A DNA stretch of 64,000 nt from Clostridia bacterium. Lineage in GTDB: Bacteria; Bacillota; Clostridia; Christensenellales; Aristaeellaceae. The notes below the pieces were generated by a model, which did not search any database, had not been told where the DNA came from, and was given only the letters and a program-made list of their open reading frames with translations. Each line of letters begins with the position of its first letter. The stretch's first letter is position 1. Of the stretch, positions 1 to 64,000 are shown in pieces. The position numbers and the translations under genes are program-made. The stretch spans positions 1 to 64,000 of the forward strand of contig JAFYDF010000126.1 of the NCBI GenBank assembly GCA_017544935.1, written 5' to 3'.

Positions 1-903
1 GCACTGCTGCGTTCCATGGGACAGCTTTCCCCCGAAGAGCGCCCTGCCGCCGGTCAGTTGATCAATGCCGGCCGTGAGCAGATCAGTGCTCTGCTGGACG
101 AGCGCTTTTCCATGATGAAAGCCAAAGAGCGCGAACTCAAAATGCAGCGTGACGCCATCGACGTCACAGAACCGCGCGAGCTTCCGCGTATCGGCACGGT
201 GCATCCTAACACGCTCGCCCTGGAAGAAGTGCTTGCTGCATTGACCGGCCTGGGCTTTGATGTTGTGGAAGGCCCTGAAATTGAGCTGGATCGGTTTAAT
301 TTCGAACTGCTCAACCTGCCCAAGAATCACCCTGCACGTGACGCGCAGGATACCTTCTATGTGGACGACAACACCGTGCTGCGCACACACACTTCGCCCG
401 TGCAGGCACGTACAATGCTCAGCCGCAAGCCTCCTATCCGCATTGCCTGCCCCGGCCGCGTTTTCCGTGCGGATGAAGTAGACGCCACTCACAGCCCCGT
501 GTTCCATCAGATCGAAGGTCTGGTCATCGATAAGGACGTCACGATGGGTGATCTGAAGGGTACACTGGATGCGCTTTTCAAGAAGCTGTATGGCAATGAT
601 ATCGAGACCCGTTTCCGCCCCTCCTTCTTCCCGTTCACCGAGCCCAGTGCCGAGGTTGACCTGACCTGCATCTCCTGCCGCGGCAAAGGCTGCCGTATCT
701 GCAAAGGTACGGGCTGGATCGAAGTACTGGGCTGCGGCATGGTCAACCCCAAAGTGCTTGAGATGTGCGGCATTGATCCGCATGAGTATACAGGCTTTGC
801 TTTCGGCATCGGCCTGGAGCGCATCACCATGCTGCGCTACGGTATCAAGGACATGCGCCTGCTGTATGAAGGCGACGAGCGCTTCCTGCGCCAGTTCCGC
901 TGA
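1..903 (+). CDS. pheS: Phenylalanine-tRNA ligase alpha subunit, 5'-truncated by window edge
   Basis: Catalytic subunit of the cytoplasmic heterotetrameric phenylalanyl-tRNA synthetase, which charges tRNA-Phe. The frame is open from base 1, so the start lies upstream; about 45 N-terminal residues of the usual 340 are missing (the ATG at 16 is internal). Class II synthetase motif 2 is visible around FRADEVDATHSPVFHQIEG, and motif 3 around GFAFGIGLERITMLRYG near the C-terminus. A cysteine-rich segment (CISCRGKGCRICKGTGW), present in many Firmicute PheS proteins, may bind zinc. It is followed after 14 bases by pheT in the same direction, the standard pheST operon. Confidence 0.97.
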   Translation, partial: ALLRSMGQLSPEERPAAGQLINAGREQISALLDERFSMMKAKERELKMQRDAIDVTEPRELPRIGTVHPNTLALEEVLAALTGLGFDVVEGPEIELDRFNFELLNLPKNHPARDAQDTFYVDDNTVLRTHTSPVQARTMLSRKPPIRIACPGRVFRADEVDATHSPVFHQIEGLVIDKDVTMGDLKGTLDALFKKLYGNDIETRFRPSFFPFTEPSAEVDLTCISCRGKGCRICKGTGWIEVLGCGMVNPKVLEMCGIDPHEYTGFAFGIGLERITMLRYGIKDMRLLYEGDERFLRQFR

Positions 904-917
904 GGAGGAGACAGAAT

Positions 918-3308
918 ATGAAACTTTCCATGAATTGGATTCGTCAATATGCCGATATCCCCGTATCCCCTGCCGAATATGAATCACAGATGATCATGCA
1001 CGGTACCGCCGTCGAGAGCATCGATTACCTGGGCGCCGAATGCGAGAAAGTCGTCGTCGGCCGTGTTCTGACCTGCCGCGATCATGAAAACAGCGATCAT
1101 CTGCATGTCTGCACCGTGGACGTAGGTTCCGGTGAACCCCTGCAGATTGTCTGTGGTGCGCCGAATGTCCGTGAAGGCATCCTGGTCCCCGTTGCACTGG
1201 TCGGTGCAAAGCTGCCCGGTGGCCATGTCATCAACAAGGGTAAGCTCCGCGGCGTAGAAAGCTACGGAATGCTCTGTTCCGGTCCCGAGATCGGTGTTCC
1301 GGTCGAGCTTTATCCCTCAGTCGGTGAAGCCGGTCTGTTGATTTTCAATGAGGATTATCCGCTGGGAATGGATGTGCGGAAGATCTTCGGCCTGGATGAT
1401 TATGCAGTCGATTTTGAGATCCTCGCGAACCGTCCCGACTGCCTGTGCGTCTGGGGTATCGCGCGCGAGACTGCTGCCGCTCTGGGAACCAAGCTGAATC
1501 TGCCTGAGGTATCTATCCATGAAGTCGGCGGTGATATCCGTGACCATGTATCGGTTTACGTACGTGACCACGAAAAGTGCCCGCGCTATGCCGCACGAGT
1601 GATCAAGAACGTGCGCATTGCGCCTTCTCCACTATGGATCCGCCAGGTACTGCATGCAGCCGGCATGCGTTCCATTAACAACATCGTTGACATCACCAAC
1701 CTGGTTATGCTGGAGACAGGTCATCCGATGCACGCTTTCGATCTGAACAAAGTCCGCGGACGCCAGATCATCGTGCGTACCGCTGAGCCCGGCGAGGCTC
1801 TGCGTACACTGGATGGCAAGGATCATGCCCTGACCGAAAACGACCTGCTCATCTGCGACGCCGAAGGCCCCACGGGTCTGGCCGGCATCATGGGCGGCGA
1901 GGAGAGCGAAATCACCGAAGGCACGACCGAAGTCATGTTCGAGTGTGCTACTTTCGACCGTGCTGTCACCCGCCTGTCTGCACGCCGTATGGGCATCCGT
2001 ACTGAATCGAGCGGACGCTTCGAGCGCGGTGTTTCCGCAAACACAGTCATGACCGCTCTGGACCGTGCCTGCCAGTTGGTTGAACAGCTGGATGCCGGCG
2101 AGATTGTCAGCGGGCATTATGACTACTATGAGAAGCTTGATCCGCCGCAGCCTATTGTTTGCTCTGTGAAGCGTCTGGCAGCGCGTACCGGTGTAGATAT
2201 CGCTGCTGAGGAAATGGTAGATGCGCTGACCAAGCTGAACTTCACTGTATCCCTGGACGGCGACTGTCTGACAGTTACTGCTCCTGATTACCGTCAGGAC
2301 GTTGAAGGCGATGCAGACATTTGCGAGGAAGTGCTGCGCATGGTCGGCTACGACCGCATTCCTTCCACCCGTCTACGTGGAGAGACCACTCCTGGTGGAT
2401 TCAATCCCATGATGCAGCGCAAGCGTCAGTTGCGTCCCCTGCTCAGTGCACTGGGATATGACGAAATAATGACCTACTCCTTTGTCAGCCGCAAAGCAAT
2501 CGCTTCTCTGGGTCTGCCCGAGGATGATCCGCGCATGAATCCCATCCTGGTTCGCAATCCGCTGGGTGAAGACACCGCCTGCATGCGTACTACACTCGCG
2601 CCGGATATGCTGCGCATTCTCGGCAGCAACTATCATTACGGCAATGAACGCGCGCAGCTGTATGAGTTCGGTACCCTGTTCAGCACTGAGCGCACGGAAG
2701 AGGGCCTCTTCCGCGAATCCCCGGCTCTGGCGATGGGTGCTTATGGCAAGGGACTTGACTTTTTCTCGCTGCGCGGCGCGGTGGAAACCCTCTGCGTGCA
2801 GGAAGGCGTCAGCGTAACCGTAGTACCCGGTGCCGACTGCTATTATCATCCGGGCCGCAGCGCACGGCTGACCTGCGGTGATGCCGTGATCGCACAGCTC
2901 GGTCAGATTCATCCGGATATCGCTCAGAAGTATGATCTGCCTGAGACTACATTGCTGGCTGAGGTTGATCTGGTCGCTCTCTATGCCGCTGCTGTTCCGA
3001 TGGGACAGGCTGCTGCCGTATCCCATATGCAGGCAGTCAGCCGCGACCTGGCGATGGTCATGCCTGAATCCCAGCCTCTGGGACCGGTCATGGATGCAAT
3101 GCGTTCTGCCGCTGGTTCGCTGCTTGAGGATATCCGTCTCTTTGATATTTTCCGTGGCATGCAGCTTGGTCCGAATGTCAAGAGTGCTGCGTTCTCGCTG
3201 ACCTTCCGTTCACCTGACCAGACGCTGACAGATGATACTCTGAACCCGATCATGAACAAAGTACTCAAGATCTGTAAGGAGAAGTTCAATGCAGAGATTC
3301 GCTCATAA
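918..3308 (+). CDS. pheT: Phenylalanine-tRNA ligase beta subunit
   Basis: Non-catalytic, tRNA-binding and editing subunit of phenylalanyl-tRNA synthetase; at 796 residues it is full length. An N-terminal EMAP-type tRNA-binding domain (about residues 40-150) is followed by the B3/B4 editing region (GRQIIVRTAEPGE, then LAGIMGGEESE), the B5 domain, the catalytic-like core, and a C-terminal ferredoxin-fold anticodon-binding domain (from about 705: SHMQAVSRDLAMVMPE). The ATG at 918 follows a strong GAGGAGGAG site that begins at the pheS stop. The last 20 bases overlap the next gene, whose ribosome site lies inside pheT, so translational coupling is likely. Confidence 0.97.
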   Translation: MKLSMNWIRQYADIPVSPAEYESQMIMHGTAVESIDYLGAECEKVVVGRVLTCRDHENSDHLHVCTVDVGSGEPLQIVCGAPNVREGILVPVALVGAKLPGGHVINKGKLRGVESYGMLCSGPEIGVPVELYPSVGEAGLLIFNEDYPLGMDVRKIFGLDDYAVDFEILANRPDCLCVWGIARETAAALGTKLNLPEVSIHEVGGDIRDHVSVYVRDHEKCPRYAARVIKNVRIAPSPLWIRQVLHAAGMRSINNIVDITNLVMLETGHPMHAFDLNKVRGRQIIVRTAEPGEALRTLDGKDHALTENDLLICDAEGPTGLAGIMGGEESEITEGTTEVMFECATFDRAVTRLSARRMGIRTESSGRFERGVSANTVMTALDRACQLVEQLDAGEIVSGHYDYYEKLDPPQPIVCSVKRLAARTGVDIAAEEMVDALTKLNFTVSLDGDCLTVTAPDYRQDVEGDADICEEVLRMVGYDRIPSTRLRGETTPGGFNPMMQRKRQLRPLLSALGYDEIMTYSFVSRKAIASLGLPEDDPRMNPILVRNPLGEDTACMRTTLAPDMLRILGSNYHYGNERAQLYEFGTLFSTERTEEGLFRESPALAMGAYGKGLDFFSLRGAVETLCVQEGVSVTVVPGADCYYHPGRSARLTCGDAVIAQLGQIHPDIAQKYDLPETTLLAEVDLVALYAAAVPMGQAAAVSHMQAVSRDLAMVMPESQPLGPVMDAMRSAAGSLLEDIRLFDIFRGMQLGPNVKSAAFSLTFRSPDQTLTDDTLNPIMNKVLKICKEKFNAEIRS

Positions 3309-4392
3309 TTCGCGGCGTATATTCTCATTACTTCTGGTCCTCGTCCTGCTGCTCCCTTGCTTTGCTTTTGCAGCGGAGCAGCCGGTACGGCTCAACTCTC
3401 TGATCAAAGCTGATACCGAGCAGTTGGAAGTACGCTTTCTCACCACTCCGACAAATGCCAAATCGGATGCCACACTGGTGATTTGCCATGGCAAAGAAGA
3501 ACTTCAGGTCATAGTCGTCGACGGCGGTCTGGGCAACGGAGTGTGTTTTCTGGAGCTGGCAAACCTGCGCAAAGCCCTCATGGAATCCCTTGGACTGGGC
3601 GATGAAGTCAAGAATAAGAACTATAAGCTTGCCCTCACGCTGTTTATCACACACTTCCACAAGGATCACGTTGAAGAACTATGCGTAAACATTCTGCCAT
3701 CCTCGCTATTTACGATCGACGCAATTTACATGCCACCCGCAACCGCATTGGTAACCGACGGAACATATAACAACACTAAAAACGGTGACATCAAGTATCG
3801 TCCGCGGATCTTAGATCTTGTGAAGCACCACACGCCCAGCACTTCGGTCTACGAGCTGGAATACGGCCAGACACTGGAGCTTGCGCTTGCTTGCGGTAAT
3901 GCCAAGATCTATGCGCCGCTTGAGGACTGGGGCATTGGTGACAAGCTCAAGTACATCGAATCCGTTTATTATTCCGGCGGCAACGTTCTCAAACGCAAAG
4001 ATGAGGTCCCCAATGTAGTACTCAACGCCAACAGTGAATGGCTGCATGTGTCCTTAGGGGATTACAGTGTGCTCTTCACAGGCGATATCATGAAAAAGAA
4101 AGGCGATCGCTCTGACGAGGCCTTGGATCTTATGGCAAACGCCTACAAGGATGAAGTCATCAGTGATATTGTCAAGTACCCACATCATGGTATTGCCCGT
4201 AATCCCGCTGCACCTATCGTAAAGAATCAGCTGCTGAAAAAAGATGGCATTGCTGTAATAACAACCGATGGCGCACGTGCCGCTGCCGGCACGCATCTGG
4301 AGATGCTCGGCACCAGTTATGTCACGACTGAAGACGGCAGCTATACCTTCATTATTGACGAACATGGCATAACTTGCCATCTTGTGGAATAA
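3289..4392 (+). CDS. Secreted metallo-beta-lactamase-fold hydrolase
   Basis: A 367-residue protein with an N-terminal signal peptide: Arg residues, a run of Leu/Val, then CFAFAAEQ as a likely signal peptidase I site. The metallo-beta-lactamase fold is shown by HFHKDH at residues 122-127 (the HxHxDH metal motif), a later LFTGDIM giving the bridging Asp, and KYPHHGIARNP giving another His ligand. The substrate is unknown; relatives include nucleases, phosphodiesterases and ComEC-type domains. The start is set by AAGGAGAAGTTCA before the ATG, inside the end of pheT. It is a paralogue of the next gene: both share a PPATAL.TDGTY.N..NGD block. Confidence 0.85.
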   Translation: MQRFAHNSRRIFSLLLVLVLLLPCFAFAAEQPVRLNSLIKADTEQLEVRFLTTPTNAKSDATLVICHGKEELQVIVVDGGLGNGVCFLELANLRKALMESLGLGDEVKNKNYKLALTLFITHFHKDHVEELCVNILPSSLFTIDAIYMPPATALVTDGTYNNTKNGDIKYRPRILDLVKHHTPSTSVYELEYGQTLELALACGNAKIYAPLEDWGIGDKLKYIESVYYSGGNVLKRKDEVPNVVLNANSEWLHVSLGDYSVLFTGDIMKKKGDRSDEALDLMANAYKDEVISDIVKYPHHGIARNPAAPIVKNQLLKKDGIAVITTDGARAAAGTHLEMLGTSYVTTEDGSYTFIIDEHGITCHLVE

Positions 4393-4394
4393 TC

Positions 4395-5384
4395 ATGAAC
4401 AGCATCAATTCACTCATTCATGGTAATGGGGCGCTTGAAATCCGCATGATCCCTAACCCCGAGAAAGCGAAATCCGACTCAGCACTGCTGTTGATGCATG
4501 GTGCAGAGCAGCTTGATATTTATCTGATCGACGGGGGGCATGCCAACAAATGCACGTTGGAAGCGTTGCTCGCATTGCGCCGCAGGTTCCTGAAAGAGGC
4601 AGTTCTGGAAGATATTCCCGAAAACCGTCTGCATCTGACCCTGCTTATCACGCACTGCCATGTCGACCATGTGGAAACGCTATATGAAGAGATCCTTCCC
4701 GAACCATGCTTTGCTGTTGATGCCGTATACCTGCCTCCGGCCACTGCTCTGACTACCGACGGAACTTATTCCAATTTGCGGAATGGCGATGTTTACCGGC
4801 GTTCTCTGTTGCTGAAAGCAATCCTCGATTATTCTCCTGAGACTCCCATTCATATGCTCCGCTTTGGCGAACTACGCGAACTGCCTCTGCAGGACGGCCG
4901 CATTCAGCTGTTTGCGCCGCTCAGCGACTGGGGTGAACCTGGTGGCCTCAGCTATATTCTCAAGTACTATTTCGCGGATAAACCCGAAAAGGTATATCCG
5001 AATGTTCCAGTGCGTGTAGTGAACTGCAATACTATGTGGATCCGTGCGGAAATCGGTGAGCACAGCATGCTTTTCCCCGGAGATGCCGTCAAAGTCCTGA
5101 CCGATCGTGATGATGAGCCAATGGATCGTACCATTGCTGCATACGGCAAATTGATGATCAGCGATATCGTCAAATACCCGCATCATGGTGTAGGCCGGAA
5201 TCCGGCAGCTGCAAATACAGCATCTTTGCTGAAACCCGGCGGCATGGCAGTTCTGGCAGCCGGGCTTGCGGACAACGAAGCTGCCATCGCTTTGGATGCC
5301 ATAGGTATTCCTCATGTCAATGTTGCTGACGGCACACAGATCTTCGTTCTTACACAGGAAAGTGTACAGTACATTGCTCCGTAA
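4395..5384 (+). CDS. Cytoplasmic metallo-beta-lactamase-fold paralogue
   Basis: A 329-residue paralogue of the preceding secreted hydrolase, with HCHVDH at residues 87-92, MLFPGDAV and KYPHHGVGRNP as metal-ligand motifs. It has no signal peptide, so its predicted location is the cytoplasm. The ATG at 4395 lies two bases after the upstream stop; a TTG at 4374 inside the upstream gene is a less likely start. No good ribosome site is visible, so translation probably depends on coupling with the upstream gene. The two genes look like a tandem duplication in which one copy gained or lost export. The substrate is unknown. A terminator follows at 5432. Confidence 0.82.
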   Translation: MNSINSLIHGNGALEIRMIPNPEKAKSDSALLLMHGAEQLDIYLIDGGHANKCTLEALLALRRRFLKEAVLEDIPENRLHLTLLITHCHVDHVETLYEEILPEPCFAVDAVYLPPATALTTDGTYSNLRNGDVYRRSLLLKAILDYSPETPIHMLRFGELRELPLQDGRIQLFAPLSDWGEPGGLSYILKYYFADKPEKVYPNVPVRVVNCNTMWIRAEIGEHSMLFPGDAVKVLTDRDDEPMDRTIAAYGKLMISDIVKYPHHGVGRNPAAANTASLLKPGGMAVLAAGLADNEAAIALDAIGIPHVNVADGTQIFVLTQESVQYIAP

Positions 5385-5431
5385 CTGATTCGTTATTCTG
5401 CAAAGGCGCAGTAAAACCATTGATGGATTTT

Positions 5432-5471
5432 AAAAGAGACTATCTCATTGTAGTTTGAGACAGTCTCTTTT
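5432..5471. terminator. Bidirectional intrinsic terminator
   Basis: Arms AAAAGAGACTATCTCA and TGAGACAGTCTCTTTT pair with one mismatch, with A and T tracts at the two ends. It lies between the convergent pheST/hydrolase operon and the YhhN-like gene. Confidence 0.85.
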
Positions 5472-5489
5472 ATTCTAACCGATCAGCCT

Positions 5490-6113
5490 TTACCCTACCA
5501 CTATTGCTAGTGCAAGCAGGAACTGACCGAGATAATAGGCACCAAGGCTTATGTAATCCAACCACATATGATTGCGGTCAACAGCCAGATATGCGAGCAG
5601 GGCATCTGAAGCTGCAAAGAGCAGGGCACCCGCAAAGAACAGCGGCTTCTGCGGTAATGCCATGCTGACCATCAAGCAGAGCAATGTAGCATAACCCAGA
5701 ACAAGAGGAAGTCTGCGTCCGATACGTTTGCGGTACCGTGAAAAGAACGCTGTAACCAATCCCAGCAATGCGGCAAACAATATCAAACTCGCCCACGTCG
5801 GACGATGCATCACGCAAAATGCCACAATATATAAAACATGCCCTAATCCAAAGATCGCCCCGCCTGTTATGAACCGTACGCACAGCACACCGTCTGCTAT
5901 CGTACAGACTGCAAGCCCTGCCAGTATGATCCAGTATGCAGGCTGGGGGTTTTTGATACATCCAATCAGTGCTGTAACCACCGCCATGGCGGTAGCAGCA
6001 CATTTGACTGTGATGGACAGGGCTTTAGAGTGCCCGGGAATGGTCTTGATCCTCTGAAAAGCCAGGTAACAGACAATCATTACAGCAAAAGCTGCAGCGA
6101 CTGCATATTGCAC
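5490..6113 (-). CDS. YhhN/TMEM86-family membrane protein (lysoplasmalogenase-like)
   Basis: An all-membrane protein of 207 residues with about eight hydrophobic segments and the YhhN-family pattern of small and aromatic residues (AGLAVCTIADGVLCV, then GALLFAASDALLA). Some family members hydrolyse the vinyl-ether bond of lysoplasmalogen, so a lipid role at the membrane is possible but not shown. The start is placed at the GTG at 6113 because AAGGAGAG lies 7 bases upstream of it. An in-frame ATG at 6131 has no ribosome site and abuts the typA terminator. Plasmalogens occur in many anaerobic Clostridia, which fits. Confidence 0.75.
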   Translation of the reverse strand: MQYAVAAAFAVMIVCYLAFQRIKTIPGHSKALSITVKCAATAMAVVTALIGCIKNPQPAYWIILAGLAVCTIADGVLCVRFITGGAIFGLGHVLYIVAFCVMHRPTWASLILFAALLGLVTAFFSRYRKRIGRRLPLVLGYATLLCLMVSMALPQKPLFFAGALLFAASDALLAYLAVDRNHMWLDYISLGAYYLGQFLLALAIVVG

Positions 6114-6133
6114 GGTATTTCTCTCCTTCATAA

Positions 6134-6163
6134 AACGGCAAAACGCCTGAGCGTCTTGCCGTT
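6134..6163 (-). terminator. Intrinsic terminator of typA
   Basis: Read on the minus strand, AACGGCAAGACGC pairs with GCGTTTTGCCGTT with one mismatch, followed by TTTT. It lies directly after the typA stop and just before the YhhN-like gene. Confidence 0.8.
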
Positions 6164-6169
6164 AATCAT

Positions 6170-7999
6170 TTATGCCTTTATACCGCGGGCAGCGTTCTTT
6201 GCGCGCTGCTCATGGCTGAGCGTACGTTTGCGCATACGCAGGCTCTTGGGAGTAATCTCCAGCAGCTCATCGTCATCGATAAACTCCAGGCACTCCTCCA
6301 GCGTCAGCGGATGTACACTGACCAGGCGCATACTTTCTTCAGCCGCGCTGCTATTGCGCGTATTGGTCACGTGCTTTTTGCGACATACATTGCATACGAT
6401 ATCACCAGGACGGCTGTTCGCGCCGCAGATCATACCCGCATAGACCGGAACTTGACTGCCTACAAACAGTGTACCGCGTTCCTGCGTATAGAACAGTCCA
6501 TAAGTAGTCGTCTCACCTGTTTCGTACACGATCAGAGCGCCAACACTGCGATGCGGGATATCCCCGCGGAAGGGCTCATAACGTTCAAACACGCTGCTCA
6601 TAATCCCTTCGCCGCGTGTATCGGTCAGGAATTCACTGCGGTATCCGAACAAGCCACGACTGGGTACCAGGAATTCAAGGCGCACACGGTCACTGCCGTC
6701 CATCTTTTCCAGCGTACCGCGGCGGCGGCCCATCTTTTCGATGACAGCACCGGCATATGCCTGCGGGACATCAGCTACCATGCGCTCGATCGGCTCACAT
6801 GTCACGCCATCGATTTCCTTAAGAATGACTTCCGGCTTGCTGACCTGGAATTCATAGCCTTGGCGGCGCATAGTCTCGATCAAGATCGACAGGTGCAATT
6901 CGCCACGTCCGCAAACATTGAAACATTCCGTTGTCTCGCCGTCTTCAACACGCAGGCTCATGTCTGTCTGGAGCTCACGATACAGGCGTGCACGCAGGTG
7001 ACGGCTGGTCACATATGTTCCTTCTTTGCCAGCAAACGGGCTGTCGTTGACTGAGAAAGTCATCGTTACAGTAGGCTCGGAAATATGCACGAATGGCAGC
7101 GGGTCAGGCATTTCCGGGGCACATACAGTGTCGCCAATAGAAATGTCTTCCAGTCCTGTTAATGCTACGATATCTCCCATCCTTACTTCTTCAGCAGGCA
7201 GACGTTTCAATCCGTCATGAGTAAACAGTCCAGTCAGGCGCCATGGTGCAGAGACCTTGCCCTCCTCCAGATAATTGCAGCGAACAACCATCTGCCCTTC
7301 TTTCAGCGCACCACGGGTGATACGTCCCACGCCGATACGGCCCACATAATCATTATAGTCGATCGTGGAGATCAGTACCTGTGCCGGGCCCTCATCATCG
7401 CCTTCGGGTGCGGGAATATATTTCATAATCGCTTCAAACAGCGGTCGCAGGTCTGTACCCTCTTCTTCCAGATCAAGCGTGCAGGTACCCTTACGGGCAG
7501 ACGCATACAGAATCGGGCGTTCCAGCGTATCCGGGTCGGCATCCAGTTCAATCAGCAGATCGAGGATCTCATCCACCACTTCCGCACAGCGTGCATCGGG
7601 GCGATCGATCTTGTTGATGCAGATAAGGACAGGCAGGCTGAGTTCCAGCGCCTTGCTCAGCACGAACCGTGTCTGCGGCATGGGGCCCTCAAAGCTGTCC
7701 ACAAGCAGCAGAACGCCATCTACCATTTTCAGCACGCGTTCTACTTCGCCGCCGAAATCGGCATGGCCGGGAGTGTCAACGATGTTGATCTTGGCATTAT
7801 GATAGTGTACAGCGGTATTCTTACTCAGAATTGTTATGCCGCGCTCGCGCTCAAGATCATTGCTGTCCATAACGCGGTCAGCAACTTCCTGGTTTTCGCG
7901 GAAAACGCCGCCCTGTTTCAGCATTTCGTTGACTAGGCTGGTCTTGCCGTGGTCAACGTGAGCGATAATAGCTATATTGCGGATATCATTGCGAATCAT
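6170..7999 (-). CDS. typA: Ribosome-associated GTPase TypA/BipA
   Basis: A 609-residue translational GTPase that binds the ribosome and affects 50S assembly and stress adaptation. The G1 motif AHVDHGKT is near the N-terminus, followed by RGITILSK (G2), DTPGHADFGGEVERV (G3) and NKIDRPDA (G4). EF-G-like domains III and V and the TypA-specific C-terminal domain (MRLVSVHPLTLEECLEFI) follow. Length is typical. It sits 29 bases downstream of prfC on the same strand, so the two GTPases probably share the promoter at 9656-9685. A terminator follows at 6134-6163. Confidence 0.97.
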   Translation of the reverse strand: MIRNDIRNIAIIAHVDHGKTSLVNEMLKQGGVFRENQEVADRVMDSNDLERERGITILSKNTAVHYHNAKINIVDTPGHADFGGEVERVLKMVDGVLLLVDSFEGPMPQTRFVLSKALELSLPVLICINKIDRPDARCAEVVDEILDLLIELDADPDTLERPILYASARKGTCTLDLEEEGTDLRPLFEAIMKYIPAPEGDDEGPAQVLISTIDYNDYVGRIGVGRITRGALKEGQMVVRCNYLEEGKVSAPWRLTGLFTHDGLKRLPAEEVRMGDIVALTGLEDISIGDTVCAPEMPDPLPFVHISEPTVTMTFSVNDSPFAGKEGTYVTSRHLRARLYRELQTDMSLRVEDGETTECFNVCGRGELHLSILIETMRRQGYEFQVSKPEVILKEIDGVTCEPIERMVADVPQAYAGAVIEKMGRRRGTLEKMDGSDRVRLEFLVPSRGLFGYRSEFLTDTRGEGIMSSVFERYEPFRGDIPHRSVGALIVYETGETTTYGLFYTQERGTLFVGSQVPVYAGMICGANSRPGDIVCNVCRKKHVTNTRNSSAAEESMRLVSVHPLTLEECLEFIDDDELLEITPKSLRMRKRTLSHEQRAKNAARGIKA

Positions 8000-8028
8000 A
8001 TGTTGTCAGTCAGCCTTTCCTAATTCCC

Positions 8029-9618
8029 TTAAAAAGCCTCACGCGGCGCAAGTTCCGCCAGTTCCAGGCCCTTGTTGTTCTCCTGCGCGAGGCGGATGCT
8101 CCATTCGTTTTCAAACAGCAGTACTTCATGCTCTTCAGCATCATATGCACGGGCCGACGTAGAAGTCAGCTTCAAATCCGCTACCGGAACCTGGGAGGCA
8201 GTCACCCAGCGCACATAGCGGAAAGGCAGCTGTTCAAGTACCAGATCGACACCATATTCGCTCTTCAGGCGGTACGTCAGAACATCAAACTGCAGAACAC
8301 CGACCACGCCGACCAGGAAATCCTCGCGGCCTGTCTCTTTGCGCAGGAACGTCTGAATCGCGCCTTCCTCGCTCAGCTGCAGCACACCTTTAACGAACTG
8401 TTTGCGTTTCATACTGTCGAGCGGGCGTACACGCGCAAAATGTTCAGGAGCGAAAACGGGGATCTTTTCAAACTTGATCTTACGCCCTACGCAGAGAGTA
8501 TCGCCCAGATGATATATCCCAGGGTCAAATAGGCCAATAATATCTCCGGGATATGCAACTTCAATGCCTTCGCGCTCATCTGCCATGAACTGCTGCGGTT
8601 GTTTGACCTGGATTTCCTTGCCAGTTCCCGAATGCCATACGGTCATGCCTTTGTGGAATTCACCGCTTACCACACGCAGGAATGCAAGCCGGTCACGGTG
8701 CGCGGGATTCATGTTTGCCTGGATCTTGAAAATAAACCCTGAGAAGCGCTCATCCTCTGGTTCCACAATTCCCTCGTTGCTCTCACGCGGCAACGGTGGC
8801 GGCGTGTACTGCAGGAAACGCTCAAGGAACGGCTCGACACCAAAGTTGGTCACTGCGCTGCCAAAGAACATGGGTGTCAGACGGCCTTCACGTACCGCCT
8901 CAAGGTCAAACTCCTCACCTGCTTCGTCAAGTAGTTCGATCTCTTCATGAAGGCGGTTCAGATAATGCTTCTCCAGCATCCCCGGAAGCGCAGGATCGTC
9001 CAGCGCTATCTCAGTCTTTTCAGCTTTTCTTTTACCGTGATCGCCGCCGAAATACAATTCGACTTGCTTCTTATCACGGTGATATACTCCCTGGAAGTCA
9101 CCGTCAGTACCGATAGGCCAGTTGATGGGGCAGGAACGAATCCCAAGCACCTCTTCCAGTTCATCCATCAACGCGAACGGATCCTTCGCGGCGCGGTCCA
9201 TTTTGTTGATAAATGTGAAAATCGGAATGCCGCGCATACGGCATACTTTGAACAACTTGACTGTCTGTTCCTCAACGCCCTTGGCTGCGTCAATCAGCAT
9301 TACCGCGCTGTCTGCAGCTACCAGTACACGATAGGTATCCTCGGAGAAGTCCTGGTGTCCGGGCGTATCCAGAATATTGATATCAAAGCCGTTGAAAGAG
9401 AACTGCATGGCACTGGAAGTGACAGAGATACCACGCTGTTTTTCGATCTCCATCCAGTCACTGGTGGCATGACGTTCAGCCTTGCGCGCCTTTACCGAAC
9501 CCGCCTGCCGAATCGCACCGCCGTACAGCAGCAGCTTCTCCGTCAGGGTCGTTTTACCGGCGTCCGGATGGCTGATAATGGCAAATGTCCTTCTGCGGGC
9601 CACCTCGTCCTTCAGCAT
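8029..9618 (-). CDS. prfC: Peptide chain release factor 3
   Basis: RF-3 is a GTPase that recycles RF1/RF2 from the ribosome after peptide release. The protein has 529 residues with G1 SHPDAGKTT, RGISVTSSAM, DTPGHQDFSEDTYR and NKMDRAAKDP. An RF3-type C-terminal domain ends in LAQENNKGLELAELAPREAF. The start is the ATG at 9618, seven codons inside the longest frame, because GGGGAGGAG lies six bases before it. It is the first gene of a prfC-typA operon. Confidence 0.97.
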   Translation of the reverse strand: MLKDEVARRRTFAIISHPDAGKTTLTEKLLLYGGAIRQAGSVKARKAERHATSDWMEIEKQRGISVTSSAMQFSFNGFDINILDTPGHQDFSEDTYRVLVAADSAVMLIDAAKGVEEQTVKLFKVCRMRGIPIFTFINKMDRAAKDPFALMDELEEVLGIRSCPINWPIGTDGDFQGVYHRDKKQVELYFGGDHGKRKAEKTEIALDDPALPGMLEKHYLNRLHEEIELLDEAGEEFDLEAVREGRLTPMFFGSAVTNFGVEPFLERFLQYTPPPLPRESNEGIVEPEDERFSGFIFKIQANMNPAHRDRLAFLRVVSGEFHKGMTVWHSGTGKEIQVKQPQQFMADEREGIEVAYPGDIIGLFDPGIYHLGDTLCVGRKIKFEKIPVFAPEHFARVRPLDSMKRKQFVKGVLQLSEEGAIQTFLRKETGREDFLVGVVGVLQFDVLTYRLKSEYGVDLVLEQLPFRYVRWVTASQVPVADLKLTSTSARAYDAEEHEVLLFENEWSIRLAQENNKGLELAELAPREAF

Positions 9619-9655
9619 ACCGTTCTCCTCCCCCTGCATTCATTCACAAAAAGAT

Positions 9656-9685
9656 ATTATAAAGGAAAAGGCATTGAAGTGTCAA
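9656..9685 (-). promoter_or_regulatory. Sigma-A promoter of prfC-typA
   Basis: On the minus strand a TTGACA -35 (9685-9680), an 18-base spacer and a TATAAT -10 (9661-9656) are both perfect hexamers. They lie about 40 bases upstream of the prfC start. Confidence 0.85.
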
Positions 9686-9780
9686 CGTTTTTTCAGTAAG
9701 CCATGGCAAGTCCCGGCACCGCAAAATGATGCAAAGCGAAGCGTTTGGAGCGATTACTGAAAGCGTACAACAATCTGGTA

Positions 9781-9826
9781 ATTCAGAATAACATCAGTTG
9801 CAGCTTTCTATGTATTCAGAATAACA
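9781..9826. repeat. 13-bp direct repeat upstream of htpG
   Basis: ATTCAGAATAACA occurs exactly at 9781-9793 and 9814-9826, a 33-base period (about three helical turns). It lies 60-100 bases upstream of the htpG -10 box in otherwise unannotated sequence. It could bind a regulator; no known heat-shock operator (CIRCE or CtsR site) was recognised nearby. Confidence 0.6.
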
Positions 9827-9882
9827 GCATGTACATTCGTTCGGAAAAACTGCATAATTTCCTGTATGGGACTTTACATAAG

Positions 9883-9891
9883 TGATATAAT
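9883..9891 (+). promoter_or_regulatory. Extended -10 promoter of htpG
   Basis: TGATATAAT is an extended -10 (TGn plus a perfect TATAAT) 40 bases before the htpG start. No convincing -35 is present at the expected distance, which is tolerated when the extended -10 is strong. Confidence 0.65.
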
Positions 9892-9931
9892 ATATAGTTG
9901 GAACAAGAATCATTCCGGGAGGCAAAACACT

Positions 9932-11776
9932 ATGTCAGAAATCAAAAAAGGCAACATTTCCATTCATGCTCAGAATATCATGCCGGTCATCAAGCGCTGG
10001 CTGTATTCTGATAAGGATATTTTCATCCGCGAACTGGTCGCGAACGGCTGTGATGCTATCACCAAGTACCGCATGGCGACCGGTGAAGACAGCGAAGACC
10101 TGCATGTGACGGTCACCGTAGATAAGGAAAACCAGGAACTGCGCTTCACTGATAACGGCATCGGCATGACTGCCGAAGAAGTCGATCAGTACATTAACCA
10201 GGTCGCTTTCAGCGGCGCAGAGGAGTTTCTCAAAAACTATCAGGGAGATGACAAGGGCGGCATCATCGGTCATTTCGGCCTGGGCTTTTACAGCGCATTC
10301 ATGCCCGCTGACCGTGTTACCATTGATACTCTCTCCTGGCAGGAAGGAGCTTCCCCTGTACGCTGGGAAAGCGAAGATGGCACTTCCTTTGTGCTGAACA
10401 CCGGAACGCGGGACACGCGCGGTACTACCGTAACGCTCCACATCAGCGAAGCGGAAAAGGAGTTCCTGGAATTCGACCGTGTACGCGAAGTCCTGAACCG
10501 TTACTGCGGATATATGGCTGTGCCCATCTATCTGGAAAACACGGCAGATAAACCTGAACCGCCCAAGGAAGGCGAAGAGCCCAAGGCACCGCAGCCCATC
10601 AATGATACGCATCCGCTGTGGCTGAAAGCACCCAAAGACTGTACGGAAGATGAGTACAAGGAAACCTACCGCAAGCTGTTCAATACGTTTGAAGAACCGC
10701 TGTTCTGGATCCATCTGAACGTAGATTACCCGTTCAATCTGAAAGGCATCCTCTACTTCCCGCGCATCCGCAAGGACTTTGGCGGTCAGGAAGGCGAGAT
10801 CAAGCTGTTCAACCGTCAGGTATTCGTAGCAGACAACATCAAGGAGATCGTTCCCGAATTCCTGCTGCTTCTTCGCGGCGTCCTGGACTGCCCTGACCTG
10901 CCGCTCAACGTCAGCCGCAGTTTCCTGCAGAACGATGGCTATGTGAAGCGTCTGAGCTCCCACATCACCAAGAAAGTAGCCGACAAGCTGAACGGCCTGA
11001 TGAATACAGAGCGCGAAAAATACGAGACGTACTGGGATGACATCCACCCGTTCGTCAAGTACGGTTGTCTGCGTGATGAGAAATTCTATGAGCAGATCAA
11101 AGGCAGCCTGCTTCTGAAGACTACCGCCGGCGAGCACTATACGCTGGAAGAATACAAGTCACGTAACGAGGGCAAGACGGACAAGAAAGTCTACTATACT
11201 TCTGATCCTGCGCGTCAGGCCGCTTCCGTACGGTTGTATACCGACCGTGGCATTGATGTGGCTGTCATGGATTCCCTGATCGATATCAGCTTCATGCAGT
11301 TCCTGGAAAATGCAGGCGGTGAGGAGAACGCCATTTCCTTTGCGCGTGTCGATGCGGATACGGATGGACTCGTAGACAGTGAAGCACAGGTGGAAGAGCT
11401 GCCGGCGGAAGCACTGGAAAAACTGTTCCGTGCCGTGACCGAGGATGAGAACCTGACTGTTAAGCTGCAGCCGCTCAAGGATAAGGAGCTGCCGCTGATG
11501 CTGCTGGAAGACGAGCAGATGCGCCGTTGGCGTGAAGCCTCTGTCTACTATGGCAGCGGATTCTCCCTGCCTGAGAAGCCTGAGGTTGTACTGAACAGTG
11601 CCTGCCCCGCAATTCGCGCACTGGCTGCCATGGGTGATGAAGATTTGCAGAAAATGCTGGCCCGCCAGTATTTCGATATCGCACGCATGTCCTCAAGGCC
11701 TCTGGAGAAAGAAGAACTGAGCCGCTTTATCGCAAACAGCTATAAGCTCGCCGCGCGGCTGGCTGAGAAAGAATAA
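9932..11776 (+). CDS. htpG: Molecular chaperone HtpG (Hsp90)
   Basis: Bacterial Hsp90, an ATP-dependent dimeric chaperone of the cytoplasm, 614 residues. The N-terminal GHKL ATPase domain is clear: FIRELVANGCDAITK, then DNGIGMT, and GHFGLGFYSAFM for the lid/ATP site. The middle domain contains LNVSRSFLQNDGYVKR, and a C-terminal dimerisation region follows. The start is the ATG at 9932, after GGGAGG; 22 upstream in-frame codons are leader. A proline- and acid-rich stretch near residue 200 (KPEPPKEGEEPKAPQ) matches the usual charged linker. Ogt follows 3 bases after the stop. Confidence 0.97.
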   Translation: MSEIKKGNISIHAQNIMPVIKRWLYSDKDIFIRELVANGCDAITKYRMATGEDSEDLHVTVTVDKENQELRFTDNGIGMTAEEVDQYINQVAFSGAEEFLKNYQGDDKGGIIGHFGLGFYSAFMPADRVTIDTLSWQEGASPVRWESEDGTSFVLNTGTRDTRGTTVTLHISEAEKEFLEFDRVREVLNRYCGYMAVPIYLENTADKPEPPKEGEEPKAPQPINDTHPLWLKAPKDCTEDEYKETYRKLFNTFEEPLFWIHLNVDYPFNLKGILYFPRIRKDFGGQEGEIKLFNRQVFVADNIKEIVPEFLLLLRGVLDCPDLPLNVSRSFLQNDGYVKRLSSHITKKVADKLNGLMNTEREKYETYWDDIHPFVKYGCLRDEKFYEQIKGSLLLKTTAGEHYTLEEYKSRNEGKTDKKVYYTSDPARQAASVRLYTDRGIDVAVMDSLIDISFMQFLENAGGEENAISFARVDADTDGLVDSEAQVEELPAEALEKLFRAVTEDENLTVKLQPLKDKELPLMLLEDEQMRRWREASVYYGSGFSLPEKPEVVLNSACPAIRALAAMGDEDLQKMLARQYFDIARMSSRPLEKEELSRFIANSYKLAARLAEKE

Positions 11777-11779
11777 TCC

Positions 11780-12289
11780 ATGCTCTCCGCGTCAAGATGG
11801 ATCTCGTATTATTCCTCGCCGCTGGGACGTATAACAATGGCCAGCGACGGGGATGCGTTGACAGGGCTCTGGTTTGAAGGACAGACGCATTATGCCAGTA
11901 CAATGACAGGCACCGAGCAGGAAACAGATCTTTCCGTATTCTCGCAGACTGCCACATGGCTGGATATATATTTCAACGGCAGAGATCCCGGATTCATGCC
12001 TCCACTGCACTTCACCGGCTCGCTCTTCCGGCAGGCTGTATGGGAGTTACTGCTAACAATCCCCTACGGAGAGACAACGACCTATGGTGCACTGGCTAAA
12101 CGCATTGCCGCAAAGACAGACAAGCCGGTTCCCGCCGCGCAGGCAGTCGGTGGTGCTGTTGCGCACAATCCAATATCACTGATCGTTCCCTGTCACAGGG
12201 TCATCGGTGCAGACAGCAGCCTGACAGGTTATGCCGGCGGACTGGATAAAAAGAGATGGCTTCTTGCTTTGGAACAAAGCCACACGTAA
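11780..12289 (+). CDS. ogt: Methylated-DNA-protein-cysteine methyltransferase
   Basis: A suicide repair enzyme that moves the methyl group from O6-methylguanine in DNA to its own cysteine. The active-site motif IVPCHRVIG is present with the acceptor Cys138, preceded by IPYGETTTYGALAKRIA (the helix-turn-helix DNA-binding part) and followed by the glycine hinge SLTGYAGGLDKKRWLLALE. At 169 residues it is the usual Ogt length. It starts three bases after htpG, so it is probably co-transcribed with it. Confidence 0.95.
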   Translation: MLSASRWISYYSSPLGRITMASDGDALTGLWFEGQTHYASTMTGTEQETDLSVFSQTATWLDIYFNGRDPGFMPPLHFTGSLFRQAVWELLLTIPYGETTTYGALAKRIAAKTDKPVPAAQAVGGAVAHNPISLIVPCHRVIGADSSLTGYAGGLDKKRWLLALEQSHT

Positions 12290-12302
12290 GACTGTAACTT
12301 TC

Positions 12303-12332
12303 TTTACCGAACACATGTCATTGTATTATAAT
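12303..12332 (+). promoter_or_regulatory. Promoter of the AIM24-type gene
   Basis: TTTACC (12303-12308), an 18-base spacer and a perfect TATAAT (12327-12332) lie about 38 bases before the start at 12370. Confidence 0.65.
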
Positions 12333-12369
12333 CTGACTGAGTTCAGAAAAAATAAGGAGGATCACACCG

Positions 12370-13047
12370 ATGCGTTATGAAATCAAAGGCGAACCGATGC
12401 CTGTAGCAATCTGCTATCTTGACAGCGGCGAAACAATGATCAGTGAATCCGGCGCAATGAGCTGGATGAGCCCAAACATGGAAATGCAGACCAGCGGTGG
12501 CGGAATGGGCAAAGTATTCTGCCGCATGTTCTCTGGCGAGAATCTGTTCCAGAACCACTATACTGCTCAAGGCGGACCTGGCATGATCGCATTCGCCTCT
12601 AGCTTCCCAGGCTCCATCCGCGCTATCGAAATCACTCCGTCCTCGCCTGTTATCTGCCAGAAGCGCTCGTTCCTGGCCTCAACCAGCGGCGTCGATCTGA
12701 GCGTTCATTTCCAGAAGAAATTTGGAGCCGGCTTCTTCGGCGGTGAAGGCTTTATTATGCAGAAGCTGTCCGGAAGCGGCACCGCCTTCATTGAGATCGA
12801 CGGTACAGCGATGGAGTATGACCTGAAAGACGGCGAACAGATGGTGATTGATACTGGTTATTTGGCCATGATGGATGCGACCGTCAAAATGGAGATTCAG
12901 CAAGTCAAGGGCGTCAAGAACGTACTGTTCGGCGGCGAAGGTTTATTCAATACCCTGGTAACCGGACCCGGTCGGATTATTATCCAGTCCATGCCGATTG
13001 CTAACTTTGCCGGCATGATCGCTAATGTAATCCCTCATCAGAAATAA
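12370..13047 (+). CDS. TIGR00266/AIM24-family protein
   Basis: A 225-residue protein of the AIM24-like family: beta-rich, with repeated Gly-rich strands such as GSGTAFIEIDGTAMEYDL and GGEGLFNTLVTGPGRIIIQSMP. Bacterial members are widespread with no settled biochemical role; the name comes from a yeast mitochondrial protein. AAGGAGGATCACACCG precedes the ATG. No signal peptide or membrane span is visible, so it is probably cytoplasmic. It has its own promoter and a shared convergent terminator, so it looks monocistronic. Confidence 0.85.
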   Translation: MRYEIKGEPMPVAICYLDSGETMISESGAMSWMSPNMEMQTSGGGMGKVFCRMFSGENLFQNHYTAQGGPGMIAFASSFPGSIRAIEITPSSPVICQKRSFLASTSGVDLSVHFQKKFGAGFFGGEGFIMQKLSGSGTAFIEIDGTAMEYDLKDGEQMVIDTGYLAMMDATVKMEIQQVKGVKNVLFGGEGLFNTLVTGPGRIIIQSMPIANFAGMIANVIPHQK

Positions 13048-13111
13048 CCCTTCATTTCTTGTAAACATAAGCCAGAAGCATAGGTATTCTCTCTGATTCA
13101 CTTTTCCCCAC

Positions 13112-13166
13112 ACAAATACTCCTCCTGGATCTGACTGGTATTCAGCCTGCTTCAGGAGGAGTTTGT
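13112..13166. terminator. Bidirectional terminator-like hairpin
   Basis: ACAAATACTCCTCCTG pairs with CAGGAGGAGTTTGT, with a two-base bulge and a loop of about 25 bases, between two convergent genes. Confidence 0.65.
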
Positions 13167-13205
13167 TTACGGTTCACGCCATTTCAGAATCCGCTTGAAT
13201 TCCCT

Positions 13206-14330
13206 CTATCGTTCTTCCGCTCCGCATATATCTGCCCACGGCAATGCTCTCCCATCATCCATGTGAAATAATGAGCATTGAAGCTGAACCCCATTCATTA
13301 CACAGTAAGGTTCCAGCTTGCTCATATCATCCCATGTACCGTTTCCGCCGACAAAGTCAGATATCAGCATCAAATCCTCCGTCTGGCCTCTCGTAACAGC
13401 AATGTAAAGCGGGTACAGATGCATGCACATACTCTTCGTATCGCCGCTTAACGATACTATATTGACTACCTGTACGTTCTCCCCTATCGCATCAGTGTAA
13501 AGAACGACCAAACAGTCATCCCACTCCACAGAGTATATCCGCCCATCTTCATCTGTATCATACTTATCCGGCAGAACCGGAGCAGATAGCCAGGAAGCCA
13601 AAGGACCGCTGTTTGCCTGTGCTGACAGTTCGTCGATCAGATCAGAAGTAGATATCCCATCTGGCAAATAGTAGTACTCATCTTCCAGGGGCAGATATCC
13701 GCCGGAAACCTGCATTTGCTCTAAATACTCGACCATACCGCAAGGAAGTCCGAAGTTATCCGTCTGACAGAAAGAAAACGCATAGCCGTTTTCCATCCAG
13801 ATCTGGATCGGCTGCTCAGTAAACCAATCATCACTGTGTTCCTCCTCCAAAGCGATGGAAACGGCATAAGAACCATAGGTTCCCGGCAGGGCAACAGCAT
13901 GAAATGCACATGCAGTGACTATTTGAACGTCTTCTGCGCCATCAGCATATGGTGTGTTCACCAAAATGGACTGGACCAATCCATCGTCTGTCGCATCCGT
14001 AGTATAGATCCGGATCACCAGATCGTAAGTAGATACCAGATGAACCCAACGGCTGTCGGACCAATATGCCGGTGTGAATGGAATATTCTCAAACTGCTCA
14101 TTCATTGCGGCACAGAAATCTTTCCAGGTACAGGGCATCGGCTCGCTCTCCACACCGATGATTCCAACAACCTTGCCGTCATCCAGGGATGATATCTGCA
14201 TGGCAGTCAGAGTTCCTTCCTTTGCTTCGATAAATTTCGGAGCAGGCACGTCCTCTGCCACCGCCGATATGATAGCGAGGCAGCTCATTATTGCAGCAGC
14301 AAGAATGCATATGATTCTTCTCATTCGCAC
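13206..14330 (-). CDS. Secreted protein of unknown function
   Basis: A 374-residue protein with a clear signal peptide (RMRRIICILAAAIMSC, then a hydrophobic stretch ending SAVAED, a likely signal peptidase I site). The mature part is acidic, rich in Asp, Tyr and Trp, and has no motif I recognise. It contains several short strands of the form DxxVVNIV or DLVIRIYTTD, suggesting a beta-rich extracytoplasmic domain. Some cysteines are scattered without a metal-binding pattern. It stands alone between convergent htpG-side genes and ftsH, so context gives no function. Probably lineage-restricted. Confidence 0.75.
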   Translation of the reverse strand: MRMRRIICILAAAIMSCLAIISAVAEDVPAPKFIEAKEGTLTAMQISSLDDGKVVGIIGVESEPMPCTWKDFCAAMNEQFENIPFTPAYWSDSRWVHLVSTYDLVIRIYTTDATDDGLVQSILVNTPYADGAEDVQIVTACAFHAVALPGTYGSYAVSIALEEEHSDDWFTEQPIQIWMENGYAFSFCQTDNFGLPCGMVEYLEQMQVSGGYLPLEDEYYYLPDGISTSDLIDELSAQANSGPLASWLSAPVLPDKYDTDEDGRIYSVEWDDCLVVLYTDAIGENVQVVNIVSLSGDTKSMCMHLYPLYIAVTRGQTEDLMLISDFVGGNGTWDDMSKLEPYCVMNGVQLQCSLFHMDDGRALPWADICGAEER

Positions 14331-14436
14331 GCCTTCCTTCCTGATGTAACTAATATGGCGTCATTCTATTTTCAGTGCGTTCACCCTTTAAGTATACACA
14401 TTTCCCTTGATTTGTACATCATTATTGGATACTTTC

Positions 14437-14478
14437 AAAAAAGGCCCGGCACAGATTCAAGCTCCGTACCAGGCCTTT
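14437..14478 (-). terminator. Intrinsic terminator of ftsH
   Basis: On the minus strand AAAGGCCTGGTAC and GTGCCGGGCCTTT form a GC-rich stem followed by a six-T tract, 24 bases after the ftsH stop. Confidence 0.85.
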
Positions 14479-14501
14479 CGAATTAACCGGTAATATTCTA
14501 C

Positions 14502-16427
14502 TTATGAGATCTCTTCCTTGCTGCTGTCGCTCAGCAGGGTGATCTTCTCATTGTCCTTTGCCAGGATCTGCTGGAATTCTTCACCGGAGATATTTTCTTT
14601 CTCCAGCAGGTATTCAGCCAGGTCATGCAGCTGGCGGGTATTGTTCTTCAGGATCGTCATTGCGGAGTCATATGCATCCGCGATCAGCTTGACTACTTCG
14701 GCATCGATCTGTGCAGCTGTTTCCATGGAGCAGGTTAGCTGAGAATCGCCGCCCAGATAAACGTTGGTATTGGTTTCAAGCGCTACCATGCCAAACTTGT
14801 CGCTCATACCATAGCGCGTTACCATGGCACGTGCGAGCTTGGTCGCCTGCTCAATATCATTGCTTGCGCCTGTCGTGCAGGTATTGCAGGCATATTCTTC
14901 GGCCGCACGTCCTGCCGTCAGCACAGCCAGCTTCGCCAGAATATCCTCACGCTTCATCAGCACATGCTCTTCTTCATCCACCTGCATGGTATATCCAAGG
15001 GCACCGCTAGTACGCGGAATAATCGTGATTTTCTGCACGGGCACGGCGTTCTTCTGATGCGCCGCCACCAGCGCATGGCCAATTTCATGATACGCAACAA
15101 TACGCTTTTCATTTTCCGGGATCACAAAGCTCTTGCGCTCAGTACCGGCAATGACTGTCTCAACGGAAGCCTCCAGGTCGTCCTGGGTCACGGCCGAACG
15201 TCCCATACGCACTGCGCGAAGTGCGGATTCGTTCACGATATTTGCCAGGTCAGCACCGGATGCACCTACAGTTGCGCGTGCGATTGCCGAGAAGTCAACG
15301 CTCTTATCCATTGTGATGCCGCGTGCATGCACGCGCAGGACCGCTTCACGTCCGCGCAGATCAGGCAGATCCACCGTAATACGCCGGTCAAAGCGACCGG
15401 GACGCAGCAGTGCGACATCCAGGATCTCGGGACGGTTGGTTGCGCCAAGCACCACAATACCCTTGGAAGCATCAAATCCATCCATCTCCGCAAGCAGCTG
15501 GTTCAGTGCCTGCTCACGCTCATCATTCGAGGACAGGCCGACTGCGTCGCGCTTCTTACCGATAGCATCAATCTCATCGATAAAGATAATGCAAGGTGCT
15601 TTTTCATTGGCCTGTTTGAACAGATCACGGACACGGGCCGCACCTGTACCAACGAACATTTCAACGAAAGCTGAGCCGCTGACGAAGAAGAAGGGCACCT
15701 TCGCTTCACCGGCTACCGCCTGTGCAAGCAGTGTTTTACCCGTTCCGGGAGGGCCTACAAGCAGAGCGCCCTTAGGCAGCTTCGCGCCGATAGCACGGTA
15801 CTTCTCAGGCTGATGCAGGAAGTCTACCAGTTCGATCAGTGCTTCCTTGGCCTCATCCTGTCCAGCCACATCAGTAAACTTCTTGCTTTCGTCGCTGACC
15901 GAATACATCTTGGCACTGCTCTTACCAAAGCTCATGGCACCCATGCCGCCGGCACCACCCCTGCGCACCATGCGGATGATCATGATGATGATGACCACAT
16001 AGAACGCGATAGGCAGGATCGTGAACAACAGGCTGATGAAGGAGACGCCGGAGGAGCTTTCACCGCCGAACTCCACCCCGGCGCGCAGCAGACGGTCTAC
16101 CAGGTAGGGATCCTCAACTGCCACTGTCTGATAGGTCTTGGCCGCGGTTCCGTCATAGAACCAGCGCGGTAAGGTACTATCGGTCTTGAGCGTGAAGCTG
16201 ATGATACCGCTGCCGATCTGTACCCGGTCAACCTGCCCTTCATCCACCATCGAAATAAAGGCACTGTATTCAACTGTTTCCACTGTACCGCCCAGAAGAC
16301 TGCGTGCAGAAACGATGCTGGAAATCAGTAAAACACCCAGCAGTACAACCATTACATAAAACCACGGTGAGCGCGGCATCTGCGGCTTGTTATACCGTTT
16401 AGGATCATTATTATTGTTATTATCCAT
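14502..16427 (-). CDS. ftsH: ATP-dependent zinc metalloprotease FtsH
   Basis: A membrane-anchored hexameric AAA+ protease that degrades misfolded membrane proteins and short-lived regulators; 641 residues. Two N-terminal membrane spans (about 20-42 and 128-150) flank a short extracytoplasmic domain. The AAA module has Walker A GPPGTGKT, Walker [12 protein letters not shown] and the second-region RPGRFDRR. The zinc protease motif is HEIGH. The start is the ATG at 16427 because AGGAG sits eight bases before it; a GTG at 16433 is too close to that site. An Asn/Asp-rich N-terminal tail is odd but short. Confidence 0.97.
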
Positions 16428-16489
16428 TCTCACTTCTCCTTTCAGAAGAATGACGGGCGGCAGAAAAATCCATACCGATCCGCAATTCT

Positions 16490-16519
16490 ATTTTAGTCTT
16501 GCGTTTATTCCTTTGTCAA
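16490..16519 (-). promoter_or_regulatory. Promoter of ftsH
   Basis: On the minus strand a perfect TTGACA (16519-16514), an 18-base spacer and TAAAAT (16495-16490) lie about 60 bases upstream of the ftsH start. Confidence 0.75.
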
Positions 16520-16580
16520 TAAAAGGGAATGAATGTTCACAAAGCGGCCATATATCAGAAACAGATCAGACGGGTTTCCG

Positions 16581-16609
16581 TTGCTTATTGCAGGCACCGA
16601 TGGTATACT
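16581..16609 (+). promoter_or_regulatory. Promoter of uvrC
   Basis: TTGCTT (16581-16586), a 17-base spacer and TATACT (16604-16609) lie about 27 bases before the uvrC start. Confidence 0.75.
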
Positions 16610-16635
16610 GAAGCAGCAAGGAGATTACACCGGAT

Positions 16636-18468
16636 ATGAATCAAACGCTCAAAACAAAACTATCAATGCTGCCCGACAGCCCCGGCTGCTACCTGATGAA
16701 GCATGAGGGGCAAATCATCTATGTCGGTAAGGCCGTCAATCTGAAGAACCGTGTCCGCAGCTATTTCCATACACGTGAACATACACCTAAGGTGGCCGCC
16801 ATGGTCGCCCAGGTTGATGATTTTGATATTCTTCTCTGCAATACCAATCTGGAAGCACTCGCACTTGAGTGCAACCTTATCAAGCTTCACAAACCGCACT
16901 ACAACATCCTTTTAAAGGATGACAAGCACTATCCCTATGTGCGCATTGATCCAAAGGAACCTTTCCCCCGCGTCACGATCGCGCGACGTATGCAAAAGGA
17001 TGGTGCGCACTATTTCGGGCCTTACATCGGTGCCAATGCCATCCGCGATGTTCTGGAAGTCGTCAGGAAGGTATTCCCGCTGCGCACCTGCGATAAAAAG
17101 CTGCCATTGGCGCGTCCGATTCGTCCATGTGTTAACTATGAGATTGGCCGGTGCCTGGCACCATGTGCGGGAAAATGTACTGAGGAAGAATACAGGAAAG
17201 TCATTGACGGTGTAGTATCGTTTCTCAACGGAAACGTAAAAGAAATCTCAGACAGGTTGAAAAGCGAAATGGATGCTGCTTCTGCTGCCTGGAATTTTGA
17301 GGTTGCCGCGCAGAAACGGGACGCGCTCAAGGATATTGAGGGCATGCTGGAACGTCAGAGGGCCATTCAAACCAATGACGCACAGCAGGACGTGCTCGCA
17401 CTGGCTCAGGATGGTCTGGATGCCATGGCGCAGGTACTCCTTATCCGGGGCGGCCGCATTATCGGCGGCGAGAGCTTCGCCCTCCCCGGTGAAGGCAGTG
17501 AACCACCAGTAAATGTACTGACCGAGTTTGCACTCCGGTACTATGCCGACCGGCAGCCGCCCCGCGAGATTCTCACTCCATTGATGGAGGATGCCGACGT
17601 CATGCAGGAACTGCTCCGCGAAAAACGCGGTTCCGCAGTTAATGTGACTATCCCCCAGCGCGGCGAAAAGCGTGCACTGGTACTCATGGCTGAACGCAAT
17701 GCCGCTGACGCCCTGGAAAAGAGGAATGCACGCCAGCAGATACAGCAGGAGCGCACTGTCGGCGCCTGCGAGGAGCTCGCACAGATCATAGGAATGAAAG
17801 ATTTCCCACATCGCATCGAAGGCTTTGATATCTCTAATACCCAGGGAGTACTATCCGTTGCATCCATGGTCGTCTTTATCGATGGTGAACCCGCACACGG
17901 CGAATACCGCCATTATCGCATCAAAACGGTAGAAGGGCCTAATGATTACGCCAGTCTGCATGAAGTGCTGCATAGGCGTTTCGCACGTACACAGCGGGAA
18001 GAAGGCAGCGAACGCTGGGTAATGCCAGATCTTGTCCTAATTGACGGCGGACCAGGCCAGCTGCGCTACGCACGGGAGGCCATGCTCTCTCTGGGCATTG
18101 ATGTTCCCATGTTCAGCCTGGCAGAGCGCGAGGAAGAACTGTGGCTGCCGGACGCCGAGCAGCCGATCCTGCTTGACAGACGTTCCCCCGCGCTGCACCT
18201 GATCCAGCATGTGCGCGATGAGGCGCATCGTTTTGCAATCACCTATCACCGGAGCCTTCGCGGGAAGGCTGCCGTACATTCGACACTGGAAGACATTCCG
18301 GGCATCGGGCCCTCCCGTCGCCGTGCACTGTTGGCTCACTTCGGATCTATCAAGAAGATCAAGGAATCGGATATAGACACACTGGCCCAGGTACACGGCA
18401 TGTCCCGTCCCGCCGCGGAAGCCCTGTATGCCGCATTACACCCGCAGATTCCCTCAGATGCTGACTAA
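16636..18468 (+). CDS. uvrC: Excinuclease ABC subunit C
   Basis: The dual-incision nuclease of nucleotide excision repair, 610 residues. The N-terminal GIY-YIG nuclease domain reads PGCYLMKHEGQIIYVGKAVNLKNRVRSYF. A Cys cluster at CVNYEIGRCLAPCAGKC is followed by the UVR domain (about 200-235) that contacts UvrB, the RNase-H-like second nuclease (GFDISNTQG, DLVLIDGGPGQL), and C-terminal helix-hairpin-helix repeats (LEDIPGIGPSRRRALLAHFGS). AAGGAG lies 12 bases before the ATG, a slightly long spacing. It has its own promoter. Confidence 0.97.
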   Translation: MNQTLKTKLSMLPDSPGCYLMKHEGQIIYVGKAVNLKNRVRSYFHTREHTPKVAAMVAQVDDFDILLCNTNLEALALECNLIKLHKPHYNILLKDDKHYPYVRIDPKEPFPRVTIARRMQKDGAHYFGPYIGANAIRDVLEVVRKVFPLRTCDKKLPLARPIRPCVNYEIGRCLAPCAGKCTEEEYRKVIDGVVSFLNGNVKEISDRLKSEMDAASAAWNFEVAAQKRDALKDIEGMLERQRAIQTNDAQQDVLALAQDGLDAMAQVLLIRGGRIIGGESFALPGEGSEPPVNVLTEFALRYYADRQPPREILTPLMEDADVMQELLREKRGSAVNVTIPQRGEKRALVLMAERNAADALEKRNARQQIQQERTVGACEELAQIIGMKDFPHRIEGFDISNTQGVLSVASMVVFIDGEPAHGEYRHYRIKTVEGPNDYASLHEVLHRRFARTQREEGSERWVMPDLVLIDGGPGQLRYAREAMLSLGIDVPMFSLAEREEELWLPDAEQPILLDRRSPALHLIQHVRDEAHRFAITYHRSLRGKAAVHSTLEDIPGIGPSRRRALLAHFGSIKKIKESDIDTLAQVHGMSRPAAEALYAALHPQIPSDAD

Positions 18469-18492
18469 AGCTGAAGAAAATGTAAAAATTGC

Positions 18493-18521
18493 TTGACATT
18501 TCATTGCATATTCATTACAAT
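18493..18521 (+). promoter_or_regulatory. Strong sigma-A promoter of the lipoprotein gene
   Basis: TTGACA (18493-18498), a 17-base spacer and TACAAT (18516-18521), close to consensus and about 60 bases before the lipoprotein start. Confidence 0.85.
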
Positions 18522-18583
18522 TGTGTAAAGCTCAGAAGAATTGGGCTATGTTTGTCTTTCGAACCGGATGGAGGGTTTCTGCC

Positions 18584-19366
18584 ATGAAAAAACGCCTGAT
18601 GCTGATCGCGCTGCTGTTGGCGGCTGTGCTGTTGCTCAGCGCCTGTTCTTCCGCAACGGAAAATAATAACACGCAGACGAACAATACTGCTGTCGGTCAG
18701 GTCGCGCCGATGAATAATACTGCTGCGAACAATGCTGCCGCGAATGCCGCAGCTGCCGCCAAGGAAGAAGAAGACAAGCTTCTTACTTCCAGCCTTTATG
18801 ACGCAAACGGCAATCGCATTTACGCCGGTGCCACTCCGGTGCCCATTGATCCTGTCGATCTGCCTACCGCTACGCCCAAGCCTGAACTGACCTTTACCTA
18901 TGACTGGTACACCGCTTCCAAGCTTGGTATTTCCTTCCGTTCTGCCGTAGGTTATACTGTAAGCGACGGTCTCAGTGATACTTATATTCTCACTGAACCG
19001 GCTATTGCCGTACGGGATAATTACCCCTGCACCATCTCTCTTACCGTCACTGCAATCACCAAGAATCATAATGTTGCTGACGTAAAAACTGACCTGGCCA
19101 ACTTCCTGCAGAATGAAGGCAGGCAATATGAGACCTGGCAGACCTGGACAGCTGAAAGCCGCAGTCTGATGGATGGTAAGGGCTATTACAACAACTACCG
19201 CGGTGTTCTCGCCGACGGCACTGTTGTCCGTGGCCGTGTGCATATGGCGATCATCAGCGATAACCAGCTGCTGACCCTGCACATCTCCTGCCCCGGCGGC
19301 TACAACTCCAGTTACATGAAGATCTACGATCAGATTCGCTCTTCCATCCAACCCGTTAAGAAGTAA
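18584..19366 (+). CDS. Lipoprotein of unknown function
   Basis: A 260-residue lipoprotein. The signal sequence MKKRLMLIALLLAAVLLLSAC ends in a canonical lipobox (LSAC), so it should be lipid-anchored on the outer face of the membrane. After the Cys comes a low-complexity Asn/Thr/Ala linker of about 45 residues (NNNTQTNN, AANNAAANAAAAA). A folded C-terminal domain of about 160 residues starts near TFTYDWYTASKLGISF; its alternating strands and final helix (YMKIYDQIRSSIQ) recall PsbP/Mog1-like folds, but this is only a guess. GGAGGG precedes the ATG at 18584. Its own strong promoter and terminator make it monocistronic and probably well expressed. Confidence 0.8.
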   Translation: MKKRLMLIALLLAAVLLLSACSSATENNNTQTNNTAVGQVAPMNNTAANNAAANAAAAAKEEEDKLLTSSLYDANGNRIYAGATPVPIDPVDLPTATPKPELTFTYDWYTASKLGISFRSAVGYTVSDGLSDTYILTEPAIAVRDNYPCTISLTVTAITKNHNVADVKTDLANFLQNEGRQYETWQTWTAESRSLMDGKGYYNNYRGVLADGTVVRGRVHMAIISDNQLLTLHISCPGGYNSSYMKIYDQIRSSIQPVKK

Positions 19367-19378
19367 TCCGATATTTTC

Positions 19379-19427
19379 AACAGTCCTCTTCCCGCTTGAC
19401 AAAAAGGGAAGAGGGCTGTTATTCTTT
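19379..19427 (+). terminator. Intrinsic terminator of the lipoprotein gene
   Basis: AACAGTCCTCTTCCC pairs with GGGAAGAGGGCTGTT (one G-T pair), with a loop of about 12 bases, followed by ATTCTTTT. Confidence 0.85.
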
Positions 19428-19458
19428 TGGAGAATTTGTTTTATCAGGACGGTCGAGA

Positions 19459-22311
19459 ATGAAGAAACTGCTGTCGATATTCCTGCTTTTCTGTCTGATG
19501 TTCCTTTATGCCGCTGCTGATCAGCCGGCATCCTTTTCTCTGTCTGCACCAGACGGCATACGCCCATATTCCGAGCATCGATTCACTGTGACCATGCCCG
19601 AAGCCGGCGAGGTCATCCTGACACTGCATGATCCGTATCTCTCCTATGAGATAGCGCGTGTTCAGGCAGAGGAAGGCGATACAGAGATTATCTGGAATGG
19701 TCTCATGGAGAACGGGGAGGCGCCAAGGCGCGGTGCATATACGCTGACAGCGCAGTGGCAGAGCAGCACGCAAAGCGGCAGCTGCGATATATCAATCAGC
19801 GTCAAGTCCCAGGCATATGCCCTGCAATACTGCATTCCTTCATCCGATGTCATCTATGCCGGACATGAAGGTTTTACCGTCAACTATCTCGCGACATCAG
19901 AAAATGCTCTGATCTATGTTTTTCTTTCCACGAAGGAAGACCCTGATACCGTGATCCGCCGCTGGTCTCTCCAGCCGCAGAATACGAATCCTCATAATTT
20001 TACATGGAACGGACAGATCAGCGGAAACAGCGTTGATCCTGGAGAATACTATCTGACTTTCTCCGTAAAAAACAGCCCGCAAGAACCTATCCGTCTGGCG
20101 GTCACCGTAACGCATGATGCACCGCCTGCCCTACGGGTCGAGACATGCAGCCTGTCATCCTTCATGCCCGAATCCAGCGAAGACGACGATATCTGGGATA
20201 AGCTGATGCAGCCCATTACTGTCATAGACATCGGCTATCTGAATCATCAGAGTGTATATGAGCAGCCCGACAGCAAGAGCCGTTTTCTGGGCACACTCCA
20301 TGGCCAGACGCACGCCGTGGCAGTTCTGGATCTGAACGTAAATGGCTATGCCCGCATCGGAACATGGCGTCAGGAAGATGGTTCCTATATCGAAGGCTAC
20401 GTTCCGCAGCGCAGGCTGAAAGTGGTCTCCCCCAACTCGCATTACGGCCTGGTCATTGATAAGAAGACGCAGACCCTGACCGTCTGGCAGGACGGCAAAG
20501 CACTGGGAACACTAAGTGTATCTACCGGACTTATGGCCAAAAACAAGCTTTTCCGTGAAACTCTCGCAGGAGCTTTCCTGACCAGTGAGCGAAGTGCTCT
20601 CTTTAACGACAATGGCTTTGCCTACCATTATGCCATCCGCATAGACGGAGGCAATCTGATTCATTCCGTTGGTTCCAAGACCAAAGCCGGCAAATGGGAC
20701 TATTCCATCCAGCTGGAGCAGCTAGGCCAGAAGGCATCTCATGGCTGCATCCGCATCGATCCGCGCGCCGGAGAAGCCGGTCTCAACATGTATTGGCTGT
20801 GGACGCATCTGCCAATGTTTACTAAGGTAATCGTACTGGATGACCCGGAAGCACGTGAAGCGCGCATGTCAGAACTGAATCCCACTCCGGTACCGGCAAC
20901 CCCCACGCCCGTTCCCACCGAAACGCCGGTGCCCACACCTTCACCTGTCCCCACAGATACACCGGTTCCCACCCCCACACCGGAACTGACACCGACACCT
21001 GAACCGCATTTTGAGGGCATTCTGGGCTACCGTTCCCGTGGTTTGGCAGTGCTCCAGCTGCAGGAACGTCTGACCGAACTGAACTATTATTCCGGAGAAC
21101 TGGACGGTTTGTTCGGAGATGCTACGCATAAGGCACTGGTTGCTTTCCAGAAAGCGAATGGTCTTGGTGCGGACGGTTTAGCAGGAGAAAAGACATATGC
21201 GGCACTTTGGGGAGAAGAGGCCATCAGCGCACCAACGCCATCGCCTACGCCATCGCCTACGTCTACTCCTGAGCCGACTGAAGTCCCGACTCCATCTCCT
21301 ATACCGACTGATACGCCTGTACCGACAGTCACTCCGACTCCTTCGCCCAGTCCTACCCCGACTCCGATACCTCCCGATACAACAACGATCACCATTACAA
21401 TGGCTGGGGATACGCTGCTGGGCAGCGAGGATAAGCTGCGTAATAATGAGAAATCCTTTGATTCTGTCATCACTGAAAAGGGCTATGCATACCCGCTGCA
21501 AAACTTTGCTGAACTGTTTGCAAACGATGACCTGACATATCTGAACCTTGAGTGCGTGCTCCGTAATGACTCACGTGACAAGATGCCGGATCGACCTTAC
21601 AACTTCCGCGGACCGACCGCGTTTGTTGAGATTCTGACAAGCTCCTCTGTCGAGCACGTAAACCTCGCCAATAATCACTACATCGATTACGGATACAGCG
21701 GCCGCAGGATCACACGAGAAACACTGGATGAAGCAGGTATCACGTACAGTGGCTATACCAATACCTGGATCTATGAGAAAGACGGTGTCAAGATCGGTTT
21801 CGGCGGTGTGCGCGAGACGATCTGGAAACAGGACAGGACCATTCCCACCAAAGAAATAAAAGCCCTGCGCGAAGCAGGCTGCAATTATATCATCTATGCA
21901 TGTCATTTCGGCAAAGAATACAGTGAAACGCACAATAAGCTGCAGACACAGATCGCCCATGCTATCATAGATGCCGGTGCTGATATGGTTGTAGGTACGC
22001 ATCCGCATGTAGTCCAGGGCATTGAGATTTATAACGGCAAGCCGATTTTTTACAGTCTGGGCAATTTTGTCTTTGGAGGCAACCTGACTCCCACCGACTA
22101 TGACGGGCTTGCAGTGCAGCTTCAGATGCACTTTAACCTTCGTCAGTGCATAGGTGTTACTGCAAAACTGATTCCGCTGATGACAAGCGGAATCCAGAAT
22201 GGCGAGACTGATTTCTGTCCGGTAATTGCCAAAGACGATGACAAAGCGCGTATCCTTGACCGCATTCAGTATGACAGTGAAATCGAAATCGCAGAAGTAA
22301 TGCACTTCTGA
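19459..22311 (+). CDS. Fused L,D-transpeptidase / peptidoglycan-binding / CapA-like phosphoesterase protein
   Basis: A 950-residue exported protein. Order: signal peptide (MKKLLSIFLLFCLMFLYAAA); two beta-sandwich segments of FlgD/Ig type (about 25-230); an SH3-like segment; a YkuD L,D-transpeptidase domain (about 330-480) with the catalytic SHGCIRIDP (Cys430). A Pro/Thr-rich linker follows, then a PG_binding_1 domain (about 520-585: LGYRSRGLAVLQLQERL), a second Pro/Thr linker, and a C-terminal CapA/PgsA-type metallophosphoesterase domain (about 640-950: MAGDTLLGS, HVNLANNHYIDYG, GTHPHVVQG, FYSLGNFVFGG). L,D-transpeptidases make 3-3 cross-links or attach proteins to peptidoglycan; CapA proteins act in poly-gamma-glutamate synthesis. 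The ribosome site before the ATG at 19459 is weak. Confidence 0.9.
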   Translation: MKKLLSIFLLFCLMFLYAAADQPASFSLSAPDGIRPYSEHRFTVTMPEAGEVILTLHDPYLSYEIARVQAEEGDTEIIWNGLMENGEAPRRGAYTLTAQWQSSTQSGSCDISISVKSQAYALQYCIPSSDVIYAGHEGFTVNYLATSENALIYVFLSTKEDPDTVIRRWSLQPQNTNPHNFTWNGQISGNSVDPGEYYLTFSVKNSPQEPIRLAVTVTHDAPPALRVETCSLSSFMPESSEDDDIWDKLMQPITVIDIGYLNHQSVYEQPDSKSRFLGTLHGQTHAVAVLDLNVNGYARIGTWRQEDGSYIEGYVPQRRLKVVSPNSHYGLVIDKKTQTLTVWQDGKALGTLSVSTGLMAKNKLFRETLAGAFLTSERSALFNDNGFAYHYAIRIDGGNLIHSVGSKTKAGKWDYSIQLEQLGQKASHGCIRIDPRAGEAGLNMYWLWTHLPMFTKVIVLDDPEAREARMSELNPTPVPATPTPVPTETPVPTPSPVPTDTPVPTPTPELTPTPEPHFEGILGYRSRGLAVLQLQERLTELNYYSGELDGLFGDATHKALVAFQKANGLGADGLAGEKTYAALWGEEAISAPTPSPTPSPTSTPEPTEVPTPSPIPTDTPVPTVTPTPSPSPTPTPIPPDTTTITITMAGDTLLGSEDKLRNNEKSFDSVITEKGYAYPLQNFAELFANDDLTYLNLECVLRNDSRDKMPDRPYNFRGPTAFVEILTSSSVEHVNLANNHYIDYGYSGRRITRETLDEAGITYSGYTNTWIYEKDGVKIGFGGVRETIWKQDRTIPTKEIKALREAGCNYIIYACHFGKEYSETHNKLQTQIAHAIIDAGADMVVGTHPHVVQGIEIYNGKPIFYSLGNFVFGGNLTPTDYDGLAVQLQMHFNLRQCIGVTAKLIPLMTSGIQNGETDFCPVIAKDDDKARILDRIQYDSEIEIAEVMHF

Positions 22312-22330
22312 AAAACTCCATATTATACAT

Positions 22331-22366
22331 AGTCCCGTACCAACGATCAATCGGTACGGGACTTTT
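22331..22366. terminator. Bidirectional intrinsic terminator
   Basis: AGTCCCGTACC pairs perfectly with GGTACGGGACT around an 11-base loop and ends in TTTT. It separates the fusion gene from the convergent DHH genes. Confidence 0.9.
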
Positions 22367-22371
22367 GCGAT

Positions 22372-23358
22372 TTACAGCCATCCTGTATGGGATTCTTTAA
22401 ATTCTTTCACTGCCTGATCTGCTTCAGTAATCAGCGTGCGCATTTCTTCCTGACTGTACACAGTCGCACCGCTGGCACATGCATGACCGCCGCCATGATG
22501 TCTGGATGCCAGTTCATTCACTGTCATGAAACGGCTGCGCAGGCGCACTCGGATACCATCCTCATCTGTATCGCCTTCAATGAACGCCAGCCAGCAGAGG
22601 CATCCGCGAATGCCTTCAAGGTATGAGATCGTATCCCCTGCTGTTTCTGTGTTGAGAGAGTATTCCCGTTTCATAGCACGGTCGACATACAGGTAGGCTA
22701 CGCCATTCTCTGTATAATGTACGTGCTGATAAACATATGCCTTAAAGTTTAGGATCCGAGGATCGATCAGGTAGAGATTCGCGTACAACGTTTCCATGTC
22801 GATACCCTGATCAAGCATCACCGCGGCCAGGCGCAAAGTATCACCATTGACGCCTTCAAAGCGAAAGCGTCCGGAATCAGTCACCATACCGGCATAGATA
22901 TATGTTGCCGCCTGACCGTCAATACGAAGCCGGTCCCGGAATGCTGCATAGAATGCTGCGATCATCTCGCATGCGGATGAACGCCAGTCTTCCACCCAGG
23001 ACAGTGTGCCAAATGGATCAGCCTCAATATGATGATCGATCTTGATCAGTTCACGGCACAGGGCATACTGCGGATTGGAAATACGTGTCTGCTCCGAAAC
23101 ATCGATCACGATCCCCAGCGCGCTGCGGCAAAGGTCATCTGCCACCGGCTCATCATCCGGACCCAGGAACGCAAGATAATCTGATTTCTGCCCGTCTGAC
23201 AGCACTATCCGCTTCTCCGGATAGGTCAGCTGCAGAATGCGTTTCAGTCCCTTGGTCGCTCCTACGCAGTCGCCATCCATACGGATATGGCGGAAGAGCA
23301 TGATCGTATCATACTCCTCTATCTTCTTCAATATCGCCTGTTGAATCTCACTTGCCAT
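22372..23358 (-). CDS. DHH-family phosphoesterase (NrnA/nanoRNase-like), second copy
   Basis: A 328-residue DHH/DHHA1 phosphoesterase. The metal motifs are RHIRMDGDCVGA near residue 24, VIDVSEQ, IKIDHHIE near 108, and the C-terminal DHHA1 signature GGGHACASGA. Family members degrade nanoRNA, pAp or cyclic-di-AMP breakdown products in the cytoplasm; the substrate cannot be fixed from sequence. The first motif departs from the usual HxxPDGDxxGS by having Met for Pro. It overlaps the upstream paralogue by 11 bases, so both are one operon and the pair probably arose by tandem duplication. Confidence 0.88.
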   Translation of the reverse strand: MASEIQQAILKKIEEYDTIMLFRHIRMDGDCVGATKGLKRILQLTYPEKRIVLSDGQKSDYLAFLGPDDEPVADDLCRSALGIVIDVSEQTRISNPQYALCRELIKIDHHIEADPFGTLSWVEDWRSSACEMIAAFYAAFRDRLRIDGQAATYIYAGMVTDSGRFRFEGVNGDTLRLAAVMLDQGIDMETLYANLYLIDPRILNFKAYVYQHVHYTENGVAYLYVDRAMKREYSLNTETAGDTISYLEGIRGCLCWLAFIEGDTDEDGIRVRLRSRFMTVNELASRHHGGGHACASGATVYSQEEMRTLITEADQAVKEFKESHTGWL

Positions 23359-24295
23359 ATGTTTCCCCCGCCAACTGATCCAGATCGTTCAGCATCTGCA
23401 TGGCTGTTTCACGGTCAGGCACTGTTGCGCCGCTGGCCTTCGTATGTCCGCCCCCGCCGTATTTTACTGCGATCGGGTTGATATTCTGCTCGGTCGAACG
23501 CAGTTCGCACAGCACACCATGATCGGTCTCTGTAAAGTTTACCCACACATCTACGCCCCTGATGTCCCCCATCACGCTAACCATTCCGCGGGAAATAGAG
23601 AATTCATCCGCTTTAAGCTCCTGCATCTCTTCCCGGGTCGTATAAACATAAGCCGCTCCATGAGGAGTACGCTGCATCTTCTGCATGAAGGAAGCGCGCA
23701 GCTTGACTGTATTCCAGTCCGATGCGTACAGGTTTCTGTACAGCGCATTGGTATCGATCGGCTGTTCCATCAGGTATGCTGCCAGACGGTATGTTCGTGC
23801 AGTCGTTGCGTCATAGCGGAAACGCCCCGAATCGGTCACCATGCCGGTGAACAGGGATTCCGCCGCGATCTGAGGCATGCGCAGGCCGCCTTCCATTGCC
23901 ATCGTCGTAACCAGTCCGCAGCAGCTTTCAAAACTGCTGTCCGTCACTTCGGTCTCGGCAATCTTCTCCACAAAGAGATGATGATCTATGCGCGCCGTAT
24001 GTTTAGCCAGTGAATACCGCTCATCGCTGATCAGTGCTCTCGCTGAAGTATCCAGTATGATCGCTAATGCATCGGTATATGCTTCATCCGGCACCTTGTC
24101 CATTACGCTATCACGCATAAACCCATAGCGTCCGGCCGCATCTCCGACCATGTACACAGTCTTTTGCGGCCAGTTCTCCCGGATGATATGTTTCAGACCG
24201 ATCTGACTGCCCAATGCATCCCCATCCGGCTGACTGTGCCGGTGCAAAATGATCGTATCATAGGCGGCGATTTCCCGCAGTATTGCTTCAAACAT
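23348..24295 (-). CDS. DHH-family phosphoesterase (NrnA/nanoRNase-like), first copy
   Basis: A 315-residue DHH/DHHA1 phosphoesterase with the more canonical first motif LHRHSQPDGDALGSQIG, then IILDTSA, ARIDHHLF and the DHHA1 GGGGHTKASGA. The start is the ATG at 24295, after GGAGGAAAGCAC; the longer frame upstream is untranslated leader. It is the first gene of the two-gene DHH operon, with promoter TTGCCA-17-TACAAT at 24355-24327. A role in nanoRNA or pAp turnover is the family expectation. Two adjacent copies in one operon are less usual and suggest divided substrates. Confidence 0.9.
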   Translation of the reverse strand: MFEAILREIAAYDTIILHRHSQPDGDALGSQIGLKHIIRENWPQKTVYMVGDAAGRYGFMRDSVMDKVPDEAYTDALAIILDTSARALISDERYSLAKHTARIDHHLFVEKIAETEVTDSSFESCCGLVTTMAMEGGLRMPQIAAESLFTGMVTDSGRFRYDATTARTYRLAAYLMEQPIDTNALYRNLYASDWNTVKLRASFMQKMQRTPHGAAYVYTTREEMQELKADEFSISRGMVSVMGDIRGVDVWVNFTETDHGVLCELRSTEQNINPIAVKYGGGGHTKASGATVPDRETAMQMLNDLDQLAGETYGK

Positions 24296-24326
24296 GTGCT
24301 TTCCTCCTGCCCGAAGGGGCGCTTCC

Positions 24327-24355
24327 ATTGTATCTGAAATCGTCCTGTTTGGCAA
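24327..24355 (-). promoter_or_regulatory. Promoter of the DHH operon
   Basis: Minus strand: TTGCCA (24355-24350), a 17-base spacer and TACAAT (24332-24327), about 30 bases before the start at 24295. The -35 overlaps the terminator of the upstream gene. Confidence 0.7.
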
Positions 24356-24356
24356 C

Positions 24357-24386
24357 AAAAAACGGCCTGCCGTTTAAGGCAAGCCG
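24357..24386 (-). terminator. Intrinsic terminator of the OB-fold-like secreted protein gene
   Basis: On the minus strand CGGCTTGCC and GGCAGGCCG form the stem (one mismatch), followed by a six-T run. Confidence 0.85.
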
Positions 24387-24404
24387 CAAATAGCTGATAA
24401 ATTA

Positions 24405-25103
24405 TTACTCGGCCTTCGCTACGCCAGTAATATGCATGTTGGCACCGTTGTACCAGTAGAGGAAACCTTCGACATCGACTACATCGCCGATCTGCAGGGC
24501 TTCAACAGCCTTGTAAACTTCGGTTTCATTATTGCGCAGATAGTACTCTACTACGAACTCGTACTCAACGCCGTCTTTTTCGAACTTGATGTAGATATCA
24601 TCGGTCTTGCCGGCAGGATCCTTATAGGCAAAGGGATTGCCATCGCCATAATCCTTAACGGTCAGACCCTTGAGAACGACCAGCTCGTTCTGATGAGCGA
24701 CCAGGTAGCTCTTGCCCAGAGCGGCAGTCGCATCAGTGGGCTCAGCGATAAAGGCTTCGCCTTCAATGATCTCAAAGGTAGCATCGACGATCTCGACTTC
24801 ACCAGCCCATTCGGACTTGTAGCCGTTCACGCGGATCTTGGTGCCGGGAACCAGCTTATCATAGTCTTCCTTGCTGATGGGCATATTGTACAAGAAATAG
24901 GCACCGTCTTCAGACTGGCAGTAAATGATGGCCTGATCGTTCCACCAGCCCTGCTTATCCTGGACATAGGTCTCAATAGTCACTTCGGACTCGAGGTCGG
25001 CAGCGACGTATTCAGCATGCGTCATCACAGGCTGTGCATCCTCAGCCACGGCGCAGGCAGCCAGCATCAGAAGAACCAGAACAAACGCAAGAATCTTTTT
25101 CAT
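24405..25103 (-). CDS. Exported protein with two OB-fold-like repeats
   Basis: A 232-residue exported protein. The leader MKKILAFVLVLLMLAACAVAED ends in LAAC, which could be a lipobox, but AVA-ED also looks like a signal peptidase I site, so the anchoring is uncertain. The mature protein seems to hold two related beta-rich units, each with an opening strand pattern and a closing G-x-x-(V)-x-V-x-G motif: LVPGTKIRVNGYKSEW and LQIGDVVDVEGFLYWYNG. This is typical of OB-folds found in exported Firmicute proteins. AAAGGAGAAGG precedes the ATG. No function can be assigned. Confidence 0.7.
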   Translation of the reverse strand: MKKILAFVLVLLMLAACAVAEDAQPVMTHAEYVAADLESEVTIETYVQDKQGWWNDQAIIYCQSEDGAYFLYNMPISKEDYDKLVPGTKIRVNGYKSEWAGEVEIVDATFEIIEGEAFIAEPTDATAALGKSYLVAHQNELVVLKGLTVKDYGDGNPFAYKDPAGKTDDIYIKFEKDGVEYEFVVEYYLRNNETEVYKAVEALQIGDVVDVEGFLYWYNGANMHITGVAKAE

Positions 25104-25138
25104 TTTTCCTTCTCCTTTCGGTGATTAGGTACATTCAT

Positions 25139-25166
25139 ATTATACTCAAATTCTCACACAAGTAAA
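25139..25166 (-). promoter_or_regulatory. Promoter of the OB-fold-like secreted protein gene
   Basis: Minus strand: TTTACT (25166-25161), a 16-base spacer and a perfect TATAAT (25144-25139), 36 bases before the gene start. Confidence 0.65.
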
Positions 25167-25173
25167 TATGCCG

Positions 25174-26772
25174 TCAATGTTTTTTCGCTTTCAGAGCGCG
25201 GCGTAATACATACAGACCAATCAGCACCCATACCGTTCCCAATGCACACAGTAGTGTTACAGCAGTCCCAGGCAGCGGTCCAAGATCTGCTTTCGTATCT
25301 ATACTACCTTGCTGACTGCCTATCTGATCAAGGCGATAAAGTGAATTGATCTGTGCATACAGTGAGGTCATGAATGCCTCATCCACCGTCTTCTTACGGC
25401 GTACAGACTTCGCTACTTCCTCAATCAACTGACCTGCCGCATCACGCAGTGATGCAGAGCCGTTGAAAACAGGCGTCACGAATGTATCCCCCGTATGCGC
25501 CATCAGCAGTTCTGATGCATCCAGTTTAATGCTGTAATACATATCATTATCTTCGCCCTTACGGGATAGATAATCCTGATATACCGCATCCTGCTGCGCC
25601 TTGAGCGTTACAGGTACATAGCCTTCTGTCTGTGAGTATGAGATCTGCACTTCATTGGTCAGCAAATACTGGGTAAACAGCCAGCTCGCCAGCACCTGCT
25701 GCGGATCTTCCTTGTTAAAAACGCAGACCGACGGACCCTGTGAGATCATTTTCTGGTTCCCGGTATCGAACTGCGGAATCGTCCGGATAACCAGTTCGAA
25801 CTCAGCTACCTGATCTGCAGAAATATCCATATGCGGTGCATTGGTGCCCATCCAGGTGGCACCGGCCGTTGAGTCAACAGCAAAGATACACTGGCCTGCA
25901 TTAAGGAAATTGCCCGGATAACTGGAGATCTTGAAAGTGGAGAAAGCACCGTTCTGAACATGATCACGGATCGTATACAGAATCTCTTTCGTGATGTCGT
26001 TAAATATCAGGACTTCCCCGTTCGCCGTGGAATATGGAGCATCCAGCTGTTTCAGCATCTGGATCATCATATTGTCAGTGGACTTATAAATGAAAGGAAT
26101 CAGTACTTTCTGGCCGTTTACCAGATAGTTTCCGTCCGGGCCTTTCGCCATGGCCGCATCGGATACTTCCCAGACAAAATCCCATGTTACCACGTCGGGC
26201 ACAGTGTACCCGAGCTTTTCAACCATAGTCTTGTTGATGTACAGTGCCTCCGTAGAACGCATAAATGGCAGCGCATAATAGTGCGAACCGATCATGCATT
26301 CCTGCAGGAACTGCGGAACGACTTCGTCCACTTTAGGTGAATCAAAACGCAGTTCGCTTCCGCCCAATCCGTATCTTGCATCCGTAAACAGTTCATCCAG
26401 TGTCGCAACTACATTGTTGCCTGTAAGATACGTTGCAATATGGTCGGGATAGGTGATGCATACATTGGGTGTTGTGTTCGTAGCAATATTTGTGATTACG
26501 TCATTATAGATACGTCCATAGTCCGTATACAGGCGCAGATTGATCTTGATATTGGGATACAGCGCTTCGAAGTCCGCAATTGCCTTCTCATAGATCGCGG
26601 TCTGCGTCTTGTTGGTATCGTTCTTCGCCCAGAATGAGACCTCAAACTGACGGTTCGTGTCAAACTGCTGAGGAATGGCAAATGCCGCAGAGCCATCGGA
26701 ACCGTGGCAGCCTGTCATAAGCAGGCAGCAGGCCAGCAGCAGCGCAAGTACCAGTAAACGTTTCGTTTTCAT
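25174..26772 (-). CDS. Sugar-type ABC transporter solute-binding lipoprotein with C-terminal membrane anchor
   Basis: A 532-residue family 1 extracellular solute-binding protein. The lipobox LMTGC follows a 17-residue hydrophobic signal. The binding-protein fold is visible in FEVSFWAKNDTNKTQTAIYEKAIADFE-type N-terminal sequence, GSHYYALPFMRSTEALYINKTMVEKLG, and WLFTQYLLTNEVQISYSQTEGYVPVT. Unusually, a C-terminal hydrophobic helix (PLPGTAVTLLCALGTVWVLI, then GLYVLRRALKAKKH) follows, so the protein may be held by both lipid and a transmembrane span. It is the last gene of a four-gene operon and overlaps the preceding permease by four bases (ATGA). The substrate is probably a sugar or polyol, but glycerol phosphate is also possible. 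Confidence 0.88.
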   Translation of the reverse strand: MKTKRLLVLALLLACCLLMTGCHGSDGSAAFAIPQQFDTNRQFEVSFWAKNDTNKTQTAIYEKAIADFEALYPNIKINLRLYTDYGRIYNDVITNIATNTTPNVCITYPDHIATYLTGNNVVATLDELFTDARYGLGGSELRFDSPKVDEVVPQFLQECMIGSHYYALPFMRSTEALYINKTMVEKLGYTVPDVVTWDFVWEVSDAAMAKGPDGNYLVNGQKVLIPFIYKSTDNMMIQMLKQLDAPYSTANGEVLIFNDITKEILYTIRDHVQNGAFSTFKISSYPGNFLNAGQCIFAVDSTAGATWMGTNAPHMDISADQVAEFELVIRTIPQFDTGNQKMISQGPSVCVFNKEDPQQVLASWLFTQYLLTNEVQISYSQTEGYVPVTLKAQQDAVYQDYLSRKGEDNDMYYSIKLDASELLMAHTGDTFVTPVFNGSASLRDAAGQLIEEVAKSVRRKKTVDEAFMTSLYAQINSLYRLDQIGSQQGSIDTKADLGPLPGTAVTLLCALGTVWVLIGLYVLRRALKAKKH

Positions 26773-27644
26773 CCTTTTGTACCTCCGCGCGATACACCGG
26801 CCATGACTTTTTTATGGAAGATCAGGAACAAAACGATCAGCGGCACCGAGATGACCACCACAGCGGCCATCATAGCCGGGATATTCTCCCTGCCGAAGCC
26901 GTTCTCGCGGATCTCCTGAATGCCGTTGGAGACCAGGAAGTAGTTCTGGTCATCCGTAATCAGACGCGGCCACACATAGGAGTTCCAGCATTCGATGATC
27001 TTAAGGATCGCGATCGTCACCAGTGTCGGTTTTGAGATGGGCAGCATCACACGCAGCAGATATTTGAGATCCGTAGTGCCGTCCACCTGTGCTGCACGGT
27101 ACAGCTCATCCGGGATCTGCTCAAAGTTTTCCTTGAGCAGGTAGATATAGAAGACCGATGTCACCGAAGGCAGGATCAGGCCTGTATAGGTATTCCGCAA
27201 ACCCAGGTTAGTGATCGTAACGAAGTTCGTGATGATGACCAGTTCATTGGGGATCATCATCAGCGACAGGAACAGTGTAAAAGCCAGCTGGCGTCCCGGA
27301 AAATCCAGGCGCGCAAAGGCAAATGCCGCGGGAATGATAACGATCATCATCAGTCCGGTCGTTACCAGCGTATAGATGATAGTATTCAGGAAATAGCGTC
27401 CCAGCGGCACTGTCGTAAAGGCGTCAGCATAGTTCTGCAGCGTCGGAGCTACGGTATAGAACTTGGGAATATATTCCGCATTATATGAGCCATAGCTCTT
27501 TATGCTGGTCAGCACCATCCAGTAGAACGGGAACAGGACCAGGAGTGCCCACAGCGTCAGAAGCACATAGTCCACTGTCTGGAAAGTACGCTTCCGTACG
27601 GCTGCCCGCCGCTCGATGCGGTCAAAATCAATCTTGTTTTCCAT
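26769..27644 (-). CDS. ABC transporter permease, MalG/UgpE type
   Basis: A 291-residue inner-membrane permease of a carbohydrate-uptake (CUT1-type) ABC transporter, with six membrane spans and the cytoplasmic EAA loop reading DELYRAAQVDGTTDLKYLLRVMLPISKPTL. The N-terminal stretch is basic (RRAAVRKRTFQ) before the first span. GAGGAGGGCCT precedes the ATG. It lies between the other permease (10-base gap) and the solute-binding protein (4-base overlap), so all are co-translated. It is the partner of the upstream MalF-like permease. Confidence 0.92.
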   Translation of the reverse strand: MENKIDFDRIERRAAVRKRTFQTVDYVLLTLWALLVLFPFYWMVLTSIKSYGSYNAEYIPKFYTVAPTLQNYADAFTTVPLGRYFLNTIIYTLVTTGLMMIVIIPAAFAFARLDFPGRQLAFTLFLSLMMIPNELVIITNFVTITNLGLRNTYTGLILPSVTSVFYIYLLKENFEQIPDELYRAAQVDGTTDLKYLLRVMLPISKPTLVTIAILKIIECWNSYVWPRLITDDQNYFLVSNGIQEIRENGFGRENIPAMMAAVVVISVPLIVLFLIFHKKVMAGVSRGGTKG

Positions 27645-27653
27645 AGGCCCTCC

Positions 27654-28544
27654 TCAGTAATGCACGTGCTTCTTGCTGATCAGCAGGTTGACACAGGTGA
27701 TCGTCAGCACGATGGCAAACAGGATCAGTGCCGCTGCCGAGGCAAAGGAGGGATAACCGCCGCTGTTTCCGTAGAGCATGTCATACACATACCCTACGAT
27801 GGTATTCATGCCTGCCGCATTCAGGTCTGTGCCAAACAATGCGACGGCGTCACTGTATGCTTTGAATGCGCCGATAAAGCCAGTGATCACCAGATAGAAG
27901 ATCATCGGGGAGATCATGGGCAGCGTGATCTTGAAGAAAACGCGGGACTTACTGGTGGCGTCCATCTTCGCTGCGCTGTAGTATTCGGGATTGACCGATG
28001 CCAGCGCACTGGTAAGGATCAGGACCTTGAAGGGCATGACAACCCAGATCGTATAGAAGCAGAGAACAAACATCTTTGCCCAGTAAGGTCCGTCAATGAA
28101 ATCGACAGATGATCCGCCGAACCACTGCAGCAGCAGATTGACCAGGCCGTCCGAATAGGCCGTCTTTTTGAACAGGATCATGAAAACCAGACCAACTGCC
28201 AGCGTATTCGTCACATAAGGCAGAAAATAGATCGTCTGGTAGAGGTTGCGCAGCGGCTTGATCGCATGCAGGCCCAGCGAGATCAGCAGTGCGATGCCCG
28301 TTGAGAGCGGCACTGTTATAATAACCAGTATGAACGTATTTCGCAGTGCCTGCAGGAAATACGGATCGTGCAGCACATACCGGTAGTTATACAGTCCTAT
28401 GCCGTAATATGTCTGAGATGCTGAATTATATCCTTCTTCAAAGGAATAAATCAGTACGTCTATCAGCGGATAGACCATAAAGCAGCCGAGAAACAGGATC
28501 GCCGGCAGCAGATACAGCCATCCTTTCATGCTTCGTTTCTTCAT
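27654..28544 (-). CDS. ABC transporter permease, MalF/UgpA type
   Basis: A 296-residue CUT1-type permease with six spans and the EAA loop NPEYYSAAKMDATSKSRVFFKITLPMISPM. The start at 28544 overlaps the ATPase stop by four bases (ATGA) and has GGGAGG seven bases before it; the longer in-frame ATG at 28559 is inside the ATPase gene and less likely. It pairs with the MalG-type permease to form the membrane channel. Confidence 0.92.
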   Translation of the reverse strand: MKKRSMKGWLYLLPAILFLGCFMVYPLIDVLIYSFEEGYNSASQTYYGIGLYNYRYVLHDPYFLQALRNTFILVIITVPLSTGIALLISLGLHAIKPLRNLYQTIYFLPYVTNTLAVGLVFMILFKKTAYSDGLVNLLLQWFGGSSVDFIDGPYWAKMFVLCFYTIWVVMPFKVLILTSALASVNPEYYSAAKMDATSKSRVFFKITLPMISPMIFYLVITGFIGAFKAYSDAVALFGTDLNAAGMNTIVGYVYDMLYGNSGGYPSFASAAALILFAIVLTITCVNLLISKKHVHY

Positions 28545-29650
28545 TTCTGCGCCTCCCATGTAAAGGGAATGCGTGCATCAGTCTGAGCGTCAAACAGGAA
28601 TACCTTGTTCGGCATGAGCGAGAAGCATACCGTCTTCTTTGTGCGGTCCACCTGGTTATCAGCACGGATTATGCTGCGTACAAAAGGATTTCTGGAAGCA
28701 GGATGCGTAGATACCACGCTCGTATCACGGCCCATGACTTCCACACGGACGAGGTTGCTGCGGAATGTGCCCTGCGGATCCAGGTTAAAACCTTCCGGAC
28801 GGATACCGACAGAGACCTGCTGATCGGCAACGCCGCCGACAGCCATCACAGGATCCTCGCCCACATAGAGCATTCCGCCCTTTACGCAGCCATCAAATAC
28901 ATTGATGGGCGGCGTGCCCAGGAAGGTCGCAACAAAGAGATTGATCGGATCATCATAGACATCCTGTGGCTGTCCGATCTGCTGCATGACACCGGCCTTC
29001 ATAACCACGATCATATCGGATATGCTCATGGCCTCATCCTGATCATGCGTCACAAAAATCGTTGTGATACCTGTCTCCTGCTGGATGCGGCGGATCTCCT
29101 CACGGGTCTGGAGGCGCAGTCTTGCGTCAAGGTTGGAAAGCGGCTCATCCAGCAGCAGTACACGCGGCATTTTCACCAGTGCGCGGGCAATAGCGACACG
29201 CTGCTGCTGACCGCCGGACAACTCACTGGGTTTGCGTTCCAGCAGCTCGTCGATCTGCACCAGTTTGGCTGCCTGCATGGCCTTTTCCATCATCTGCGGT
29301 TTCGTCAGCTTATCCGCTCCCTTAAGATTCTGCAGCGGGAAAAGGATATTATCCAGTACAGTAAGGTGCGGGTAAAGCGCATAGTTCTGGAATACCAGAC
29401 CAACTCCGCGGTTTTCGGGTGGCAGGCGTGTTACGTCATCCTCACCGAAAAGAATGCTGCCCTCCGTAGGTGCTTCAAGACCGCAGATCAGGTTCAGGGT
29501 CGTACTTTTCCCGCAGCCGGAAGGTCCCAGCAAACCGATCAGTTTGCCTGACGGAATCTCAAAATTGAAGTCGTTAACGGCGATCACATCGTCCCCTTTT
29601 TTTGTACGGCTGGGGAATCTCTTCGTCAGGTGCTGTAATACGACTTTCAT
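28541..29650 (-). CDS. ABC transporter ATPase, MalK/UgpC/MsmK type
   Basis: A 369-residue ATPase. The nucleotide-binding domain has Walker A GPSGCGKST, Q-loop LVFQNYALYP, signature LSGGQQQRVAIARAL and Walker B VLLLDEPLSNLDA. A C-terminal TOBE/OB regulatory domain follows (VSVGIRPEGFNL). MalK-type proteins energise sugar transporters and can receive inducer exclusion signals. It is the first gene of the operon, which is unusual since such operons often begin with the binding protein. AAGGGAAGAG precedes the ATG. A perfect LacI-type operator lies upstream at 29735. Confidence 0.93.
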   Translation of the reverse strand: MKVVLQHLTKRFPSRTKKGDDVIAVNDFNFEIPSGKLIGLLGPSGCGKSTTLNLICGLEAPTEGSILFGEDDVTRLPPENRGVGLVFQNYALYPHLTVLDNILFPLQNLKGADKLTKPQMMEKAMQAAKLVQIDELLERKPSELSGGQQQRVAIARALVKMPRVLLLDEPLSNLDARLRLQTREEIRRIQQETGITTIFVTHDQDEAMSISDMIVVMKAGVMQQIGQPQDVYDDPINLFVATFLGTPPINVFDGCVKGGMLYVGEDPVMAVGGVADQQVSVGIRPEGFNLDPQGTFRSNLVRVEVMGRDTSVVSTHPASRNPFVRSIIRADNQVDRTKKTVCFSLMPNKVFLFDAQTDARIPFTWEAQK

Positions 29651-29734
29651 ATTAACTCTTCCCTTTCCCTTTTGTTATACCATTGTATGCCGTGCCTCCG
29701 GACGGAGGCATATGATCACAGAACATCCTTCACG

Positions 29735-29766
29735 GTAAACCAGTTTACATCGTCTTTATCATATCA
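29735..29766 (-). promoter_or_regulatory. Extended -10 promoter with LacI-type operator for the sugar ABC operon
   Basis: Minus strand TGATATGAT (29766-29758) is an extended -10. The perfect 14-bp palindrome GTAAACCAGTTTAC (29735-29748) lies at about +3 to +16, matching LacI/GalR-family operators. A bound repressor would block initiation. A GC hairpin (29694-29709) follows in the leader. No LacI-type regulator gene is in the window. Confidence 0.65.
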
Positions 29767-29797
29767 CACCTGCAGTTAAAAATCACTGTCAGCACAA

Positions 29798-29839
29798 TAA
29801 AAAAACGTACTTCACCCCAGCAAGGAGAAAAGTACGTTT
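29798..29839 (-). terminator. Intrinsic terminator of the acyl-CoA synthetase gene
   Basis: AAACGTACTT and AAGTACGTTT pair perfectly around a 17-base loop; on the minus strand the stem runs into a seven-T tract. Confidence 0.85.
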
Positions 29840-29854
29840 GGAGAATCGTTATTA

Positions 29855-31489
29855 TCAGCCCCTGTTCTGCGCTTCGACCAGGCGTACGCCGCAGTACTGC
29901 TGACGCAGCTTGGGCTTTTCTATCTTGCCCGTTGCATTGCGCGGTACATTCGCAAAGATGATTTTACGAGGACGCTTGTAACGCGGCAGGTCCAAACAGA
30001 AGTGTTCGATTTCTTCCTCTGTGCAGGTCATGCCTTCCTTTATCTGAATGATTGCCGCGGCGATCTCACCGAGACGCTGATCCGGCAAACCGATGACAGC
30101 CACATCATGAATCTTAGGATGAGCGGCCAGGAAATCCTCGATCTGTACAGGATACAGGTTCTCACCGCCGGTAATAATAACATCTTTCTTACGGTCGACA
30201 AGGAAAATAAATCCGTCCTCATCCTGCATGGCCATATCGCCGGTGTGCAGCCAGCCATCCTTGATTGCTTCAGCAGTAGCTTTGGGGTCATGATAGTAGC
30301 AGCGCATCACGCCAGGGCCTTTTACGCACAGCTCGCCTACCTGTCCATGCTCAACGGGTTCATCCTGCTCAGTCACGATCTTGCATTGCCATCCATAGCC
30401 GGGAACGCCGATAGCGCCGACCTTGTGCACATTTTCCATCCCCAAATGCACGCAGCCGGGACCGGTCGATTCAGACAAGCCATAGTTCGTATCATACTTA
30501 TGATGCGGGAAATACTGGAACCAGTGCCTGATCAGGGAAGGCGGCACAGGCTGTGCGCCGATATGCATAAGGCGCCACTGGGACAGATGATAATCCTCAA
30601 GCTTCAGGTCGCCGCGATCAAGCGCCGCCAGAATGTCCTGCGCCCACGGCACCAGCAGCCATACGATCGTACAGCGTTCCCATGAAACGGCATCAAAGAT
30701 TGCCTTGGGCTTATTACCCTTGAGAATAACGGCACGGCTTCCTGTATAAAGAGATCCAAACCAGTGCATCTTTGCGCCCGTATGGTACAGCGGCGGAATG
30801 CACAGGAAGACATCATTATGAGTCGTGTCATGATGCATAGCCTCCATGCGTGCCGACTGCATCAGAGCAGCATGGTCCAGAAGAATCGCCTTCGGAAAAC
30901 CGGTCGTGCCGGAAGAATAATAGATTGCAGCTTCATCATGGTCTTCAACCAGTACTTTCGGTGCCGAAGATGAACAGTTTGCGACCGCTTCACTGTAACT
31001 CTCTGCAAAAGATGGGCGGTTATCTCCTACAAAAAAGATTCCCATTTCTGCGCTGATCTTCGGAACGATATTCTCCACACGGCCGATAAACTCCGGCCCG
31101 AAGAAGATCACGTCTGCATCAGCCAGCTTCAGGCAGTAGTCGATTTCGTCTGATGTATAACGGAAATTGAGCGGCACAGCCAGTGCACCGGTCTTAAGGA
31201 CGCCAAAGTAGATCGGCAGCCACTCGAGACAATTCATCAGCAGGATCGCTACCTTCTGACCTTTACGGATACCGCGGGAAAGCAGCATATTCGCCACGCG
31301 GTTTGCTTTTTCATCAAAAACAGCCCAGGTGATCTCACGGCGGTAAGGTGTCGCCTCTGTTGGCTGTATCAGTTCATACTCACGCCAGGTGACGCGCGGT
31401 TCTTCCTGGATTTCCGGATTGATCTCCACAAGGGCAATTTCTTCACCGTACAGTTTGCTGTTTCGTTCCAGTAGATCGGTAATTGGCAT
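29855..31489 (-). CDS. Acyl-CoA synthetase / AMP-dependent acid ligase
   Basis: A 544-residue adenylate-forming enzyme (ANL superfamily), probably a fatty-acid or aryl-acid CoA ligase. Core motifs: AAIYYSSGTTGFPKA (phosphate loop), YGLSESTGPG, HTGDMAMQDEDGFIFLVDRKKDVI (the hinge and adenine-binding Asp/Arg), and NATGKIEK with the catalytic Lys near the C-terminus. The start is taken at the ATG at 31489, ten bases after AGGA; a TTG at 31498 is possible. It is monocistronic, with its own terminator. The promoter is perfect consensus but covered by two palindromes, so it is likely kept off by a repressor until a substrate is present. The natural acid cannot be told from sequence. Confidence 0.9.
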   Translation of the reverse strand: MPITDLLERNSKLYGEEIALVEINPEIQEEPRVTWREYELIQPTEATPYRREITWAVFDEKANRVANMLLSRGIRKGQKVAILLMNCLEWLPIYFGVLKTGALAVPLNFRYTSDEIDYCLKLADADVIFFGPEFIGRVENIVPKISAEMGIFFVGDNRPSFAESYSEAVANCSSSAPKVLVEDHDEAAIYYSSGTTGFPKAILLDHAALMQSARMEAMHHDTTHNDVFLCIPPLYHTGAKMHWFGSLYTGSRAVILKGNKPKAIFDAVSWERCTIVWLLVPWAQDILAALDRGDLKLEDYHLSQWRLMHIGAQPVPPSLIRHWFQYFPHHKYDTNYGLSESTGPGCVHLGMENVHKVGAIGVPGYGWQCKIVTEQDEPVEHGQVGELCVKGPGVMRCYYHDPKATAEAIKDGWLHTGDMAMQDEDGFIFLVDRKKDVIITGGENLYPVQIEDFLAAHPKIHDVAVIGLPDQRLGEIAAAIIQIKEGMTCTEEEIEHFCLDLPRYKRPRKIIFANVPRNATGKIEKPKLRQQYCGVRLVEAQNRG

Positions 31490-31520
31490 GTCGGGCAAGT
31501 CCTTTCTCTCTATGCGTCAA

Positions 31521-31578
31521 AATACTTTATCGCTTTTATGCGCTAAAGTATTATAGCGCCAATGACAGCGACTGTCAA
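31521..31578 (-). promoter_or_regulatory. Consensus promoter with two palindromic operator candidates
   Basis: Minus strand: perfect TTGACA (31578-31573), 17-base spacer, perfect TATAAT (31555-31550). A perfect inverted repeat TGACAG-CGA-CTGTCA (31563-31577) covers the -35. A second one (AATACTTTATCGC and GCGCTAAAGTATT, 12 of 13 paired, 31521-31552) starts in the -10 and covers the expected transcription start. This arrangement fits tight repression of the acyl-CoA synthetase. Confidence 0.75.
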
Positions 31579-31622
31579 TAGGCATTCAAGGCAATAATAC
31601 ATGATTAATACAGAGTCCAAAA

Positions 31623-31677
31623 TGAACTAAACCCCGTCCGGCGGCATATGTGCCGTAAGCAAACGGGGTTTAGTTCA
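31623..31677 (-). terminator. Strong intrinsic terminator
   Basis: A perfect 15-bp stem (TGAACTAAACCCCGT / ACGGGGTTTAGTTCA) encloses a smaller inner hairpin and is followed on the minus strand by a T-rich stretch (TTTT). It ends the gene at 31710. Confidence 0.9.
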
Positions 31678-31709
31678 CTCTTTCTCAGGGCTTACAAACA
31701 TATAGCCCT

Positions 31710-32933
31710 TTATATCTCCAGCAATGTAAATGTAATGTCTTGCATCTTGATCTCTTCAGCAGGTGAGGCGGTATAGAGGATACGCTCCGTATCGTTCTGC
31801 AAGGTATATGCAGAAATGATCTCCTGGGGCAGCGCACTAACATATTCTGCCACAGCCTCAGCGCTTTCCAGACTATTCAGGACAAGCATCACATATGCCA
31901 GATCAACTGCCTGCTCAGACGTTCCGCCAAGCGCGGCTGTCATCAGCACGTTAGAAAAGCTTCCGTTTTTCACATTCACGTATGGATGACGATAATACGG
32001 CTTTCCTTCAAGCTCGATCTTGTAATATCCATAGCGCTCTTCCGTCGGTGAAACAACAGTAAAACTGCAGAATGCGGCGGGCTGCTGCAACGCAGTAACA
32101 GCTATTGTTTCAACACCACTCTCCCCTACGGCATACAGAGAATACTCCATATTCCCCTGTTTTCCCAACGATATAGAAATACCTGATTCTGTGTATAAAT
32201 ACCCGTCGGTGTATCCTTGGGCTGTCATTCGCATAGCAACAAGCTGCAACAAATATGCATCATGAAGCAGGTTCAGGTCCAGTACCGGTGCCTCAATCTC
32301 GTTCTGCTCTGTCCAATTGCGGTATTCCTCGCTTATATGAAGTGTAACTGTACTGTTATTATCATCAAACTCCAAAGAAAACTGCTCTTTTCTTGCGAGC
32401 TGAGATGTCAGTACTTTCAGGAATTCAGCTTCATCATCATTGAGCAGCGGGTCCGTCTGTTCAGGCTCTTCAAGGTATCTCATGCTCTGCCACTCAGTAT
32501 GCAAGGCGCCGGAGAACAGATGATATCCTTCCTGCATCTCATGCCTGGCATATGCATCCTTAAGCACTGCATACAAAACTGCATCCACCTTCAGAGCCTG
32601 CTCAGGTGCCGCATTCAGCGCAGCAATATTATTCAGGCCTTCATAGGTTTTCTCTGCGCTCAATAACCGATAATACTGCAGCAGGTCATCAGAAAAGACC
32701 CTTTGCACTTCATTCAGATGCTGCCGGATAAAGCTGCTGCCACCTTCAGCATAATAAAGCAGATGCACACTGCTGTCATACACTTCCGCATTTGCAGCAT
32801 TGGAGTATCCTACTTCATAATAACCTGTCTCACGATGCGCGTACTGCATAATACCGATGGTAAATGACGCGATTGCAATACCCACCGCAATCAGAAAAGC
32901 GATGATTCTGGGCCAGGGTTTCTTCTGTTTCAC
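31710..32933 (-). CDS. Membrane-anchored extracytoplasmic protein, possibly ApbE-like
   Basis: A 407-residue protein with one N-terminal membrane helix (PRIIAFLIAVGIAIASFTIG) and a large outside domain. The GTG at 32933 is chosen because GGAGGG lies four bases before it; the TTG at 32948 lacks a site. The pattern of a helix-rich N-terminal half (LLSAEKTYEGLNNIAALN), a central YTDGYLYTESGISISLG and a late HPYVNVKNG faintly recalls FAD:protein FMN transferase (ApbE), but the usual flavin and metal residues are not evident. If related, it is divergent or inactive. It lies after the Opp operon, but a hairpin at 32952-32983 separates them. Confidence 0.6.
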   Translation of the reverse strand: MKQKKPWPRIIAFLIAVGIAIASFTIGIMQYAHRETGYYEVGYSNAANAEVYDSSVHLLYYAEGGSSFIRQHLNEVQRVFSDDLLQYYRLLSAEKTYEGLNNIAALNAAPEQALKVDAVLYAVLKDAYARHEMQEGYHLFSGALHTEWQSMRYLEEPEQTDPLLNDDEAEFLKVLTSQLARKEQFSLEFDDNNSTVTLHISEEYRNWTEQNEIEAPVLDLNLLHDAYLLQLVAMRMTAQGYTDGYLYTESGISISLGKQGNMEYSLYAVGESGVETIAVTALQQPAAFCSFTVVSPTEERYGYYKIELEGKPYYRHPYVNVKNGSFSNVLMTAALGGTSEQAVDLAYVMLVLNSLESAEAVAEYVSALPQEIISAYTLQNDTERILYTASPAEEIKMQDITFTLLEI

Positions 32934-32951
32934 TTTTCCCTCCGACAAAAG

Positions 32952-32983
32952 AAAAACTGCCGCAATGCCTGAGCACGCGGCAG
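32952..32983 (-). terminator. Intrinsic terminator at the end of the opp operon
   Basis: On the minus strand CTGCCGC and GCGGCAG form the stem, followed by TTTTTCTTTT. It lies eight bases after the oppF stop; some read-through into the next gene is possible because that gene starts within 20 bases. Confidence 0.75.
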
Positions 32984-32990
32984 CTGATGA

Positions 32991-33941
32991 TTATGCTTTC
33001 CCGTATCGTACGGCCTTGCAGGCCTCGATCTCTTCGCTGTTGCCATACACCATATGCCCGTTGCCGATATCCACCAGTTTGGGCTGTTCCTCATCCGGGC
33101 CGTATTCCTTGGGCTGGTACACGAACAGTTTCTTTTTCTTTTCCAGGATCGGGTCGGGAATAGGAATAGCAGACATCAGTGAACGCGTATAGGGATGCAG
33201 CGGATACTGGAACAATTCCTCCGTTTCCGCGACCTCCATCACGCGGCCCTTATAGATAACCACGATGCGGTCACTGATAAAGCGCACGATCGACAGGTCA
33301 TGAGCGATAAACAGATACGTCAGTCCGCGCTCGCGCTGGAACTTCTTCAGCAGATTCAGCACCTGTGCGCGAATAGACACGTCGAGAGCGGAAATCGGTT
33401 CATCGGCAACGATCAGTTCGGGCTCCATGACGATGGAGCGTGCCAAGCCGACGCGCTGACGCTGTCCGCCGGAAAACTCGTGCGGATAGCGGGTCAGGTG
33501 TTCAGGCAGCAGACCGACTTCATTGATTGCCTGTTCTACCTTCTGCATACGCTCTTTTTCATCGCTGAACAAATGGAAATTGTACAGGCCTTCAGAAATG
33601 ATGTATTCAATAGTAGCGCGCTCATTCAGAGAAGCAGCCGGATCCTGGAAAACCATCTGGATCTTGCGGATTACTTCGCGGTCCTTTTTATGGGACAGCT
33701 TTCCACTGATCTTTTCGCCCTTGAAATAGATCGCACCGTTGCTGCACGGATTAATGCGGACGATAGCACGGCCGATGGTCGTTTTTCCCGATCCGCTTTC
33801 TCCTACAAGGGACAGTGTCTCGCCCTTATAGATATCAAAGCTGACATCGCTGACAGCCTTAAAGCTGTTTTTTCCCTGCTTGAAGACGACGTCCAGATTT
33901 TGTACGGAAAGCAGGACTTCCCGATTGGTATCATTTGCCAT
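32991..33941 (-). CDS. oppF: Oligopeptide ABC transporter ATPase OppF/AmiF type
   Basis: A 316-residue cytoplasmic ATPase. Walker [11 protein letters not shown]-loop [16 protein letters not shown], signature [15 protein letters not shown] and Walker [14 protein letters not shown] are all present. The C-terminal oligopeptide-transporter extension ([16 protein letters not shown]) follows, then a Lys-rich stretch. Length is normal for AmiF/OppF, unlike its partner OppD. AAGGAG precedes the ATG, 11 bases after oppD. It is the last gene of the oppABCDF operon. Confidence 0.95.
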
Positions 33942-33952
33942 ATCGATTCTCC

Positions 33953-35752
33953 TTACTCCTCAGCGTCCCCGTATATACGGACCATCTTTTCATGCAGGTT
34001 CTGAATGTTCTTGGGAGCTTCCGTTTTCGGTGCACGGGGATCAAGCAGCCATGTCTTAGCGTAATGCGTATCGCTTACCTTGAACATAGGCGGCTCTTCC
34101 TTCAGATCGATCGCCATGGCATATTTGTTGCGCGGTGCAAAAGCATCGCCTACGATCTTGTTATACAGCGAAGGCGGCGTACCCGGAATAGAGAACAGGT
34201 CGGTATCCTTTTCAGTCAGCTGCGGCAGGGAAGACAGAAGCGCCCATGTATAGGGGTGCTTAGGATCATAGAAGATATCCTCTACCGTACCCAGTTCGAC
34301 CACCTGTCCCGCATACAGCACAGCAACACGCTCAGCCACATTGGCAACAACGCCCAAGTCATGCGTGATATAGACAGTTGTGAATCCCAGTTCTTTCTGC
34401 AGGTCTTTAATCAGGCGGATGATCTGAGCCTGAATCGTCACGTCCAAAGCCGTTGTCGGCTCATCGCAGATCAGGATCTTAGGCTGGCAGGACAGCGCAA
34501 TCGCGATAACGATACGCTGGCGCATGCCGCCGGAATACTGGAAGGGATAGTCATCGAAGCGCTTCTCGGGTTCAGGAATTCCTACTTTGCCCATGATCTC
34601 GATCGTACGCTCACGTGCCTCTGCCTGACTGCATTTCTGATGCTTCAGGATAACCGTCATGATCTGTTTGCCGATCGTAATAACCGGGTTCAAACTCGTC
34701 ATAGGATCCTGGAATACAGTAGCAATGCGGCAACCGCGGATCTGCTGCCAGTCGTTTGTATACTTTACGTGCGCACAGTCAATGATTGCATAGCCGTTGA
34801 CAACGCCTTTTGCTTCATCAACAGAACGGTACTGCACGTAAAACACACATGTCTGGAAAATGCGGTTCAGCACGTTGATATCACGCAGGTCTTCTCCTAC
34901 CAGCATCGCTTCGCGGAAAGCTTTGAGCAGCGTGCGGATATAAGGAATCTGAGAGCGTACCGGATAGCGGCCGATGGAAAGAAGTACTTCATAGGCCAGA
35001 ATCTGATTGCGCTCCAGTTTTTCGTCTGAAAGGCCATACGGATTCTCAGCTTTCTCAACCTGCTGCATCTTCTTTTCACGAAGTGCACGGAGATTCGCCA
35101 GTTCCTGTTCATCCTTGCCGCGCTGGGCATCATCCTTAGAGTAAGACTCCTGGCGCTTCTTGATCAGCTCTTCCTTCTCCGCTGCAAGGGCTTTCTCCTT
35201 TGCGGTCAGCTCAACAATCTTCGCTTCTACCTTGGCAATTTCCTCAGCGTCCTTCTGGCTGTGCTTGTCCAGTGTCAGCAGATAGTTATTGGTGTCAACG
35301 ATATCATCATGCACAGCCTTCATACGTACGGCAAAGTTTTCCTCTTCCTCAACAGAAAGGGACTTTTCGTGCTTGATCACATTTTCCTTAGCCAGAATCT
35401 GCTTGTATTCCTCAGCACCGCGTTCAGCAACAGAATACTTATTAAGCTGGTTCTTCAGGTACTTCAACAGTCTGCGGTTGTAGGCTGTCAGCTGTACCTT
35501 AGTCTCGGACAGCTCGTCATCTGCATAGATGATGCTGCCCTCGGGAATAAAGCCATTGCCATCCAGCATACCGGCAAATGTCTTGGTCAGTACTGATTTA
35601 CCGGAACCGCTCTCGCCTACGATTGCAATGGACTCGTTTTCATAGATGTCCAGAGATACATTGCGAATTGCCGTCAGGATACGACCGCGCACATTGAACT
35701 TTACGCTGACATTCCGCAGTGAAAGGAGGACCTTCTTGTCATTCTCAGCCAT
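33953..35752 (-). CDS. oppD: Oligopeptide ABC transporter ATPase OppD type with large coiled-coil insertion
   Basis: A 599-residue ATPase; OppD proteins are usually about 330-360. Walker [10 protein letters not shown] is at about 45-53, but the Q-loop [12 protein letters not shown] is near 345 instead of about 100. The extra stretch of about 250 residues (roughly 85-335) contains a Lys/Glu-rich coiled coil ([20 protein letters not shown]) and a second part with [14 protein letters not shown]. After it the protein resumes normally: signature [15 protein letters not shown], Walker [14 protein letters not shown], and a C-terminal [14 protein letters not shown]. The reading frame is intact with AAGGAGGAAG before the ATG, so it is not a frameshift. 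The insertion must loop out of the helical/ATPase core. Confidence 0.93.
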
Positions 35753-35763
35753 GGTCTTCCTCC

Positions 35764-36714
35764 TTACATATGCGTCCTGGGGTCAGAGGCGTCTGCCAGG
35801 TTCTGTCCCAGAACATAAAGAATGATGGTAATGGCAGCAGCAATGGCAACCGGTGGCCAGAATTCCCATGGATAGATTAGGAAGGATGCCTGCGCTTCCT
35901 GGATCATGCGTCCCAGTGAAGGCACTTCTGCACTCAGACCTACACCGATATATGACAGGAAAACTTCCATGCTGATGTAGCTGGGCAGTTCAGTTGCCAG
36001 CAGGGTTACGATAACGCTGGTAAGGAAAGGCAGAATGTTCTTGGAAATCATGCGCGGGATCGGAGTACCGAGGCAGCGGGAAGCTAAGCTATACTCACGG
36101 TCGCGGATGATCAGCACCTGCGTACGGAAGAAGTAGGCAATGCCCAGCCAGCCGGTAATAGTCAGCGCAAAGATGAAGCTCCAGAAACCTGCGCCAATGA
36201 TATATACCAATACGGAAATCACGAGGATGTATGGCACATTTGCGATGATATTGTAAATCACCAGCATCACGGCATCAAACTTTTTGGAGTAGCCCCATAC
36301 AGCACCCAGTATGATACCAATGGTCATATTGATGGCCGCACAGATGACCGCCAATACCAGCGATGTACGCGCTGAGGACATAATGCCGTAGAAGATGGAA
36401 TTGCCCATCTGCCCCGTACCGAAGATCCATTTGAAGGAGAAGCCTCCGAAATAATCCATCGCCTTCTGGGGGCTCAGGTTGAAGGTCTTTGCGTCCGTGA
36501 TATTCTCATACGGGCGGTAAGGAGCAAATGCGGGAATTACAAACGAACTGACAATCAGGATGATGAACAGGGTGATCAGTATGATATTGACCTTCTTACG
36601 GAAGAATACACGGAACACGCTGGCCCAGTAGGAATAGCGCGGAGCAGTGATCCTTTCAGCCTGAATGGTATTAATATCAATAAACTGGAAATCCTTGTTG
36701 CTGATATCACTCAT
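35764..36714 (-). CDS. oppC: Oligopeptide ABC transporter permease OppC/AmiD type
   Basis: A 316-residue permease with a soluble N-terminal segment, a first membrane helix (NIILITLFIILIVSSFVIP), an outside loop (about 65-110), and five further spans. The EAA loop reads SLASRCLGTPIPRMISKNILPF. GGAGG precedes the ATG, which overlaps the oppB stop by one base (TAATG), so the two are translationally coupled. It pairs with OppB to form the peptide channel. Confidence 0.95.
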   Translation of the reverse strand: MSDISNKDFQFIDINTIQAERITAPRYSYWASVFRVFFRKKVNIILITLFIILIVSSFVIPAFAPYRPYENITDAKTFNLSPQKAMDYFGGFSFKWIFGTGQMGNSIFYGIMSSARTSLVLAVICAAINMTIGIILGAVWGYSKKFDAVMLVIYNIIANVPYILVISVLVYIIGAGFWSFIFALTITGWLGIAYFFRTQVLIIRDREYSLASRCLGTPIPRMISKNILPFLTSVIVTLLATELPSYISMEVFLSYIGVGLSAEVPSLGRMIQEAQASFLIYPWEFWPPVAIAAAITIILYVLGQNLADASDPRTHM

Positions 36715-38297
36715 TATCGGCCACCTCCTTTGCTGGAAGACAGCGAGATACGCGGGTCATACTTGGCCAGCAGCAGGTCGCCCAGGATTACAGAAATGAT
36801 TGACAGAGAGGTATAGAATACCGTAACAGCTACGATGATGCCGTTATCATGACCATTGATAGCGGCTGTCAGCAGATTACCAACACCAGGCATCGCATAT
36901 ACGCGCTCAGTGATAATTGCACCGGTCAGGCAGCCCAGGATATTGGCCGGGATACCATGCACCAGATAGATCATGGCGTTCTTGGAAATATGCTTGCGGA
37001 AGATTTCGCCTTCGGAAAGGCCCTCAGCGCGGGCAAACTTCACATAGTCGCTGTTCATCTGGTCGATCATGTAGCGGCGCATCCATTTCATCAGGCCACC
37101 GACCTGAGGCAATGACAGAGAAATGATCGGCAGGAAATATGCAAGTACTTTCACCTGCGCATTCGCAAACTTATACGGCAGACCGAACAGGGATGTGCCG
37201 ATGGAAGCGAAGATAAAGATATATGCCAGCGCAGGCACGGCCATGATGAAGATAATATATCCGTTGCCGATCTTGTCAAGCAAACCGTCCTTATGACGTG
37301 CCATCATAATGCCGAGCGGAAGGCCGAGCATGTAGGCGATCAATGTTGCGATAATACCGGCAACAAAGCTGTTCTCAATCATGCTCAGACCGCCGATATG
37401 ATAGGAATAAGCTGTATACTGATCAGGATACTGCTCCATCTCCTTGGCATTGCGCGGATTTGGATTATACCGCAGCGTGTGGAAATTGATAGCAGTAGTA
37501 ACATACTGATCGGTACCGATCTGTGCCGGATACTGCGTCTGTTTTTTGATCTGGTCGCCTGTCGGTGTGCTGATGACCTGAGTAATTTCAGAACCTCTGT
37601 ACTTGGTAAAGGAAGTGCCAAGGTTGAGATGCATGAAATTCTGGTGAATAAACGGGAACCGCCCGTCAAAATACAAAAGATATTTATGCGTGGTGCCTGA
37701 ACCTACAACTGCAAACAAGCCGCTGTAGGGATCCTTTTCCACGCGAATATAACGATCGGTCAGGTTTTCATCCTTCACGTCGTTCGTTGTTTCGAATGTA
37801 ATCAGATGCGTGATGTAGTTCCAAAGACGGACGAAGGGGCTCAGCTCACGCACTGCCAGCAGATAGGCATTGCCGCCCTTCTTTACTTTGCCTGCGGTAG
37901 AACGTACCGGCTGCAGGTATGTCTTTTTATAGCCGTTTGCTTCATTCTGTGCGAGAAATTCCTGTACGGAGGCATTCTCCATGTATGTATTCTCGTCCTG
38001 AATAGCAGCAAGGTCTGCCTTAAAATTCTCATTCTTCGTATAATCGGCACCATACAGTGCCTCATACTTGGTTTTCAGGAAAGACGCATAGTCATTATAT
38101 TCCAGGTATCCGAATTTCTGATACTGGATATACTCATACGCCGTGCGGTCGTTTGCATTTTTCTTATTCCATACGTCATCCATCTGGAAGATCACACTGC
38201 GTTCTATCAGCGTATACACCAACAGCATGACGGTGGTAACGACCACCAGCAGCGAAAAGATCGAGAAAAGGATGCGTTTGAGCATGTATCTTTTCAT
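36714..38297 (-). CDS. oppB: Oligopeptide ABC transporter permease OppB/AmiC type with long extracytoplasmic domain
   Basis: A 527-residue permease; the usual OppB is about 310, while streptococcal AmiC is about 500. The first membrane helix (about 8-30) is followed by an extracytoplasmic region of about 270 residues (roughly 32-305) with a Tyr- and Asp-rich sequence. The remaining five spans begin near SFVAGIIATLIAYMLGLPLG. The EAA loop is FARAEGLSEGEIFRKHISKNA. The ribosome site before the ATG is weak, unlike the rest of the operon, which may keep permease levels low relative to OppA. Confidence 0.94.
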   Translation of the reverse strand: MKRYMLKRILFSIFSLLVVVTTVMLLVYTLIERSVIFQMDDVWNKKNANDRTAYEYIQYQKFGYLEYNDYASFLKTKYEALYGADYTKNENFKADLAAIQDENTYMENASVQEFLAQNEANGYKKTYLQPVRSTAGKVKKGGNAYLLAVRELSPFVRLWNYITHLITFETTNDVKDENLTDRYIRVEKDPYSGLFAVVGSGTTHKYLLYFDGRFPFIHQNFMHLNLGTSFTKYRGSEITQVISTPTGDQIKKQTQYPAQIGTDQYVTTAINFHTLRYNPNPRNAKEMEQYPDQYTAYSYHIGGLSMIENSFVAGIIATLIAYMLGLPLGIMMARHKDGLLDKIGNGYIIFIMAVPALAYIFIFASIGTSLFGLPYKFANAQVKVLAYFLPIISLSLPQVGGLMKWMRRYMIDQMNSDYVKFARAEGLSEGEIFRKHISKNAMIYLVHGIPANILGCLTGAIITERVYAMPGVGNLLTAAINGHDNGIIVAVTVFYTSLSIISVILGDLLLAKYDPRISLSSSKGGGR

Positions 38298-38379
38298 GAA
38301 AACACCAACTTCACATCATTTGCGGGGAGTTTTTTGTCCGTTTCCCCATTTTCGAACAGAAGGCGATAAGCGACAGCGA

Positions 38380-38406
38380 GGGAAGCGGCGGGTTTCGCCG
38401 CTTCCC
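38380..38406 (-). other. Intercistronic hairpin between oppA and oppB
   Basis: An 11-bp perfect stem, GGGAAGCGGCG / CGCCGCTTCCC, with a five-base loop and no T tract on the minus strand. It probably protects the 3' end of the oppA message or slows polymerase, so that oppA is made in excess over oppBCDF. Confidence 0.7.
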
Positions 38407-38451
38407 CATGCTGTCTGCAATGTTCTTACAGAACTATCGCGTGAAAGGACA

Positions 38452-40530
38452 TTAGATGCCCAGAACCTTCAGCATGTAGCCGCCGTAGGTCATGGTGCCC
38501 AGGTAGGTAACCGGGTCGCCGTAGTCCGGGCCCCAGCCGCTGCCGAAGAAGAAGTCCATGCCGCACTCGGCGCCGGTCAGCGCACGATAGCCAACAGCAT
38601 AGTAATCCTGGCTGGTGGTAGCCTCGATCAGGTTGACCTGCAGGTTCTCAACGCCCAGGTTGTCCTCCAGGCTCTTCTTAACAGCCTGGCAACGGGCGGT
38701 GATGGCAGCAGAAGGAGAATAGTACACGATATCCATGACGATAGGCCAGGTCACAGTGTCGCCCAGCTCTTCCTTGGCAGCAGCCAGGTAAGCCTGAGCA
38801 GCTTCTGCATCGAACCAGCCCTCAACGCCGTCAGCGACGTTGATCTTCTCGCCCAGCTCGTCCAGATAGTACTGAACCAGCTCGCCGTACATCGTGCCAG
38901 CCGCGAAGGTCTTGCCATTTTCATCGGTGAACTCATTGGCCAGCTTCACGAACTCGGGGTGGGTGTACATGTTGCGCAGGCTGTTGTACTTCAGATCTTC
39001 GCCAGCAGATACAGCATTGTAGGTGCTGCGGTCCAGACCATGGACGATCGCCTTACGGAAGTTGATGTTGTGCACAGCAGTGTTCCAGTCGATCTTCTGC
39101 TGTTCGGTCTTGGCGGAAGCAACAGCACCGCTCGCCAGAGCGAAGGTGCCGCGGTTCAGGTTCAGGCCGCCGAAGTAGGTGGTGCTGGTGGTGTCAACAA
39201 CGTAAGCATACTTATCGAAGTTGCCGTCTGCCTTAGCCAGATCCAGGACGCCGGTAGCGCTGCCCAGGCCAGCTGCCGCATACACGCCGCTCACGGCGTC
39301 AGCGTAGTACTGCTTGGGGTTCTCGCCCATGTCATAGATCCAGGTGATGCTGTTCAGCTTGACCTTATCGGGGTTGTAGTAGTTCTCGTTCTTCACGACG
39401 ACCATCTCAGAATCGGCAACCAGCTTGGTCAGCAGGAAGGGGCCGCAGTAAACCTGAGAAGAAACGTCAGTGTTCTTACCAAAGGTGTAGGTGTTGGTAT
39501 CGGCGAAAGCAGCCTGATATTCATCAATGCCATACACGCCGCCGTTAGCGGTGTAGAAGCTCTCGCAGATGGGCTGGAAGATGCTGTAGGTCAGCATGGT
39601 CATGAAGTAGGAGTAGGGGTTGGACAGGGTGATGACCAGGGTGTTCGCATCCGCGGCAACATAGCCGACGTCGTCGAAGGAACCACCGTGGTTCACGTAG
39701 TCGTTGGTGCCCTTAACCACTTCGTCGGGACCATCCTGCTCGCCGGTGACCAGGTACTCCAGACCAGCAGCGGTATCCAGCATGTGATGGAAGCCAGCCA
39801 CGAAGTCATAAGCGGTCACAGGAGCATACTCGGTACCTTCAGAGGTGTACCAGTTAGCGCCTTCACGGATCTTGAAGGTGTAGGTCAGGCCGTCTTCGCT
39901 GACTTCCCAGGACTCGGCCAGAGCGGGCTGCAGAGTACCCATGTTGTCGTACTCGACCAGGCCGTCTACGCACTGTACCAGGACTTCGGTATCAGACTGG
40001 GAAGAGGTGTTCAGCCAGTCCAGGGTTACCGGAGCGGTAGAGAAGGTGGTCTTATAATCGGGGTTGATGGTGTGGCCCTTAGCGGTCAGGATCGCAGCAG
40101 GATCATAGGCATCGCCGCCAGCAGCAGCGGTGTTCCACGCTTCGATCAGCTCGGCGCGCTCTTCCTTGGTCACGAACTCATCAGAAATCACAAGGCCGTA
40201 CCAGCGGTCATCGTCATTGCCCCACTTAGCAAAGGGGGTGGTGCGGTACGCGATGCGGCTGATCTGATAAGTACCACCCTGGGTGGTGAAAGGCACGAAA
40301 GCAGCTGTGTTCAGCAGCATAGCCTCAGCCTGAGCTTCGAGCACAAAGCGCTCGTCGTCAGTCGGGGCAGCCTTGGCCTTCGCCATCAGCTCATTGTACT
40401 CGCCGAATACTTCTTCATAGATTTCGTCGTCATCACCGCGCTCATACAGGGTCTCCGCAGAAGCGGCAACCGCGCCCAGCACCATGATCACGGCCAGAAG
40501 CATCGCAAGAAGCTTGGACAGGTTCTTCAT
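38452..40530 (-). CDS. oppA: Oligopeptide-binding protein OppA-like, apparently circularly permuted
   Basis: A 692-residue exported solute-binding protein (SBP_bac_5 type). The signal peptide ends near VAASAETLYE with no lipobox Cys, unusual for a Gram-positive OppA. Residues about 44-118 (GEYNELMAKAKAAPTDDERF, VLEAQAEAMLLNTAAFVPFT) look like the segment normally found at the C-terminal end of this family. The usual N-terminal start of the domain (KTTFSTAPVTLDWLNTSSQSD, then LVEYDNMGTLQPALAESWEV) begins only at about residue 168. The protein ends at GSGWGPDYGDPVTYLGTMTY plus ten residues, where that segment would normally follow. GGAGGAATGAACC precedes the ATG. First gene of the opp operon. 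Confidence 0.88.
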   Translation of the reverse strand: MKNLSKLLAMLLAVIMVLGAVAASAETLYERGDDDEIYEEVFGEYNELMAKAKAAPTDDERFVLEAQAEAMLLNTAAFVPFTTQGGTYQISRIAYRTTPFAKWGNDDDRWYGLVISDEFVTKEERAELIEAWNTAAAGGDAYDPAAILTAKGHTINPDYKTTFSTAPVTLDWLNTSSQSDTEVLVQCVDGLVEYDNMGTLQPALAESWEVSEDGLTYTFKIREGANWYTSEGTEYAPVTAYDFVAGFHHMLDTAAGLEYLVTGEQDGPDEVVKGTNDYVNHGGSFDDVGYVAADANTLVITLSNPYSYFMTMLTYSIFQPICESFYTANGGVYGIDEYQAAFADTNTYTFGKNTDVSSQVYCGPFLLTKLVADSEMVVVKNENYYNPDKVKLNSITWIYDMGENPKQYYADAVSGVYAAAGLGSATGVLDLAKADGNFDKYAYVVDTTSTTYFGGLNLNRGTFALASGAVASAKTEQQKIDWNTAVHNINFRKAIVHGLDRSTYNAVSAGEDLKYNSLRNMYTHPEFVKLANEFTDENGKTFAAGTMYGELVQYYLDELGEKINVADGVEGWFDAEAAQAYLAAAKEELGDTVTWPIVMDIVYYSPSAAITARCQAVKKSLEDNLGVENLQVNLIEATTSQDYYAVGYRALTGAECGMDFFFGSGWGPDYGDPVTYLGTMTYGGYMLKVLGI

Positions 40531-40638
40531 GGTTCATTCCTCCATAAAAATTTTATTTTTCTAGCGTAATACGCTGAAAAAACGATTATTCTGCAATATT
40601 CGGGTCGAGAAAATGCTTCTCCGAACATTGTGCAAATT

Positions 40639-40667
40639 ATTATACGCTATCATTCAGCAAAAATCAA
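40639..40667 (-). promoter_or_regulatory. Promoter of the opp operon
   Basis: Minus strand: TTGATT (40667-40662), a 17-base spacer and a perfect TATAAT (40644-40639), about 110 bases before oppA. The long leader contains a small palindrome AGCGTA-A-TACGCT (40563-40575). Confidence 0.75.
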
Positions 40668-40742
40668 CGTCCATCGCATGTTTTGTAAAAAAATACTGAA
40701 AGTATTATAAAAAATAATTCCAAAACGCACGAGGTCCGACGC

Positions 40743-40771
40743 TTGTCATGTAGCACGAGGAAATATATAAT
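40743..40771 (+). promoter_or_regulatory. Promoter of the aldo/keto reductase
   Basis: TTGTCA (40743-40748), a 17-base spacer and a perfect TATAAT (40766-40771), 30 bases before the start. Confidence 0.8.
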
Positions 40772-40801
40772 AAATAGAAAAAACTCGACCAGGAGGATGC
40801 T

Positions 40802-41983
40802 TTGCAGTACAGAACAGATCCACGCAGCGGCAACCAGCTAAGCGTACTTGGCTATGGATGTATGCGTTTTACACGCAAAAATGGTGTTATTAACCAGGAT
40901 AAAGCCAATATGGAAATGGCTCTCGCGCTGGAAAGGGGCGTCAATTATTTCGATACAGCCTATCTTTATCCCGGGAGCGAGGAATGCCTGGGACGTTTTC
41001 TGCAGGAGCATGGATGCCGTGATCAGGTTTTCATTGCCACGAAGCTTCCGCAGTACCGGCTTACGAAAGCAGAACAATTTGATATCTTCTTTAATGAAGA
41101 ACTGAAGCGTCTGCGTACCGATCATATCGACTATTACCTGATGCATATGCTCAATGACGCTCAGAGCTGGCAGCGTCTTTGCGCGCTCGGTGCGCTGAAA
41201 TGGGTACAGGAAAAAAAGCAGAGCGGACAGATTCGGCAGATCGGATTCTCATTTCACGGTGGTACAGAGCAGTTTAAGGCATTAGTCGATGCTTATGACT
41301 GGGATTTCTGCCAGATTCAGTTCAATTACATGGATGAGCACAGTCAGGCAGGCATCGAAGGGCTCCGCTACGCTCATGAAAAAGGCCTGCCGGTCGTCAT
41401 CATGGAACCGCTGCGCGGCGGGAAGCTCGCCGGAGGGCTGCCTAAAGCGGCACTCAGCGTCTTTGAGCAGGCACAGCCACAGCGTTCGCCGGTCGACTGG
41501 GCACTCAGATGGATCTGGGATCATCCTGAAGTGACTGTAGTGCTTTCCGGCATGAATGATTTGTCGCAGGTGGAAGAAAACTGCCGCATTGCCGGGGAGA
41601 GCCTGCCCGGACAGCTGAATGCATCCGAGCTGGAGATGTATGCCCGGGTACTTGAAGCGGTAAGAGCCAATACGCACGTAAGCTGCACAGGCTGCGGTTA
41701 CTGCCAGCCCTGTCCGCGTGGGGTGGATATTCCCACATGTTTTGCATTATATAATGGAAGCTACACGGATGGATATGTCAATTCGCTGCGTGAATACTTC
41801 ATGTGTACAACGCTGAGAAAAGTACGCAGCAATGCAGGCCTGTGCATCAAATGCGGTAAATGCGAGCAGCACTGTCCTCAGCACATCGACATCCGCAATG
41901 AGCTGCAGCACGTAAAACGACGTTTTGAGCATCCTCTCTACAAGATCGGTGCTGCTGCCGCACCGCTCATCATGCGGTACTGA
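40802..41983 (+). CDS. Aldo/keto reductase with C-terminal 4Fe-4S domain
   Basis: A 393-residue predicted oxidoreductase. The N-terminal TIM-barrel aldo/keto reductase has the catalytic pattern GVNYFDTAYLYPGSEECLG, VFIATKLPQY and DHIDYYLMHML. A C-terminal ferredoxin-like part contains CTGCGYCQPCPRGVDIPTCF and CIKCGKCEQHCPQHIDI, the two halves of a bacterial 4Fe-4S module. Such fusions are common in anaerobes, where electrons may come from ferredoxin rather than NADPH; the substrate is unknown. The start is a TTG at 40802, five bases after AGGAGG; the ATG at 40797 is out of frame. Confidence 0.92.
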   Translation: MQYRTDPRSGNQLSVLGYGCMRFTRKNGVINQDKANMEMALALERGVNYFDTAYLYPGSEECLGRFLQEHGCRDQVFIATKLPQYRLTKAEQFDIFFNEELKRLRTDHIDYYLMHMLNDAQSWQRLCALGALKWVQEKKQSGQIRQIGFSFHGGTEQFKALVDAYDWDFCQIQFNYMDEHSQAGIEGLRYAHEKGLPVVIMEPLRGGKLAGGLPKAALSVFEQAQPQRSPVDWALRWIWDHPEVTVVLSGMNDLSQVEENCRIAGESLPGQLNASELEMYARVLEAVRANTHVSCTGCGYCQPCPRGVDIPTCFALYNGSYTDGYVNSLREYFMCTTLRKVRSNAGLCIKCGKCEQHCPQHIDIRNELQHVKRRFEHPLYKIGAAAAPLIMRY

Positions 41984-41992
41984 GAAAAATAC

Positions 41993-42021
41993 TTGCAAAA
42001 CGCGAAAGCACGCTATATAAT
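41993..42021 (+). promoter_or_regulatory. Promoter of hup
   Basis: TTGCAA (41993-41998), a 17-base spacer and TATAAT (42016-42021), 46 bases before the HU start. Confidence 0.8.
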
Positions 42022-42067
42022 GTGCGTCGGACCAAATTTATCCACAATTCTAGAAAGGATGTAACCC

Positions 42068-42361
42068 ATGAATAAGACTGAACTTATTGAAGCCGTAGCC
42101 TCCAAGGCTGAAATCACCAAGGCAGAAGCTGCTAAGGTCGTTGCCGCTACTCTGGACAGTATCACCGAAGGCCTGGCCGCTGAAGGCAAGGTTGTTCTGG
42201 TTGGCTTTGGCACCTTTGAAGTGCGTACCCGTTCCGCTCATGCCGGCCGCAATCCCCGCACCGGTGAGACCATCAAGATCGCTGCTTCCCGCACCCCCGC
42301 CTTCAAGGCCGGCAAGGACATGAAGGAAGCCGTCAACAAGAAGAAGGCCAAGAAAAAGTAA
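42068..42361 (+). CDS. hup: DNA-binding protein HU
   Basis: A 97-residue histone-like protein that bends DNA as a dimer. The N-terminal helical part (MNKTELIEAVASKAEITKAE) and the arm with the HU signature GFGTFEVRTRSAHAGRNPRTG (containing the conserved RNP motif) are typical. The C-terminus carries a short Lys-rich tail (NKKKAKKK) that HU proteins of about 90 residues often lack. AAAGGA precedes the ATG. It is monocistronic, between its own promoter and terminator. Confidence 0.97.
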   Translation: MNKTELIEAVASKAEITKAEAAKVVAATLDSITEGLAAEGKVVLVGFGTFEVRTRSAHAGRNPRTGETIKIAASRTPAFKAGKDMKEAVNKKKAKKK

Positions 42362-42385
42362 TCCGAACCAATTCGGATCTTATTA

Positions 42386-42418
42386 CCCGGTCCTCCAAAT
42401 GCGGAGGTCCGGGTTTTT
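42386..42418 (+). terminator. Intrinsic terminator of hup
   Basis: CCCGGTCCTCC pairs with GGAGGTCCGGG (one T-T mismatch) around a six-base loop, followed by TTTTT. Confidence 0.9.
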
Positions 42419-42503
42419 GTCTCTTTCAGTGACATTATAATTCTCACATCTGGTTTTTGCAAAGTTTTTTGTGTTGTTATTGCAATTGTTTGCGATAAAG
42501 CCC

Positions 42504-42580
42504 TTGATTCTTGCCAGTGCTACTGATATTATTATTTAGTAGCCCACATATTAAAGAACACAAATGTCACTGTCAGTGAC
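42504..42580 (+). promoter_or_regulatory. Promoter and palindromic operator of the HTH-UDP-glucose dehydrogenase gene
   Basis: TTGATT (42504-42509), a 17-base spacer and TATTAT (42527-42532), preceded by TG for an extended -10. A perfect palindrome GTCACTG-T-CAGTGAC follows at 42566-42580, about 27-41 bases downstream of the expected transcription start and just before the start codon at 42597. A further half site CAGTGAC is at 42427-42433. The placement suggests autoregulation by the HTH domain encoded next. Confidence 0.65.
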
Positions 42581-42596
42581 GTCAGAGGTGCAAAAT

Positions 42597-44093
42597 ATGA
42601 AAAAACTGTCCTTGAAACTGCTCGCAGAAACCGTTGCTGCACGCCGTAAGGCGATGAAGATCACTCAGATAAAGCTTGCCGAGATGACCGGCATTCACCG
42701 CGGACTGATTTCACGTCTGGAATCGGAGGATTTCACGCCCTCCGTAGATCAGTTGCAGGCGCTTGCCGAAGTCCTGCAGTTTGATACCGCTGCCTTGATG
42801 GTCAGTGATAATGTCTCGGCCACCTTTAATGTTGAACGTTCCTATAAAGTTGCAGTCGCCGGCACCGGCTATGTCGGTCTTTCCATCGCAGTTCTTCTCG
42901 CTCAGCACAATTCTGTCACTGCTGTTGATATCGTGCCCGAAAAAGTCGAAAAGCTAAGCCGCTGGATCAGTCCCATCCAGGATGAGTATATTGAGAAATA
43001 TCTGGCGGAAGCCAAGGAAGGCAAGCGCATTCTAAACCTTAAAGCGACCACTGATGGTGCCGCCGCCTATGCAGATGCTGACTTTATCGTCATTGCTGCT
43101 CCGACAAATTATGATCCCAAGCAGAACTTCTTTGACTGCTCCGCTGTCGAAAGCGTACTGAAACTGATCAAAGCCGCCACAGCAGAACGCAGCGAAAAAC
43201 CTACAATCGTGATCAAGTCTACGATTCCTGTCGGATATACTGTTCAGATCCGTGAAAAAACCGGCTTGGACAACATCATTTTCAGCCCGGAATTCCTTCG
43301 CGAATCAAAAGCTCTCTATGACAACCTCTTTCCTGCCCGCATTATCGTGGGCTGTGATGAGCATACCGAAGCTGCTGCCCGCATTTTCGCCGCTCTTCTG
43401 CAGCAAGGCGCCATCAAGAACCCTATCGAAACGCTGTTCATGGGGTATACGGAAGCGGAAGCAACTAAACTGTTCGTCAATACATATCTCGCACTGCGTG
43501 TGTCCTTCTTTAACGAACTGGACACCTATGCCGAAGTAAAAGGGCTCAATACGGCAAAAATCATCAAAGGCATATGCCTGGATCCCCGTGTAGGCGATTA
43601 TTACAACAATCCATCCTTTGGATACGGCGGCTATTGCCTGCCCAAGGATACCAAGCAGCTGCTTGCAAACTATCAGGACGTTCCGCAGAACATGATGACT
43701 GCCATCGTTGAGAGCAACCGCACCCGCAAGGATTTCATAGCCGACCGGGTACTGGAGATCGCTGGTGCTTACACAGGCAATGACGCTTTCAATCCGAACA
43801 AAGAGCACAATGTCGTCATCGGCGTTTACCGTCTGACCATGAAGAGCAACAGCGATAACTTCCGTCAGAGCAGTATCCAGGGTGTTATGAAACGCATCAA
43901 GGCCAAGGGTGCCACTATTCTGATCTATGAGCCCACGCTCGAAGACGGCAGCACTTTCTTCGGCTCCATTGTCTGCAACGATATGGCCAAGTTCAAAGCA
44001 AAATGCGGCTGTATAATTGCCAACCGTTATGACTCTGTCCTGGATGACGTGAAGGAAAAGGTCTATACCCGCGATCTGTTCCGCAGAGATTGA
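42597..44093 (+). CDS. XRE-type HTH domain fused to UDP-glucose 6-dehydrogenase
   Basis: A 498-residue fusion. Residues about 5-68 form a Cro/C1-type helix-turn-helix ([40 protein letters not shown]). From about 80 comes a complete UDP-glucose/GDP-mannose dehydrogenase: NAD-binding [20 protein letters not shown], then [19 protein letters not shown] and the catalytic [11 protein letters not shown] (Cys347). The C-terminal UDP-binding domain includes [21 protein letters not shown]-glucuronate made here would feed cell-surface polysaccharides. AGAGGTG lies six bases before the ATG at 42597; the ATG at 42564 falls in the operator. It is a lone gene between hup and rpsO, without glycosyltransferases. 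Confidence 0.93.
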
Positions 44094-44097
44094 TCCG

Positions 44098-44134
44098 AAA
44101 ACGAGCGAAATTGCTGTAGTTTTCCCTCGTTTTT
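44098..44134 (+). terminator. Terminator of the HTH-dehydrogenase gene
   Basis: AAAACGAG and CTCGTTTT pair across a 20-base loop, followed by further T residues. The loop is long, so this is less certain than the other terminators. Confidence 0.55.
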
Positions 44135-44148
44135 CGTCATAAAAGATA

Positions 44149-44177
44149 TTTACAAGCCACGTTTTTCATGTTAGAAT
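44149..44177 (+). promoter_or_regulatory. Promoter of rpsO
   Basis: TTTACA (44149-44154), a 17-base spacer and TAGAAT (44172-44177), about 110 bases before the rpsO start, leaving room for a structured leader. Confidence 0.75.
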
Positions 44178-44204
44178 GACAGACGTGGCTTTATGAACCG
44201 TCGG

Positions 44205-44263
44205 CTCGGGGCGCCGAGTCTCCTACGGCCTGCTGTGCTGGCGGCAATTTGAATCGGGGCGCC
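44205..44263 (+). promoter_or_regulatory. Structured rpsO leader, candidate S15 autoregulatory RNA
   Basis: The leader is GC-rich, with a hairpin CTCGG-GGCG-CCGAG (44205-44218) and an exact 10-base direct repeat TCGGGGCGCC at 44206-44215 and 44254-44263, ending just before the ribosome site. Bacterial rpsO messages are often bound by S15 in their leader; whether this one is cannot be told from sequence. Confidence 0.45.
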
Positions 44264-44286
44264 ACCCCCAAGAGGAGGAAAACATT

Positions 44287-44547
44287 ATGAACATCAACAA
44301 GGCTGAGATCATGCAGCAGTATGCCCGTCATGAGGGCGACACGGGTTCTCCCGAAGTCCAGGTTGCTCTGCTGACCGCTCGTATCAATCACCTGAATGAG
44401 CATCTGAAGCTGAACAAGAAGGACCATCATAGCCGCCGCGGCCTGCTTCTGATGGTTGGCCAGCGTCGTGGACTGCTGGAGTACCTGAAGAAGACCGACA
44501 TCGAGCGCTACCGCGCATTGGTCGCTCAGCTGGGTCTGCGCAAGTAA
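44287..44547 (+). CDS. rpsO: 30S ribosomal protein S15
   Basis: An 86-residue primary 16S rRNA-binding protein of the small subunit. The signature [20 protein letters not shown] and [22 protein letters not shown] match S15 throughout. AAGAGGAGGAAAAC precedes the ATG. It sits before pnp, the conserved bacterial order, but a strong terminator separates them. Confidence 0.98.
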
Positions 44548-44555
44548 GCGCAAAG

Positions 44556-44611
44556 AAAAAGCTAACGGAACGCTTTGGCGGTCCAACCGCCAGACAGCCG
44601 TTAGCTTTTTT
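44556..44611 (+). terminator. Strong intrinsic terminator between rpsO and pnp
   Basis: AAAAAGCTAACGG pairs perfectly with CCGTTAGCTTTTT and encloses a second hairpin (GGCGG / CCGCC). A T tract follows. Read-through or a hidden promoter must supply pnp transcription. Confidence 0.9.
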
Positions 44612-44675
44612 GTAGGGATACGGCCGGAAGAGAACGCCGTATCTGGAAGAAGTGTGGAGGAGAGAAGAAGAAAAA

Positions 44676-46835
44676 ATGGAAAACAAGACTTTCTCGATGG
44701 AATTCGCGGGTTATCCGCTGTCTTTCAACTTTGGCCGCTATGCCGAGCAGGCTGACGGCAGCGTACTGGTGCGCATGGGTGATACCGCCGTTCTGGTCAA
44801 TGTGTGCGCATCCGATACCCCCCGCGAGGGCGTGGACTTTTTCCCGCTGGCAGTTGACTTTGAAGAAAAGCAGTATGCCGTGGGTAAGATTCCCGGCGGC
44901 TTTATCAAGCGTGAAGGCCGGCCTACCGAAAAGGCTACGCTGACCTGCCGTCTGATCGACCGTCCCCTGCGTCCCCTGTTCCCTAAGGGAATGCGCAATG
45001 ATGTGCAGGTGGTCGCTACGGCCCTTTCCGTCGATACCAATGTCCCGCCGGAAATCCCCGCCATGCTGGGTTCTTCCATTGCCTTGGGTATCAGTGATAT
45101 CCCCTGGGCTGGCCCTACCGGCAGCGTGCATGTCGGCATGGTCGATGGCCAGTATGTGCTGATGCCCAATGAGGAGCAGCGCGAAAAGAGCAAGATCAGC
45201 CTGTATGTCGCCGGCACCAAGGATGCCATCATGATGGTTGAAGCCGGTGCAAACGAAGTATCCGAAGACGTCATGCTGGATGCTATCCTGTTCGCTCATG
45301 AAGCTATTAAGGAACTGGTCGCTTTCCAGGAGACCATAATCGCGGAAATCGGCAAGGAAAAGCGTGACTTCCCGCTCAACGTTACCGGTGATGATGTCAC
45401 TGCCGCCGTACGCGAGTATGCCTATGACAAGTCTGTCTGGTCCTATGACACGTTTGACCGCGCAGAGCGCCAGCAGCGCGAAGCACAGGTCAGCGAAGAA
45501 GTTCAGGCACACTTCGCCGAGATCTTCCCCGGCCGTGAAGCCGAGGTCGCGGACGCGCTGTATTACCTGAACAAGGAAGTTATGCGCCGCCGCATTCTGG
45601 ACAAGGGTATCCGTGCTGATGGCCGCCAGATCAAGGAGATCCGTCCCATCTGGTGCGAGACCGGCATACTGGCCCGCACTCACGGCAGCGCCGTGTTCAC
45701 CCGCGGCCAGACCCAGGCCCTGACGATTACTACGCTGGGCTCCCTGCGTGAAGTGCAGGTTCTGGATGGACTGTCCAATGAGGAAAGCAAGCGTTACATC
45801 CACCACTACAACATGCCGCCCTACGCCACCGGCGAAGCCGGCCGCATGAAGGCGCCCGGCCGCCGCGAGATCGGCCATGGTGCTTTGGCAGAGCGTGCAC
45901 TGCTGCCCGTCATTCCTGACGAGAACGAGTTCCCCTATGCCCTGCGCCTGGTCAGCGAGATCCTGAGCAGCAATGGCTCCTCCTCGATGGCTTCCGTGTG
46001 CGGCAGCACCCTGTCCCTGATGGATGCCGGTGTGCCCATCAAGGCGCCGGTCGCCGGCGTGGCCATGGGTCTGATCAAGGATGATCAGAGCGACAAGGTC
46101 GTCGTGCTGACCGACATCCAGGGTCTGGAAGACTTCCTGGGTGATATGGACTTCAAGGTCGCCGGTACCCAGAATGGTATCACCGCGATTCAGATGGACA
46201 TTAAGATCAAGGGCATCAGCCGTGATATCCTCAAGCAGGCTCTGTCCCAGGCCGAAGAAGGCCGCATGCACATCCTCAAGATCATGCTGGAGTGCCTGCC
46301 CGCTCCTCGCGAGCATCTCAGCCCCTATGCACCTAAGATCATCACCTTCAACATCAATCCTGACAAGATCCGTGAGGTCATTGGTTCCGGCGGCAAGATG
46401 ATCAACAAGATCATCGCCGAGACTGGCGTCAAGATCGACATCGAGGATGATGGCCGCGTATCCATCGCGACTCCCGATGAGGCTGCTGCCATCAAGGCAC
46501 GCCGCATCATTGAAGGTATTGTCAAAGAAATCGAAGTCGGCGAAGTGTATCAGGGCAAAGTCGTCCGTATCCTGTCCACTATGGGTGCGTTTGTCGAGCT
46601 GCTGCCCGGCAAGGATGGCCTGCTGCATATCTCCAAGCTGGCTAACGAGCGTGTTGAAAAGGTCGAAGATGTCCTTAACATCGGCGACGAAGTCGAAGTC
46701 AAGGTCAGCGAGATTGATTCTCAGGGCCGCATCAACCTGATCCGCAACGACATGGTGTATACCCGTTCTCCTGCCCCCCGCGCCAATGGTGACCGCAAGC
46801 GTCCCCCGCGCCGCGAGAGCAGCGACCGTGGCTGA
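44676..46835 (+). CDS. pnp: Polyribonucleotide nucleotidyltransferase (PNPase)
   Basis: A 719-residue 3'-5' phosphorolytic exoribonuclease of mRNA decay. It has two RNase PH domains (first with [16 protein letters not shown]; second with [18 protein letters not shown] and [16 protein letters not shown]), then a KH domain ([20 protein letters not shown]) and an S1 RNA-binding domain ([20 protein letters not shown]). A short basic tail ([14 protein letters not shown]) ends the protein. The start is the ATG at 44676, following a GGAGGAGAGAAG stretch; upstream in-frame codons are not needed. Confidence 0.97.
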
Positions 46836-46852
46836 TTAACAGGAAATGCCGA

Positions 46853-46876
46853 CAGGAGCCGCAAACGCGGCTCCTG
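46853..46876 (+). other. Hairpin downstream of pnp
   Basis: CAGGAGCCGC and GCGGCTCCTG pair perfectly around an AAAC loop, with no T tract. It may stabilise the pnp mRNA or act as a weak terminator before the M16 peptidase gene 24 bases on. Confidence 0.6.
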
Positions 46877-46900
46877 CTTGTGCATATAAAGGATTTATCT

Positions 46901-48139
46901 ATGATCGAACGTTTTACACTGCCCAACGGCTTGCGTGTTATAGCCGAACCTTTGCCGCATCTGCGCTCCGTTTCCATAGGTGTGTGGGTGCGTGCAGGCT
47001 CTATTCTGGAAAGTCCTGATCAAAACGGATGGTCGCACTTTATTGAACACATGGCCTTCAAGGGTACCGAGCGCCGTACTGCAAAGCAGATCTCACAGGA
47101 AATCGATGCAGTTGGCGGTTATCTCAATGCCGCAACAAGCAAACTCTGTACGACCTACTATGCCAAGGTTATTGATGAAGACCTGCCTCTGGCAGTCGAT
47201 ATGCTGGCGGATATCGTCATACATCCCGTACTGGCGGAAAAGGAGCTGGATAAGGAACGTTCTGTCGTACTTGAAGAAATCGGCATGACAGATGATTCTC
47301 CTGAGGATGTAGCCTATGACCTGATATCTTCTGCGCTGTTCGGTACTCAACCTCTGGGGCAGACCATTTTGGGACCGCGTGAGAATATCGAACGCTGTAC
47401 CCGAGCTGATCTGTCCGCATTCCGCAGCCGCTATTATACGCCGCAGAACGCCTGTGTCGCAGTTGCCGGTAATTATGACAGCAAGCATCTGCACGAGCTT
47501 CTTCTCCAGCATTTCGGAAGCTGGGAAGGCGGCAGTTATGCAGAATACCCCGTTGAAAAAACGAACGCAAGCCCCGCGACGCTGACCAAGGACAAGGATG
47601 TCGAACAGGTGCACCTTTGCCTTGGATGGAGCAGTTGTCCTCTGGGGGATAACGATGTTTATGCCGTAGCGACCTTTAACAGCATTCTGGGGGGCAGCTC
47701 TTCTTCCCGCCTGTTCCAGCGTATCCGTGAAGAAAGCGGCATGGCGTATACTGTCTATTCCGCACCCGCATTCTATCCGTATTGCGGAGACCTGACCGTG
47801 TATGCGGCCGTATCCCCCAAGAACGTCAAAACGGTACTGGAACAGATCGATGACGAAATCGGCCGGTTGCTGCATGACGGGATCAGCGAAGAAGAGTACC
47901 GCATGACAAAGGCTCAACTCAAGGGTGGTTTTATCCTCGGACAGGAAAGCGCTTACCATCGCATGAACGGTCTTGGAAGCAACCTTGCCCTGCTGGACCG
48001 TTTTATTCCCGCGGAGGAAACCATCCGCAGCATCGAAGCTGTCACATATGAAGACGTAATGCATGTAGCGAAGCGGATCCTGAGTGCTGAGCGTTCCCAG
48101 GCATTTGTCGGTAAAAAAATAGAGAAACTTATTAAGTAA
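46901..48139 (+). CDS. M16-family zinc peptidase (processing peptidase-like)
   Basis: A 412-residue insulinase-family (M16) peptidase. The inverted zinc motif HFIEH lies near residue 50, followed by the third-ligand stretch ELDKERSVVLEEIGMTDDSPED. The C-terminal non-catalytic M16 half includes GGSSSSRLFQRIREESGMAYTVYS. The length fits single-chain bacterial M16B proteins (YmxG/PqqL-like) found after pnp in Firmicutes. No signal peptide is visible, so it is cytoplasmic. AAAGGA precedes the ATG at 46901. The natural substrate is unknown. Confidence 0.93.
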   Translation: MIERFTLPNGLRVIAEPLPHLRSVSIGVWVRAGSILESPDQNGWSHFIEHMAFKGTERRTAKQISQEIDAVGGYLNAATSKLCTTYYAKVIDEDLPLAVDMLADIVIHPVLAEKELDKERSVVLEEIGMTDDSPEDVAYDLISSALFGTQPLGQTILGPRENIERCTRADLSAFRSRYYTPQNACVAVAGNYDSKHLHELLLQHFGSWEGGSYAEYPVEKTNASPATLTKDKDVEQVHLCLGWSSCPLGDNDVYAVATFNSILGGSSSSRLFQRIREESGMAYTVYSAPAFYPYCGDLTVYAAVSPKNVKTVLEQIDDEIGRLLHDGISEEEYRMTKAQLKGGFILGQESAYHRMNGLGSNLALLDRFIPAEETIRSIEAVTYEDVMHVAKRILSAERSQAFVGKKIEKLIK

Positions 48140-48151
48140 GGAGGAACTCCC

Positions 48152-48517
48152 ATGGATCGGCTCGACGAAATTTTCCGCATGCAGCAGGCCCTTAACGATG
48201 ATATTATCGCAAAGCGTCATCTCGAGGGCATCAGCAACACTGAATGGATCCAGAAGCAGACATTGGCCATGCTTTCAGAAATGGCTGAGCTGCTGGACGA
48301 GGTCAATTTCAAATGGTGGAAAAACCCAAAGCCCGTGGATGATCACGCCGTGAAAGAAGAGCTCGTGGATATCCTGCATTTCTTTGTAAGTATGTGTCTG
48401 AGGGCCGGAATGACCCCGCAGGAAATGTACGATATCTATATGGAAAAGAATAAGGAAAACTTCAACCGTCAGCTTGGCCTGAGCAAAAAAGAGGGCTATA
48501 AAGCACCTGAGGCGTAA
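48152..48517 (+). CDS. Dimeric all-alpha dUTPase-like NTP pyrophosphatase
   Basis: A 121-residue helical protein of the dUTPase-2/MazG-like superfamily. The metal-binding acids are in MLSEMAELLDEVNFKWWK (ExxxE pattern) and KEELVDILHFFVSMCL (ExxxD). Such enzymes hydrolyse dUTP, or dUTP and dUDP, to dUMP and keep uracil out of DNA. AAGGAGG precedes the ATG. It lies 12 bases after the M16 peptidase and is probably co-transcribed. Confidence 0.85.
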   Translation: MDRLDEIFRMQQALNDDIIAKRHLEGISNTEWIQKQTLAMLSEMAELLDEVNFKWWKNPKPVDDHAVKEELVDILHFFVSMCLRAGMTPQEMYDIYMEKNKENFNRQLGLSKKEGYKAPEA

Positions 48518-48546
48518 GCGTACCCACTTGCATCCAAGCACAGAAA

Positions 48547-48593
48547 AAGGGAGTCGGCAGAAAACGAATCCATTCGTTTTTTACCGGCTTCCT
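48547..48593. terminator. Bidirectional terminator
   Basis: An inner perfect stem AAAACGAAT / ATTCGTTTT (48561-48580) is extended by outer partly paired arms (GGGAGTCGG / CCGGCTTCC), with A and T tracts, between convergent genes. Confidence 0.85.
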
Positions 48594-48624
48594 TGTCTAT
48601 TGCCCGTTACAGGCACAAATGCAT

Positions 48625-49602
48625 TTATTTCACAGCCGCAGCAAAGGCATCGAAGAATTCCGGACACAGCCATGTACCGCAGGCCATAAGGCTTTCGTCG
48701 CGCACGCTCATCTGCAATACGATTCCATTCTGCAGCTGGATCAGCAGCGACTGGGCTGTTTCACTGGAACCGGCACGCGTCAGCTGTGCGTTCTGCTGCA
48801 GGATCGAATACAGGCGCTGCGCCTCGGCGGCGTTCGTCACAGTTCCTACTCCGGTCAGTTCCATGGCAGTAACCGAAGAAGCACACAACGTATCCGCAAG
48901 CTTCTCACCGCTCTTGAGCGCCGTGTTGCCAAAGGACACGCGCTGGAATACGCGAAGGCTGCCATCCACACGTGCAGCCGCAAGCGCGCCGTCCATGCCA
49001 AATACCGAGTATACGGTTTCACCGGCCGGAACAATATTGCTGATGATACCGCCGGAAGCCAGTGCAGGCTCACTTGAGAAAGTATCCACTGTGCCCAGCA
49101 CATTGCCCAGCAATTCACTGCCAATGGATGTCGGATTACTCATCAGACGATAATAGCGTCCATCCGCACAAATCAGCGGAAAGTTGGCGCCCGTCGCCGG
49201 AGCCCAGACTCCGCGGTAGTCAGGCTTGTCACGGTTCGAGATTGTGATGCTGCCTTTAGGCATGTCCAATGCCTGTGTCCGCCCTCCGTCGTTCCCACCG
49301 CCGGTATACACGGTGATCAGCTGCTCATTTTCATTCAGCCGCTTCTGCAACAGCTGCGGCATACCAACCAGTATGCCAACCAGGAAGATCGCGATACAGG
49401 CCAAAGCGCCGGCGGTGCGTAGTGTCTGTACTGCCCATCCGCGTTTTGGCGCTTTGTTCTCCCATGGTGTATTGCGCTGTACTCTTTCACCGTTGCGGAT
49501 CTTTTCGGCATCCCTCAGGATGTCGTTTTTCAGTTCCTGAGAAGCGTGAATCCCGCCCAGCATCTCTTCTGTGATTTCAGGTAGTTTTTCCAGTCGCTTC
49601 AC
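48625..49602 (-). CDS. Putative transmembrane anti-sigma factor
   Basis: A 325-residue single-span protein directly after an ECF sigma gene. A cytoplasmic N-terminal part (about 1-60; MLGGIHASQELKNDILRDAE) precedes one membrane helix (ALACIAIFLVGILVGM) and an extracytoplasmic domain of about 240 residues with no recognised family. The four-base ATGA overlap with the sigma gene indicates coupled synthesis in matched amounts, as expected for an anti-sigma factor. No zinc-binding HxxxCxxC motif is evident in the cytoplasmic part, so it is not a ZAS-type anti-sigma. The signal it senses is unknown. Confidence 0.75.
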   Translation of the reverse strand: MKRLEKLPEITEEMLGGIHASQELKNDILRDAEKIRNGERVQRNTPWENKAPKRGWAVQTLRTAGALACIAIFLVGILVGMPQLLQKRLNENEQLITVYTGGGNDGGRTQALDMPKGSITISNRDKPDYRGVWAPATGANFPLICADGRYYRLMSNPTSIGSELLGNVLGTVDTFSSEPALASGGIISNIVPAGETVYSVFGMDGALAAARVDGSLRVFQRVSFGNTALKSGEKLADTLCASSVTAMELTGVGTVTNAAEAQRLYSILQQNAQLTRAGSSETAQSLLIQLQNGIVLQMSVRDESLMACGTWLCPEFFDAFAAAVK

Positions 49603-50111
49603 GCTTTCTCGCCTCCCTTGTCTCCCAAAATAGCTTCCAAACGTTTTCTTCCCCTTGATAACCTGCTGGATACTGTTCCTTCAGGCATTCCGGTAATCTG
49701 GGCGATCTCACTGATTCCGTAACCCTGATAGTAGTACAGGATCATGACCTCGCGGAAATCCGGTGCCAGGCTATTGACAGCTTCCATGATCTCAACTTTT
49801 TCCATATGCTGCCCGACGGTATCCGGTCCCGGAATCATTTCAAATGCCGGACTGCCCGATATCACGCGCCGCATCCAGGCTGAACGCCATATATCGCGGC
49901 ACCGGTTCAAGGCTACTTTCAGCAGCCACGCCTTTTCTCCGCCTTCTTCCAGCTCAGGCCGGTTCACAAACAGGCTGACAAACGCGTCATGGCAGACATC
50001 TTCAGCCTTGCCGCGATCACCCAGGTAAAAATAACTCACGCGGATGACATCTGTTGCATAACGAGTATACAACGCATCAAACCACTGAGAGAATTCCTCA
50101 TCACTCATCAT
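49599..50111 (-). CDS. ECF-type RNA polymerase sigma factor
   Basis: A 170-residue sigma-70 family protein with only regions 2 and 4. Region 2 reads YATDVIRVSYFYLGDRGKAE and DVCHDAFVSLFVNRPEL; region 4 is the HTH YYYQGYGISEIAQITGMPEG followed by TVSSRLSRGRKRLEAIL. It recruits RNA polymerase to stress or envelope promoters. It starts at 50111 (or the next ATG) with a weak ribosome site. The housekeeping promoter TTGACG-17-TATAAT lies upstream, so basal expression does not need its own activity. Targets are unknown. Confidence 0.93.
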   Translation of the reverse strand: MMSDEEFSQWFDALYTRYATDVIRVSYFYLGDRGKAEDVCHDAFVSLFVNRPELEEGGEKAWLLKVALNRCRDIWRSAWMRRVISGSPAFEMIPGPDTVGQHMEKVEIMEAVNSLAPDFREVMILYYYQGYGISEIAQITGMPEGTVSSRLSRGRKRLEAILGDKGGEKA

Positions 50112-50202
50112 ACAGGTCTTCTGCTGCCCTCAACCATAAAACGAGGCAGGCCTCCGTTTTCATGCATCATTCCGAAAATTTTTTTGTATTTCGGCGGTAC
50201 TT

Positions 50203-50231
50203 ATTATATCTCTGCCCATTTTTTCCGTCAA
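50203..50231 (-). promoter_or_regulatory. Sigma-A promoter of the ECF sigma operon
   Basis: Minus strand: TTGACG (50231-50226), a 17-base spacer and a perfect TATAAT (50208-50203). The leader of about 90 bases contains a hairpin (50138-50160: AAAACGAGG against CCTCCGTTTT, one bulge) ending in TTTT on the minus strand, a possible attenuator. Confidence 0.75.
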
Positions 50232-50305
50232 GCGAAGGCAATTTCGTTGAATTTTTCCCTAAAATGCGCTATACTTGCTTTAAATAGGCGAAGGGAGGTC
50301 TGCCT

Positions 50306-51439
50306 GTGCATATCGGTATCCTTGGCGGAATGATGGATCCTATCCATATTGGTCATATGAATGCCGCCCGTGCTGCACTGCGTGCAGGGATGGATACCGT
50401 GCTCATCGCTCCTTGTCAGGCACCGGCTCATCGTGCCGCCCCTGTCGCTTCGGCTGAAGCGCGCGTTGATATGTGCCGTCTCGCCGCCGCAAAAGAAAAC
50501 AAAATCAAAGTTAGCACCGTTGACCTGCGTGAGGGCCCGTGCTATACAGCAGATACCATCCGAATTCTGCAGGATCAGTATCCAGGTGCAGAGTTATGGT
50601 GGATCATCGGGGCAGATAAACTGCCCACACTGCCGTGCTGGCGGGATAAAGAATACCTATTCGCACATTGCGGGTTTCTTGTCTGCCCAAGAACATTCAG
50701 TGATGTGTCCATTCAGGTCCCCGATGCCCGGATTCGGATACTGGATGCGGAAGCCATAACCGCCTCAAGCGGGCAAGTTGTTGCCGCACTGCATACGTAT
50801 CATGATGCAGCTGATCTGCTCCCGCATGACGTGTCACGCTATATCGCCCTGCACGGTCTGTATCAGCCAGACTACACTTCTGCACTTTCCAGGTTCGGGC
50901 TGTCTGGATCCCGTGTTCAGCATACACTCGGTGTGCGTGAGACTGCAGTAGACCTTGCCGACCGTTTCGGAGCAAGAATGCAGGCAGCAGCTGTTGCAGC
51001 CATGCTGCACGATATTGCCAAGGCAATGCCCCTCACTGAAATGCAGGATGTCGTAAGTCGTTGGGATCTTGCTCTGCCTGATGAGATTCTGAAAAGCGGC
51101 AATCTGCTGCACGGTCCTGCAGGAGCCGCTATCGCTGAGCATGAGTTAGGGGTCCTGGATCCTGAGATTCTCTCTGCAATCGCTTGTCATACAGTCGGTA
51201 AACCGGGAATGAGCAAGCTGGAAAAAATCTTGTTCATCGCTGACGCTATTGAACCGAACAGGAGACCTTATCCCGGCCTTGAAGAACTGAGGCAGTTGGT
51301 GCAGACTGATCTGGACGCTGCAGTCCTCGCCAGTATGCGCCGTACGCGTGAATATGTTTTATCCAAAGGCGGACGCTTTTGTACAATTACTGAGGCAGCC
51401 ATGCAGGAACTGGCTGCGCAGAAGGAGGAGAATGCATGA
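50306..51439 (+). CDS. NadD-YqeK fusion: nicotinate-nucleotide adenylyltransferase plus HD hydrolase
   Basis: A 377-residue two-domain protein. The N-terminal half (about 1-185) is NadD, which makes nicotinic acid adenine dinucleotide: GILGGMMDPIHIGHMNAARA (HxGH motif) and the later TASSGQVVAAL, a variant of the ISSTxIR region. The C-terminal half (about 190-377) is a YqeK-type HD-domain hydrolase, in other bacteria a diadenosine-tetraphosphate hydrolase: RVQHTLGVRETAVDLA, MLHDIAKAMP and IACHTVGKPGMSKLEKILFI. In B. subtilis these are separate adjacent genes. The first motif has GGMMDP instead of GGTFDP. The start is a GTG at 50306 after GGGAGG. Confidence 0.93.
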   Translation: MHIGILGGMMDPIHIGHMNAARAALRAGMDTVLIAPCQAPAHRAAPVASAEARVDMCRLAAAKENKIKVSTVDLREGPCYTADTIRILQDQYPGAELWWIIGADKLPTLPCWRDKEYLFAHCGFLVCPRTFSDVSIQVPDARIRILDAEAITASSGQVVAALHTYHDAADLLPHDVSRYIALHGLYQPDYTSALSRFGLSGSRVQHTLGVRETAVDLADRFGARMQAAAVAAMLHDIAKAMPLTEMQDVVSRWDLALPDEILKSGNLLHGPAGAAIAEHELGVLDPEILSAIACHTVGKPGMSKLEKILFIADAIEPNRRPYPGLEELRQLVQTDLDAAVLASMRRTREYVLSKGGRFCTITEAAMQELAAQKEENA

Positions 51440-51819
51440 TCGATGGACGCGGGCTTGCACTGCGTGCAGCGGAAATTCTGTATGACAAAAAGGCAGTGAA
51501 CATTATTGCCCTGGACGTAAGCCACATGACAACCATCACCGAATATATGGTCATCTGCAATGGCCGAAACGCCCAGCAGGTGCACTCTCTGTGTGATGAT
51601 GTGGAAGATGCTTTTGCGGAAGCTGGTATTCCCATGAAAAAGAAGGAAGGGCAAAATGAAGGCCGCTGGGCGATTCTTGATTACGGCCAGCTTCTGGTCC
51701 ATGTCTTCCATCCGGAGGAGCGACAATACTACCGTCTGGAGCGGCTTTGGGATGAGGGCACCAACCGTCTGGAGTTACCCTTTATCCATGATGACGAGGA
51801 GAAACCTTTTCTTCCATGA
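51436..51819 (+). CDS. rsfS: Ribosomal silencing factor RsfS
   Basis: A 127-residue protein that binds ribosomal protein L14 and blocks subunit joining under nutrient limitation. The family core is intact: YDKKAVNIIALDVSHMTTIT, EYMVICNGRNAQQVHSLCDD, and GQNEGRWAILDYGQLLVHVF. It overlaps the NadD-YqeK gene by four bases (ATGA), the conserved nadD-yqeK-rsfS order. It also overlaps the following ArsC-like gene by four bases. Confidence 0.97.
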   Translation: MIDGRGLALRAAEILYDKKAVNIIALDVSHMTTITEYMVICNGRNAQQVHSLCDDVEDAFAEAGIPMKKKEGQNEGRWAILDYGQLLVHVFHPEERQYYRLERLWDEGTNRLELPFIHDDEEKPFLP

Positions 51820-52172
51820 GTCTGCAGATCTATGCTTTAAAAAAGAACTTTGCTGTTCAGAAGGCAGAACGCTTCTTTAAAGAGCGCCGGCTTCCTCTGC
51901 AGTGGGTCGATATGAAAAAGCATCGTCCCGGTCTCCGTGAGCTCCAGCTTTTTGCCCGCGCAGCGGGCGGTGCTGCGCAATTGGTAGACAGGGATAATAT
52001 CAACGCGCTCTCCCATCCAGTAGCACACACAACAGATGAAACTGTTATTCTTGAGTATTTGATGGAAAAGCCTGAATTTCTGCGCACCCCGGTAGTCCGT
52101 GATGGCCAGAAAGTCGTTATTGGTGAAGATGCTGCCGGCTGGCAGCGTCTGGCTGACGCGCAGAAGCCATGA
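51816..52172 (+). CDS. ArsC/Spx-like protein lacking the catalytic cysteine
   Basis: A 118-residue thioredoxin-fold protein of the arsenate reductase (ArsC/Spx) family: IYALKKNFAVQKAERFFKER, the QWVDMKKHRPGLRELQLF middle, and RTPVVRDGQKVVIGED at the end. At the position where ArsC has Cys (and Spx has CxxC) this protein reads KKNFAVQK, with no cysteine anywhere. It therefore cannot be an arsenate reductase by the known mechanism; it may be a binding or regulatory protein. It is translationally coupled to rsfS, an unexpected partner. Confidence 0.85.
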   Translation: MSLQIYALKKNFAVQKAERFFKERRLPLQWVDMKKHRPGLRELQLFARAAGGAAQLVDRDNINALSHPVAHTTDETVILEYLMEKPEFLRTPVVRDGQKVVIGEDAAGWQRLADAQKP

Positions 52173-52217
52173 TACGTTCTCACTAAGCTTAAAATATTAT
52201 AAAGGAGAGAAAACAAA

Positions 52218-53498
52218 ATGAAGAAAGCACTAATCGCCCTTTGCGCCGTCGTAGTGGCACTGGCTGTCGTTTGTGGTGTTCTGGCCAGTAAAAACGGCAA
52301 CCTGAATGCTGACCTGAAGTCGATCACCGACAAGCTCGGCATCACTGAAAAGACGCTGGCCGACAGCCAGTCTGAAAGTCAGACCAGGGCAGGCCAGATT
52401 GAAAGCCTGACCGCCGATGTCACCGCCAAAGCAGATGAGCTGACCGCTGCACTTGCAGGCAATGAAGCACTGTCCGCACAGGTAGCCGATCTGCAGGCCG
52501 CTGCTGAAACCGCGGCCGCTACCGCCGCAGCCCAGATCGATACTCTGACTGCCGATGCCGCCGCTTTGGCTGATGAACTGGCTGCTGCCGTTGCTGACAA
52601 GGATGCCCTGACCGCGAAGGTCGGCGAACTCGAAGCCGCTGCTGCCGATGCTGCTACTCAGATTGAGACCCTGACTGCCGATGCTGCCGCCAAGGCTGAT
52701 GAACTGGCTGCTGCCGTTGCTGACAAAGACGCTCTGACTGCGAAGGTCGGCGAACTCGAAGCTGCCGCTGCCGATGCCGCCGCTCAGATTGAGGCCCTGA
52801 CTGCCGATGCTGCCGCCAAGGCCGATGAACTGACCGTTGCCGTTGCTGACAAAGACGCTCTGACCGCAAAGGTCAGCGAACTCGAAGCCGCCGCCAAGGA
52901 AGCTGCTGAAAGTGCCGCTGCTGAAATCGAAGGCCTGAAGGCTGAAGCTGCTGCTAAGGTCGATGAACTGGCTGCCGCTGCCGCTGATAAGGATGCCCTG
53001 ACTGCGAAGATCGGCGAGATCGAAGCCGCTGCCAAGGAAGCTGCCGATAAGGCTGCTGCTGAAATCGAAGGCCTGAAAGCTGAAGCTGCCGCCAAGGTCG
53101 ATGAACTGGCTGCCGCTGTTGCTGACAAGGATGCCCTGACCGCCAAAGTCGGCGAGCTCGAGGCTGCCGGTAAAGAAGCTGCTGATCAGGCTGCCGCTGC
53201 CCTTGAAGCCGTTAAAGCTGAAGCCGCTACTGCTGTGGAAGCTGCCAAGGCCGAAGCTGCTACTGCTGTGGAAGCTGCCAAAGCCGAAGCCGCTGCTGCT
53301 GTAGAAACTGCCAAAGCCGAAGCCGCCACTGCTCTTGAAGCTCTCCAGGCTGAAGCCGGTGAGGCTGCCGATCTTCTGTCCGGCATTGCCGGCAAGATCA
53401 AGGAAGCCCGCGAGAATCCTCTTGCTGCACCTGTTCTCAAACAGGCCGAAGCTCTGTTCGGCGATCTCTTCACCAAGCTTGAAGAATACGCCAAGTAA
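52218..53498 (+). CDS. Ala-rich repetitive coiled-coil protein, exported or membrane-anchored
   Basis: A 426-residue protein with an N-terminal hydrophobic stretch (ALIALCAVVVALAVVCGVLA) that is either a signal anchor or an uncleaved signal. From about residue 60 to 340 it consists of repeats of about 42-46 residues around DELAAAVADKDALTAKVGEL, with many Ala, Glu, Lys and Asp. After these come four 11-residue repeats (AVEAAKAEAAT type, about 332-375), then a non-repetitive helical tail (SGIAGKIKEARENPLAAPVL). The pattern predicts a long coiled coil. Composition resembles LEA-like, phasin-like or wall-spanning proteins, but no function can be assigned. GGAGAG precedes the ATG. Confidence 0.8.
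   Translation: MKKALIALCAVVVALAVVCGVLASKNGNLNADLKSITDKLGITEKTLADSQSESQTRAGQIESLTADVTAKADELTAALAGNEALSAQVADLQAAAETAAATAAAQIDTLTADAAALADELAAAVADKDALTAKVGELEAAAADAATQIETLTADAAAKADELAAAVADKDALTAKVGELEAAAADAAAQIEALTADAAAKADELTVAVADKDALTAKVSELEAAAKEAAESAAAEIEGLKAEAAAKVDELAAAAADKDALTAKIGEIEAAAKEAADKAAAEIEGLKAEAAAKVDELAAAVADKDALTAKVGELEAAGKEAADQAAAALEAVKAEAATAVEAAKAEAATAVEAAKAEAAAAVETAKAEAATALEALQAEAGEAADLLSGIAGKIKEARENPLAAPVLKQAEALFGDLFTKLEEYAK
52572..53237 (+). repeat. In-gene tandem repeat array (126- and 138-base units)
   Basis: The codons for DEL begin at 52572, 52698, 52824, 52962 and 53100: periods of 126, 126, 138 and 138 bases (42, 42, 46 and 46 residues). Units are very similar at DNA level, so slippage and copy-number change are expected. 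42 residues equals six heptads; 46 equals five heptads plus one 11-residue unit. Confidence 0.9.
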
Positions 53499-53512
53499 GA
53501 TCCAGTTTGCAC

Positions 53513-53544
53513 AAAAAGCTCTCAGCGCGCGCTGAGAGCTTTTT
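53513..53544. terminator. Perfect bidirectional terminator
   Basis: A perfect palindrome: AAAAAGCTCTCAGC against GCTGAGAGCTTTTT with a GCGC centre. It serves both convergent genes. Confidence 0.95.
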
Positions 53545-53562
53545 CATTATTGGCGTTTCTCG

Positions 53563-54312
53563 TCATATGTATAACGCAACCGCTGTGTTTGATTTCCCTT
53601 TTTTGCTCATACTTTCCACACCAATATACCTCATCCGGCCATGTCCGCGCACTGATAGCACTTCATCTGCTTTCGGCGTGTATCCATGATCCAGGCATAC
53701 TCTCCCATTTACAAACACACGGCCCGCGGTGATCAGCGTTTGGGCCTGTGTGCGGGACAGTTTGAAAACATGCGCGATCAACGCGTCAATACGCACTGAA
53801 GCAAGCTGCACAACCATCCGTTGGAGGTGAAACAATTCCCCCTGAGGCAGCTGTTCAAGCACAGAGCACCGCACATCGGTATGGCGGATCTGTGTAAGAC
53901 TGTCCGTAACAAATTGAGCAATGCGCTCTATGCAAAACAGATAAGAGCTCTTTTCCCGCACTATAATATCGCCCAATAATTCTCTTTCGAATCCCAGGCT
54001 CATCAGTGCACCAAGCACATCACGGTGCGTAAGATGCTCAGCAAAGCGAAGGCTCGCCGGCCTTATCTGGATACACGCAATGGGAAAAGGTTGCTCGTAT
54101 CCGCATTCTTCTGCACTTCCTAGCCGCAACATTACCCGTTCGCATCCATCTGCTCCGCCATACAATGTGTACGGAACACGTGGCAGAGACGGCAGTGACC
54201 GCATCAGCGCATCCTGCGCAGCGAGATCCAGAAAGCTCGTGAACATCCAGATCTGGCGCGCATCATAGCGGGCAAAAAGTTCTGCGAATCGTTTTTCCCA
54301 TTCCTTTTCCAT
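53563..54312 (-). CDS. S4-domain RNA-binding protein, YlmH-like
   Basis: A 249-residue protein resembling YlmH, an S4-domain protein of Gram-positive division clusters that rescues stalled 50S-peptidyl-tRNA complexes. The N-terminal domain contains FTSFLDLAAQDALM and GFERELLGDIIVRE. The C-terminal S4 domain reads RIDALIAHVFKLSRTQAQTL and ITAGRVFVNGRVCLDHGYTP. The start is the ATG at 54312 after GGAGAAAAC; upstream in-frame codons are unlikely. Here it is not next to sepF or divIVA, unlike the usual location. Confidence 0.88.
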   Translation of the reverse strand: MEKEWEKRFAELFARYDARQIWMFTSFLDLAAQDALMRSLPSLPRVPYTLYGGADGCERVMLRLGSAEECGYEQPFPIACIQIRPASLRFAEHLTHRDVLGALMSLGFERELLGDIIVREKSSYLFCIERIAQFVTDSLTQIRHTDVRCSVLEQLPQGELFHLQRMVVQLASVRIDALIAHVFKLSRTQAQTLITAGRVFVNGRVCLDHGYTPKADEVLSVRGHGRMRYIGVESMSKKGKSNTAVALYI

Positions 54313-54376
54313 GTTTTCTCCAATGTGGATATTGTGAATCAAAAATTATTCAAAAAATGTCATAATGTGGTTATCA

Positions 54377-55003
54377 TCAGTCTGCACGCGGCAAATTCCA
54401 TTTAAATGTGGCAGATAGAAGACGAATCGCAGTAATAGTAATCGCACCGATCAGCATGGCGTAGACCTGGCCAAGCGGTTTCCACAATACCGCGCAAAGC
54501 AATGTGCCTGCCAACGATGCGCAGGCATAGATATCCTTAACAAAGATATAAGGTGTTTCACCTGCAAGCACATCACGGAGTACGCCGCCGCCGACACCGC
54601 TGAGCACACCAACAAACACAATCAGGAAAGTTCCTGCTTCGGGTCGGGCTGTATAGGCAATGCTGACGCCAACCACGCTGAATACAGCCAGTCCAAGTGA
54701 ATCCATCACCAGCATGCCCGTCTGATATGCCATATGATTGCCTGTCAAATAGTAACGTACAGGCCGAATAAAGATAATGGCTGAAACGACTGCAGCTGTA
54801 ATTGCATAAATCGGATTTCGAAATGTTGAGGGTGGTGTGGCGCCAAGCAGCAGGTCGCGAATAATACCGCCACCTACAGAAGTGATCAACGCTAGCATAC
54901 ACACGCCGAAGATATCCATCTTTTTCCGGATAGCAAGCAGAGCACCGCTGGCGGCAAAAGCCACCGTACCAATCATCTCCAGAACAAAAACAAATGCGCC
55001 CAT
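54377..55003 (-). CDS. TRIC/UPF0126-type membrane channel protein
   Basis: A 208-residue membrane protein with about seven spans and the repeated glycine motif of the trimeric intracellular cation channel family: TSVGGGIIRDLLLGATPP and GVGGGVLRDVLAGETPY. Prokaryotic members form K+-permeable trimers, though others have been suggested to transport glycine. GGAGGAAGCT precedes the ATG at 55003. Divergent from the LysR gene, with a promoter between them. Confidence 0.9.
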   Translation of the reverse strand: MGAFVFVLEMIGTVAFAASGALLAIRKKMDIFGVCMLALITSVGGGIIRDLLLGATPPSTFRNPIYAITAAVVSAIIFIRPVRYYLTGNHMAYQTGMLVMDSLGLAVFSVVGVSIAYTARPEAGTFLIVFVGVLSGVGGGVLRDVLAGETPYIFVKDIYACASLAGTLLCAVLWKPLGQVYAMLIGAITITAIRLLSATFKWNLPRAD

Positions 55004-55032
55004 AGCTTCCTCCAAAAAAACACTTCGTTGCG

Positions 55033-55061
55033 ATAATATCACGGGTCACGCAGAATGACAA
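55033..55061 (-). promoter_or_regulatory. Promoter of the TRIC-type gene
   Basis: Minus strand: TTGTCA (55061-55056), a 17-base spacer and TATTAT (55038-55033), with an extended -10 TG. Confidence 0.75.
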
Positions 55062-55141
55062 GATATGGCAAAGGATTCTTCAGAAAAAGGAATCCAAGTC
55101 TTGCCGTCGAATATGCAAATACGGAAAGAGAGAATTTGCCT

Positions 55142-56062
55142 ATGAACACTCTGCATTTTGCTTATGCCGTCGAAGTCGAACGCTGCGGTTCCATTACACA
55201 GGCAGCTGAAAACCTGTACATGGCGCAGCCCAATCTGAGCAAAGCCATCAAAGAGCTCGAGGATACCTTGGGGTTTGCCATTTTTTCACGCACCTCAAGA
55301 GGAGTCTTCCCTACCCCCCGCGGACGCGAGTTTCTTGTCTATGCCCGTGCCGTACTTGCCCAAGTACGCAAAATGGAAGCACTCAAAGAGAATCATGACG
55401 ATACCGTCCAGCGTTTCAGTCTTATCATGCCGCACAGCGGATATGTTTCTGCGTGCTTCTCGCTTCTGATTGATTCCCTCGACAAAGACAGAGCTATGGA
55501 TATTCGTATCAAGGAAGCCGGACCTCTTCAAGCTATCAATGAGGTAGCGGACGGTCAGTTCCAGCTGGCGGTGATCAGCTGGGCGGCTTCCCAGGAGGAA
55601 ATCTTCGTCGATTATCTGCGCGAGAAAGGGCTCATGTGGCAGCCTGTCCGGGAATATGATGCTTTGCTGCTGACCTCATGCAATCATCCGCTTGCAGCTC
55701 ATGAAACCATCGCCCCTGAAGAGCTTGCATCCTATTCGGAAATAGTTTACGGCGATACATCTCTCCCGTATCAGCCGCCGCGGCGCGAAGAAACGGATAC
55801 GACGCACCTCGTAGTCTTTGATCGTCTGACGCAGTTAGAACTTCTCAGCCATGTCCAAGATGCATATACTTGGGCCTCTCCTGAGGCGGAATCTATCCTG
55901 CAGCGCTATGATCTCGTCCAGCGTTCATGTCCCGAAAGCGGCCTGCACTTTCATGATGTCCTCATCTATTCGACTGCCTATACACTGTCGCAGCTGGACT
56001 GCCGGTTCATAGATCTGCTTGATCGGGTCAAGACACGACTGGGCGGTCAACCTTCACAGTAA
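55142..56062 (+). CDS. LysR-family transcriptional regulator
   Basis: A 306-residue regulator. The N-terminal winged HTH reads TLHFAYAVEVERCGSITQAA, ENLYMAQPNLSKAIKELEDT, and FSRTSRGVFPTPRGREFL. The effector-binding domain follows, opening with RFSLIMPHSGYVSACF. The start is the ATG at 55142; the longer frame from 55055 lacks a ribosome site and would add 29 residues before the HTH. The gap to the divergent TRIC gene contains GGATTC-N11-GAATCC (55073-55095), a possible LysR-type site. Its target could be the divergent channel gene or the downstream Trp transporter; neither is shown. Confidence 0.92.
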   Translation: MNTLHFAYAVEVERCGSITQAAENLYMAQPNLSKAIKELEDTLGFAIFSRTSRGVFPTPRGREFLVYARAVLAQVRKMEALKENHDDTVQRFSLIMPHSGYVSACFSLLIDSLDKDRAMDIRIKEAGPLQAINEVADGQFQLAVISWAASQEEIFVDYLREKGLMWQPVREYDALLLTSCNHPLAAHETIAPEELASYSEIVYGDTSLPYQPPRREETDTTHLVVFDRLTQLELLSHVQDAYTWASPEAESILQRYDLVQRSCPESGLHFHDVLIYSTAYTLSQLDCRFIDLLDRVKTRLGGQPSQ

Positions 56063-56096
56063 AAATGTTTTTTGAATGTTTTTCATTCTCCCTCTA

Positions 56097-56125
56097 TTGA
56101 CAGCATCAGGACGGCATGATAATTT
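56097..56125 (+). promoter_or_regulatory. Promoter of the T-box leader
   Basis: A perfect TTGACA (56097-56102) with a -10 of TAATTT at 17-base spacing (56120-56125) or GATAAT at 15. It lies just before the T-box leader. Confidence 0.65.
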
Positions 56126-56132
56126 AAAAGCA

Positions 56133-56410
56133 CATTCATAAACCTTTGACGAAGACGAGTAATTCGTTCTCGACCCTCACAGAGAGCCGCTGATGGTGGG
56201 AATGCGGCAGGCATGCGGAACGAACGAATGGACTTCCGAGGGCGGCCGAAAGCGCGGAAGCGTAAGTAGCAGCCGACGGGGACCGTACCCGTTATCAGCG
56301 CGGCGCATATCATGTGTATGCGAAACAGAGCGCGCCTTTTATAGGCGAAACTGAGTGGCACCGCGGAAATCCCGCCTCAGTGTACGTAATCCGTACACCG
56401 AGGCGTTTTT
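56133..56410 (+). promoter_or_regulatory. T-box riboswitch, tRNA-Trp specific (UGG specifier)
   Basis: Stem I: lower helix GAAG (56151) / CTTC (56233), specifier loop with the AGTA element, upper helix TTCGTT (56163) / AACGAA (56223). The base triplet directly after AACGAA is TGG (56229-56231), the Trp codon. The distal part has AGAGAGCCGCTGATGGTGGG. The T-box itself reads GAGTGGCACCGCGG (56353-56366): TGGC would pair with the GCCA end of bacterial tRNA-Trp, whose discriminator base is G. A terminator (CGCCTC... GAGGCG then TTTTT, 56373-56410) follows. Uncharged tRNA-Trp should prevent termination and turn on the transporter. Confidence 0.92.
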
Positions 56411-56455
56411 AATTTCAAAAATCAATAATCGAAAAAATGAAAGGAAGGTATCCCC

Positions 56456-57475
56456 ATGAAAAAGCTGTTTGCAATCGTTCTTTCTCTGATCCTTATGGTA
56501 TCCGCTGTTTCCTTCGCTTGCGCTGAAGGCAAGACCTCTTACAAGATCGGCATCGCCAATCTGGTGGATGATCCTTCTCTGATCCAGATCTATGAAAACA
56601 TTGTTGCCGGTCTGCATGAACTCGAGGATAAATACCAGGTCTCTTTTGATATCCGTTACGAAAACTGCAACCTCGATTTCACCGTACTCGACCAGATTAT
56701 TGCCGATTTCATCACTGATGAAGTTGATCTGATGTTCGGTATCGCTACACCGGTTGCCAAGGCTATGTTGACCGCTACCGAAGACAATGGTATTCCCGTG
56801 GTCTTTGCAGCTGTTTCCGATCCTGTTGGATCGCAGTTGGTGGAAAGCATGGAAGTACCTGGCGGAAACGTAACAGGTTCTTCCGATGCTCTGAACACCA
56901 ATGCTATCTTTGACCTGATTTTCACCTATAAGCCTGAAGCCCAGAAGATCGCACTGCTGTACAATCCTTCCGAGGATGCTTCCACGCTGCCTATTGCAGA
57001 TGCAAAAGCACTGCTGGACAGCAAGGGCGTCAGCTACTTCGAGTATCCCGGTACCAATACTCCGGAAGTTCAGCTGGCTGTTGACGCGCTGATTCAGGAT
57101 GGTGTGGATGCCGTATTCACCCCCACCGACAATACGATCCAGGTTGCTGAGCCCGCGATTTCTGAAGCGCTGGCTGAAGCAGGCATCGCGCACTTTGCCG
57201 GAGCTGATTCCTTCGCTCTTGTTGGCGCCTTCGTCGGTTACGGCGTGGATTACGCCGAACTCGGCCGTGCCACTGCTCTGTATGCTGAAGAAATCCTGAT
57301 TGCGGGTGTTTCGCCTGCAGAACTTCCTGTCCGCACGTTTGATAACGGCAAAGCAACCGTCAACACCGACGTCTGCGAAGCACTGGGAATCACCTATGAA
57401 AACATCGCTGCAGCGTTCGAGCCCTTCTGCACAAAAGTAGAATCCATCGAGACAGGTGACAGCTTTGCCAACTGA
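56456..57475 (+). CDS. trpX: Tryptophan-type ABC transporter substrate-binding protein TrpX
   Basis: A 339-residue exported binding protein of the ABC_sub_bind (pfam04392) type, with signal peptide KLFAIVLSLILMVSAVSFAC ending near CAEGK. The fold is seen in YKIGIANLVDDPSLIQIYEN, LMFGIATPVAKAML, VVFAAVSDPVGSQLV, IALLYNPSEDAS and VDAVFTPTDNTI. TrpX is known in Firmicutes as part of a Trp-regulated transporter under T-box control; the UGG T-box immediately upstream supports tryptophan as the ligand. AAAGGAAGG precedes the ATG. It lacks a clear lipobox, so it may be secreted rather than anchored. Confidence 0.9.
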   Translation: MKKLFAIVLSLILMVSAVSFACAEGKTSYKIGIANLVDDPSLIQIYENIVAGLHELEDKYQVSFDIRYENCNLDFTVLDQIIADFITDEVDLMFGIATPVAKAMLTATEDNGIPVVFAAVSDPVGSQLVESMEVPGGNVTGSSDALNTNAIFDLIFTYKPEAQKIALLYNPSEDASTLPIADAKALLDSKGVSYFEYPGTNTPEVQLAVDALIQDGVDAVFTPTDNTIQVAEPAISEALAEAGIAHFAGADSFALVGAFVGYGVDYAELGRATALYAEEILIAGVSPAELPVRTFDNGKATVNTDVCEALGITYENIAAAFEPFCTKVESIETGDSFAN

Positions 57476-57484
57476 CACACCTTG

Positions 57485-57508
57485 CGGCAGGAGGCTGTCC
57501 TCCTGCCG
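57485..57508 (+). other. Intercistronic hairpin between trpX and trpY
   Basis: CGGCAGGAGG and CCTCCTGCCG pair perfectly around CTGT with no T tract. As with the oppA-oppB hairpin, it may keep the binding-protein message in excess. Confidence 0.75.
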
Positions 57509-57541
57509 AAGTTCCCTTAATAAAACTTTTCGGAGCGCTTT

Positions 57542-58480
57542 ATGAGTCTTGACAAAATCCTATCCCTCATGCAGACATCACTGGAACTGGGCCTGATCAG
57601 TTCACTGACGGTACTGGCCTTGTTTCTCAGTTATTCCATGTTGAATGTATGCGACCTGTCCACCGACGGCTGTTACACATTGGGTGCGGCCGTCGGTACG
57701 CTTGTTGCTCTTTCCGGTCATCCCTGGCTGTCACTCCCTGCAGCAATGTTGGCAGGCGTGATCAGCGGTGGTGTGACTGCTGTACTGCAGACACGCATGG
57801 GCGTTCAGAGTCTGCTTGCCGGTATCGTCGTCAACACAGCCCTGTATTCTGTCAATCTGCTGCTGACCGGCAATAAGGCACAGCTCTCGCTCAACAAGAC
57901 AACAACTGTCTTCACTATTGCCAAGGAAGGTTTCAAAGGCACCGTACTAGGTGACCAGTATAAACTGATCGTGCTGCTGATTGTCGTTGTGCTGATCATC
58001 GTGTTCCTGAGCCTGTTCCTGCGCACACGTCTGGGATTATCCATTCGTGCGACCGGCAGTAATGCTGACATGGTGCGCTCCTCTTCCATCAATCCGATCT
58101 TCACCACAACTGTCGGCCTGTGTGTATCCAATTCATTCACCGCACTGTCCGGATGCCTGATGGCACAGCAGCAGAAATCGTTTGATATCAACATGGCCAG
58201 CAGCGGTGTGCTTACAGTCTCTCTGGCTTCGCTGCTGATTGGCGGCGTCTTCTTTGGCCGCAACAAAAGCATTCCGCTGCGCGCTATCGGTGCAGTCCTC
58301 GGCGCCTTCATTTTCCGCCTGGTCTATGCGCTGGCGCTGCGGCTGCACATGCCTGCATTCATGCTGAAAGCCGTTTCCGCCATCATCGTGATCCTCGCTA
58401 TTTCAGGTCCTTACCTGAAGACACAGCTGGGTTTGCTGCGCCGCCGTCGCTGCGCTGCCCGCGGAGAGGAGGCGAGCTGA
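57542..58480 (+). CDS. trpY: Tryptophan-type ABC transporter permease TrpY
   Basis: A 312-residue membrane permease of the branched-chain (BPD_transp_2) fold with about eight spans and the characteristic SLASLLIGGVFFGRNKS end region, plus RTRLGLSIRATGSNADMVRS. It partners the TrpX binding protein and TrpZ ATPase. The C-terminus is basic (LLRRRRCAARGEEAS). It overlaps the ATPase gene by one base (TGATG). Its expression follows the T-box through the polycistronic message. Confidence 0.9.
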   Translation: MSLDKILSLMQTSLELGLISSLTVLALFLSYSMLNVCDLSTDGCYTLGAAVGTLVALSGHPWLSLPAAMLAGVISGGVTAVLQTRMGVQSLLAGIVVNTALYSVNLLLTGNKAQLSLNKTTTVFTIAKEGFKGTVLGDQYKLIVLLIVVVLIIVFLSLFLRTRLGLSIRATGSNADMVRSSSINPIFTTTVGLCVSNSFTALSGCLMAQQQKSFDINMASSGVLTVSLASLLIGGVFFGRNKSIPLRAIGAVLGAFIFRLVYALALRLHMPAFMLKAVSAIIVILAISGPYLKTQLGLLRRRRCAARGEEAS

Positions 58481-59268
58481 TGCTTAAACTTCAGAATGTC
58501 AGCAAGACTTTCCATCCCGGCACACCGGATGCACGTCTGGCACTTGACCGTGTGAACCTTCACGTTAAAGCAGGCGATTTCATCAGCATCATCGGCGCTA
58601 ACGGTGCCGGTAAATCCACACTGTTCAATGCGATCTGTGGAAGCTTTTTCACCGATGAAGGCGCCATCTTCCTGGACGGCAGGAATATTACAATGCTCCC
58701 TGAGCACAAACGAGCACGCATGATCGGACGTCTGTTTCAGGATCCAATGCGCGGAAGTGCGCCGGACATGAGTATTGAGGAAAACCTGGCACTTGCCGCC
58801 GGCCGCGGCGGCTGGTTCTCCCATATCACGGCTGCCGACCGCCGAGCTTTCCGCGAGCGTCTCAGTCTCTTGGGCATGGGGCTTGAAGACCGGATGCGCC
58901 AGCCTGTCGGCCTGCTCTCCGGCGGTCAGCGTCAGGCGCTGACTCTGCTGATGGCCACCTATAATACGCCTAAACTGCTCCTTCTGGATGAACACACTGC
59001 TGCGCTCGATCCCGGCACAGCGGAAAAAGTCCTGGCCCTGACCCGCAGCATCGTTGAAGAAGGACACATCACCTGTCTCATGATCACTCATAACATGCAG
59101 TCTGCCCTGGATCTTGGCAACCGCACGCTGATGATGGACCGTGGCCGGATCATTTATGATGTAACAGGCGAGGAACGTGCCGGACTGACCGTAAAAGACC
59201 TGACAGATAAATTCCGTCAGGCCAGCGGCCGCGTATTGGATAACGACCGTATGCTTCTCGAAAACTGA
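58480..59268 (+). CDS. trpZ: Tryptophan-type ABC transporter ATPase TrpZ
   Basis: A 262-residue cytoplasmic ATPase with Walker A GANGAGKST, Q-loop GRLFQDPMRG, signature LSGGQRQALTLLMA, Walker B LLLLDEHTAALDP and the H-loop MITHNM. It energises the TrpXY transporter. In the DEHTAALDP segment the residue after the catalytic Glu is His instead of the usual Pro; this variant is common in the trpZ/YufO-like group. The operon ends at the terminator at 59282. Confidence 0.93.
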   Translation: MLKLQNVSKTFHPGTPDARLALDRVNLHVKAGDFISIIGANGAGKSTLFNAICGSFFTDEGAIFLDGRNITMLPEHKRARMIGRLFQDPMRGSAPDMSIEENLALAAGRGGWFSHITAADRRAFRERLSLLGMGLEDRMRQPVGLLSGGQRQALTLLMATYNTPKLLLLDEHTAALDPGTAEKVLALTRSIVEEGHITCLMITHNMQSALDLGNRTLMMDRGRIIYDVTGEERAGLTVKDLTDKFRQASGRVLDNDRMLLEN

Positions 59269-59281
59269 ACCGAATATTTTA

Positions 59282-59340
59282 CTCCCCCTGAAGCTTACTG
59301 GATTGTGTTTTTCCAGTGTCTGCTTCAGGGGGAGCGTTTC
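59282..59340. terminator. Strong intrinsic terminator
   Basis: CTCCCCCTGAAGC pairs perfectly with GCTTCAGGGGGAG, enclosing a smaller ACTGGA / TCCAGT hairpin, followed by CGTTTC. It lies between the convergent trpXYZ and aroK. Confidence 0.85.
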
Positions 59341-59354
59341 ATATCTGTTGTGTA

Positions 59355-59864
59355 TTATTTCAGGCTTTCTATCATCTGTGTCAGTGTCTGAAGGCCTACT
59401 GCAAACCCATGTGAGTTGTCCAGCCGGTAATCGGCACAGGCGCGGTAATACCCGATACGTTCATTATACTGATCGATCACATTCTCATGAGAGCCGCCTA
59501 TGAGTGTAGGCCGGCGTTCCATTTTTATATCGCTGAGTATCTGATCCAGCGGACGATCCACATGGATGATAATGCCAAGGTTCTGCATAAGCTGGACATT
59601 TTCCTGTACGGTGGGCAGACCTCCGCCTGTGGATACTACACAGGGTGGTTTCCCGACCAGTTCCATGAGTACGCCCGATTCAGCATTGCGGAAAAACGCT
59701 TCGCCGAAGCTTTGGAATATCTCAATCACCGACATGCCCATGATCTCGCTCACACGCTGGTCAGTGTCAATAAATGGCAGATTAAGATTGGTCGCCAAAC
59801 GCCGCCCCAGGCTGGTTTTGCCTGCGCCGGCCATACCAACAAGAAAGATGTGCATGTCTACCAT
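59355..59864 (-). CDS. aroK: Shikimate kinase
   Basis: A 169-residue P-loop kinase that phosphorylates shikimate in the aromatic amino acid pathway. Walker A LVGMAGAGKTSLGRRLA, the substrate-binding FIDTDQRVSEIMG and RNAES, the lid region and VVSTGGGLP (Walker B-like GGG) are all in place. ERRPTL gives the lid Arg. The start is placed at the ATG at 59864; a TTG at 59873 sits too close to GGAGG and an ATG at 59855 is also possible. It lies next to the tryptophan transporter but is transcribed in the opposite direction. Confidence 0.93.
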   Translation of the reverse strand: MVDMHIFLVGMAGAGKTSLGRRLATNLNLPFIDTDQRVSEIMGMSVIEIFQSFGEAFFRNAESGVLMELVGKPPCVVSTGGGLPTVQENVQLMQNLGIIIHVDRPLDQILSDIKMERRPTLIGGSHENVIDQYNERIGYYRACADYRLDNSHGFAVGLQTLTQMIESLK

Positions 59865-59894
59865 CGTATGCAATGCCTCCCCGAGTTTGCTGAA

Positions 59895-59923
59895 AGCATA
59901 TCATAAAAACGCCATAAATGCAA
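59895..59923 (-). promoter_or_regulatory. Promoter of aroK
   Basis: Minus strand: TTGCAT (59923-59918), a 17-base spacer and TATGCT (59900-59895) with an extended -10 TG, 30 bases before the start. Confidence 0.65.
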
Positions 59924-59971
59924 ATCTTTTCCGCAACCTTTGGTCATAAAAATCTGTATAAAAAGAGAAAA

Positions 59972-59999
59972 GGGAGAGCGCTTCATTCAGCGTTCTCCC
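59972..59999 (-). terminator. Intrinsic terminator of the BadF-type kinase gene
   Basis: On the minus strand GGGAGAACGCT and AGCGCTCTCCC pair with one mismatch, followed by TTTTCTCTTTTT. Confidence 0.85.
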
Positions 60000-60011
60000 C
60001 GTCATTATTTT

Positions 60012-60968
60012 TTACCACGCCGCGCGCTGTACAGGATGGCGGATATATGTCTCCATGAAACGGGCACGGAAATCATCCTGTACCTCGTCACCATTCAGCC
60101 AAACTGCTTCCAAAGCAGAGCCATATACTGCCGGCACTTCCAGCTGTATCAGCTCGCATCCCTGAGGCGCACGCTTGCGTACCGCTGCAGCATACTCGGG
60201 ATGATTCATGAAAATGCCGCCGCCCATGACGCCGCGGAAGGGCTTGCCCATATGCCGATAAGCTGCCTCCATCGCCTCAGCATAATAATCAACGCCGTCA
60301 TTGAAAATCTTTTCGGCGACCGCATCACCCTGTGCGCGAGCCGCAAACACTGTGTGGGCAAAGGAGGAAATATAAGCACGTCCGCCTGAATAAATAACCG
60401 GCAGATGCTCCTGAACGGTTTCACCGATTTCCTTTTCAACAATCTCCGTCAGCAGGGTCTTCGGTCCACGGCCATCACGCTCACGTTGCGCAGCGATCAG
60501 AGCCTGCTGTCCCAGGACATATCCGCTGCCGCCCGTATCCAGCATATATCCGCTGCTGCCGATAAAGAAACGATGCTTGCCGGCTTCCCTCACGCAGCAA
60601 TACGAGCCGGTACCGGAGATCACACAAACGCCATCTTCCTTACCTAGAACAGCTGCCATTACACTACTGACGACATTGTCCAGATGACAGCGTACACCGC
60701 CAGCATGGCGGGCAACCCGCTTCTCAATTTCAGGATAGTAATAGACAACGGAAACACTGCCGAAAACAGCGCTGAGCTTTCCGCCAGCGGGGATATGATT
60801 CTTCAGCGAATCAACCGCCGCGCAGAGACGGTCGCTGGCTTCCACAGGGCCGATGTCCAAAGCATTGGCACCGCGGCCGAACTCACGCGCACAAACGTTG
60901 CCTGTCCCGTCAAAGAGGACACAATCCGTCTTGTTACCGCCGGCGTCGATTGCGATATAGTATTTCAT
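60012..60968 (-). CDS. BadF/BadG-family ATPase, N-acetylglucosamine kinase-like
   Basis: A 318-residue ASKHA-fold protein. The phosphate-1 motif AIDAGGNKTDCVLFD starts the protein, and phosphate-2 SGTGSYCCV and a later GVMGGGIF are typical. Family members phosphorylate N-acetylglucosamine or, in other subfamilies, act as activators of dehydratases. The sugar-kinase version is more likely because the iron-sulfur cysteines of dehydratase activators are not evident. It has its own perfect promoter, downstream of deoR. The substrate is not established. Confidence 0.85.
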   Translation of the reverse strand: MKYYIAIDAGGNKTDCVLFDGTGNVCAREFGRGANALDIGPVEASDRLCAAVDSLKNHIPAGGKLSAVFGSVSVVYYYPEIEKRVARHAGGVRCHLDNVVSSVMAAVLGKEDGVCVISGTGSYCCVREAGKHRFFIGSSGYMLDTGGSGYVLGQQALIAAQRERDGRGPKTLLTEIVEKEIGETVQEHLPVIYSGGRAYISSFAHTVFAARAQGDAVAEKIFNDGVDYYAEAMEAAYRHMGKPFRGVMGGGIFMNHPEYAAAVRKRAPQGCELIQLEVPAVYGSALEAVWLNGDEVQDDFRARFMETYIRHPVQRAAW

Positions 60969-61019
60969 ACTTCCCCTCCATATTTGCTCCGCCTTCGGAG
61001 CGCTTGTTGCTATAGGTCA

Positions 61020-61048
61020 ATAATATGCCATCCATTCTATTTTGTCAA
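61020..61048 (-). promoter_or_regulatory. Promoter of the BadF-type kinase gene
   Basis: Minus strand: perfect TTGACA (61048-61043), a 17-base spacer and TATTAT (61025-61020). An 8-base tandem repeat GAAAGATC x2 (61062-61077) lies upstream of the -35 and a hairpin GCTCCG / CGGAGC (60986-61001) in the leader. Confidence 0.8.
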
Positions 61049-61087
61049 GGCACTAGATAACGAAAGATCGAAAGATCATACTGTTTG

Positions 61088-61849
61088 TCATTCACCGCGC
61101 CAGATGCGGGGAGTATGCCCTTTTTCATCCGGTGTACTGAAGGCATCCGGTACCGGCTGATCACAGATAATATCGTCCATTTCATTAACGCGGCCGATCA
61201 CATAGAAATAGTCGCGGCCGATCTTGTTACCCGCAGCCATGAACACACGCCGTTTAGCATGTTGGAAAATAAGCTGGCGCAGCTGTGCCTCTTCCACGGA
61301 CGAATCAGTCATGCGCCCGTCCTCAGTCACGCCCCGGCATGAAAAGAAGAATATATCCGCATTCAGCCGTCGGATCAGTTCCTGTGCATGCTCACCGATC
61401 ATCGAGTAGCTGTTGTCGATCATCAGACCACCGGTCAGATATGTTTTGATATGCCTTTCCCCCAAAGCCATGGCAGTCTTGAGCCCGCTGGTGATGGCCA
61501 CGACATTCTTGAACTCTTTCAGGTATGGAATCATGCTGTATACAGTGCTTGATGCATCCAGTACGATTACGTCGTTCTCCTGCACCAGTGCTGCCGCAGC
61601 GCGTCCGATACGCTGCTTGGCCTCCATCGCTTCCGTCTCACGCATCTGCAACGGAACATCGCGGTTTCCGCCTACCAGCACGGCTCCACCATATACACGC
61701 CGCACTACGCCTTCCTTTTCCAGCGCATTCAGATCGCGTCGCACGGTCGCCTCACTGACAAACAGCCGTTTTGCAATCTCATTCACTGAGATCATGCGTC
61801 CGCCGCGCAGCAGACGGATAATCTGCTCATGCCGTTCTTCCTCAAACAT
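61088..61849 (-). CDS. DeoR-family transcriptional regulator
   Basis: A 253-residue repressor. The N-terminal HTH is clear: RHEQIIRLLRGGRMISVNEI, AKRLFVSEATVRRDLNAL. The C-terminal sugar-phosphate-sensing DeoR domain follows (DVIVLDASSTVYSMIPYL, VVAITSGLKTAMAL, TYLTGGLM, and ADIFFFSCRGVTEDGRMTDS). Such repressors usually sense phosphorylated sugars. It is divergent from the glycerol-1-phosphate dehydrogenase and upstream of the BadF-type kinase, so it may control both. A 20-base-spaced direct repeat is found between the divergent promoters. Confidence 0.93.
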   Translation of the reverse strand: MFEEERHEQIIRLLRGGRMISVNEIAKRLFVSEATVRRDLNALEKEGVVRRVYGGAVLVGGNRDVPLQMRETEAMEAKQRIGRAAAALVQENDVIVLDASSTVYSMIPYLKEFKNVVAITSGLKTAMALGERHIKTYLTGGLMIDNSYSMIGEHAQELIRRLNADIFFFSCRGVTEDGRMTDSSVEEAQLRQLIFQHAKRRVFMAAGNKIGRDYFYVIGRVNEMDDIICDQPVPDAFSTPDEKGHTPRIWRGE

Positions 61850-61876
61850 GAATGATATTCACCTTCTCTCTCTTTC

Positions 61877-61905
61877 ATTATACGGTCTTCTGCCAAGAAA
61901 CGCAA
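61877..61905 (-). promoter_or_regulatory. Promoter of the deoR gene
   Basis: Minus strand: TTGCGT (61905-61900), a 17-base spacer and a perfect TATAAT (61882-61877). Confidence 0.75.
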
Positions 61906-61907
61906 TT

Positions 61908-61940
61908 CATTTCTGATCATCTTTGTTCATTTGTGAGCAT
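61908..61940. promoter_or_regulatory. DeoR-type operator candidate (two direct repeats)
   Basis: CATTTCTGATCAT (61908-61920) and CATTTGTGAGCAT (61928-61940) match at 11 of 13 positions and are exactly 20 bases apart, two helical turns. They lie between the deoR promoter and the divergent dehydrogenase promoter, where a DeoR repressor would be expected to bind. Confidence 0.65.
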
Positions 61941-61974
61941 TTTTACGTACATGTCGCCAATCTTCCGCCGCAGA

Positions 61975-62003
61975 TTGACAAAGCGGTTTGAAAAAGCTAC
62001 AAT
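61975..62003 (+). promoter_or_regulatory. Promoter of the glycerol-1-phosphate dehydrogenase gene
   Basis: Perfect TTGACA (61975-61980), a 17-base spacer and TACAAT (61998-62003), 50 bases before the start. Confidence 0.85.
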
Positions 62004-62052
62004 ATCGCCGGATAAAAGCCAAATTATTATAAGAAAAGGATCGTGATCTGCC

Positions 62053-63399
62053 ATGATCGATTTCTCCAAAGCCTCCCTGAGCACTCTGATCGCCAAGGGC
62101 GGTTACGATTGTGACTGCGGCCACCATCATGAAATGCCCATGGACTTTCTCTGCATCCGTCCCGGGGCTGTTGAAACCATTCCCGAAGCCCTTAAGGCTG
62201 TAGGCGGCAGCAAGCCCTTCATTGTATGCGACGTAAACACCAAAGCTGCAGCCTGGAGCTTTGTCGAGCCCGTACTAGCCAAAGCCGGTATTGAATACAA
62301 GATGTACTGCTTCCCCATGGAGCATGTAGAACCTGATGAATATGCTGTCGGTTCTCTGACGATGGCTTTTGACCCTTCCTGCGACTGTGTCATGGGCATC
62401 GGCTCCGGCGTAATCAATGACTGCTGCAAAGTATTGTGCCATGCTGTCGGTGTCAAGCAACTGATTGTCGGCACCGCTCCTTCCATGGACGGTTACGCCA
62501 GCAACTCTTCCTCCATGATCCGTGAACGCATCAAGGTATCTCTGTATAATGCCGCTCCTGCTGCCATCATCTGCGATATTGACATCATTAAGAACGCCCC
62601 CATGCGCATGCTGTGGGCAGGCTTCGGCGATATGCTTGCCAAATACATCGCTATCTGCGAGTGGCGCATTTCACATCTGGTCACCGGTGAGTATTACTGT
62701 GAGAATATTGCCGGCCTTATGCGTTCCAGCCTGAAAAAAATCGTTGACAACGCCGCAGGCCTCAAGGTCCGCGATGAAAAAGCTGTACAAGCTACCGTTG
62801 AAGGCCTGGTGCTCAGCGGTGTGGCTATGAGCTATGCTGGTGTCAGCCGTCCCGCCAGCGGTCTGGAGCACTACTTCAGCCATCTGTGGGAAATGATGGC
62901 TCTTGATCGCGGTACGCCTTATGAGCTGCACGGCATCCAGGTCGGCGTAGGTACCCTGCAGACCCTGAAGCTGTATGACAAGATCCGCAAGATGAAGCCT
63001 GACCGCTCCACTGCTGAGAACTTTATCAATTCCTTCAGTAACGAGGAATGGGAAGCTCTGATCCGCAGCATCTTCGGCAAGGCAGCTGAGACCGTCATCT
63101 GGCAGGAGCACAACGTGTTCCATAAAAACGACAAGGCCCGCCATGCCGTTCGTATTGAAAAGATCATCGAGGGTTGGGATGAGATCCAGCGTTTCATCGC
63201 TGAGGAACTGCCCGCAACTGAAACGATTGCTGCCATGATGAAGGATCTGGGTATGCCCATGGTTCCTGCCGACATCAACATCAGCCGCGAAGATACCGTG
63301 AAGGCTTTCCTCGGTTCACGTGATATCCGCGACAAATATATGTCCTGTTCCATGCTGTGGGATATGGGTGTGCTCTACACTACTGAGCTGCCCGAATAA
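62053..63399 (+). CDS. sn-glycerol-1-phosphate dehydrogenase (AraM/EgsA family)
   Basis: A 448-residue iron-/zinc-type alcohol dehydrogenase-fold enzyme that reduces dihydroxyacetone phosphate to sn-glycerol-1-phosphate. The NAD-binding variant GIGSGVINDCCK, the metal-site regions APSMDGYASNSSSM and GLEHYFSHLWEM, and the family-typical C-terminal extension (from about 330) point to AraM/EgsA. In B. subtilis AraM makes G1P for heptaprenylglyceryl phosphate; here no PcrB-like gene is nearby. AAAGGA precedes the ATG. Divergent from deoR, with a shared operator region, so it is likely sugar- or polyol-responsive. Confidence 0.88.
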   Translation: MIDFSKASLSTLIAKGGYDCDCGHHHEMPMDFLCIRPGAVETIPEALKAVGGSKPFIVCDVNTKAAAWSFVEPVLAKAGIEYKMYCFPMEHVEPDEYAVGSLTMAFDPSCDCVMGIGSGVINDCCKVLCHAVGVKQLIVGTAPSMDGYASNSSSMIRERIKVSLYNAAPAAIICDIDIIKNAPMRMLWAGFGDMLAKYIAICEWRISHLVTGEYYCENIAGLMRSSLKKIVDNAAGLKVRDEKAVQATVEGLVLSGVAMSYAGVSRPASGLEHYFSHLWEMMALDRGTPYELHGIQVGVGTLQTLKLYDKIRKMKPDRSTAENFINSFSNEEWEALIRSIFGKAAETVIWQEHNVFHKNDKARHAVRIEKIIEGWDEIQRFIAEELPATETIAAMMKDLGMPMVPADINISREDTVKAFLGSRDIRDKYMSCSMLWDMGVLYTTELPE

Positions 63400-63413
63400 T
63401 ACTTCATTATTGC

Positions 63414-63443
63414 CAAGGCTGCTCCGGCGGCCTTGTTTTTTTT
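63414..63443 (+). terminator. Intrinsic terminator of the dehydrogenase gene
   Basis: CAAGGCTGC pairs with GCGGCCTTG (one mismatch) around a four-base loop, followed by eight Ts. Confidence 0.9.
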
Positions 63444-63444
63444 G

Positions 63445-63473
63445 CAAAAAAACAGACAGGCACATCACCTGTC
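63445..63473 (-). terminator. Intrinsic terminator of the EamA-type gene
   Basis: On the minus strand GACAGG and CCTGTC flank a seven-base loop and are followed by TGTTTTTTT. Confidence 0.8.
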
Positions 63474-63494
63474 CGCAAGGATGACCTTATTATA

Positions 63495-64000
63495 TTAGCT
63501 TTCCGTACTGTTATCGCTGCTTTCATTTCCACGCAGCTGTGCAAGCACGACTGCGCAAAGCATCAAAGCGCATCCGATCAGTTCGCGTATGGTCATCGTT
63601 TCATGCAGCAATACTGCACCCAAAGCCGCTGCGAACACCGATTCCAGGGATAGAATCAGGGATGCCATCGCTGGCGGCACATGTTTCTGGCCAAGCATTT
63701 GTAGGGTATACCCTACTGCACTTGACATCACGCCGGCATAGATGATCAGCCAGCGTACCTGCCAGATCTCCTCGAATGTCGGTTTTTCCAAGATAACCGC
63801 CATTGGAATCGGAATCAGGCCGGCGACAAAAAACTGCAGGCAGCTGAGCATCAGTGTATCGCAGCCTGCGCCATAACGGTCGATGATCACGATATGCACA
63901 GCGGAAAGCGCAGCACACACGAGCATAAGCAGATCGCCGCCGCTGACTGAAAAGCGTCCGACAGAAGAAAGCAGATATAATCCAATTACTGCCAGTATGA
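63495..64000 (-). CDS. EamA/DMT-family transporter, 5'-truncated by window edge
   Basis: The C-terminal half of a drug/metabolite transporter. The frame is open to the end of the window (upstream residues read VIGLYLLSSVGRFSVSGGDLL), so the start lies beyond 64000. The visible part has about five membrane spans and the typical second EamA repeat ending: YAGVMSSAVGYTLQMLGQKH, VPPAMASLILSLESVFAAAL, GAVLLHETMTIRELIGCALM. Substrates of this family (amino acids, nucleotides, toxins) cannot be inferred. A short acidic, Ser-rich tail (RGNESSDNSTES) ends the protein. Confidence 0.9.
   Translation of the reverse strand, partial: ILAVIGLYLLSSVGRFSVSGGDLLMLVCAALSAVHIVIIDRYGAGCDTLMLSCLQFFVAGLIPIPMAVILEKPTFEEIWQVRWLIIYAGVMSSAVGYTLQMLGQKHVPPAMASLILSLESVFAAALGAVLLHETMTIRELIGCALMLCAVVLAQLRGNESSDNSTES

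Follow-up and report, generated by a model that had tools for sequence, protein, structure and literature searches.

Domain architecture of an exported LDT-CapA protein

In the window, as we call the whole stretch of 64,000 nucleotides analysed here, one gene joins a YkuD L,D-transpeptidase (LDT) to a C-terminal CapA-type (PGA_cap) domain. Both active sites are intact, the pairing is conserved in other genomes, and genes for poly-gamma-glutamate (PGA) synthesis are absent from its own genome. We suggest, with a probability of roughly 0.38, that the product is an exported and self-contained peptidoglycan enzyme, in which the LDT and a probable MslH-like peptide epimerase act on stem peptides and not on PGA.

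The domains follow one another in a single chain (Table 1), with a Pro/Thr-rich linker on either side of PG_binding_1 and CapA as the last domain. The first-pass annotation had proposed an exported chain of LDT, PG_binding_1 and CapA domains with such linkers, which the Pfam matches and the linker composition confirm, and the catalytic SHGCIRIDP motif that it reported is indeed present, read here as KASHGCIRIDP. Two N-terminal Ig-like domains and one SH3-like domain, absent from that annotation, were also found. FlgD_ig is matched at aa 154-204 (6.8e-8, Pfam), and the Ig-like region is the least conserved part of the chain, with a mean pairwise identity of 27.5% among the fusions. In the structure model, pLDDT is below 50 at aa 477-516 and 597-635, within the linkers. 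No LPXTG or other anchor was seen in the 950-aa chain.

Table 1. Features of the LDT-CapA gene and its flanks in the window. Residues are numbered on the product; fusions are the 39 one-frame LDT-CapA proteins.
Feature	Position	Strand	Evidence
Whole gene, 950 aa: signal peptide, Ig-like x2, SH3-like, YkuD LDT, PG_binding_1, CapA	19459..22311	+	ATG at 19459, stop ending at 22311
Signal peptide, aa 1-21	19459..19521	+	sequence, end point by eye; model helix 2-19
Two Ig-like (FlgD_ig-type) domains, aa 26-219	19534..20115	+	Pfam FlgD_ig; strands of two sandwiches in the model
SH3-like domain, aa 245-325	20191..20433	+	model strands; sub-threshold SH3_3 match in a fused relative
YkuD LDT domain, aa 330-459	20446..20835	+	PF03734, 42.6 bits (curated cut-off 23.4), 1.2e-10 (Pfam); full model matches LdtMt2
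SHGCIR catalytic motif: S427, H428, C430, R432	20737..20754	+	conserved in fusions
Pro/Thr-rich linker 1, aa 460-527	20839..21039	+	28% Pro, 18% Thr; low-confidence model
PG_binding_1 domain, aa 528-583	21040..21207	+	PF01471, 1.3e-15
Pro/Thr-rich linker 2, aa 584-640	21208..21378	+	37% Pro, 23% Thr; low-confidence model
CapA (PGA_cap) domain, aa 641-950, calcineurin-like fold	21379..22308	+	PF09587, match at aa 645-873, 177.1 bits (curated cut-off 27), 5.9e-52 (Pfam); model; MslH match
D651 (= MslH Asp11, YmdB Asp8)	21409..21411	+	39/39 fusions; placed by N-terminal GD motif
E698 of NLE (= MslH Glu44)	21550..21552	+	39/39 fusions; MslH alignment
N739-H740-x2-D743 (= MslH Asn87, His88, Asp91)	21673..21687	+	39/39 fusions; MslH alignment
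H816 (probably MslH His259 / YmdB His150)	21904..21906	+	39/39 fusions; assignment inferred
H848-P-H850 (H850 = MslH His295)	22000..22008	+	39/39 fusions; MslH alignment
Intrinsic terminator between upstream lipoprotein-like gene and LDT-CapA gene	19379..19420		15-bp perfect stem, one G-U allowed
Intrinsic terminator 3' of LDT-CapA gene	22331..22363		11-bp stem, then TTTT

The YkuD signature HX(n)[S/T]HGCxR is present (H402 and S427-H428-G-C430-I-R432). In its LDT part, the full model finds its best matches among LdtMt2 structures (Foldseek E about 3e-11), and the sequence search of this part against the PDB returned no match up to E 1. As in LdtMt2-type LDTs, Ig-like domains accompany a YkuD domain with the SHGC motif, but the window chain adds SH3-like, PG-binding and CapA domains.

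Of the two terminators flanking the gene, the upstream one has a folding energy of -29.2 kcal/mol (19370-19440). No conserved operon partners were found, since the largest neighbour cluster is common to at most 7 of the 49 loci, counting duplicates, and in the two largest clusters the members are encoded on the opposite strand.

Distribution of the fusion

Counting all sets, 39 distinct genomes encode LDT and CapA in a single open frame. Eight of these belong to the window's genus and their chains carry the PG-binding domain, which among the fusions is limited to this genus except for one weak match in the domain table. The other seven same-genus carriers include six with near full-length chains at 57-63% identity and one (G010) where the chain is divided between two contigs. 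An assembly or frame error joining two genes is ruled out by these orthologues and by the 39 one-frame fusions, which uphold the earlier view of the fusion as a genuine one-gene architecture.

All fusions fall within a single clade in both trees: 46 rows in the CapA tree (support 100; 39 fused and 7 stand-alone) and 44 rows in the LDT tree (support 98; 39 fused and 5 stand-alone). The modules are encoded by separate genes in G103 and G104. Five genomes (G100, G101, G102, G105 and G106) have a member of the CapA clade and no close Ig-LDT, and two (G053 and G019) have the Ig-LDT with no detected fusion-clade CapA. Neither head thus strictly requires the other, a point against the reading as a two-headed epimerase and LDT. 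Neighbouring unfused LDT and CapA genes were considered as extra support and discarded, being found in one case (L032/G043) in the scanned stand-alone CapA loci, no more often than chance would suggest.

Fold and active site of the CapA domain

The CapA domain is modelled with high confidence (pLDDT 97.1). Its nearest solved fold is that of the lasso-peptide epimerase MslH (PDB 8gq9 and 8itg; PF09587 fold), with Z of 32.6-32.9 over 287 residues at 2.5 Å and 23-24% identity, a top match that was always likely because MslH is the sole PGA_cap member found among solved structures. Both catalytic dyad positions of MslH, together with Glu44 and Asn87, are conserved in the window CapA. However, MslH belongs to a RiPP cluster and modifies a C-terminal Trp, whereas the window CapA is part of an exported chain with an LDT. 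The score for NF038314, the NCBIfam equivalog of the lasso peptide C-terminal Trp epimerase, is 54.8 bits with a cut-off of 700, so the window CapA is not classed as an MslH orthologue.

All eight active-site positions checked are intact in 39/39 fusions, as are the conserved motifs GD, NxE, NNHxxD, HxG and HxH. The loss of CapA metal ligands, a concern of the first-pass annotation, was not seen by alignment in any of them. The positions of the MslH-type dyads (D651, H740, D743 and H850) are all kept, D651 being equated through the conserved N-terminal GD motif and not through the alignment. The D, E, N, H, H, H ligand positions of the YmdB type also have apparent counterparts in every fusion, that of H816 being inferred as its region lies outside the HMMER alignment. 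H848 is His in 39/39 fusions and 79/79 stand-alone CapA proteins but Gly in MslH, and is probably the counterpart of the YmdB metal ligand His175 (numbering from PMC10406935). Conversely, His261, which with His259 belongs to the single-metal site of MslH, appears as a metal ligand to be replaced by Gly818 in the window CapA, judging from an unaligned 259/261 region. With H848 present and His261 apparently replaced, the fused CapA may be a two-metal hydrolase.

Search for a poly-gamma-glutamate system

CapC (PF14102) was found by profile search in none of 11 genomes, the window's own and 10 congeners. Among 60 relatives two have a match, and of 391 Clostridia genomes one scores above the cut-off. 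PgsB is over its cut-off in one of the 60 relatives and in none of the genus, the best PgsB/CapB match in the own genome (20.7 bits) being far under the cut-off of 222.7. This genome is 87% complete in 169 contigs; the genus-wide absence of CapC makes it unlikely that the locus is merely missing from an incomplete assembly. The remark that no pgsB/C-like genes lie nearby was therefore correct, and extends to the whole 87%-complete genome.

A PGA role, proposed from the CapA family, is thus unsupported: CapA-type proteins (match at E<=1e-45) are common in Clostridia, in 75 of 391 genomes, although the PGA system is nearly absent, and the stable fusion of one type to an LDT points to peptidoglycan as the CapA substrate. 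It seems very improbable that the chain anchors PGA, or a different D-Glu polymer, on peptidoglycan or that it remodels the attachment site. Besides the family name, one locus speaks for it: in G031, an Ig/LDT gene lies about 2.5 kb past capB-capC-pgsW on the same contig, with an opposite-strand gene intervening and the contig breaking off within the LDT. Yet none of the three capB-capC loci read (G031, G034 and G811), all capB-capC-pgsW, has an adjacent CapA, and CapC is absent from 58 of the 60 relatives. The wall remodelling suggested along with PGA attachment does fit an exported enzyme that combines an LDT with an intact CapA site; the attachment is unsupported.

Possible function of the two heads

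In the reading as a peptidoglycan epimerase with an LDT, the Ig-like and SH3-like domains would place an LdtMt2-like LDT on the wall, helped, in the window's genus, by the PG-binding domain on its flexible linker, and the separately tethered CapA would act on the same peptide material. Its chemistry would be a metal-assisted, two-base inversion of the alpha-carbon at a peptide C-terminal residue, as in MslH, whose activity requires all four dyad residues (PMC10406935). The putative bases are His740/Asp743 and His850/Asp651. The candidate residue is D-Ala4 or the L-centre of DAP3 in stem peptides, the pair joined or cut by an LDT, and inversion could turn stems on or off as donors for the LDT. 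An enzyme described in PMC5808125 offers a precedent, as it epimerises a peptide residue in a peptidoglycan precursor, but it uses the nucleotide precursor, needs ATP and Mg and is said in that review to have no known conserved domains.

We also considered an LL-DAP wall or a missing epimerase and dropped the idea, since the own genome encodes DapF and MurI; D-Glu and meso-DAP are obtainable by the usual route, leaving no epimerase to replace, which counts against the epimerase reading. For Christensenella intestinihominis, whose membership in the window's family is not established, the LL- and meso-DAP reports in PMC7937921 contradict each other.

Hydrolase action on a wall polymer is a serious rival to the epimerase. 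CapA could be a phosphoesterase with two metals, trimming or releasing a phosphodiester-linked, teichoic-acid-like polymer, which would be attached by LytR-CpsA-Psr enzymes (two matches in the own genome), with the LDT re-sealing or strengthening the wall at that site. We regard this as unlikely, though the calcineurin-like fold keeps all of the YmdB-type D651, E698, N739, H816, H848 and H850, and at the sequence level the CapA profile also picks up YfkN/CpdB-type phosphodiesterases (E 0.00016 and 0.017). After MslH, the structural matches are phosphoesterases (YmdB, 5'-nucleotidases and purple acid phosphatases; Z 14-17), headed by B. subtilis YmdB (4b2o; Z 17.1), a phosphodiesterase with apparently matched ligand positions whose alignment spans 218 residues only. 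These alignments are shorter and looser (about 205-250 residues at 3.1-4.5 Å) than that of MslH, no neighbour gene of any kind is widely conserved, and the literature searched yields no PGA_cap member with demonstrated phosphoesterase activity.

Nor does that literature yield one with demonstrated amidase activity, and the fold matches act on phosphoesters or, for MslH, on an alpha-carbon. An improbable role for CapA is that of a peptidoglycan endopeptidase paired with a cross-linker, with metal-dependent amide hydrolase or transferase activity towards gamma-D-Glu or DAP bonds in the wall. Such an enzyme would suit the named family substrate, a gamma-linked Glu polyamide; peptidoglycan stems contain a gamma-D-Glu bond, and wall enzymes commonly pair cutters with cross-linkers. 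Finally, one head might merely bind, either the LDT fold presenting stems to CapA or CapA serving as a non-catalytic LDT adaptor. One fusion (L106) is suggestive, as its LDT still scores 241 bits with residues 402, 428, 430 and 432 replaced and the CapA site intact; its genome also encodes a separate LDT with an intact motif. Against this, the LDT motif is kept in 38/39 fusions (C430 in 37/38 aligned rows), the CapA site in 39/39, and mean pairwise identity is alike for both heads (0.507 for LDT and 0.500 for CapA), which makes a merely binding head quite improbable.

The CapA family beyond the window

The epimerase reading could be extended, with considerable doubt, to the whole CapA family, which would then invert residues in finished peptides and polyamides, the window chain being an extracellular stem-peptide epimerase coupled to an LDT. 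If so, lasso peptides, PGA and peptidoglycan would all be substrates, and editing of wall handedness after assembly would determine which stems are open to cross-linking, cutting or host sensing. The PgsA/CapA of PGA synthesis shares the Pfam family name with the window CapA, which differs in being LDT-fused and in a genus without PgsC. According to PMC6029982, PgsA alters the D/L composition of its polyamide: B. subtilis PgsBC without PgsA makes PGA with D/L of 4-5/95, compared with 75/25 with PgsA, and still 4/96 when D-Glu is fed. These data fit a CapA protein inverting polymer residues, although the authors of the study give other reasons for the shift. If the epimerase reading is true, it would also help to explain how the B. 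subtilis polymer gets its D-glutamate through PgsA.

No relevant paper on PgsA as an epimerase was among the matches listed, nor, judged by the titles and abstract openings among those listed, was any LDT-CapA fusion in print; a term search of the main text of a 2025 LDT review returned neither CapA as a whole word nor epimerase. The LDT-CapA chain of the window comes from a gut bacterium, and the same pairing was found in many related species.

Gene architecture and context

The first-pass annotation had described a chain joining L,D-transpeptidase (LDT), peptidoglycan-binding and CapA domains, which is confirmed by the reading frame, the Pfam domains and the AlphaFold2 model. YkuD, PG_binding_1, PGA_cap and one FlgD-type Ig domain exceeded the Pfam cut-offs. 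The full-length model (38 sequences, mean pLDDT 87.0) has two disordered linkers (aa 477-516 and 597-635), and its strands from the signal peptide to the LDT are compatible with two Ig-like sandwiches and an SH3-like barrel. The best Foldseek match was MslH, through the CapA part, followed by mycobacterial LdtMt2 structures. We consider the chain likely to be a two-headed peptidoglycan enzyme (probability about 0.75). The individual domains are known and their combination is new; no record of it was found in the literature searched for PGA_cap/CapA with YkuD/L,D-transpeptidase.

Since terminators lie on both sides, the gene is probably transcribed alone, judging from its sequence context. The upstream lipoprotein-like gene (257 aa) has no Pfam match over cut-off, and similar genes also precede the fusion in some congeners (loci L013, L015). 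The downstream phosphoesterase genes, convergent with the LDT-CapA gene, are presumably NrnA-like.

Coordinates of the features discussed
Feature	Sequence	Positions	Strand	Remark
Lipoprotein-like gene	window	18593-19363	+	upstream of LDT-CapA gene
Intrinsic terminator hairpin	window	19379-19420		15 bp; between lipoprotein-like and LDT-CapA genes
LDT-CapA gene	window	19459-22311	+	from ATG to end of stop
Second terminator hairpin	window	22331-22363		downstream of LDT-CapA gene
DHH/DHHA1 phosphoesterase genes	window	22372-24358	-	adjoining tandem pair
LDT inside fusion	L106	3743-6385	+	SHGC motif lost, profile match kept
Stand-alone LDT	L054	3182-4615	-	SHGC motif lost, profile match kept
CapA protein	L147	3068-5410		long extra regions
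CapA protein	L149	2426-5389		long extra regions

Distribution and history of the fusion

Among the matches listed in a search of 100 genomes of relatives, with the best eight candidates scored per genome, the same chain was found in the window's genome and at least 7 congeners (six near full length, G010 split over two contigs). LDT and CapA share one frame in at least 7 more genera of the family (G018, G022, G028, G035, G038, G042 and G057), bringing the family's carriers to at least 15 of 60 genomes. Further fusions, mainly in Clostridia MAGs, many of ruminant gut origin, came from a scan of species-representative genomes (at least 80 loci). Using profiles made from 13 fusions, at least 49 loci were called as one-frame fusions, representing 39 distinct ones once duplicates were removed. 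All eight fusions of the window's genus carry the PG-binding domain; L081 has a weak match to it, and it was undetected in the remaining 30. Among 396 genomes sampled across the order, the 21 that matched at E<=1e-60 all belong to the window's family; in a class-wide sample of 391, the LDT part had no match at E<=1e-45 beyond the window's own genome, only CapA parts being matched. For these samples and thresholds, the fusion therefore looks restricted to one family of Clostridia.

All 39 fusions form one clade with seven stand-alone proteins in the CapA tree (118 domains, SH-aLRT 100) and with five in the LDT tree (53 domains, support 98), the fused/stand-alone label needing four and three changes, respectively. 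These are quick trees, made without bootstrap, and a single old fusion event, followed by a few later separations or losses, would fit them. The modules are separate genes on different contigs in G103 and G104, and G042 has both a split pair and a fusion. In five genomes (G100, G101, G102, G105, G106) the CapA module occurs with no close Ig-LDT, and in G053 and G019 an Ig-LDT was found with no fusion-clade CapA; these absences are soft because several of the genomes are incomplete MAGs.

Constraint and chemistry of the two heads

Eight CapA positions (D651, E698, N739, H740, D743, H816, H848 and H850) are invariant in 39/39 fusions, and each is kept in 79/79 or 78/79 stand-alone CapA domains. 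The LDT motif is kept in 38/39 fusions, the exception being L106, with in-frame H402Q, H428V, C430S and R432L and an intact CapA; its genome has a second Ig-LDT (L169, NLIH...SHGCIR). The LDT and CapA parts have mean pairwise identities of 0.507 and 0.500, compared with 0.275 for the Ig part, and therefore both heads appear, at the sequence level, to be under similar constraint. In L053, a locus of the window's genus (G001:C165), an Ig part like that of the LDT-CapA gene is interrupted by a TAG in frame, close to where the contig ends, possibly a pseudogene or an assembly error.

MslH was the only PGA_cap relative found by sequence among solved structures. The CapA-only model (78 sequences, pLDDT 97.1) matched it with Z 32.6-32.9 over 287 residues at 2.5 A, followed by YmdB (Z 17.1), and then 5'-nucleotidases and purple acid phosphatases. 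According to PMC10406935, MslH acts on a C-terminal Trp, whose alpha-carbon it inverts via His88/Asp91 and His295/Asp11, and binds a Ca ion through Glu44, Asn87, His259 and His261. E698, N739, H740, D743 and H850 align with Glu44, Asn87, His88, Asp91 and His295, D651 corresponds to Asp11 by first-strand position, and H816 would correspond to His259. H848, however, is Gly in MslH and has a likely counterpart in His175 of YmdB, and therefore the domain may instead be a two-metal hydrolase. The complete statement of an exported LDT with a peptide-epimerase CapA, both acting on peptidoglycan stems, is held tentatively, at somewhat below even odds. Independent support for a stereochemical role comes from the PgsA-dependent D/L ratio of B. 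subtilis poly-gamma-glutamate: in PMC6029982, the ratio was 75/25 with PgsA but 4-5/95 for PgsBC without it, and supplying D-Glu as the added glutamate left it at 4/96. Its authors suggest a PgsA-racemase interaction or a conformational change; polymer epimerisation by PgsA is our own reading of these data.

The proposal that the chain serves poly-gamma-glutamate, also made in the first-pass annotation, was not supported. An Ig/LDT gene lies near capB-capC in G031, the one result in its favor, but in the window's genome and ten congeners CapC had no match and nothing came near the PgsB cut-off. Across the Clostridia-wide sample, CapC exceeded its cut-off in 1/391 genomes, against 75/391 with a CapA-like match. 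Where capB-capC occur, in G031 (L041/L046), G034 (L040) and G811 (L173), they are followed by a gene that we take to resemble pgsW (poly-gamma-glutamate system protein), and no CapA adjoins them in the stretches read.

Other CapA proteins of these genomes (L147, L149, L058-L062) bear long extra regions with Big_2 Ig domains, DUF6273 and Pro-rich tails, which suggests that CapA is a surface module often shuffled.

Follow-up and report, generated by a model that had tools for sequence, protein, structure and literature searches.

The closest described relatives of the protein studied here are AmiA, AliB, AliC and AliD of Streptococcus pneumoniae (PDB 8a42, 8qlj, 8qlh and 8qlc), which gave its best matches in both sequence and fold (HMM E-values down to 2.5e-127; VIA Z-scores of 28 to 31). 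In AliD, lobe 1 is made of domain I (residues 29-63, 191-296 and 583-617) and domain II (64-190), lobe 2 corresponds to domain III (297-582), and lobe 1 has a helix (622-652) packed against it (PMC11192437). In AliB, the N-terminus of the peptide is held by W500 and D503 of a GWG-x-D motif (PMC11192437). Natural circular permutation has been described in TpMglB-2 (Tp0684) and its relatives, which are permuted ABC-importer binding proteins designated "Type Ic/Cluster Bc" (PMC4990184). The window, i.e. the whole stretch of 64,000 nucleotides analysed here, encodes a protein (P0001) which is, with a high degree of confidence, a natural circular permutant among the oligopeptide receptors of Ami/Opp-type ABC importers. 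Its open reading frame (38452-40530, minus strand, 692 aa) is exactly that delimited in an earlier note on this DNA, and its parts are as follows.

38452 to 40530, minus strand: circularly permuted AmiA-like protein P0001, probably oligopeptide-binding, 692 aa, ATG start
40456 to 40530, minus strand: signal peptide, residues 1-25, Cys-free and without lipobox (from the sequence and 28 permuted SBPs)
40123 to 40455, minus strand: transplanted former C-terminal segment, residues 26-136 (from HMM, BLASTP, AmiA/AliC match and DSSP)
40069 to 40122, minus strand: new conserved linker from the old C-terminus to the old N-terminus, residues 137-154 (from alignment and pLDDT)
38455 to 40068, minus strand: canonical core, residues 155-692, from the old N-terminus to just beyond GWGPDYGDP (from Pfam and structural alignment)
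38512 to 38541, minus strand: SGWGPDYGDP, residues 664-673, with W666 and D669 invariant in the permuted alignment

The order of the chain was clearly rotated in P0001. The earlier note had proposed a circular permutation, and this proposal is now supported by sequence profiles, by a structure model with an unpermuted control, and by the fact that 39 aligned proteins share the inherited order. Because whole-length profile-profile comparison by hhalign returns a single best collinear stretch (158-679), in which a permutation is invisible, one HMM was built for the tail and another for the core. The tail HMM, built on canonical C-terminal tails alone and leaving out the permuted sequences, had its sole match in P0001 at residues 44-136 (E 2.3e-14, normalised to 10^6 sequences). 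This comparison, which had been put forward as a check, demonstrated the homology of the N-terminal segment with canonical C-terminal tails, and the same HMM matched the N-terminal region in 39 of 39 permuted proteins. The canonical-core HMM matched residues 153-683 (E 2e-113). In line with this, residues 26-150 used as a BLASTP query matched canonical SBPs from the same bacterial family over their final ~110 residues (best E-value 1e-11), aligning for example to residues 521-631 of an unpermuted SBP of 635 residues; the match to L002, an unpermuted SBP encoded by the window's own genome, had an E-value of 5e-11. Rotation of P0001 increased its global alignment score by about 70 to 134 over the native order with all 20 canonical proteins (from 395 to 529 for L002), and for each of the 20 the rotated score exceeded the maximum of 30 shuffled-tail controls. 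When a profile of the permuted proteins was compared with the PDB, AmiA was matched in two stretches of swapped order, residues 158-678 on 14-498 and then 32-146 on 513-631. The second of these had an E-value of 1.7e-9 for AmiA and 1.6e-10 for AliC, which was split alike. The normal chain order, in which the last ~110 residues follow the GDP motif, is thus not that of P0001, whose tail occupies residues 44-136; with its tail at the N-terminus, the protein is therefore classed as a permuted SBP_bac_5 variant and not as an ordinary member. Some boundaries had to be moved. The N-terminal segment resembling a C-terminus is real but extends over residues ~44-136, rather than 44-118, and the canonical N-terminal lobe, previously placed from about residue 168, begins at about 153-158 according to the core HMM and the AmiA alignment. 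The expected tail is indeed absent from the end of the protein, but this end is not GWGPDYGDPVTYLGTM, which is followed by 12 further residues (TYGGYMLKVLGI) that are part of the core.

The phylogeny of the core fits a single origin of the permuted proteins from an unpermuted Ami-type ancestor. In the core tree, computed by a quick method, the permuted proteins constituted one group (SH-aLRT 98), adjoined by the canonical SBPs of Ami type, the remaining canonical SBPs falling outside; the permuted tails were also grouped (support 98/99) in a tree of their own. The mechanism suggested earlier, i.e. tandem duplication followed by trimming, is a plausible one, although intermediates were not encountered and transfer of the tail from a paralogue is compatible with the tail tree. 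A recombination event in which the tail of an AmiA-like gene was lost and that of another SBP was acquired at the N-terminus deserves consideration as a minority explanation, of rather low probability. It is in accordance with a core nearest to Ami-type SBPs and a tail for which BLASTP favours other SBPs (E-values of 1e-11 for L051 and 5e-11 for L002, versus 2e-5 for the Ami-type L044), and with the best tail tree, which joins the permuted tails to the "other" SBP group (support 77/46). However, a tail tree concordant with the core was worse by only 1.2 log-likelihood units (p-AU 0.43), being neither rejected nor favoured, the tail alignment is short (113 columns), and the tails of the Ami-type relatives have diverged. 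Both routes would moreover yield the identical rotated protein. As the tail tree does not decide between the same gene and a paralogue, duplication, fusion and trimming can be called likely, yet unproven. Two SBP-like open reading frames found in relatives of the same order, just downstream of their canonical Ami operons (L126:1815-4448, 878 aa; L129:1561-4023, 821 aa) were considered as tandem-fusion intermediates and rejected, both being, by eye, single SBPs of canonical order starting at a lipobox. They resemble large canonical SBPs in which the region preceding the usual core match is expanded.

From a structural point of view, the prediction recommended in the earlier note yielded a confident model, which aligned to AmiA without the C-terminal part of the latter. 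The AlphaFold2 model of P0001, computed with 30 homologues, had a pLDDT of 89.3 and a pTM of 0.84, and its N-terminal segment was well folded (pLDDT mostly above 89). Aligners of the VIA-align type are sequential and cannot align a rotated segment, so that an unpermuted relative, L043, was modelled as a control (pLDDT 79). The L043 model aligned over residues 27 to 649 with residues 33 to 643 of AmiA (Z 37.8), and the P0001 model over 155 to 692 with 33 to 532 (Z 29.7, rmsd 2.5, 492 residues); the part of AmiA left unaligned by P0001 is the part homologous to the P0001 N-terminus. The predicted model accordingly displays the two-lobed OppA/AmiA-type fold with an extra domain, and its best structural matches were cluster C peptide/nickel-type SBPs, with no cluster B protein among the matches listed. 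In the models, a set of helix, helix, strand, strand and helix ends L043 (541-648) and begins P0001 (34-136), and the order of the secondary-structure elements of one protein is a rotation of that of the other. DSSP assigned helices 34-53, 58-74 and 122-136 and strands 78-83 and 88-91 to the transplanted segment. Judging from pLDDT, pTM and homology, residues 34-150 would occupy the place that the missing C-terminus leaves vacant (AmiA ~533-650).

We propose that an ancestral AmiA-like chain was cut just after GWGPDYGDP, near residue 530 according to the AliC/AmiA alignment, which would place the cut in lobe 2 (domain III). The old last ~110 residues, comprising two lobe-2 helices, the strand pair of domain I and the C-terminal helix, would have been placed after the signal peptide. 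Helices 34-53 and 58-74 of P0001 would then be parts of lobe 2 and the strands from residue 78 onwards parts of domain I, and helix 122-136 may represent the start of the old C-terminal helix. The linker of ~18 residues (137-154) would tie this helix to the old N-terminal strand in lobe 1. It has no counterpart in the canonical proteins compared, its residues G138, Y142 and G152 are invariant in the permuted alignment, and the AlphaFold2 model shows it with a pLDDT of 94-97 and a short helix (144-150). The chain should still pass twice between the lobes, and the clam-shell hinge would accordingly be preserved. With the chain cut in lobe 2 and its former ends tied together in lobe 1, the N-terminus, which is the membrane anchor end in the lipoprotein homologues, would exit from lobe 2 and no longer from lobe 1; this moved tether, like the fold, is deduced from models and homology. 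That the N-terminal segment might instead act in trans, completing a neighbouring chain within domain-swapped oligomers, seems very improbable. AliC was crystallised as a domain-swapped dimer (PMC11192437), but it exchanges whole lobes and not this segment, its swap has no known functional role, the P0001 monomer was confidently predicted as one unit, and a conserved and structured linker joins the old ends.

The rotated order was widely inherited, by many Clostridia of the gut. Full-length permuted homologues were widespread in the window's family, falling into groups of 61-95% and 39-43% identity, and were also found in two further families of the same order and two more of the class, five families in total. 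The named matches were "Clostridia bacterium" and similar metagenome-assembled genomes, two of which are labelled as coming from the rumen or abomasum of ruminants, and no full-length permuted homologue was found in plasmid records. An assembly or annotation artefact fusing parts of two SBP genes might be suspected in a 169-contig draft genome such as that of the window, but it is excluded for practical purposes by the presence of the same order, at 38-95% identity, in dozens of genomes assembled separately from one another, among them two of one contig (G163 and G185) and one of two contigs (G091). No more credible is the notion that the N-terminal ~150 residues form an unrelated extra domain beside a complete C-terminal lobe: Pfam reports SBP_bac_5 (PF00496) alone, in normal order, over residues 200-683 and nearly the whole profile (2-363 of 368; 150 bits versus a cut-off of 32.4), but this "Middle" profile stops short of the final ~110 residues of these proteins, to which the N-terminal segment is homologous and which are absent where P0001 terminates (...GWGPDYGDPVTYLGTMTYGGYMLKVLGI). 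The outcome is thus the opposite of the one which the earlier note had named as fatal to its claim, i.e. 165 unrelated N-terminal residues and a complete C-terminal lobe.

The permuted SBP gene heads an Ami/Opp-type operon (32991-40530), which continues as follows.

36714 to 38297, minus strand: AmiC/OppB-like permease, 527 aa, BPD_transp_1
35764 to 36714, minus strand: AmiD/OppC-like permease, 316 aa
33953 to 35752, minus strand: AmiE/OppD-like ATPase, 599 aa, with an insertion of ~245 aa at about 34778-35581
32991 to 33941, minus strand: AmiF/OppF-like ATPase, 316 aa

This Ami-type gene order was kept in 31 of 31 permuted loci, the window included (the L119 stretch stops before the last gene), and an AmiC/OppB-like permease lay directly downstream of the permuted SBPs that were checked. 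W666 and D669, which the motif GWGPD equates with W500 and D503 of AliB, were invariant in 30 permuted proteins. Such conservation of the Trp/Asp pair that holds the peptide N-terminus, together with the operon type, makes oligopeptide capture our best guess for the function, on sequence grounds. The most likely mode of action would be that of AmiA and AliB, oligopeptides being caught between the lobes and passed to the adjacently encoded permease. In the distant permuted group of 38-43% identity to P0001 (L107-L116, L120-L122, L090 and L094), the AmiF-like open frames were of 430-472 aa, versus ~316-335, with an extension at one end likely.

The insertion of the AmiE/OppD-like ATPase is situated between Walker A and the Q-loop. 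These motifs were separated by 287-384 residues in all 31 permuted operons, versus 55 in 8 canonical Ami-type ones, and since the permuted operons form one clade, this may reflect a single shared history. The insertion had no match in the PDB. The window's ATPase nevertheless matched NCBIfam NF043079, an OppD model of 561 positions which takes its name from the minimal-mycoplasma gene MMSYN1_0167, over its full length including the insertion, which weakens the idea that such an insertion is peculiar to permuted operons. The core of NF043077, the corresponding OppA model, begins near position 39 and is unpermuted at that end. In a phylum-wide sample, the window's genome and G586, both of which carry permuted SBPs, were the only ones with a full NF043079 match among the matches listed.

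P0001 was also correctly described as devoid of a lipobox: its signal peptide contains no Cys, and its MKNLSKLLAMLLAVIMVLGAVAASA/E site resembles that of an ordinary signal peptidase I substrate. By the strict pattern, a lipobox was found in none of the 28 permuted SBPs of the window's family, P0001 included, but in 11 of 11 permuted homologues from other families. The latter result rules out lipobox loss as a companion of the permutation and makes it a lineage trait, independent of chain order. The canonical SBPs of the window's family that were examined had no strict lipobox either, some having a Cys acceptable to a looser pattern. P0001-type SBPs may possibly be freely secreted or retain an uncleaved signal peptide. 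The window's genome encodes lgt and lspA, and its SBP_bac_5 loci (L001-L008) lack a clear lipobox all the same. Extra LGT-like genes were also observed, four in this genome and up to seven in relatives.

It is tempting to consider the permutation as adaptive, the shift of the tether to lobe 2 altering docking and, with the ATPase insertion of ~230-330 aa, marking a separate Ami-type subclass; we hold this to be speculative and, on balance, doubtful. If true, permuted Ami-type importers would constitute a subclass with its own working geometry. Permutation is easy in the laboratory, and seldom caught in nature with clear similarity, unpermuted relatives encoded in operons of the same kind and solved structures. 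The matched permuted and unpermuted receptors of related importers make the effect of termini and tether on docking and transport directly testable. From a practical point of view, automatic annotation and profile searches will misread permuted SBPs, taking them for proteins that carry a strange extension at the N-terminus and lack their C-terminus.

Compared with known systems, P0001 has the closest unpermuted relatives of its core (~34% identity) in the canonical Ami-type SBPs L043-L047 and L074-L078, which have the same fold and an Ami-type operon, but the canonical order and an OppD-like ATPase without the large insertion. With the pneumococcal AmiA and Ali proteins, it has in common the GWGxD peptide motif, the C-terminal helix, the Ami-type operon and a long AmiC-like permease. 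It differs from them by its rotation (AmiA ~533-650 corresponding to P0001 ~34-150) and by termini predicted to lie in lobe 2, not in lobe 1, and from the lipoproteins AmiA and AliB by the absence of a lipobox anchor. In the full-text literature, a coverage which takes in a minority of subscription papers, no report of circular permutation in the OppA/AmiA class was found; permutation of ABC-importer binding proteins was already known in cluster B, and the peptide-class case is new in the papers searched. Like the P0001 family, the membrane-anchored TpMglB-2 is permuted naturally and its order is inherited across genera. By contrast, TpMglB-2 has the cluster B sugar fold, whereas P0001 has the predicted cluster C peptide fold; N-terminal strands moved to the C-terminus in the former, and C-terminal elements to the N-terminus in the latter. 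TpMglB-2 gained a fourth lobe crossing by permutation (PMC4990184), while P0001 would stay at two, and little sequence similarity is left in the permuted part of TpMglB-2, where the homology is unmistakable in P0001. The known natural permutation of importer binding proteins is thus extended from the sugar class to the peptide class.
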